Of a stretch of 21,714 nt of DNA, positions 1-21,714 are shown piece by piece. The DNA is taken from positions 1 through 21,714 of the IMG/VR virus record IMGVR_UViG_3300031963_001036. The stretch is one strand, 5' to 3'. The position numbers and the translations under genes are program-made. Source of the DNA: a virus. How positions within the stretch are numbered: the stretch's first letter is position 1; each line of letters begins with the position of its first letter. The notes beneath the pieces were generated by a model. It was not told where the DNA came from, searched no databases, and saw nothing but the letters and a program-made list of their open reading frames with translations.

Positions 1-152
1 CTAAGTCTTTGCCATTCGTTGTCTATTCCAACATATAAAACACCCTCACACATTATTAACGCTCCCTCTTCAGGTACGCTCAACTCTTTTACGTCAGGAG
101 TTACGTCTTGAACCTGAGTAGTAAACTGACTATTTATAAATCTTCTGCTCAT
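1..152 (-). CDS. small phage protein, paralogue of its upstream neighbour (partial)
   Basis: The gene runs off the window after 50 codons; its function is not recognised. The fragment aligns with the complete 60-residue neighbour just upstream: both carry a basic start, a QVQxVT segment (residues 13-18 here), a PE-GAL turn and strand (27-32), and a hydrophobic strand ending in LYVGI (39-43), matching MLFIGV in the neighbour. Its ATG overlaps the neighbour's TGA (ATGA), which suggests coupled translation and supports the start. The position after the prohead protease gene suggests a head- or virion-associated role, but this is inference only. The C-terminus is unseen. Confidence 0.7.
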   Translation of the reverse strand, partial: MSRRFINSQFTTQVQDVTPDVKELSVPEEGALIMCEGVLYVGIDNEWQRL

Positions 153-331
153 GGTTTAGATAATTGAATACCTCCCCACTGTAAACCTTCTCTATTACTA
201 ACACCAATAAATAACATTGAATTATCAACTAATACCAATGCACCTACTTCAGGCTGTAAATTTTCAAATTCTTCTTGAGTTACGCTCTGAACTTGTAAAC
301 TGTAAGATGTGTTTTTAATTTGTCTTTCCAT
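149..331 (-). CDS. small phage protein, first member of a tandem pair
   Basis: A 60-residue protein of unknown function. It has no membrane segment; the pattern is two or three short beta strands (LQVQSV at 12-17, GALVLV at 30-35, MLFIGV at 39-44) joined by acidic turns, so a small beta-rich domain is plausible. It resembles the partial gene that follows, which makes the two look like an old tandem duplication. The start ATG overlaps the TAA of the protease gene (TAATG), and its own TGA overlaps the next ATG, so the three genes are probably translated as one coupled set in the late operon. Confidence 0.72.
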   Translation of the reverse strand: MERQIKNTSYSLQVQSVTQEEFENLQPEVGALVLVDNSMLFIGVSNREGLQWGGIQLSKP

Positions 332-900
332 TATATTGATTTTAAAATATTTATAATCTCATCTATAACAGATTCGTCTTTTGATAGCTCAGTCTTACTC
401 TCAAAATATCCCTCAATACTAAAGCCTTTAATCTCACCTTCCTTAACTTTACTCCAAACCTCGTCATTGTCTACTTTCATGGATATCATCCAAGTTCCTA
501 CAGGCAAACTGAATCCGTACAGTTTAGATTTATCTTTGTCCTCATCTTCTATTATCCAACTCTCTACTACACTCATTCCGTCTATCTCTTTCATGTGTTC
601 GTAGGTAGCGTTATTCTGCTTGTTACGCTTTAAGAATAGCTCTGAGGCTTTACGAATTGTTTGACTAGAAAAGTAAATATAAAACTCACCGTTCTCTTTG
701 TCTTTACGGTAAATCTGTTTGTTAGGAACTAATGCAGCACCCATCAATATTCGCTTCTCGTCATCTACAGATTTCAGCTCTACGTATTGACGGTTAAGTG
801 CTACCCAATCCTCTTCAATTGCTGGGGAGTTAACAACAGATACAGCATACACGCCTTGTCTGTCTATCTCCTCATTCAAAACCATTTCTACTATCTTCAT
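331..900 (-). CDS. XkdF-like prohead serine protease
   Basis: Probable capsid maturation protease of the phage XkdF type (S78-like fold), which would cleave scaffold and head proteins inside the prohead. Visible signs: the early segment VVNSPAIEEDWVAL (22-35), a central YEHM segment with a candidate catalytic His102, the run ESWIIEDEDKDKSKLYGFS (113-131) and the late GFSIEGYF block (159-166) with a candidate catalytic Ser161. The order and spacing match the family from memory; catalytic residues are inferred. At 189 residues it is a stand-alone protease domain without a fused scaffold. It follows the tape measure by 20 bases, an unusual place because such genes normally sit next to portal and capsid genes; those may lie just past the left edge. 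Confidence 0.8.
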   Translation of the reverse strand: MKIVEMVLNEEIDRQGVYAVSVVNSPAIEEDWVALNRQYVELKSVDDEKRILMGAALVPNKQIYRKDKENGEFYIYFSSQTIRKASELFLKRNKQNNATYEHMKEIDGMSVVESWIIEDEDKDKSKLYGFSLPVGTWMISMKVDNDEVWSKVKEGEIKGFSIEGYFESKTELSKDESVIDEIINILKSI

Positions 901-920
901 AACCTTTTAACTTTTAATGT

Positions 921-3197
921 CTATAATGTTGCGTTTTGTACCCTGTTACGGTCTAAGCTCTGAGCAGATGACACTTCACCACTCACTACGTACGCTTGTA
1001 CTGGTTGCTGACCTAGTCCAGCTAATTGGTTAGCCGTGTTTCCACCAACTATATTAAACTCAGGAGTAGTTACAGAACCAGCTCCACCACTTGACGGAAC
1101 AGAAACACCTCCACCAGCAGCAGCACCTCCTCCACCTTCAAATTTAGTTTTAGAGATTTTAGCAATGTTAGCGATACCAGCAGCTACAGCAATAGCAGCA
1201 AATACAGCTCCTAATATTGGGTTACCAGCAGATGCAAAAGCAGCTTGAGCAGATTTGTAAGTGTCAATAGTAGCCGATGCAATACCAGCAGCTTTCTGAA
1301 TATTAAACGCTCTACGTTGAGACTTTTCACTCTTACCAGCAAATGCTCCAGCAAGTTGTCCAATCGCATCTAAACCACCTTTAACAGCATCTAGACGTTG
1401 ACTAGCTAACGCCTTTTCTCTTGCAGCTTGTTCGTCTTTGTATTTCTTATCTACTGCAGCTAACTCTTCCTCTTGTCTAACTTTTAAAGCAGTAGTGTCC
1501 ATTCCGTACTGTTCAGCAACTGTAATAAGCTGAAAATACTTTTCGTTTACTGCGTCTATCTCTAATTGGTTTTGAGATGTTGTAGCTTGTCTGTATTGTT
1601 CTTGAAATGCCTCTTCTGCGTCTAATGCTTCTTGTTGAGCTGCAGCTTGTTGTTCTGTTAATCTAGCTTGTTTCTCTGCTTCGGCTGTTAGTTCTTCCTG
1701 AGCATATTTCGTGTTTATGTTGTTTACTTCGTTAAGCTGATTCTCTTTTAAGATGGCAGTATCTTGCTTGTACTTTTGAGCTAACTTAATAAGCTCTTCG
1801 TACTTTTTATTTACCTCATAGACTTCACGCTCTTGCTCTGTCATATAAGACAAACGCTCTTGCTCGGTAAATTCATTCTGAGCATCTCTTAATTGTGCTA
1901 ATGCGTCTTTACGTTGTTGTGCTGCATCTGAAGCTCGTTGTTTAGCACGGTCAGCAGCAGCTTGTCTTTCCTCTTCTTCTTTTGCTTTTACAGCTTCGTT
2001 CTCTTCCGTCTTTTGGCGAATAGTCTCTAGCTTTATTTCATTTCTACGAGTGTTATTTTCAACCTTTAGTTTGTTTAAGTGATTCTTAGTTTCGTTAACC
2101 TCCTTTTGGTTATTTCGTAATAATGCATCATATTGCTCTTGTGATGTTAGCCTAGCACCTAACGCTCTTTTATGTTCTTCAGAAGATAAAAAATCTAATC
2201 TTTGCTGCTGAATTTTAATCTGTTTATTCGTCTCTTTAATTAAATCTTCAGTACCCTCTTCTCTTATTTTAGCAATGTCTTTCTCACTTTTTCCTACAGC
2301 TTCTGCATAAGCAATTTCAGTATCTATCCGAGCTTCCATTTGCTGCTTATTTCTATCTATTGCAGCGCTTTGGTCATCAAAAGCCTTTGTTAGTTTCTTC
2401 TGTTCAGCTATCAATTGTTCTGTAGACTTACCCATTCCATCAAATGCAGCAACAGCAGCAGCTATAGCAGTAATCACAAGACCAATTCCTGTAAGCATAA
2501 ATGCTTTACTAGCGGCAGTCATTCCTTGAAATGCGCTAACAACAGAAGTTTTTAAAGCTGTGAAAGCTGGTACAGCTTGTTTAATAGCATCAATACCTTG
2601 AGTAAGTGCCATTGCAGCCTGAACTTTTAAGATAGCTTCGTTCACAGCTTCGCTTTCTCCGCCAAATGCAGACATAGCACCTTGTGCAGCAGCAAACCCA
2701 CCAGCAGCTCCTCCTAATGCTCCAGTAAGTCTTTGTGAAGTAGTCATAGCCATGCCGTCTAAAGCCATATCAACTGCTATTACTGATTGCTTTAACGCAG
2801 CAGCTTCAGCTTGTATCTTTCTAAACTCAGCAGATGTTGTATCTCCAGCTATAGCCATACGGTACATTTGGTCTTCTAAGAGTCCGATTTTCTGACCTAC
2901 ATCTGCATTAGTAGCTGCAAAGAACTCTACTTGTGCATCTACCTCAGCAATAACACCTTTTAACCTACCAGCTTCTTTAGCTAGGCTCTTAAACTCTTCC
3001 GTGTTTTGTTTGCCTTGTACTGCGAGTTGGGTTAGCTTGTCTTCTATTTCGGATATGGCAGCACCTAAGTCCATGTCCATAGTATCCGCTAGGTTCTCTA
3101 CGGTCTTGTCTAACTCAGTTAAGTTCTTGTCTAACTTGTCGACATCTAAGTTAGCTTTCTGAGTGTTTACGTCTATGTTTATCGTGTGCTTTTCCAT
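921..3197 (-). CDS. tail tape measure protein
   Basis: A 758-residue protein expected to set tail length and to be ejected at infection. The N-terminal 140 residues and the region from about 270 to 610 are long, charged, heptad-rich coiled coil (many E, K, Q, A). Two hydrophobic, Ala/Gly-rich segments, near 230-252 (LTGIGLVITAIAAAV) and near 655-680 (ILGAVFAAIAVAAGIANI), fit the membrane-active parts typical of tape measures. The C-terminal 80 residues are Gly/Ser-rich. By the usual rule of about 0.15 nm per residue, the tail would be near 110 nm, i.e. a siphovirus. The start ATG overlaps the TAA of the 52-residue gene before it (TAATG). No lytic or peptidase domain was seen inside it. Confidence 0.88.
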   Translation of the reverse strand: MEKHTINIDVNTQKANLDVDKLDKNLTELDKTVENLADTMDMDLGAAISEIEDKLTQLAVQGKQNTEEFKSLAKEAGRLKGVIAEVDAQVEFFAATNADVGQKIGLLEDQMYRMAIAGDTTSAEFRKIQAEAAALKQSVIAVDMALDGMAMTTSQRLTGALGGAAGGFAAAQGAMSAFGGESEAVNEAILKVQAAMALTQGIDAIKQAVPAFTALKTSVVSAFQGMTAASKAFMLTGIGLVITAIAAAVAAFDGMGKSTEQLIAEQKKLTKAFDDQSAAIDRNKQQMEARIDTEIAYAEAVGKSEKDIAKIREEGTEDLIKETNKQIKIQQQRLDFLSSEEHKRALGARLTSQEQYDALLRNNQKEVNETKNHLNKLKVENNTRRNEIKLETIRQKTEENEAVKAKEEEERQAAADRAKQRASDAAQQRKDALAQLRDAQNEFTEQERLSYMTEQEREVYEVNKKYEELIKLAQKYKQDTAILKENQLNEVNNINTKYAQEELTAEAEKQARLTEQQAAAQQEALDAEEAFQEQYRQATTSQNQLEIDAVNEKYFQLITVAEQYGMDTTALKVRQEEELAAVDKKYKDEQAAREKALASQRLDAVKGGLDAIGQLAGAFAGKSEKSQRRAFNIQKAAGIASATIDTYKSAQAAFASAGNPILGAVFAAIAVAAGIANIAKISKTKFEGGGGAAAGGGVSVPSSGGAGSVTTPEFNIVGGNTANQLAGLGQQPVQAYVVSGEVSSAQSLDRNRVQNATL

Positions 3198-3355
3198 TAA
3201 AACCCTGTCTTTTTATATTTTAATTCTCTCTTCGCTTGTTTAAATACATCTTTTACCGTTGTAGGTAGCTTGTACTTTCCTTTAGCTATCTCTATGTTGT
3301 CCGACTTTCCGTAGAAGTCATCAATCCGTAGCATATTTAAAATATCTGTTATCAT
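3197..3355 (-). CDS. small basic protein between tail-tip-like gene and tape measure
   Basis: A 52-residue open frame (starts MITDILNMLRIDDFYG, ends ELKYKKTGF). It is tied to both neighbours: its ATG overlaps the upstream TGA (ATGA) and its TAA overlaps the tape measure ATG (TAATG). Such exact double coupling is unlikely for a chance frame, so the gene is probably real even though it is short. The protein is basic towards the end (KDVFKQAKRELKYKK) and probably helical. No family is recognised. The place directly before the tape measure is where many siphoviruses keep a tail assembly chaperone, but a frameshifting chaperone pair already exists at 7.7-8.5 kb, so that role is not claimed. Confidence 0.7.
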   Translation of the reverse strand: MITDILNMLRIDDFYGKSDNIEIAKGKYKLPTTVKDVFKQAKRELKYKKTGF

Positions 3356-5697
3356 GACCTAGTTATATCTATGTATTCTGTTTCTATTGTACCGTCTTGC
3401 ATGGTGTAGTTTATTGTTGCAGTAAAAAGCTCTAAATCACCTTCCTCATTTATTAAAATATTTTGTCCATCCTCTGAAACAATATAGTCTAATTCCTCAG
3501 AAACTATTTCAACTACTTCATCTCCAAAAGGTGGTAATTCAAAAACTATTAACGTATCTTCTGTGAATGTGTCAGGCGTTGCTGAAATAATGTCTGTGCC
3601 TGAAATATCAACGTCACCTTGTACGCTTAGATTCTTCATGTTTGTACCTACCGTTACTTGAGTATCTCCTATAGACGGTCTTATTTTTCTTCGTCTTCTG
3701 ATAGGTCTTAAATCGTAAATAAGCGTAAACGTCACCTCACCACTTGTCAGCTCTGTTTTCATTTCGTTAATGATATAACGCTTATCACGGATAATTAACT
3801 TGTCGTTTAGTTTGAGTTGTGTAAGAATCGAAATAGGCAGAATACATTTTACTGTTGTAAGTCTGTTTTTTCTGTCGTATAAATTTGTCAGTATGTTTGA
3901 ATAGTATGTTTGATATAATCCGTTTGAATTTATTGTTTGATAAAAAGACGAAACTTCTATACCCCAATTCAAAGAGTAATTAATACCATTTTCTATTAAA
4001 TCTTGACCAAACAAAGCATAGTTACCTATGTTATAAATTATCGACCCGTCATCAAACTTAAAGTCGTTAGCTGCTATGTCAACCATTCCATTATAATACA
4101 TAAGAACTGGCTTAGGAACATATGGCTCAAAACTTGGCGAATCTTTTAACGAATAACCGACCTGAATTTCTGTACCACTAAATTTATTAAATAACAGATT
4201 CTCAAAGGGAACTTGTACACTGTATTCGCTACCGTCAAAATCAAATGCGCTTTCTAAGTCTCCGTAGCTTCTATTAAAAAACCCAAAAAATTCCTTATTC
4301 ATAAAACTCTCAGATTTTTGATATGAGAAGTTTATTTTTTTGTATAGAGGGATTCTTGCTATGTCAATTGAGTCAGTAGTAACAAACTGTGTAATATCGT
4401 AATCAGCACCCCTAGCATACCAATCCTCTAATGGCTCAAGATAAAACTCAGTAGTAGAAATAGGATAACAAGTCAAATTAAACTCTTTTAATATACCTGA
4501 GAAGAAATCTGACACTTTAATATCAGGCATATTCTGAGCAATATTTAAGTCTCCAACTAGAACAGCATCTGCACAGGTTGCAAGTTGTAAAGATGTCATT
4601 GTAGACTGCGCACCTGTTAATGGGTCTACTACTGTATAAGAGAAAGTTGAACGTAGCTGTATGCCTATAGTAACAGTAGTATCTGCTCTAACTTCAAAAT
4701 AAAACGTTTCGTTTACACCTTGAACGTTTAAAACATTACCCCAATAAATTGTTTGTGTAGTTGTGCCTGTAAAAGTACCTGCTAATACTCCGTTTCTGTA
4801 TGCGTCTATGTAATATGTGCAAGGTTGAGACAATGACTGAATATCCATGTACATAAAATGTTCTCCATCGCCTATCTCGGTATCTTGATAGGTATAGATA
4901 GCATTGTCGTTTGCTACAGAATAAATATTATCAAAACTAGATGGATTAGATTGGGCAGTTATGTCTACACGTTGAGTAGGAGTTAAGTTGGTAAAACTGT
5001 TTGCGTTTTTACACAACATAAACAACTGCTGAAACCTTTGAGTCTGTAACCAGCTACCCGAAAAGGTAACTCCATAAGTAGCCTCTAATACGTCAAATAC
5101 TCGTGCAACCTTTATTGCTGGAAACAACTCATCGTAGAAAATACGCCCATCAATAGTGTCGATGTTGTCTAGTGGTGTAGTAGGTTCATCATATTGCCAT
5201 ACTCGCTTAGATGAAATTAACGGATAACGAACATCATAAGTCATACCAATATCAGTAACTCTATCTAACACCTCAGCGCCTGTATATGGATGTGTGTAAG
5301 CAGAGTAATCCAACTGGCTTAACTTGTCCTCTGAAAATCTATCCTTAAGGCTTCTAACGTCACCGTAGAATGTCAATGTGTAGCTGTCAGTGTGTAAGTT
5401 CTTTATTTCGCTTTTTTCTAGCTGAATCTTTCCTGTACGAAATGAGCTTAGGTCTATTTCAATAAACGCATCTCGTCTCAAATTATAGTTGAGAGTTCCG
5501 TCTACTTCGTTTGCATAGAAATGTTCAAAGATTGCATTGTTCTTTGGTGTAGCTGGTACGGTGAATGACTGTGAAAAGTCTGTAAACACCTTTGCGATGT
5601 CAGCAATATTCTGAACCGTTGAGTTTACATTTATCTTTTCGTCATTGAATAACTCTAGCCTCTCGCCCTCTATGTATATTTGAACCTTTCTCTCCAT
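3352..5697 (-). CDS. large virion structural protein, probably tail/baseplate
   Basis: A 781-residue protein of a type common next to tape measures in Bacteroidota phages and prophages. The N-terminal region (about 1-60) has the recognisable run from LFNDEKINVNST to FSQSFTVPATPKNNAIFEHF. The middle is rich in Tyr, Thr and Asp with alternating beta-strand patterns, a short basic stretch (IRRRRKIRP, near 673-681) follows, and the last 90 residues are acidic beta-rich. No membrane segment or enzyme motif is visible. A tail-tip, hub or fibre role is inferred from size and position only. It is joined by TAATG to the gene before and by ATGA to the gene after. Confidence 0.72.
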   Translation of the reverse strand: MERKVQIYIEGERLELFNDEKINVNSTVQNIADIAKVFTDFSQSFTVPATPKNNAIFEHFYANEVDGTLNYNLRRDAFIEIDLSSFRTGKIQLEKSEIKNLHTDSYTLTFYGDVRSLKDRFSEDKLSQLDYSAYTHPYTGAEVLDRVTDIGMTYDVRYPLISSKRVWQYDEPTTPLDNIDTIDGRIFYDELFPAIKVARVFDVLEATYGVTFSGSWLQTQRFQQLFMLCKNANSFTNLTPTQRVDITAQSNPSSFDNIYSVANDNAIYTYQDTEIGDGEHFMYMDIQSLSQPCTYYIDAYRNGVLAGTFTGTTTQTIYWGNVLNVQGVNETFYFEVRADTTVTIGIQLRSTFSYTVVDPLTGAQSTMTSLQLATCADAVLVGDLNIAQNMPDIKVSDFFSGILKEFNLTCYPISTTEFYLEPLEDWYARGADYDITQFVTTDSIDIARIPLYKKINFSYQKSESFMNKEFFGFFNRSYGDLESAFDFDGSEYSVQVPFENLLFNKFSGTEIQVGYSLKDSPSFEPYVPKPVLMYYNGMVDIAANDFKFDDGSIIYNIGNYALFGQDLIENGINYSLNWGIEVSSFYQTINSNGLYQTYYSNILTNLYDRKNRLTTVKCILPISILTQLKLNDKLIIRDKRYIINEMKTELTSGEVTFTLIYDLRPIRRRRKIRPSIGDTQVTVGTNMKNLSVQGDVDISGTDIISATPDTFTEDTLIVFELPPFGDEVVEIVSEELDYIVSEDGQNILINEEGDLELFTATINYTMQDGTIETEYIDITRS

Positions 5698-6767
5698 TAG
5701 ATGACGTTGTTTATAGTGTTAAATGCGTATTCAAACTCTAGAGTGTAATTGAATGTTTTCGTGTTTACGTCTTTTAGTTTGGCTATGCTCTTAGTTTTAA
5801 TAACAGCAGGTTCGCCATTCACCATAATTCTCTCACTCATGATAATATCTAAAAGTGTACCGTAATAGACTTCATTAACATTGCCTGAATTTACCTTAAT
5901 GCTTTCTTGACCGTTTATGTTAAAGTCTCTACGCTGACCTTGAGTAACTGAGTAGTTCACTAGGTTACTCTGTAGTAAATTGTATGGAGTAGTCTTAACT
6001 TCATGTTGTTCAAAACTTGCTTTAAAGAACCATTCTCTTTGCCATGAACCAAACTTATTAACAAAGTCAATTACTACTGGTTCATATCTACATTCAATAA
6101 TTGGTCTAAAATACCATGTCGCTAATAGGTTGCCTAACTCATCTGATAGCTCAACCTTATTCCCGTCTGCGTAATATGCTTGGTTTAATCTAGGATATTC
6201 TTTAATACCATAAGAAGTAACTGTGTATGTTACGTTAGCGCCTGAAACTAGGTTCGTGTATTTTACTGTGTAGTTATTGTCACCTTCAAAGTTAAAATGT
6301 CCAACTCTACTTAATTGGTTGTTTGCAAAATCTGCTGATACATCGTAGTTGTAGTAGTATGTTCCTTGTGGCAAAAAGTAAGGAACTAACTGTGGGTTAT
6401 AACCTTCTTCGTAGAATCCGTAGCCATCCAAAGCAATATAATCTGTAGTGTCAAGCAAAGACGTACCAGCAGTTGTTCGTTTATATCTTACTACTCTTAC
6501 TCTTGACCACTGACTTGTAGGTGCATTACCTCCAAATGTATTGTAAGTAGATTGGTAGACATTGTGATTTATCTTCTCTCGTATAAACGGAGATATGTTG
6601 TACACCGTTCTATAGTTTGTAACGCTTGGTGAGTTCTTACTTAGTATGTATGTAGGCTGTGCTGGTAATGACATACCTTGCCCTATGTAAACGTCAATTT
6701 TAGAACCTATCATGTTCACCTCGTTTACATCTATAATAAATGGTGACCGTGCGAATATTAGTGCCAT
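5697..6767 (-). CDS. virion structural protein, probably tail
   Basis: A 356-residue beta-rich protein with many Tyr, Asn and Thr residues and no membrane segment. The central part contains VVIDFVNKFGSWQREWFFK (near 231-249), a motif I associate with Bacteroidota phage tail proteins of unknown exact role. The N-terminus reads MALIFARSPFIIDVNE, and the protein ends in strand-forming FNYTLEFEYAF. It lies between the neck/tail-completion genes and the 781-residue structural gene, in a strict series of one-base TAATG overlaps, so it is made together with them. A distal tail or baseplate function is an inference from gene order. Confidence 0.7.
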   Translation of the reverse strand: MALIFARSPFIIDVNEVNMIGSKIDVYIGQGMSLPAQPTYILSKNSPSVTNYRTVYNISPFIREKINHNVYQSTYNTFGGNAPTSQWSRVRVVRYKRTTAGTSLLDTTDYIALDGYGFYEEGYNPQLVPYFLPQGTYYYNYDVSADFANNQLSRVGHFNFEGDNNYTVKYTNLVSGANVTYTVTSYGIKEYPRLNQAYYADGNKVELSDELGNLLATWYFRPIIECRYEPVVIDFVNKFGSWQREWFFKASFEQHEVKTTPYNLLQSNLVNYSVTQGQRRDFNINGQESIKVNSGNVNEVYYGTLLDIIMSERIMVNGEPAVIKTKSIAKLKDVNTKTFNYTLEFEYAFNTINNVI

Positions 6768-7285
6768 TATTTTCTATTTATTTTTTCTACTGTTGCGCTC
6801 ATCCACGCTTCTATATCTATTCCGTATGCTGTGACTACATCCTGTGGTAATCTTCTCATTGCTGCCTCAAATGGTTTAGTCAAAAACAAACTAGGAGCTA
6901 TACCGTTTTTGTATATGCCTCTAGCTATTAAAAACTGCAAAGACTTTCTAGTTATAAATCTGCCTTTTGCGTCTCTAGGTGCTATTCCTTTTCTTACTAT
7001 CCATTGGTCAAGTGCAGAGGGTGGTGGCATCTTTGATTTATACGAGTAAGGAGTGTTGTATTTTTTCTCTTTACCACTTACTCCCTTATCTACGAATAGT
7101 CCGTATGTGTCCATTTCAATCTCTACAGTGTAGTCACCTTTCTTATAGGTAACTTGACCCTTTAAACTGTCGTACAAATTCTTAGAAGAATTCTTTTTTA
7201 ACCGTGTTAAATTAGCTCTAGCCTGAGAAATAACGTACTTTTGAAACTTCTCTAACTCTTTCCGTATTTGCTGCCCTGTCATCAT
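6767..7285 (-). CDS. HK97 gp10-like neck/tail completion protein
   Basis: A 172-residue protein (MMTGQQIRKELEKF...) resembling head-tail connection proteins of the HK97 gp10 type. Signs: a helical N-terminus, the segment VEIEMDTYGLFVDKGVSG (near 55-72), the loop MPPPSALDQWIVRKG (near 86-100) and the C-terminal GIAPSLFLTKPFE helix start. Family assignment is by pattern, not search. I chose the ATG at 7285 because it overlaps the previous TAA by one base (TAATG), as at several other junctions here; a TTG two codons further up is possible but less likely. The gene sits between a tail-terminator-like gene and the structural genes, as expected for this family. Confidence 0.7.
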   Translation of the reverse strand: MMTGQQIRKELEKFQKYVISQARANLTRLKKNSSKNLYDSLKGQVTYKKGDYTVEIEMDTYGLFVDKGVSGKEKKYNTPYSYKSKMPPPSALDQWIVRKGIAPRDAKGRFITRKSLQFLIARGIYKNGIAPSLFLTKPFEAAMRRLPQDVVTAYGIDIEAWMSATVEKINRK

Positions 7286-7737
7286 TAGCAAATGCTCATG
7301 TCGTTAGGTACGATTATGTCCATTGTCGCTGTCCATCCAGCTAGATAGTTTTCAAATCTTTCTGTAAATGGCTGCATATTAGGAGTTCCTACTATTTCCA
7401 TTTTTCTAGATAGCTCACCTCTTATCAATACCTCAATTATTCGTGTTAAAATAACCATTGTAGTATTCAAGACGTCTATTTCGTTGTCATTGCCGTAGAA
7501 GATATTTGTAGTTTCGTCTTTTGCTATGTCAACTACATCCATCGAGATAATACTAACATTAAAAGTGAATGTATTAGATGAAGCCGTCACGCTGTTTACG
7601 ATAATGTGAACCAAAGGGAATAAAGTCTGTTTGTAGTTGTCGATGTCATCTAGTCCACCCTGAGTAACCGTAGTCACCATTGGGATAGTTTCAATCTCTG
7701 CTTTTAATTCCTCTAGTAGGTATGTGTATGCTTTCAT
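7285..7737 (-). CDS. tail terminator-like / tail completion protein
   Basis: A 150-residue protein with an alpha/beta pattern: an N-terminal helix (AYTYLLEELKAEIETI), a strand (FPLVHIIVN), a further strand (TFTFNVSIISMDVVD), a helix (IDVLNTTMVILTRIIEVLI) and a final strand region AGWTATMDIIVPND. This order resembles small tail terminator or head-completion proteins of siphoviruses, and the AGWTATMDIIVPND ending is one I know from Bacteroidota phages. The function is inferred. The ATG overlaps the stop of the -1 frame of the chaperone pair (ATGA), which also argues that that frame is translated to its end. Confidence 0.6.
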   Translation of the reverse strand: MKAYTYLLEELKAEIETIPMVTTVTQGGLDDIDNYKQTLFPLVHIIVNSVTASSNTFTFNVSIISMDVVDIAKDETTNIFYGNDNEIDVLNTTMVILTRIIEVLIRGELSRKMEIVGTPNMQPFTERFENYLAGWTATMDIIVPNDMSIC

Positions 7738-8003
7738 CTTTTCATTTGTCTTTTAATCTCGTTATTCTCTAGCGTTACCCTTTCCTTTTCAAATGTCAAA
7801 TAAGTTAAACACTGATGGAGCGGTAAAGCGGTAACTGCGTCAAATCTTCTAACATCTCCTTGAGCGAGTTGATATACTGATTGATACCACCCCCATCTTT
7901 GGGCAAAGACAGATGTTGCGCTATAATCTCCTGAGGAATCTCCGTCAGCTCCTCCGCTAAATAATCCATCGTAGCGAGTAACAAGTCTCTTTTTAAATTC
8001 CAA
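7734..8003 (-). CDS. tail assembly chaperone, -1 frame extension (T-like part)
   Basis: An 89-codon frame with no convincing start of its own: its first codon is a TTG inside a T9 run. The best reading is that it is reached by a -1 ribosomal frameshift from the upstream gene, giving a fusion of 163 + 89 = 252 residues. The part RWGWYQSVYQLAQGD...FDAVTALPLHQCLTYLTFEKE has the look of the T domain of gpG/gpGT-type tail chaperones, which recruits tail tube subunits to the tape measure. Its TGA overlaps the next ATG (ATGA), as expected for a translated frame. About 200 bases overlap the zero-frame gene, and both frames look protein-like there. Confidence 0.68.
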   Translation of the reverse strand: MEFKKRLVTRYDGLFSGGADGDSSGDYSATSVFAQRWGWYQSVYQLAQGDVRRFDAVTALPLHQCLTYLTFEKERVTLENNEIKRQMKR

Positions 8004-8491
8004 AAAAAAACCTGAGCGCCTAAAGCTACATTTAACGGCATGGCTTTCATTACCTCTGCATAAGTAGCTGAAGTATGGTAGTCTTCTATTGTGTATTTTT
8101 CGTCTTTTCGTTTGACTACTGGTCTGTATAAAACTGCCATAGCGTTATTCATTGTCGACCAATCACTTAAATACTTCTCAGCATCTATGTACTCACCAAA
8201 TGAAATACTTTCTAACTCAGGAACAAAACCAAACTCTACACCTCCCAACTCAAATCTCTGAATAAGGAATTTATCCTCTCTGAAAATAGCGTTAAACTTC
8301 TCTAGTAGCTCTATAATTGACGTGTATTGAATCTTTAACACATCAGATAAAGGAATCTTGCACAGACAAGCTATCAGCTTTCTAGAAGCAAAGTCTTCAG
8401 AATCATTCTCGTCTTGAATTGACATAAGATACTGATACTGTTCTAAAGTGATATCTGCTAAACTGCTTGGAACGTCTATTGTTACCTTCAT
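7805..8491 (-). CDS. tail assembly chaperone, zero-frame product (G-like)
   Basis: A 228-residue mostly helical protein starting MKVTIDVPSSLADITLEQYQ. The first 160 residues are the part shared by the short and frameshifted products. Codons 161-163 (Val-Phe-Phe) fall on nine consecutive T. After that the zero frame continues for 65 codons with a normal amphipathic helix pattern (GGGINQYINSLKEMLEDLTQ near 199-218), so it does not look like a run-through artefact. The assignment as a gpG-like chaperone rests on the frameshift arrangement and the place between terminase and tail genes. Downstream genes are coupled to the -1 frame rather than to this stop. Confidence 0.66.
   Translation of the reverse strand: MKVTIDVPSSLADITLEQYQYLMSIQDENDSEDFASRKLIACLCKIPLSDVLKIQYTSIIELLEKFNAIFREDKFLIQRFELGGVEFGFVPELESISFGEYIDAEKYLSDWSTMNNAMAVLYRPVVKRKDEKYTIEDYHTSATYAEVMKAMPLNVALGAQVFFWNLKRDLLLATMDYLAEELTEIPQEIIAQHLSLPKDGGGINQYINSLKEMLEDLTQLPLYRSISV
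8002..8010 (-). promoter_or_regulatory. T9 slippery site for -1 frameshift
   Basis: On the minus strand the zero frame reads GTT TTT TTT TGG. This contains the heptamer T TTT TTT in the right register for tandem slippage by one base back; the next codon then becomes TTG GAA and opens the 89-codon frame. A weak GAGGA/TCCTC hairpin is possible about 55 bases downstream, but no strong pseudoknot was found by eye. A homopolymer error in the assembly is the alternative, although both frames look coding beyond the site. Confidence 0.62.
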
Positions 8492-8526
8492 AATTAATTA
8501 ACTTTAATTCGTGTTTTTGTACCTTG

Positions 8527-9690
8527 CTACCTTACGTGGTACTTTCCGTAGTGACTATTTATACCTAAAGTTTCCATTTCATGATACCTGAACGCATCTA
8601 TTGCGTGGTCATTACCTCCTGCTGGTTTGTTTAACCTGACTCCTGTCTTGTCAGTGTCCCAACAATATGACCTAAGCTCTTTAATTAAATTAGTACTGCT
8701 TGACGTTACTAAGTATTCGTTTCGCTGCATGACATCAATACCGTAATTAATCGAATCCTTGCCTTTGGTTACTCCTTTGATGTTTATACCGTAGCGTCTA
8801 ATCTCGTCTATTGATTTAGGCTCTGCGCTATCAGCATAGACTACTACATTCTTAGGTAAGATTTTAGCAATGTCAGAGTTTAGCATTCCTGTACGGTAAG
8901 CAAGTTCGTTTACTATTCGCTGTCCGTTGTGAGTGTAGATTTCTATAATTGAAGTAGGGTCGTTCGTGTATCCAAAGTCTAAACCTATTCCGATAAGCCT
9001 TGCTTCTTTTGGTATTGTGTCTATTGTCTTCCAGTTTGAGAATACAACTCCTTCTAACATTCCTACCTGACCCTCACCATATACCAACCACCAATTGCGC
9101 CAGTAAGAAGATGTCTCAGCTTTGAGCTTGTTCTTTTCTATTTGGTCTACTATGGATTTGTCTAAGGCTTCGTTGTCCTTGTATGTTAGAATTATAAAGT
9201 CAGCGTCAGGTTCGTCTTTTAGTTCGGTATGCACCCAAAATTCATTTGCTGGGTTAAAGTCTAAGAATATCTCTTTACGTGTACGGATGGAAAGCTCATT
9301 GTAAGATTCAAACGTTACGTTGTTACACTCATTGATGTACAGGATGTCTCTCCTTGCTCCTCTAAGTTTGCTTGAATCGTCTGCACTAAAGAACTCAATG
9401 AATGAACCGTTAGCAAATTCGTATTTGAGTAACGTCTTATTAAAGTTGGATTCAAAGAACCTACCAGTCCACTTCATTATCTTTTCAAAGTCTCTAAGCG
9501 CACCTCTTCGTAGATGCGGAATAGATTCTGCTACTATGCTTATTTCCATTCCTGAAGTCCTAGCAGCTTTGTCTATGAGTACAGGAATAATTCCAAACGT
9601 TTTCCCAGCACTTGTTCCACCTTGAATTATCTTTATGCGTTTTTCTAGCTTATAGATTTTCCTTATCGCTGTCGTTATCTTTAAACTCAT
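8527..9690 (-). CDS. terL: terminase large subunit
   Basis: The DNA-packaging motor ATPase and nuclease, 387 residues, close to the PBSX-type family. The ATPase domain shows Walker A GGTSAGKT (24-31) and Walker B ILYINE (116-121, catalytic Glu121). The C-terminal RNase H-like nuclease shows GLDFGYTNDP (236-245, Asp238), VVYADSAEP (283-291, Asp287) and DHAIDAFRY (361-369) as the expected acidic residues. The length is slightly short for the family but all key motifs are present. The start overlaps the small subunit gene by 41 bases. The portal gene that normally follows is not found here; the next gene is the tail chaperone pair. Confidence 0.95.
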   Translation of the reverse strand: MSLKITTAIRKIYKLEKRIKIIQGGTSAGKTFGIIPVLIDKAARTSGMEISIVAESIPHLRRGALRDFEKIMKWTGRFFESNFNKTLLKYEFANGSFIEFFSADDSSKLRGARRDILYINECNNVTFESYNELSIRTRKEIFLDFNPANEFWVHTELKDEPDADFIILTYKDNEALDKSIVDQIEKNKLKAETSSYWRNWWLVYGEGQVGMLEGVVFSNWKTIDTIPKEARLIGIGLDFGYTNDPTSIIEIYTHNGQRIVNELAYRTGMLNSDIAKILPKNVVVYADSAEPKSIDEIRRYGINIKGVTKGKDSINYGIDVMQRNEYLVTSSSTNLIKELRSYCWDTDKTGVRLNKPAGGNDHAIDAFRYHEMETLGINSHYGKYHVR

Positions 9691-10105
9691 TCAGATTGAA
9701 TAATGGCTGTTCTATGTTCGTGTTTTCTACCTGTTCTTTTAGGTTGTTTAAACGCTGTGTAATTGATGCGTTGTACTGTCCTACCATACCTCCTGAGATT
9801 TGGTCGTTACGGATTTCTCTTCTTATGTGCGTACAGATGGTACAAAAATCTTCGTATGCGTTCTTCTGATTATCGAAATAATGATTAACACTTAGGTCAA
9901 ACTTTTGCCAACAGTAGACTTCAAAGCCTTCCATTGTAAGAGGACATTCTAAAGGTTCAGGAACCATGTCTCCTGTTCTATGAGATAGTGTGTATTTGTA
10001 TCTAGGGTTTTCCTTTACATACTTTTTGTATGCTTTGAATATTTCGTGTAGTTGTTCAGGTGACTCTATCTTTCTAGGTCTTCCTTTTTTCTTTTTTTCT
10101 TCCAT
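9650..10105 (-). CDS. terminase small subunit
   Basis: A 151-residue DNA-recognition subunit of the packaging motor, of the gp3-like kind. It begins with a very basic stretch followed by GRPRKIESPEQLHEIFKAY (8-26), then has a PLTMEGFEVYCW segment (55-66), consistent with the helix-turn-helix part of gp3-like small terminases. The end is acidic (FKDNDSDKEN). The position directly before, and overlapping, the large subunit supports the call strongly. Its ATG overlaps the TAA of the gene before (TAATG). Confidence 0.85.
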   Translation of the reverse strand: MEEKKKKGRPRKIESPEQLHEIFKAYKKYVKENPRYKYTLSHRTGDMVPEPLECPLTMEGFEVYCWQKFDLSVNHYFDNQKNAYEDFCTICTHIRREIRNDQISGGMVGQYNASITQRLNNLKEQVENTNIEQPLFNLNEFKDNDSDKENL

Positions 10106-10317
10106 TAGTTGTTCGTGTTTATGAAGTGACTTGTCATTGGTACAAAGTAAACGGTTTCATCCGTCTTCTCTACAAGTGGTGAATAGATTACAGGATAACC
10201 CATGTATTCGTTAATATCTCCAGCTTTTTCTAGGTTTGCTTTGCCTATTACAAAACAGTAACCATCATATTGAGCTAGTATGTGTTCTATTATCTCTTGT
10301 AGTTGTTCCTCAAACAT
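10105..10317 (-). CDS. small acidic hypothetical protein before terminase
   Basis: A 70-residue protein with an N-terminal amphipathic helix (EEQLQEIIEHILAQY) and then short strands (YCFVIGK, PVIYSPLV, VYFVPMTSHF). No family is recognised. It is acidic and has no membrane segment. The TAATG junction with the small terminase gene and the two-base gap to the preceding tiny gene place it in the head of the late operon, so a packaging-related role is possible but unproven. Confidence 0.65.
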   Translation of the reverse strand: MFEEQLQEIIEHILAQYDGYCFVIGKANLEKAGDINEYMGYPVIYSPLVEKTDETVYFVPMTSHFINTNN

Positions 10318-10319
10318 TT

Positions 10320-10460
10320 TTATTCTTCAGGGTTTAATCTTTCAAATGCAGTGTCTTTAAAAAACCAATACCGTACATGGTCTTTAGCTCTTAGGGTTGT
10401 TCTCTTTTCCCTATGTAACTTGTCTATGTTCGTCTTTCTGTAGTCTTTATAGGTTATCAT
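10320..10460 (-). CDS. tiny basic protein (46 residues)
   Basis: An open frame that fills the only gap in this stretch of the late operon. It starts MITYKDYRKTNIDKLHREKR and ends in FERLNPEE; it is strongly basic in the first half, with many Arg and Lys. The start lies 14 bases inside the end of the gene before it, and the stop is two bases before the next ATG, so the spacing is the same compact style as its neighbours. No family is recognised. Nucleic-acid binding is possible from charge alone. Confidence 0.55.
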   Translation of the reverse strand: MITYKDYRKTNIDKLHREKRTTLRAKDHVRYWFFKDTAFERLNPEE

Positions 10461-10863
10461 ATTGGTCATAAACTTTACGTAGCTTATTCAAGTAGTTAGC
10501 CCAACACGATGAACACGTTGATGGCTCATTTCTTTCTTGGAAGATACGGTTGTATATCTTTAATAACTGTTTTTGTTGAGTTGGTTTTATTCTCTCTGTC
10601 ATTGTGAGGAAAAATTCATGCAGATATTGGTGTTCGTCTTCCTCTAGGCACAATGGTTTCTTGTATGGGAACAACTCGTTTAACTTTGCTTTACGCTCAT
10701 CACATCCGCAGTCTTCTCCTAGAATCCATTTAGCTACCTTTGCTATTCCTGTAGCCTCTAGTACTTTCTCTACTGTGTCTCCTAATCCTTGTGGTTCGGG
10801 TTTCTGTACTTGAGCAGCTTGAATTTCTGCCTTAGTACGTCTTTTTCGTTTTTTCTTCTCCAT
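10447..10863 (-). CDS. Cys-containing basic protein of the late operon
   Basis: A 138-residue protein with a Lys/Arg-rich N-terminus (EKKKRKRRTKAE, 2-13), a proline-containing linker, and then a helix (VEKVLEATGIAKVAKWIL, 31-48). A DCGCDERKAKLNELFPYKK segment (51-69) follows. Cysteines at 52, 54, 72, 117 and 120 (CSSC motif near the end) could form a metal site. I know the CGCDxRK pattern from other Bacteroidota phages, where it is also unassigned. It sits between the sigma-like gene and the terminase genes, six bases after the former, so it may act in late transcription or packaging; this is inference. Confidence 0.68.
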   Translation of the reverse strand: MEKKKRKRRTKAEIQAAQVQKPEPQGLGDTVEKVLEATGIAKVAKWILGEDCGCDERKAKLNELFPYKKPLCLEEDEHQYLHEFFLTMTERIKPTQQKQLLKIYNRIFQERNEPSTCSSCWANYLNKLRKVYDQYDNL

Positions 10864-10868
10864 TGGTT

Positions 10869-11411
10869 TTATTTTATTAAGTGATAGTCTTTATTCAGAT
10901 AATCCTCGTAATGCTCTCCTACGTTCTCTTTTAGCCTTGTTTTGCAGTTTTTAAGTGAGTTGAATATAGAAGATAGTGAAATGTTTGCTCCTTTGCTTAT
11001 GTCTCTCATAGAGTCCGAGCTGGTAGAGTATAAACTAAACAGCAGTTGGTCATATTCATGCCATGAGTTAATCTCTCTTTTTATTTTAGTAGTTAAAATA
11101 TCGTAAGATTCGTGTTTCTGTTGGTCAATCTCCTCATAAGATAAATTTCTAATCTCGTCAATGTCTACTTTACAATACTTGTTCTTCTGCTTGACGTATG
11201 TAAGATAAGTGTTTTTTAAACTTATCCAAATGTAAGCTCGGTTAGGTTCACCAGCTTCTGTAATGCACTTGCTACCTGAGTTACTGTCGTAGAAACGTAC
11301 GTACATTTCCTGTACAATGTCTTCAGCAAAGTTAGATTCGCCAAATGAACGGACAATGTCTACCCATTCTTTGTGATATCTGCATAATATATCTGACCAT
11401 TTGTTACTCAT
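10869..11411 (-). CDS. phage sigma-70-like (ECF-type) transcription factor
   Basis: A 180-residue protein with the two-domain layout of small sigma factors. Residues about 12-75 match region 2: an initial helix (WVDIVRSFGESNFAEDIVQEMYVRFYD pattern, with the usual ED-IVQEM core) and a second helix ending in LTYVKQK. Residues about 110-165 match region 4, with a helix-turn-helix around MRDISKGANISLSSIFNSLK (135-154). It would bind core RNA polymerase and direct it to phage promoters. As the first gene of the block that includes all virion genes, it is a good candidate for the late-gene activator. Similarity is remote and by pattern; a terminase-linked regulator without core binding is an alternative. 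Confidence 0.72.
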   Translation of the reverse strand: MSNKWSDILCRYHKEWVDIVRSFGESNFAEDIVQEMYVRFYDSNSGSKCITEAGEPNRAYIWISLKNTYLTYVKQKNKYCKVDIDEIRNLSYEEIDQQKHESYDILTTKIKREINSWHEYDQLLFSLYSTSSDSMRDISKGANISLSSIFNSLKNCKTRLKENVGEHYEDYLNKDYHLIK

Positions 11412-11419
11412 GCGTTTAG

Positions 11420-11461
11420 TTTACAGTGTAAATATAGGCTAAAAAAATAATCCCCCGACAA
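11420..11461 (-). promoter_or_regulatory. putative promoter and palindromic operator of the sigma-like gene
   Basis: On the minus strand a TTG (11461-11459) is followed after 22 bases by TATATTTA (11436-11429). This is a near match to the Bacteroidota TTG-N(17-23)-TAnnTTTG promoter, with the last base deviating. A perfect palindrome TTTACA-C-TGTAAA (11432-11420) overlaps the -7 box and the likely start site, 8 bases before the ATG, and could bind a dimeric repressor. The TTG lies in the loop of the upstream terminator hairpin, so terminator and promoter share DNA. No second copy of the palindrome was seen. Confidence 0.5.
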
Positions 11462-11474
11462 TATGACGAGGGAT
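11441..11474 (-). terminator. intrinsic terminator at the early/late boundary
   Basis: Minus-strand RNA forms AUCCCUCG (11474-11467), a nine-base loop and CGGGGGAU (11457-11450), an eight-pair stem with one U-G pair, followed by UAUUUUUUU. It lies just after the stop of the 71-residue gene and before the sigma-like gene, so it should end the early transcript. Confidence 0.85.
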
Positions 11475-11479
11475 ATAGT

Positions 11480-11695
11480 TTAACGGTTGTATGTTAATTG
11501 CATCTCAGTACATACATAACGCTCTATCTTTTTGAGTGTATCAATTGATACTGGCTTTTTAGATAAGAATCTGTCTATGTTGTACTGGTGCATTTTTACT
11601 CCTGTTGACTTTATGTCTTTTACTACTTGGTTTCGTGTTTTCGTCAGTAGTATCATACTCAAGTCTTTTCTTAACTGTTCGTCTTTTATATACAT
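11480..11695 (-). CDS. small putative helix-turn-helix protein
   Basis: A 71-residue helical protein. The stretch from about residue 20 to 60 (TRNQVVKDIKSTGVKMHQYN, then a DRFLSKKPVSIDTLKKIERY pattern) has the spacing of a Cro/CI-like DNA-binding fold: a helix, a turn at Gly32, a second helix, then the typical SIDTLKKIE helix of repressor-like proteins. The call is by pattern only. It is the last gene before the strong terminator and immediately before the palindromic operator of the sigma-like gene, so a local regulator of the early-to-late switch is a reasonable guess. It follows the 82-residue gene by one base. Confidence 0.6.
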   Translation of the reverse strand: MYIKDEQLRKDLSMILLTKTRNQVVKDIKSTGVKMHQYNIDRFLSKKPVSIDTLKKIERYVCTEMQLTYNR

Positions 11696-11696
11696 A

Positions 11697-11945
11697 TCAG
11701 AACGGCAAGTCGTTTAACTCTTGTAGCTTCTCAGATGTGTTTTTAAGAGTTGTAGTTACGTTGTCTTTGTTGTATGGTTCTTGAAGACTTACAGAAAAGT
11801 ATTTCTCTCCGCTTTTAGCTTCGTTAACCCACATAGATACCTCTATCTCTGTACCACCCCAGTTAATCTTCCCTCTGTAGTCAGGATGTTTCTCATTCGT
11901 CTTTTGCTTGTTTTTAAAGATTGCTCCTTTGTTTACTTTTTCCAT
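11697..11945 (-). CDS. DUF736-like small protein with SSB-type C-terminal tip
   Basis: An 82-residue protein with the pattern GAIFKNKQKTNEKHPDYRG (8-26), a strand pair (TEIEVSMWVNEA, GEKYFSVSLQEP), a short charged linker, and the end LNDLPF. The first 55 residues resemble DUF736-type or OB-like phage proteins. The acidic-hydrophobic tip DLPF is like the C-terminal tail of single-strand-binding proteins, which recruits replication partners. An SSB-like or SSB-mimicking role is therefore suggested, not shown. The A-rich leader before the ATG and the gene-free 200-base stretch upstream suggest its own promoter region. Confidence 0.62.
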   Translation of the reverse strand: MEKVNKGAIFKNKQKTNEKHPDYRGKINWGGTEIEVSMWVNEAKSGEKYFSVSLQEPYNKDNVTTTLKNTSEKLQELNDLPF

Positions 11946-12030
11946 TTGTATTTGTTTTTATTTGATTACTAAATCGGTTTTTAAGCGTTTAACCTTAAAT
12001 TATTTTCTGTTTTTAATGCTACACCCTTAA

Positions 12031-12059
12031 AGGTATAAATTATCCGTGTTTCTATACCT
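12031..12059. repeat. inverted repeat AGGTATA / TATACCT
   Basis: A perfect seven-base inverted repeat with a 15-base loop. It is not followed by a T-run on either strand, so it is not a typical terminator. A related GGTATAAA word recurs at 12073-12080. Operator or RNA hairpin are both possible. Confidence 0.6.
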
Positions 12060-12078
12060 GAGTACCTTGTCGGGTATA

Positions 12079-12144
12079 AAGTAGGCAACTCAAAAGGTAG
12101 TTGTTTATTACCTCTGCTAGAACTCCAACACTCGCTGCCTACTT
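12079..12144. repeat. long-range inverted repeat AAGTAGGCA / TGCCTACTT
   Basis: A perfect nine-base inverted repeat enclosing 48 bases, in which AGGTA/TACCT (12095-12099 and 12109-12113) can form an inner hairpin, with AACT/AGTT as an alternative. The 66-base size and closed ends recall a tRNA, but no T-arm or anticodon arm is present on either strand. It begins three bases after the stop of the preceding gene. It could be a processed or regulatory RNA structure. Confidence 0.6.
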
Positions 12145-12146
12145 AG

Positions 12147-12368
12147 TTAATCAAAACTTAAATTATCTTCACTTCTCAACTCATGCAGTTTATCTCTTGC
12201 CTCATCTAGTGCCTTGTAAGCATCTTCAGATAAGTTTTCGTGTTTTAGTCTGTTGCGTAAATACTGGTCTAGTTCCCATGCTAATAAATACCACTTCATG
12301 CCGTTAAGACACATCTCCATTTCTTCCTTGTCTTCGATACTGTCAAATTCTATTATTACTTTTGCCAT
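12147..12368 (-). CDS. small conserved-looking phage protein (73 residues)
   Basis: A protein starting MAKVIIEFDSIEDKEEME, with an initial strand, then an acidic helix containing LNGMKWYLLAWELDQYLRNR (21-40), and a second helix rich in E and D. The pattern (VIIEFD, CLNG, W-LDQYLRN) is one I know from phage proteins of Gram-positive and Bacteroidota hosts, where it has no assigned function. The ATG at 12368 was chosen, one base after the stop of the preceding gene; upstream in-frame codons would overlap that gene. Confidence 0.72.
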   Translation of the reverse strand: MAKVIIEFDSIEDKEEMEMCLNGMKWYLLAWELDQYLRNRLKHENLSEDAYKALDEARDKLHELRSEDNLSFD

Positions 12369-12369
12369 T

Positions 12370-12642
12370 CTATTTTGATTTAAAGGTTTCTTCGTAATAT
12401 GGTATACCAAACCTTTCTACCTCTTCTTTTCGAGTAAAGCTAATAGGAATTAAATTATGTTCAAACCTATCACATAATGCTTGATAATAAGTCTCCATTA
12501 TCTGCACTTTCTCCATTTCAAGTTTAGATTCTGCATCTGATATACAAAGTTTTAAACAGTTAATTAATGGTGTAGCGTGTTCTTCACATATTTCAAGTGT
12601 CGATTGTAACCAATCAATATGTTCTTGCATTGCTGTTTTCAT
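12370..12642 (-). CDS. small phage protein, member 3 of a tandem paralogue set
   Basis: A 90-residue protein: an N-terminal helix (MKTAMQEHIDWLQSTLEI), a middle helix with the recognisable KLEMEKVQIMETYYQ (59-73) and the C-terminal tag PYYEETFKSK. The middle (EMEKxQI) and the end (YY-ET-KS) match the next gene upstream (MEKEQI, YYNETYKS), so the two arose by duplication. The join to the next gene also looks alike (ATCAAAATAGAATG versus ATCAGAATAAGATG). Function unknown; the family is common in Bacteroidota phages. Start chosen one base after the preceding stop. Confidence 0.7.
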   Translation of the reverse strand: MKTAMQEHIDWLQSTLEICEEHATPLINCLKLCISDAESKLEMEKVQIMETYYQALCDRFEHNLIPISFTRKEEVERFGIPYYEETFKSK

Positions 12643-12643
12643 C

Positions 12644-12880
12644 TTATTCTGATTTATAGGTTTCGTTGTAGTACATTTCACCCGTAAAAGTGTAAGCATA
12701 TGTAACGCAACTGCCTGAATTACTTTTTGTTCTTTTCTTATCGCCGTGTGCCTCAATTATTTGCTCTTTCTCCATTTCTTTGGCTTCTTCAATCATTTCA
12801 ATTTCTTCTTGCCAAAAATCAACTCCATTTTCTTTTAATTTATCAACCAACCAATCTACTGCTGTTAACTGTTTTTCCAT
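12644..12880 (-). CDS. small phage protein, member 2 of a tandem paralogue set
   Basis: A 78-residue protein starting MEKQLTAVDWLVDKLKENG, then an acidic helix with AKEMEKEQIIEAHGDKK and the ending MYYNETYKSE. The MEKQLTAVxWL start and the MEKEQII-A-H core are familiar as a widespread Bacteroidota phage family without known function. The ATG at 12880 gives the start shared with the family; another ATG three codons up is possible. It overlaps the end of the preceding gene by 16 bases. Confidence 0.72.
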   Translation of the reverse strand: MEKQLTAVDWLVDKLKENGVDFWQEEIEMIEEAKEMEKEQIIEAHGDKKRTKSNSGSCVTYAYTFTGEMYYNETYKSE

Positions 12881-13026
12881 TCCTTCCATGTGTCAAAGTC
12901 TTTTATTTTTTCTAATTGTTCTTGTTCTATTTCTTTCGCTTGTTGGATTTTATTCTTTAAAAAACCCCCCATATTATTAAGTCCTATTTCATTTTCAAGC
13001 CATTCAACTGCGCTTATTTGTTCCAT
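12865..13026 (-). CDS. small phage protein, member 1 of a tandem paralogue set
   Basis: A 53-residue protein starting MEQISAVEWLENEIGLN, followed by KIQQAKEIEQEQLEKIKDF. It matches the start (ME-Q-x-AVxWL) and the core (A-E-E-EQ) of the next gene, but lacks the YYNETYKS ending and stops early in KEWKNS, so it looks like a shortened paralogue. The ATG at 13026 was chosen from this alignment; it overlaps the end of the exonuclease gene by 13 bases. Function unknown. Confidence 0.66.
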   Translation of the reverse strand: MEQISAVEWLENEIGLNNMGGFLKNKIQQAKEIEQEQLEKIKDFDTWKEWKNS

Positions 13027-13691
13027 AGTTCTGTGTAATATTCTCGGCATTGTTCTACTCGTTCCTTTATTTGCCATATAGCGTGTTCGTCTTTTTCTAC
13101 CAAGAACGCTTTTACTCGTTTGTCTTTTGGTATGTGGCTAAACTCATGCTGTGAACGTACATCTTGTTCCGTTTCTTCCGATGGCTCAAGTTCTTTCTTT
13201 GCCCATGCTACACGTCTTATCTCATCCAGTACGATATCTTCAGGTGTATCAACTAGACAATAGGCAACAATAGCGTTATGCTTACCAGTCAAATCCATGT
13301 AACCCTGAAGCTGCCAGTAGTAATCTTTGTTTGGCAGTTCATCTTCAAACATTGGGAAAGTAGTGCCATTCCAGCTTGACTTAACGTCTACGATTAATGT
13401 GTCCGTGATTATGTCAGGTGTGCCAGTCAAATGGTCGTTTTCAAAGAACAACTCGTTCTTAAAGACGAAACCTAAATCTAAAGCCTCTTCTGCTAATTCA
13501 ATAGCCATGTCTTCTACTTGGTTTCCTTTGTCTAAGTAACGTGAATTGATTTCTTTCTTTATTCCGTATTTGTGTTCAAGTACAAGCTCTTTAATGTACG
13601 TCTTTGTAGTGGCAGATAGAACCTCCCCTTTTGAACGAGGGGAAGTCATTATCTTACCTATTGCTGAACATCTAATTTTTAAGTCTTTCAT
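13014..13691 (-). CDS. YqaJ-like PD-(D/E)XK exonuclease
   Basis: A 225-residue recombination nuclease expected to resect double-strand ends for the annealing protein encoded just upstream. The PD-(D/E)XK core is visible: a helix with Glu60 (KGNQVEDMAIELAEEA), GTPDII with Asp93 (90-95), the strand LIVDVKSSW with Asp102 and Lys104 (99-107), and YYWQLQGYMDLTG with Gln127/Gln129 (124-136). This arrangement fits lambda-exonuclease/YqaJ-type enzymes. The N-terminal segment IRCSAIGKIM fits the same family. The operon order annealing protein, small protein, exonuclease supports a two-component phage recombination system. Confidence 0.85.
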   Translation of the reverse strand: MKDLKIRCSAIGKIMTSPRSKGEVLSATTKTYIKELVLEHKYGIKKEINSRYLDKGNQVEDMAIELAEEALDLGFVFKNELFFENDHLTGTPDIITDTLIVDVKSSWNGTTFPMFEDELPNKDYYWQLQGYMDLTGKHNAIVAYCLVDTPEDIVLDEIRRVAWAKKELEPSEETEQDVRSQHEFSHIPKDKRVKAFLVEKDEHAIWQIKERVEQCREYYTELWNK

Positions 13692-13897
13692 AGCTTGTTA
13701 AGTTCGTTATTTACTTCTGAATAGTATTCGATTAATAAATCATTTTTCCAACTATGCTCCTGTAATGCGTTAAGAACTTCGTCTACTGCAACAAACGCTG
13801 CTGTACGTGCATTATCATGTTGCTGCTCTGCGCTGTACGCTTCTACTAAGTCAAAGTATTTATTGAATAGGTCTATTGCTTTTTCCTTTGGTGTCAT
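13688..13897 (-). CDS. small helical protein in the recombination operon
   Basis: A 69-residue helical protein starting MTPKEKAIDLFNKYFDLVEAY, with a second helix ARTAAFVAVDEVLNALQE (31-48) and an ending EYYSEVNNELNKL. The TPKEKA start and the ALxAVDEI-type helix are a widespread pattern in Bacteroidota phages without known function. It overlaps both the annealing protein gene and the exonuclease gene by four bases (ATGA), so all three should be translated together. Confidence 0.75.
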   Translation of the reverse strand: MTPKEKAIDLFNKYFDLVEAYSAEQQHDNARTAAFVAVDEVLNALQEHSWKNDLLIEYYSEVNNELNKL

Positions 13898-14481
13898 ATC
13901 TCCGAGTTTAAGTAGTTTAACTGCGCTTGAGTTAATTGAAATTGTCCCTTTAACTGGTCTACTGAGTAGTTACCTGACAGTATAGAAGTGATAGCACCTT
14001 TTAAACGCTCATCTGTAATAGATGGCTTTTGTGTTTTAATAGCTTCGGTAGCCGTGTTTCCATCGTCATCGATTGCCTGTAAGCTCAAAAGTGACTGTAA
14101 CGTAGCTCTACGGAAGTATGTAACTGCTGCGATACGTTTCTGTGGGTCTGTTATTTCAGGTAGTACCAAAGATGACTGTACCATGTCACCGCTTTCACAA
14201 TCAACTATCCTAGTCTCTACTATGTTGTCTAAGCATGGCTGTAACACAATAAGACCGTGTTTGAATAGTGATGGTTCAACAGCTTCTAGAATGGTGTTTA
14301 AATCAGCGTATCGGCTTTTAAAAAACGGATTGTCGTTACCTTTGACTACTTTACCAATCTCTTGCTTTGCTCTCCATAGCTTTTGATAGATGTTACCTAC
14401 TACTTCAGGTTCTTGCTCAACTGGTGTAATAGGGTTTACTAGGTCTAACGCCTCTTCAAATGTTAACTCTTTCTTTTTCAT
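13894..14481 (-). CDS. erf: ERF-type single-strand annealing protein
   Basis: A 195-residue recombination protein of the ERF superfamily, which anneals complementary single strands after exonuclease resection. Visible marks: IYQKLWRAKQEIG (31-43), NPFFKSRYADLNTILEAVEP (51-70), LIVLQP (77-82) and RRATLQSLLSLQAIDDDGN (124-142), the order and spacing of the ERF core. The C-terminal 50 residues form a separate helical part. The ATG at 14481 overlaps the preceding TGA (ATGA) and was preferred to one 12 codons upstream. The pair with the YqaJ-like exonuclease forms a Red-like system. Confidence 0.88.
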   Translation of the reverse strand: MKKKELTFEEALDLVNPITPVEQEPEVVGNIYQKLWRAKQEIGKVVKGNDNPFFKSRYADLNTILEAVEPSLFKHGLIVLQPCLDNIVETRIVDCESGDMVQSSLVLPEITDPQKRIAAVTYFRRATLQSLLSLQAIDDDGNTATEAIKTQKPSITDERLKGAITSILSGNYSVDQLKGQFQLTQAQLNYLNSEI

Positions 14482-14627
14482 TGTTCTGCTTTTATATTGA
14501 TTATTAATTGTTGCCATATGTCCGCCTTTACATAGGCATCTAATTCACTGTACGCAGCTACTACTTTAACTGCTTTGCGCCATTTACCATTGTAAAAAGC
14601 TCTGTAATTTACTAGATAATTCCTCAT
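14478..14627 (-). CDS. small basic protein, first gene of the recombination operon
   Basis: A 49-residue protein, MRNYLVNYRAFYNGKWRKAV at the start, with two strands and then a helix (ELDAYVKADIWQQLIINIKA). It is of unknown function; the pattern of aromatic residues is seen in small proteins of other Bacteroidota phages. The start at 14627 is fixed by the promoter: the -7 box at 14649-14656 lies upstream of it, whereas longer in-frame starts would fall upstream of the transcription start. The stop overlaps the annealing protein ATG. Confidence 0.7.
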   Translation of the reverse strand: MRNYLVNYRAFYNGKWRKAVKVVAAYSELDAYVKADIWQQLIINIKAEQ

Positions 14628-14640
14628 TTTTCTTTCTTTT

Positions 14641-14658
14641 GTTATACGCAAATATAAC
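14641..14658 (-). promoter_or_regulatory. palindromic promoter of the recombination operon
   Basis: Minus strand GTTATATTTGCGTATAAC contains the exact Bacteroidota -7 box TATATTTG (14656-14649). The box sits inside a perfect GTTATA / TATAAC inverted repeat with a six-base centre. The expected transcription start is about 15 bases before the ATG at 14627. No TTG lies 17-23 bases upstream, so the -33 element is weak, which could mean activator use. Sixteen of 18 bases equal the promoter at 20337-20354. Confidence 0.72.
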
Positions 14659-14671
14659 AATTATTCAATAA

Positions 14672-15028
14672 TTAATACTTATTCTCAAAAAATATTTTCA
14701 ATGGCACTAAAATACCCTTGCTGGTATTGCTGTCTCCGCCTATTGTATCTCGTTTTGTGTTAAAGTAATTACGGCAAATGGTCTTTAAGCGTTCAGTCTC
14801 TACCATAAAAAAGTGATAATCTGATAGCCAGTAGCACCAATACTCAGCTTCTGTTATGCTTATTCCTGATTTCTTACCTCTGCTTTCGTATTCTACAAAT
14901 ATGTTTCCTGTATCTAAGCATTTGAAATCTCGCTTTACTTCTATTTTATTACCTAGTAGCGCTGCAAGTTTATGCTCATATACTTTGCCTACTTTTAAAT
15001 CGTATTTAAAGTCATTGTTATATTTCAT
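14672..15028 (-). CDS. PD-(D/E)XK-like phage nuclease (putative)
   Basis: A 118-residue protein with a helix containing Glu18 (KVYEHKLAALLG), a strand EVKRDF (30-35), the segment TGNIFVEYESRGKKSGISIT (40-59) and a helix EAEYWCYWL (60-68). The run with K-D, TGN, VE, SGI-T-A-YW recalls small phage proteins with a restriction-endonuclease-like fold, with Glu30/Asp34 and Glu46 as candidate metal ligands. The evidence is pattern only. It overlaps the NinG gene by 11 bases and is the last gene of the replication operon, followed directly by the promoter of the next operon. Confidence 0.6.
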   Translation of the reverse strand: MKYNNDFKYDLKVGKVYEHKLAALLGNKIEVKRDFKCLDTGNIFVEYESRGKKSGISITEAEYWCYWLSDYHFFMVETERLKTICRNYFNTKRDTIGGDSNTSKGILVPLKIFFENKY

Positions 15029-15533
15029 CTTTTAGCTTCTTTTTATACGTTTCGATTATTTCGTTTAGCTCTTGAATAGTCCATTTTTTTGTTTCATTAG
15101 CAATTACCTCTAGGACAATCAGTCTTGCAGTTCCTATTCGCTTTTCAATGCCTATTCGATAGTTGAGTAGGTTGCCGCTTAGATAACTGTTGCAGTGTTC
15201 ACATTGTAAGTGTACGTTGTCTTCGTGAAACCTGACGTTTGAATGACCGCCTTGTGAAAAATAATGCCCAGCGTTTGCTTTTTTAGGCTCATTTCCGCAT
15301 GATATACAGCTCATTCCTTTGTCACGTTCGCGGATGTACTTGTTAAATACTTGTTGTGCAATCTTCAAATAGTCTTGTAATGACATCAGTTCCTTTTTTA
15401 ACTGCGTCTTTTTAGCCTTCCATTGTTTTTGCTTTTCAGTTTCTACCCAAACACGAACACATTCTTCGTTCATGCAGTACTTTTGGTTAAAGCGTATAGG
15501 CTCAAATTTCTCTTTGCAGTTTTTACACCTCAT
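15018..15533 (-). CDS. ninG: NinG-like recombination protein
   Basis: A 171-residue member of the lambda NinG (Rap) family, which acts on recombination intermediates. An N-terminal zinc ribbon has Cys3, Cys6, Cys20 and Cys25. After a basic helical part comes the family core: QVFNKYIRERDKGMSCISCG (61-80; Cys76, Cys79), AGHYFSQGGHSNVRFHEDNV (88-107; His90), HLQCEHCNSYLSGN (108-121; Cys111, Cys114). The ATG at 15533 gives MRCKNC; a TTG two codons upstream is less likely. It overlaps the methyltransferase gene by 11 bases and supports the view that this stretch prepares DNA for replication and recombination. Confidence 0.9.
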   Translation of the reverse strand: MRCKNCKEKFEPIRFNQKYCMNEECVRVWVETEKQKQWKAKKTQLKKELMSLQDYLKIAQQVFNKYIRERDKGMSCISCGNEPKKANAGHYFSQGGHSNVRFHEDNVHLQCEHCNSYLSGNLLNYRIGIEKRIGTARLIVLEVIANETKKWTIQELNEIIETYKKKLKDEI

Positions 15534-16212
15534 AATCAAAAATAGATGTTTGTTGTATGTCCGACTTTTTGTAAATGTTCAAAGCTGTTTCAAGTATTGT
15601 TTTACCTGCTTCGTAGTCTACCAGGTTACGAGCCATTTTAACTACTGATTGCGAACCGTTATATTTTTTAAAATCGTAATTATGAAATTCACATAAACCT
15701 TTTAACTCATCTTTTGCTTGGCTAATTGCAAAACGTCTGTCATTTAAATCATTCGGTAAATTAAAATTAGTCCAATATAAATGTCTTCCTCGTTTTTGTG
15801 CGTGTATTAAAGGCTCGTAGTATGGAATTACATTTTCAACTACAAATTTTCCGTGTTTATAATAATGCTGCAAAAACAAAATTTCTTCATATAATTTCAT
15901 ATCAGGGTAAACGGGTTCGGTTGTTGTATCATAGTTTGAACTATTCCAATATCTCGCCCGTGAATGAGTAGGGCAAGGTGGTGAACTCCAAATAAAATCG
16001 AACTCTTTATAATGGTCTATCAAGTATTGATGAGCATCTGCGACAATTACAATATCATTAGGAAAACGCTCCTGATATAAACATGCAGCTTCTTCATCTA
16101 ATTCAACTGCCGTTACTTCTAACTCAATGTTAGCATCTTTTGCTACTTCATCCCATTTGTAACGGTTACCGCCTAGACAAGCGTATAAATTCAATACTTT
16201 GTACTTTTTCAT
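15523..16212 (-). CDS. orphan C5-cytosine DNA methyltransferase
   Basis: A 229-residue enzyme of the cytosine-C5 methyltransferase fold. Motif I is LNLYACLGGNR (7-17), motif II the acidic end VELDEEA (36-42), motif IV SSPPCPTHSRAR (76-87) with the catalytic Cys80, motif VI VVENVIP (124-130), and motif VIII-like RGRHLYWTNF (141-150). It is much shorter than Dcm-type enzymes, so the target recognition part is reduced. No restriction endonuclease is adjacent, so it probably protects phage DNA or marks it for replication or packaging. ATGA overlap with the coiled-coil gene before it. Confidence 0.88.
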   Translation of the reverse strand: MKKYKVLNLYACLGGNRYKWDEVAKDANIELEVTAVELDEEAACLYQERFPNDIVIVADAHQYLIDHYKEFDFIWSSPPCPTHSRARYWNSSNYDTTTEPVYPDMKLYEEILFLQHYYKHGKFVVENVIPYYEPLIHAQKRGRHLYWTNFNLPNDLNDRRFAISQAKDELKGLCEFHNYDFKKYNGSQSVVKMARNLVDYEAGKTILETALNIYKKSDIQQTSIFDYEV

Positions 16213-16508
16213 ATTCCATTCATTAGATTGTTGTTCATTATTTCCAACTGTTCTACTTTTCTTGACAGTTCCATATTTTCCCTATGTAGGTTGTAGTTTA
16301 CGCTTTTTAAGGTGTTTAACTCCTTCTCAGAGACGAACAAATGCATTAATACCTCTTTCATTTCTTCTAGGTGTTTCTTTGTGCCTATCCTAAATGGTTC
16401 GTGTTTTGGTTCGTTTAACTGCTCCAGTCTCTTTAACTCCATTGATAAGCTGCCTATTATTGCGCTTACTTGTGTTTGGCTTAGTAAATGGTCTAAATCG
16501 TTTATCAT
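16209..16508 (-). CDS. coiled-coil protein of the replication operon
   Basis: A 99-residue protein with two helices. The second half (EKELNTLKSVNYNLHRENME, then a LSRKVEQLEIMNNN pattern) has clear heptads and should form a coiled coil. The first half (DLDHLLSQTQVSAIIGSLS) has a Q-T-QVSAII segment that may be a short helix-turn-helix-like stretch, but this is weak. No family is recognised. Its leader reads AAAAACAAGAAAACATG, similar to the leaders at 20.07 and 20.32 kb. It lies between the helicase-like gene and the methyltransferase gene. Confidence 0.65.
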   Translation of the reverse strand: MINDLDHLLSQTQVSAIIGSLSMELKRLEQLNEPKHEPFRIGTKKHLEEMKEVLMHLFVSEKELNTLKSVNYNLHRENMELSRKVEQLEIMNNNLMNGI

Positions 16509-16520
16509 GTTTTCTTGTTT

Positions 16521-17453
16521 TTAAAATGGGCAATCGTCAGGCTTGACGTAATTCAAGCTGTTGTTTATTTGTATTTCTGTTTGTTTAGGTGGTTTAGGTC
16601 GGTAGTTTCGTAATGGGTCTGTTCCTCCTATGTGAAAACCTTTTCCGCTATTAAAATCGCAGAATACAAAGTCATCTATTGCTGTTATCTTTCCTCCAGT
16701 GTCCGTGTCTTTAATCTTCTCTACTGAAATCAAAGTTACATATTTCATTGATTCGTGTTTTATTAGCCTGTGGATTACAAACATATCATCACATCGGTTA
16801 AGGAACGCTTTACCTCCTTCAATGTGGTCTTTCATTGGTGGTTTAAGATGTCCTTTCCAACTATGGCTGTCAGGATAAATATTCCCACTTCTACCGCTTT
16901 CCGTGTTCGGGTGCGTGTTTATGTACAAGGTCTTTCCTGTTTCGTTTACAAATTGTCTAGCCATGTTTAAAAACTTGTAGTTACCCTCGTAACCCATTTC
17001 ACGGTCAAGTCCTGTATACGGGTCAATCAAACAAGCGTCACACTCTGTTTCTTTAAAGACCTTCAACAGCTCGTTCGGTTTGTATAGTTTGCTATTGTCC
17101 ACAAATTCAAAATACTGCTCTATGTACGCTGAGTAATTTCGTATCTCCATTTCTGAAAGCTCTTTGAAATTCTTGCCAGTGTATATCTGAATCATGTCTC
17201 GTAGAATCTGTCCGTATTGATTCTCTCCTGACCATAAACAGAATGTTACTCCGTGTTTTAGTGCAAGTGATAGAAAGTACCAATTTATCCAGTATGTCTT
17301 TCCTACGTTGTCGTGACCTAAAATGATGTTTAATTGTTTAGGTTTAAATCGTAAATACTCATCCATGTAGCAGTCAAGTCCTAGACCTTGCTTTATTTTG
17401 CCATTACGATAGTCTAGTAAGTATTTTAAGTGTTGTCCTTTAGTATTTTTCAT
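16521..17453 (-). CDS. RecA/DnaB-type replicative P-loop ATPase
   Basis: A 310-residue RecA-fold ATPase, probably the phage replicative helicase or helicase loader. Walker A is GHDNVGKT (46-53), preceded by the strand LNIILG; Walker B is [11 protein letters not shown], near residues 138-148. A strand ending in [10 protein letters not shown] (His sensor-type) and a late segment [12 protein letters not shown]-like helix are consistent with DnaB-like C-terminal domains. There is no N-terminal DnaB domain, so the family is the short RecA-like kind. The end PDDCPF resembles an SSB-type tip. The start at 17453 (ATG) overlaps the preceding gene; a TTG four codons earlier is possible. Confidence 0.78.
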
Positions 17454-18102
17454 ATCCGAGTTCAATTGCTTTTCTTACCAATGGGTCTAATTGGTCTAGT
17501 GGTAGTTTATCAGGTTGTTTAGGATAATTCCTTTTTAACCATTTATTAGCTGTCAAATATAAAGATTTATACTTATCGTTTCCTTTGTAGTTTTCAATGT
17601 CATCTAGTGTACTGTCAATTTGTTCTTTAGTATATTCTTCGCACAACTTTTCAAAATGGATTTTAGATATAGACAATTGAGCGAAGCTCCTATATATATT
17701 TTCTTCTTTATTATTCTTATCATTCTTGTTTGTTGTTAGTTGTTTGTTAGTTGATTGTTGTTTGTTTGTTAGTTGCGTGTTAGCTTCAGTTTCTTCGCTT
17801 TGGTAATCTGCATATTTACAGATAGTTACAACAGTATATTTGTTTGTTGTTTGTGTGTTAATTTCGTTCGTATTTTCAAACTTTTTTAAAAGTGTTCTTA
17901 CAGTCTGTAAACTGATACCAGTATCACTAGAAATCTTACCATAAGATGTTATAAACTGACCTTTGTTTATATCAATACCTTGCCAAGTTCCATCTTTATG
18001 GTTCGCTTTTAAAATTAGATACATAAATAAATGAACTGCTTCGCTTTTATTAAACCACTCCCAGTTTAAAAACTGCCTATGCAATTTAATCCAACCGCTC
18101 AT
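17440..18102 (-). CDS. replisome organizer-like protein with winged helix and DnaD-like end
   Basis: A 220-residue protein. Residues 1-100 form a winged-helix domain typical of phage replication initiators (starts [16 protein letters not shown], with a [20 protein letters not shown] segment and [14 protein letters not shown] as recognition helix, 63-76). A low-complexity linker rich in TNKQ (103-135) follows, then a helical C-terminal part ending in [20 protein letters not shown]. It probably binds the origin and loads the ATPase encoded next. The linker DNA carries 11-bp repeats that do not follow the codon period, and could be the origin itself, as in the lambda O gene. Overlap with the next gene is 14 bases. 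Confidence 0.8.
17732..17786 (-). repeat. 11-bp tandem repeats inside the replication gene (possible origin)
   Basis: Minus-strand units of 11 bases: CAACTAACAAA (17775-17765), CAAACAACAAT (17764-17754), CAACTAACAAA (17753-17743), CAACTAACAAC (17742-17732), plus a degenerate AAGCTAACACG (17786-17776). A related CAAACAACAAA lies at 17853-17843. Eleven is not a multiple of three, so codon repetition alone does not explain it; spacing is about one helical turn, as in origin iterons. Confidence 0.55.
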
Positions 18103-18265
18103 CTGTAAGATTTATATAAGAAATTAATGAATCAACTTCATTATTATTCAATATGTAATAAGTTGACCCGTGACCGTTTAAAATACTAACCATTAATTCA
18201 CCGTTATCAGTACGATAAAATTCAATTTCTCCGTCTTCGTTTTCAGATTTAATAAATAATCTCAT
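18086..18265 (-). CDS. small acidic protein, first gene of the replication operon
   Basis: A 59-residue protein ([20 protein letters not shown] at the start) with beta-strand pattern in the first two thirds (EIEFYR, LMVSIL, STYYIL) and a helical end. It is acidic and of unknown function. The ATG at 18265 was chosen because the upstream in-frame extension runs through the leader terminator. It is separated by about 20 bases from the T-tract and overlaps the replication gene by 17 bases, so its expression depends on read-through of the leader structure. Confidence 0.68.
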
Positions 18266-18284
18266 ATCATTAATTTTTAAGCAT

Positions 18285-18337
18285 AAAAAAAACTCTACAA
18301 ATCCACCGCATCTCACCTCAGTTTCATTATAGAGTTT
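18285..18337 (-). terminator. intrinsic terminator/attenuator in the replication leader
   Basis: Minus-strand RNA forms AAACUCUA (18337-18330) with UAGAGUUU (18297-18290), a perfect eight-pair stem with a 32-base loop, and ends in eight U. It lies between the promoter and the first gene of the replication operon, so it should act as an attenuator or as the end of a small RNA. The loop contains GUGAGAUG, which pairs with the first hairpin's loop. Confidence 0.78.
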
Positions 18338-18376
18338 AAATAACTTCTTCAGGTTCGTATAATGTGAGATGGAACC
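18285..18376 (-). ncRNA. structured leader or small RNA with predicted kissing loops
   Basis: The RNA would start about at its first stem, GGUUC (18376-18372) with GAACC (18356-18352). The 15-base loop begins with CAUCUCAC (18371-18364), which is perfectly complementary to GUGAGAUG (18316-18309) in the loop of the terminator hairpin. The two hairpins plus the eight-pair loop-loop contact make a compact, about 92-base pseudoknotted RNA. A four-codon frame (Met-Lys-Leu-Arg-stop) lies in the second loop. No known riboswitch family is recognised. It could be a regulatory leader for the replication operon or a free small RNA. Confidence 0.6.
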
Positions 18377-18381
18377 GTTTG

Positions 18382-18389
18382 CAAATATA
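18382..18389 (-). promoter_or_regulatory. promoter of the replication operon and leader
   Basis: An exact -7 box TATATTTG on the minus strand, within TTATATTTGC, the same core as at 14.65 and 20.35 kb. The expected start site, 5-7 bases downstream, coincides with the first stem of the leader. A good -33 TTG at 17-23 bases is not seen; a TTG lies 27 bases upstream. Unlike the other two promoters, it lacks the TATAAC half of the palindrome. Confidence 0.65.
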
Positions 18390-18410
18390 ACTATAATTTT
18401 CTAATTTGTT

Positions 18411-18806
18411 TTATGTCAAGTAAACACCTAAGTGAATTTTTTGCTTGATAACTAACAAGTCAGTGTAGTCATTAGCTGAAAGAACGTCATCGAATATGCT
18501 TGACTGGATGTTCTTATTCATAGCTATAAAATCGTGTTTTATTTGAGCTATGTCTGTTCTGTAAATGACATCACCTATCTGAGTGTATGTCCTATGCTTT
18601 TTAATTGCATGAATCACCGTAGCATGGTCTCTGTCAAATAGTTTACCTATTGCTTCAAGTGACATTCCTAAACTCCTCAGCTTGAACATTATATAACTCC
18701 TCATACCTACCAGCTCACGCTTTCTGCTTCTACTTGACAAGTTGTATTTATCTATTAAAGTAATCGCATTACTCACCTTTGATTTATCACTATTTATTGT
18801 CTTCAT
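18411..18806 (-). CDS. stand-alone DnaA domain IV-like DNA-binding protein
   Basis: A 131-residue protein whose first half matches the C-terminal DNA-binding domain of DnaA: a basic helix (SSRSRKRELVGMRSYIMFKL, 24-43), then MSLEAIGKLFDRDHATVIHA (48-67), the DnaA signature region that contacts the DnaA box. It lacks the AAA+ ATPase domain, so it should bind DnaA-like boxes without ATP-driven assembly. It could start phage replication, bring in host factors, or compete with host DnaA at oriC. The second half (80-131) is helical and unassigned. The ATG at 18806 was chosen; a TTG three codons up is possible. Last gene before the replication promoter. Confidence 0.78.
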   Translation of the reverse strand: MKTINSDKSKVSNAITLIDKYNLSSRSRKRELVGMRSYIMFKLRSLGMSLEAIGKLFDRDHATVIHAIKKHRTYTQIGDVIYRTDIAQIKHDFIAMNKNIQSSIFDDVLSANDYTDLLVIKQKIHLGVYLT

Positions 18807-18903
18807 CTCCTCCAAAATATTCCCAAAACTTCATACCCATCCACATACCTACTGATACACCTAAACAGAATGCACCAAAGAATAAAGCTAAATCTTCTGT
18901 CAT
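18790..18903 (-). CDS. very small membrane protein (37 residues)
   Basis: Open frame with one clear membrane segment (LALFFGAFCLGVSVGMWMGM, 5-24) followed by KFWEYFGGDEDNK, so the C-terminus should be cytoplasmic or periplasmic and acidic. It overlaps the start of the DnaA-like gene by 17 bases and begins four bases after the previous stop. The place and the intact hydrophobic segment support it. Function unknown; small single-span phage proteins can affect the host membrane or superinfection. Confidence 0.65.
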   Translation of the reverse strand: MTEDLALFFGAFCLGVSVGMWMGMKFWEYFGGDEDNK

Positions 18904-18907
18904 AATT

Positions 18908-19162
18908 CTACAATTTGTGTTCTACATTTTGTAAAACCCATTGGCGAAATGCCTGTTGGATTCCTATCTGCTGCTCCATTGCTTCCATGTTAGCACCGTT
19001 TAAAACACGGTCATCTAACTTTCTAATCTGAGCAATTAAGTTGTTTACGTGCATCTTTGCACTTCTTTCAAACTCTCTATCCTCTACTAGGTCTTCAAGG
19101 AAATCTGCTATCACTGGCAGTATCGAAACACTCGCCACAATTTTAATCTGATTGTCTAACAT
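18908..19162 (-). CDS. conserved-looking helical phage protein (84 residues)
   Basis: A helical protein starting MLDNQIKIVASVSILPVIAD, with FLEDLVEDREFERSAKMHVN and a C-terminal EQQIGIQQAFRQWVLQ. The pattern (VSILPVIADFLEDL, then a helical linker and QAFRQW) is one I know from Bacteroidota phages without function. It has no signal or certain membrane segment, although the N-terminal part is hydrophobic. The ATG at 19162 overlaps the preceding TGA by one base (TGATG); a GTG just before is possible. Confidence 0.7.
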   Translation of the reverse strand: MLDNQIKIVASVSILPVIADFLEDLVEDREFERSAKMHVNNLIAQIRKLDDRVLNGANMEAMEQQIGIQQAFRQWVLQNVEHKL

Positions 19163-19350
19163 CACTTATTTAATTTAGTTTTTAACTTCTCAATGTAAAG
19201 AGTAGCATCCATTAGCTCCTCCTGTAAATGGTTTAACCACTCCTTGACTAAAAGGTCATTTCGGTCTAACGTCTTTCCGTACTTTTCAATACCTCTTTCT
19301 GAGCGTTCTTTGTACTTGTCTCTAACGCTTTCTACTATGCTATCTTTCAT
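19162..19350 (-). CDS. small protein resembling MazG-like/DUF550 phage proteins
   Basis: A 62-residue helical protein with the segment RGIEKYGKTLDRNDLLVKEW (19-38), followed by a helix LNHLQEELMDATLYIEKLK. The RGxEKYGxTLDRxDL and HLQEELMDA parts recall the N-terminal unit of phage dATP/dGTP diphosphohydrolase-like or MazG-type proteins, in which E and D side chains of this helix hold metal. At this length, catalysis alone is doubtful. Overlaps by one base with the gene after it and by 11 with the gene before it. Confidence 0.62.
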   Translation of the reverse strand: MKDSIVESVRDKYKERSERGIEKYGKTLDRNDLLVKEWLNHLQEELMDATLYIEKLKTKLNK

Positions 19351-19531
19351 ATACTTTTTGTTTAATTAGTTTATTGTCAATATACAACGAATGGGTGGTT
19401 ACATTCTTATCATTCGTCTTTTCAACCCTTACATGAGCTAGTTCTTTGTCTTTAACAACTATCACAAACTCGGTTACGTTATCAGCGCTATGTTTAAACA
19501 TCCACCGTCTAAAGAATTTCATCAGTCTCAT
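19340..19531 (-). CDS. small basic hypothetical protein
   Basis: A 63-residue protein starting MRLMKFFRRWMFKHSADNV, then strands TEFVIVVKDKELAHVRVEK and HSLYIDNKLIKQ. The basic, aromatic start could contact a membrane or nucleic acid, but no family is recognised. The ATG overlaps the preceding TGA (ATGA), and the end overlaps the MazG-like gene by 11 bases, as is usual in this run of small early genes. Confidence 0.65.
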   Translation of the reverse strand: MRLMKFFRRWMFKHSADNVTEFVIVVKDKELAHVRVEKTNDKNVTTHSLYIDNKLIKQKVYER

Positions 19532-19728
19532 AGTTCAATAATGTATTTGATTTCTGTAATTGGTGGTAAACCATCCTGAATAACTAATTTAGAGTACATC
19601 TCAACGGCTTTTAGTACATCTGTGGCATCTATAGTCATCCCACTTAGTAAAGTCTCGTCAGAAGCGTTTAAATCACCTCGTTTTAAAAAGTACGTTATAT
19701 GATACTTTCTCATGGTTATCTTATTCAT
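19528..19728 (-). CDS. small early hypothetical protein
   Basis: A 66-residue protein: an initial strand (MRKYHITYFLKRG), a short loop with ASDETLLSG, a helix DATDVLKAVEMYSKLVI and a last strand ITEIKYIIEL, a compact alpha/beta layout. Unknown function. The ATG at 19728 overlaps the preceding TGA (ATGA); a second in-frame ATG five codons later (MRKYH) is an alternative start. It is part of the early run of small genes. Confidence 0.65.
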   Translation of the reverse strand: MNKITMRKYHITYFLKRGDLNASDETLLSGMTIDATDVLKAVEMYSKLVIQDGLPPITEIKYIIEL

Positions 19729-20000
19729 CTGTATCGTTCGTATTTAAGGTGTTCAAATAATTCGTTCTCTAAGCTCTCAATCAGCTTTTCGTGTGCTGCA
19801 TAGTTTACAGATGCTGACTTAATAATGTCTTCGTAGCGCTGTCCGAGTTCGTCACCTAAATCTGCTGTGACATCTCCGTAGCCGTAACACGTTTCACACT
19901 TCTCAGTCTGAAAACATCCACCGCAGCAGTCAGATGCTGACTTACCGCATTCTTTAAGGTATTCTACTCTACCTTCTCCTTGACAATCTAAACAAGTCAT
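19725..20000 (-). CDS. DnaJ-type zinc-finger protein
   Basis: A 91-residue protein whose first 42 residues are a cysteine-rich, zinc-binding unit like that of DnaJ: CLDCQGEGR (3-11), Cys18, Cys25/Cys26 and Cys29, then CETCYGYGD (35-43), so two CxxCxGxG motifs. The remaining half is acidic and helical and lacks any J domain. It may bind partner proteins or RNA; a chaperone role is not shown. Its ATG overlaps the stop of a 22-codon membrane peptide (ATGA). Confidence 0.78.
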   Translation of the reverse strand: MTCLDCQGEGRVEYLKECGKSASDCCGGCFQTEKCETCYGYGDVTADLGDELGQRYEDIIKSASVNYAAHEKLIESLENELFEHLKYERYR

Positions 20001-20065
20001 ATCTGCTCAATTAAACCGATTAATACTGTAAGGATTACCCATGCTAAAAATACTCGTCTTTTCAT
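19997..20065 (-). CDS. 22-residue single-span membrane peptide
   Basis: A tiny frame with Lys-Arg-Arg after the start (MKRR), a hydrophobic stretch VFLAWVILTVLIGLI and the end EQI. Three points support it: its TGA overlaps the next ATG (ATGA); the leader before its ATG (AAAAACAAGAATT) equals, base for base, the leader of the gene before it; and the product has a clean positive-inside membrane layout. It could be a membrane-active early peptide or a coupling leader for the zinc-finger gene. Confidence 0.58.
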   Translation of the reverse strand: MKRRVFLAWVILTVLIGLIEQI

Positions 20066-20113
20066 AATTCTTGTTTTTCATTATGCGTTAACCGAGTCGC
20101 ACCCCTCGTTTAA

Positions 20114-20314
20114 TTAATAAGCCCAAACAAGGTCAAATTCTTCGCTTACAAATTCATTGAAAATTGCATCCAATTTACGTGTTCCATACTGAAAATGTAC
20201 AGTGTTATCATTCACATAGATATAGTAACAGTCACCAAAAACCACGTGATTAATAGTTGTTAATTCAATTACTTTGCCTTTTGCGTTTACTTGTTTTTTA
20301 ATTGTAGTTTCCAT
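20114..20314 (-). CDS. small early protein, first gene after the 20.35 kb promoter
   Basis: A 66-residue beta-rich protein: METTIKKQVNAKGKVIELTT at the start, then VVFGDCYYIYVNDNTVHFQY and an acidic, aromatic end FDLVWAY. No family is recognised. The ATG at 20314 was chosen because the in-frame ATG at 20347 would sit inside the promoter, before the transcription start. The leader is A-rich (AAAAACAAGAATT). As the first gene of an early operon it is likely to be made soon after infection, and host take-over is one possible role. Confidence 0.68.
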   Translation of the reverse strand: METTIKKQVNAKGKVIELTTINHVVFGDCYYIYVNDNTVHFQYGTRKLDAIFNEFVSEEFDLVWAY

Positions 20315-20336
20315 AATTCTTGTTTTTTCGTTAATT

Positions 20337-20377
20337 GTTATATGCAAATATAATACTTATTTTGATATATCAACAAA
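20337..20377 (-). promoter_or_regulatory. early promoter with -33 TTTG and palindromic -7 region
   Basis: Minus strand: TTTG (20377-20374), a 21-base spacer, then TATATTTG (20352-20345), an excellent match to the Bacteroidota promoter. The -7 box lies in TTATA-TTTGCA-TATAA, a five-base inverted repeat with the same centre size as in the 14.65 kb promoter; the spacer also contains TATATCAAAATAAGTATTA, of which AATAAGTATTA recurs upstream of the other promoter. Confidence 0.82.
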
Positions 20378-20414
20378 AAAACAAACTTTTTCAACATTTT
20401 TTTTTATTGGGAAA

Positions 20415-20439
20415 CAAAAAACCCCTATTTCTAGGGGTT
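20415..20439 (-). terminator. strong intrinsic terminator after the phosphoesterase gene
   Basis: Minus-strand RNA AACCCCUA-GAAA-UAGGGGUU (20439-20420), a perfect eight-pair stem with a GAAA tetraloop, followed by UUUUU. It separates the first block from the early operon that starts at 20.34 kb. Confidence 0.92.
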
Positions 20440-20481
20440 AAAGCAAGAATCTATGAAAAATTGGAATGCTCAAATATACAA

Positions 20482-21339
20482 TTAAATCGGAAACTGAGTG
20501 CTATCTACGATTGTTTTTTCGTGAAAAGGTGTGTGTATCTTTAATATTCTGCCTCCTAATGGCTTTGGTGGTGCGCCTCTTTCAACGTGCCATCCGCTAA
20601 ATCCATCCTGGTATTCTTCTTTGTACGTTCCGGTAAGCATTAAGTGAATACGTTTATGTTCTACAGAGTGTCCGCTTTTTGAATGTGAGTGTACTTGCTC
20701 TCTAACGTCATTTCTAGCAGCGTTTTCGTGAATGTGACCCATTGTAAACACATCCATGCCTTCAAACATCTCTAAAGCTCTAGTAAGGTTCAATGCTCCT
20801 TTAGTAACTACACCACCACCGCCTGAACCGTGAAAGTATTTAACCTTAGTTGATTTACGTTGTGTAGTTGTTAAATTCTGACGGATAAAGAACCAACCAC
20901 CATAACCTCCAGTGTGTACGTTAGAACCGTTCTTATAGTTAAGTAGGTCAACAAATCGCTGTAGCAAGTCTGTTTCCTGAAACTTAATTATCGCAGTCTC
21001 ATGGTTTCCGTAGCCTAACACGGTTAATATGTGAGCATATGGTGACCACCACTCCACAGCAGTCTCTACGATAGAATCTAAGTACCTAGCGTTATTATGT
21101 TCAGGTCTTATCTCAGATTTGTTTCTACGGTTATCGCCGCGCCCCTGCATCAGGCAAAAGAAGTCCCCATTTACCATGACTGGAATGTTATGCTTTACGC
21201 AGTAGTCTAGATGTTTACTGAGTAAGTCCCAGTCACAATGAGGATTGTCCCAATGGATGTCTGACAGCATAGCTACCTGAGCCTCGTTTCCATCTACTAC
21301 TAATTCGTGGATGTTACGAGAGTGCTTTATAACTTGCAT
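20482..21339 (-). CDS. calcineurin-like metallophosphoesterase
   Basis: A 285-residue enzyme with the full set of two-metal phosphoesterase motifs: SDIH (26-29; Asp27, His29), VNGDFF (57-62; Asp59), GYGNHE (109-114; Asn112, His113), a later HGSGGGG (170-176; His170) and GHIHEN (201-206; His202, His204). Substrates in this superfamily include DNA ends, RNA, nucleotides and proteins; none can be read from the sequence. It lacks the extra domains of SbcD/Mre11. The place in an early block suggests DNA processing or host take-over. It follows the small Lys-rich gene directly and ends in a strong terminator. Confidence 0.88.
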   Translation of the reverse strand: MQVIKHSRNIHELVVDGNEAQVAMLSDIHWDNPHCDWDLLSKHLDYCVKHNIPVMVNGDFFCLMQGRGDNRRNKSEIRPEHNNARYLDSIVETAVEWWSPYAHILTVLGYGNHETAIIKFQETDLLQRFVDLLNYKNGSNVHTGGYGGWFFIRQNLTTTQRKSTKVKYFHGSGGGGVVTKGALNLTRALEMFEGMDVFTMGHIHENAARNDVREQVHSHSKSGHSVEHKRIHLMLTGTYKEEYQDGFSGWHVERGAPPKPLGGRILKIHTPFHEKTIVDSTQFPI

Positions 21340-21573
21340 TTATCCTCTAGCTTTCTTAATAATACGAGCTATGATATTACCTAATACTTTTGGAGCTTTC
21401 TCGTCTACTGTTACATCTACGTCAAGTCCGTTTACTTCGTCTTTTGTTATTTCTGCATCAATGATAGGAGTGTCTATCTCTGCTTTGAATTTACCGTCTT
21501 TTCGTGAAATCTTAATGTCAATGTTCTTAGTGTCGATATTGACGTCTAAGTCTTTTTTCTTTTTCTTAGCCAT
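21340..21573 (-). CDS. small Lys-rich repetitive-strand protein
   Basis: A 77-residue protein starting MAKKKKKDLDVNIDTKNIDI, with repeated D/N-I-D or V-D-V strand units (DVNIDT, DIKISRKDGKF, AEIDTPIIDAEI, DVDVTVDE) and a basic helical end (NIIARIIKKARG). The alternation suggests a small beta sheet with repeating edges. No function is known. I prefer the ATG at 21573; an in-frame ATG at 21651 would add 26 residues with a hydrophobic stretch (ALYIFFGILIP) and would overlap the stop of the preceding frame (ATGA), so the longer form cannot be excluded. Confidence 0.68.
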   Translation of the reverse strand: MAKKKKKDLDVNIDTKNIDIKISRKDGKFKAEIDTPIIDAEITKDEVNGLDVDVTVDEKAPKVLGNIIARIIKKARG

Positions 21574-21647
21574 TTTTAAGCGTTTTAAAAGGTTGTTAAA
21601 ATAATTCGGAATCAATATACCGAAAAATATGTAGAGTGCGTTAAAAT

Positions 21648-21714
21648 TCATTTATGAGGCAGTAAGATACGCTCGTTTGATTTTTGCAGAGTTTTATAAT
21701 TCTTTCGTAGTGTG
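21648..21714 (-). CDS. C-terminal end of an upstream gene (partial)
   Basis: The window edge cuts a frame of which the last 21 codons are seen (basic, ending NERILLPHK), closed by a TGA that overlaps a downstream ATG. The frame is open over the visible 64 bases and has the same coupled ending as its neighbours, but it is too short to name or to be sure that it is coding. Confidence 0.42.
   Translation of the reverse strand, partial: TLRKNYKTLQKSNERILLPHK

Follow-up and report, generated by a model that had tools for sequence, protein, structure and literature searches.

A kissing-loop terminator before the replication genes of Bacteroidota phages, a candidate transcription-attenuator leader

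What does a short structured RNA do when it lies between a promoter and the replication operon of a phage and ends in a terminator? The question is raised by a 21.7-kb virus fragment (the window, i.e., the whole 21,714-nucleotide stretch of DNA that was analysed), in which such an element occupies positions 18377 to 18285 of the minus strand. A first-pass annotation of the locus had described a compact, pseudoknotted RNA between promoter and replication operon with a terminator at its end, and this description holds. The element is probably an undescribed switch deciding the transcription of the replication genes. The best explanation, for which the case is somewhat better than even, is that it acts in cis as a conserved transcription-attenuator leader for the phage replication operon.

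Architecture of the element

A TATATTTG sequence (18382-18389, minus strand, as are all features of the element) is the -7 box of Bacteroidota sigma-A and puts the predicted transcript start at about 18377. The first hairpin, P1 (18352-18376), consists of five pairs, GGUUC (18376-18372) with GAACC (18356-18352), and a loop of about 14-15 nt; compensatory changes are seen in all five pairs. The first eight loop nucleotides, CAUCUCAC (18364-18371; kissing arm 1, or PK5), pair with the loop of helix P3, and six of the eight kissing pairs covary. The remainder of the P1 loop (18357-18363) is unpaired and conserved as an AnnATA-type segment in the alignment of relatives. It is followed after the P1 stem by a conserved linker (18338-18351), A/G-rich and then UUAUU-like, for which no conserved pairing partner was found among the covarying column pairs.

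The terminator hairpin P2 (18290-18337) has outer arms AAACUCUA (18337-18330) and UAGAGUUU (18297-18290). The eight-pair stem noticed in the first-pass annotation is real, but the full stem is longer and has 11 pairs (18337-18327 with 18300-18290), of which one is G-U, in agreement with the minimum free energy fold; nine of the 11 covary on both sides. The run of eight U that had been placed after the stem likewise exists (18285-18292), but three of the eight are paired in P2, so that five lie downstream of the 8-bp stem. The predicted transcript end is at about 18285.

The apical region between the P2 arms is 26 nt long (18301-18326). It begins with a conserved internal loop, UGAA (18326-18323) opposite GGAU (18304-18301), that separates P2 from helix P3 (18305-18322; ACUG at 18322-18319 with CGGU at 18308-18305). 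P3 closes the kissing loop and had been overlooked in the earlier inventory of three helices; three of its four pairs covary and the fourth is an invariant G-C. Within the P2/P3 loop lies kissing arm 2 (PK3), GUGAGAUG (18309-18316), which also shows covariation, and its pairing with CAUCUCAC joins the loops of P1 and P2 in a kissing helix of 8 bp. P1, the P2 stem and the kissing arms were each found exactly at the coordinates first proposed for them.

The internal loop has features of its own. Of 64 sequences, 62-63 keep its central GA on either strand, and in L020 and Cellulophaga phage phi18:3 the strands are swapped to GGAU/UGAA. Retention of the GA on both strands together with this exchange suggests a loop compatible with tandem sheared G-A pairs. 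Since the kissing arms are flush with P1 and P3, a nearly continuous stack through the kissing helix is plausible. Predicted energies are -17.6 kcal/mol (mean) for the terminator hairpin and -11.4 for the kissing duplex without loop terms.

A Met-Lys-Leu-Arg frame in the second loop had been thought able to let ribosomes disrupt the loop-loop contact. A start-like NUG with an early stop is common among close relatives because the conserved UGAA internal loop supplies its U and G. The frame is absent from the same place in the divergent elements of phi18:3 and of Flavobacterium phage morran9-1. A leader-peptide (translation-coupled) attenuator was rejected, as there is no conserved leader ORF and the frame is not kept at that site in the phi18:3 and Flavobacterium-phage elements.

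Conservation and covariation

Chance pairing, or an ordinary terminator, is the simplest alternative, and the folding energy by itself is unremarkable: the single-sequence value is not significant (z -0.75, in a calculation that ignores the pseudoknot). Relatives were collected with the O-like protein as query (43 loci), with the DnaA-like protein (9 loci) and with two DNA patterns from early members. Looser early descriptors anchored on TAnnTTTG gave many false matches and were replaced by a context-free descriptor of the four helices with a shuffled control. Scanned over both strands of 292 loci (2.45 Mb), this descriptor gave 130 matches at a score of 26 or more, at least one of which (L083, score 26) lacks the consensus and was excluded; locally shuffled copies, whose scores stop at 25, gave none. 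The window element scores 28. Thus the earlier judgement that the pairings are beyond chance is borne out by the scan.

All four helices are retained in 64 distinct relatives from phage contigs; these were aligned by helix from 67 distinct sequences at a score of 25 or more, unrelated or deviant ones being left out. When 36 elements, all below 90% identity to each other, are aligned with MAFFT, 95.0% of the cells assigned to pairs are paired, vs 72.3 ± 0.9% after shuffling (0 of 500 shuffles reach the observed value), and two-sided compensatory changes occur in 23 of 28 pairs. Sliding the partners by one column lowers pairing to 47-50%. When all column pairs are ranked by an APC-corrected G statistic, the top 18 all fall within the four helices, with kissing pairs at ranks 1, 2, 5, 8 and 9. 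The descriptor demands complementary arms, so counts for the sequences selected with it are biased upward; elements preceding the O-like gene in loci chosen by protein similarity, where this bias does not enter, show the same covariation by eye. The covariation check that the first-pass annotation had proposed is therefore passed in its three stems and in P3 as well. Covariation in four helices refutes chance pairing or an ordinary terminator, an explanation that now has next to no probability. The architecture, and with it the placement of the promoter, is established by sequence and covariation.

A covariance model found the element as its sole match in the window (90.8 bits, E 9.4e-16, the element being among the 36 model sequences). 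No conserved anti-terminator pairing, including one of the linker with P2, appears among the top covarying column pairs. Many protein-controlled attenuators have no mutually exclusive anti-terminator structure.

Promoter, gene context and distribution

Of 65 elements, 62 have a TAnnTTTG box upstream, and in 57 the box ends 4-5 nt short of P1. In F. psychrophilum the sigma-A box TAnnTTTG lies at -12 to -5 (PMC9723704); with this spacing the RNA would begin at or beside P1. The upstream neighbour in the window (18411-18803, minus strand) is a protein in which only a DnaA domain IV helix-turn-helix is recognised (PF08299, E 9.5e-14). Downstream, also on the minus strand, are a 59-aa ORF with no family match (18086-18265), at a position that is variable among relatives, a predicted lambda-O/DnaD-like replication initiator or helicase loader (17440-18102; phrog_2514, E 2.6e-32, and phrog_345) and a predicted primase/helicase-type ATPase (16521-17465; phrog_18375, E 6.7e-18). 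Messenger RNA could also enter the element from upstream in the window group, where about 30 nt, with no terminator in them, separate the end of the preceding gene from P1.

The gene that follows shares the strand of the element in nearly all annotated loci, and the gap between the two is most often 18-28 nt; the exceptions come mainly from small genes that the ORF caller overlapped or passed over. The identity of this first gene varies, and it can be an ORF of about 60 aa, the O-like gene, a NUMOD4/HNH gene or a DUF6291 gene. For example, a NUMOD4/HNH homing-type endonuclease (L003 954-1484) is inserted right after the element, ahead of the O-like gene. An HNH gene likewise occupies the position after the element in phage phi46:3.

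Other features of the same phage were observed in the window. A second TATATTTG box on the minus strand (about 20470 to 20410) is followed by about 50 nt and a terminator (CCCCTAGAAATAGGGG + T6); the stretch is nearly identical in L004, L007, L009, L032, L045 and L049 and is possibly a further short phage RNA. Spaced tandem repeats of 11 bp (TTGTTTGTTAG type, 17726-17778) inside the O-like gene resemble the origin iterons inside lambda O. A DNA match to a Porphyromonas phage proved to lie inside the O-like gene (about 17695-17772), not in the element. A sigma-factor-like protein is encoded at 10869-11411 (phrog_1740, E 1.8e-6).

Contigs of relatives with the element are commonly about 27-35 kb, and it is present in 21 of 23 related contigs of that size, usually as a single copy. 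Two clearly have two copies; in one of these the additional copy stands ahead of a DUF6291 gene and a helicase-like gene, i.e., a replication-type operon. In L239 and L320 each phage carries two different alleles. Among cultured phages, Cellulophaga phage phi18:3 has the element (48 bits, E 1.3e-6), flanked by the DnaA-like/gp008 region on one side and the gp007-gp006 replication genes on the other. Divergent elements of the same plan (box, hairpin, terminator hairpin and a 7-9 bp loop-loop complement) have been detected in Cellulophaga phages phi13:2, phi19:3, phi46:3, phi19:1 and phi10:1, in Olleya phage Harreka_1 and in Flavobacterium phages morran9-1, snork6-1, mumin6-1, snusmum6-1 and filifjonk9-1, where they occupy the corresponding gap just before the replication operon. 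These elements were found by a relaxed scan without a shuffled control, and the covariance model gives only 19-27 bits on morran9-1, phi13:2, phi19:3 and phi46:3. Their strongest support is covariation of the kissing arms among close relatives (GTGAGAAG/CTTCTCAC, GTGAGACG/CGTCTCAC and GTGGAACG/CGTTCCAC) in stretches 82-83% identical to morran9-1. Homology of the divergent variants to the window element is likely.

The Flavobacterium phages bear on whether the operon is read through the element. In morran9-1, snork6-1, snusmum6-1 and filifjonk9-1 a separate terminator-like hairpin lies upstream and seems to close the previous operon, and no TAnnTTTG box was seen between the element and the next start codon. 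Operon mRNA from the element's promoter must then pass the element; given the upstream hairpin, that promoter is likely the operon promoter, and read-through would be necessary. No published transcriptomes of these phages were found in the literature.

Further structures accompany the element in several cultured flavophages. The kissing element is separated from the ORF by a small hairpin, GGUAAUCUUAAAACC, whose closing pairs covary (L328 3000-3056; in L335, L336 and L325 before an ORF of about 70 aa). Morran9-1 also has an Rfam DUF805b RNA (L328 1557-1591, 52 bits) upstream of the ParB-like gene gp040.

Outside these phages the element was not encountered. A search of 395 sampled Bacteroidota genomes by pattern and by model, the latter with strict filters, 10 candidates scored per genome and no positive-control genome in the set, gave no prophage or host copies. 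Five genomes with distant O-like relatives have no element, and no significant match was found upstream of distant O-like homologues in a Vibrio phage, both Dulem viruses and Bacteroidales genomes. Dulem virus 31 (L324, PP511318.1) is filed under Microviridae, yet it has 35.8 kb and a replisome organizer; the taxonomy label looks wrong.

Attenuation, alternatives and known systems

A promoter, a structured leader and an intrinsic terminator are all present before the operon's first gene and on its strand, as in an attenuator leader. Transcription would start at or within about 2 nt of P1, and the RNA would form P1, the terminator hairpin (P2, the tandem-GA-type loop and P3) and the 8-bp kissing helix, with the U-run next. 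The apical region of the terminator is unusually large, and P3 and the kissing contact would for that reason help the terminator form in time. The default product would be a terminated RNA of about 92 nt. The replication genes would be expressed by polymerase reading through, perhaps in a fixed fraction of passages; alternatively, read-through would depend on a factor of the phage or the host, or on an RNA that pairs with one loop, to prevent the kissing contact or the hairpin. Termination, read-through and the role of kissing are thus predicted steps. The attenuator reading is favoured by the four-helix covariation, the fixed distance from promoter to P1, the sense-strand placement near the first gene and the second copy in one phage, again ahead of a replication-type operon. 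Against it, constant spacing to the next gene would also be expected from a mere operon-boundary marker.

The terminated RNA of about 92 nt might instead be the functional product, a stand-alone small RNA that acts in trans on host or phage targets or binds a protein, its position before the operon being incidental. Its own promoter and terminator at fixed distances, the conserved stretches of the P1 loop and linker that stay unpaired, and the compact, tertiary-like fold would all suit such an RNA. However, it would not need the sense-strand proximity to the operon's first gene seen in nearly all annotated loci, nor the similar placement of the second copy in one phage. The pairing arms vary freely, so they are not a conserved seed, and CATCTCAC, searched for as an extra trans target in the window, is present at the two arms alone. 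We regard a free small RNA as unlikely; the sense-strand placement before the first gene favours the leader.

No known RNA class had been recognised at the outset, and comparison with Rfam agrees. None of 4227 Rfam 15 families matches the window at its gathering threshold; below the threshold, the highest-scoring matches (12.6 bits, with E values of 2.7 and 8.2) are to implausible families. The loci of 19 relatives gave only the unrelated DUF805b match, away from the element, and RF01695 (P1/P7 c4 antisense RNA) matches neither the window nor the relatives' loci tested. A term search of the main text of two surveys of candidate structured RNAs showed no such motif in the matching passages, and no description of the element was found in Rfam or the literature searched. 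A type III toxin-antitoxin RNA, made of tandem pseudoknot repeats with a ToxN-like gene, was rejected: the element is a single unit and the 59-aa ORF has no family match.

A number of known systems share parts of the plan. Loop-loop pairing in purine riboswitches and a pseudoknot in preQ1 riboswitches are linked to a terminator. If the element were a ligand-binding riboswitch, with an aptamer formed by the kissing loops and a terminator of its own, the conserved unpaired nucleotides, the rigid predicted fold and the terminator at the end could be explained. In contrast to the purine and preQ1 classes, the element has no Rfam riboswitch match and is linked only to phage replication genes, with no metabolic gene; its P1 loop, moreover, differs in the Flavobacterium-phage variants. 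A riboswitch is very improbable on this evidence. In plasmid attenuators of the pT181 and pIP501 type, replication genes are attenuated by a leader terminator with loop-loop pairing, and a countertranscript of the opposite strand serves as regulator, whereas the pairing of the element lies within the sense RNA. The put RNA of phage HK022 also has two hairpins at the very start of the early transcripts that affect termination; it suppresses downstream terminators by binding RNA polymerase and has no terminator of its own, unlike the element, which contains one.

The closest functional analogue is the CI RNA of satellite phage P4 (seqA-seqC), described in PMC4825925 as a replication-operon leader with premature termination and complementary segments. 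The element too has complementary segments within the leader of a phage replication operon. The P4 RNA, however, is processed and pairs in trans, whereas here the loops belong to adjacent hairpins of one short RNA and one of them lies in the terminator itself. In Gifsy-1, IsrK is a short phage RNA that ends at an intrinsic terminator while a fraction reads into the downstream operon, resembling what is predicted here; host group and downstream genes differ, and the IsrK passages report no kissing-loop terminator (PMC4825925). The element is accordingly filed as a new RNA family that probably works like a transcription attenuator, not as a P4/c4 member.

P4 raises the further possibility of copy-number or superinfection control, in which terminated RNA accumulates with the genomes, pairs by its loops with nascent leaders of the same allele and enforces termination, so that alleles would define compatibility groups. 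As in P4, complementary segments lie in a replication-operon leader that ends in a terminator, and allelic variation is pronounced: L003, L032, L049, L045 and L011 have DnaA-like genes 92-96% and promoters 90-100% identical to those of the window, yet their elements are just 60-76% identical and have other kissing arms, and phages infecting the same two cultured hosts carry several alleles between them. Diversifying selection is possible. Recombination is the simple explanation, as homology of L049 to the window breaks at the element start. Loops in cis should also out-compete pairing in trans, and the LMO6/LMO9 phages are reported as virulent (PMC7077304), so that classical immunity is not needed. 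Such control is therefore a doubtful reading.

With attenuation as the preferred reading, the finding is of a structured RNA with very strong covariation in several genera of Bacteroidota phages, at the point where phage DNA replication is turned on. For a conditional terminator, dependence on pairing of its loop with an upstream hairpin would be an unusual design. Since versions occur in phi18:3 and in phages of Flavobacterium LMO6/LMO9, function is directly testable in cultured phage-host pairs. A more speculative proposal, to which we give little credence, is that a widespread RNA class exists in which the terminator loop kisses the upstream hairpin and the terminated RNA also limits replication in trans, allele-specifically. 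If such RNAs do act on their own and on co-infecting phages in this way, they would constitute RNA-encoded compatibility groups of phages.
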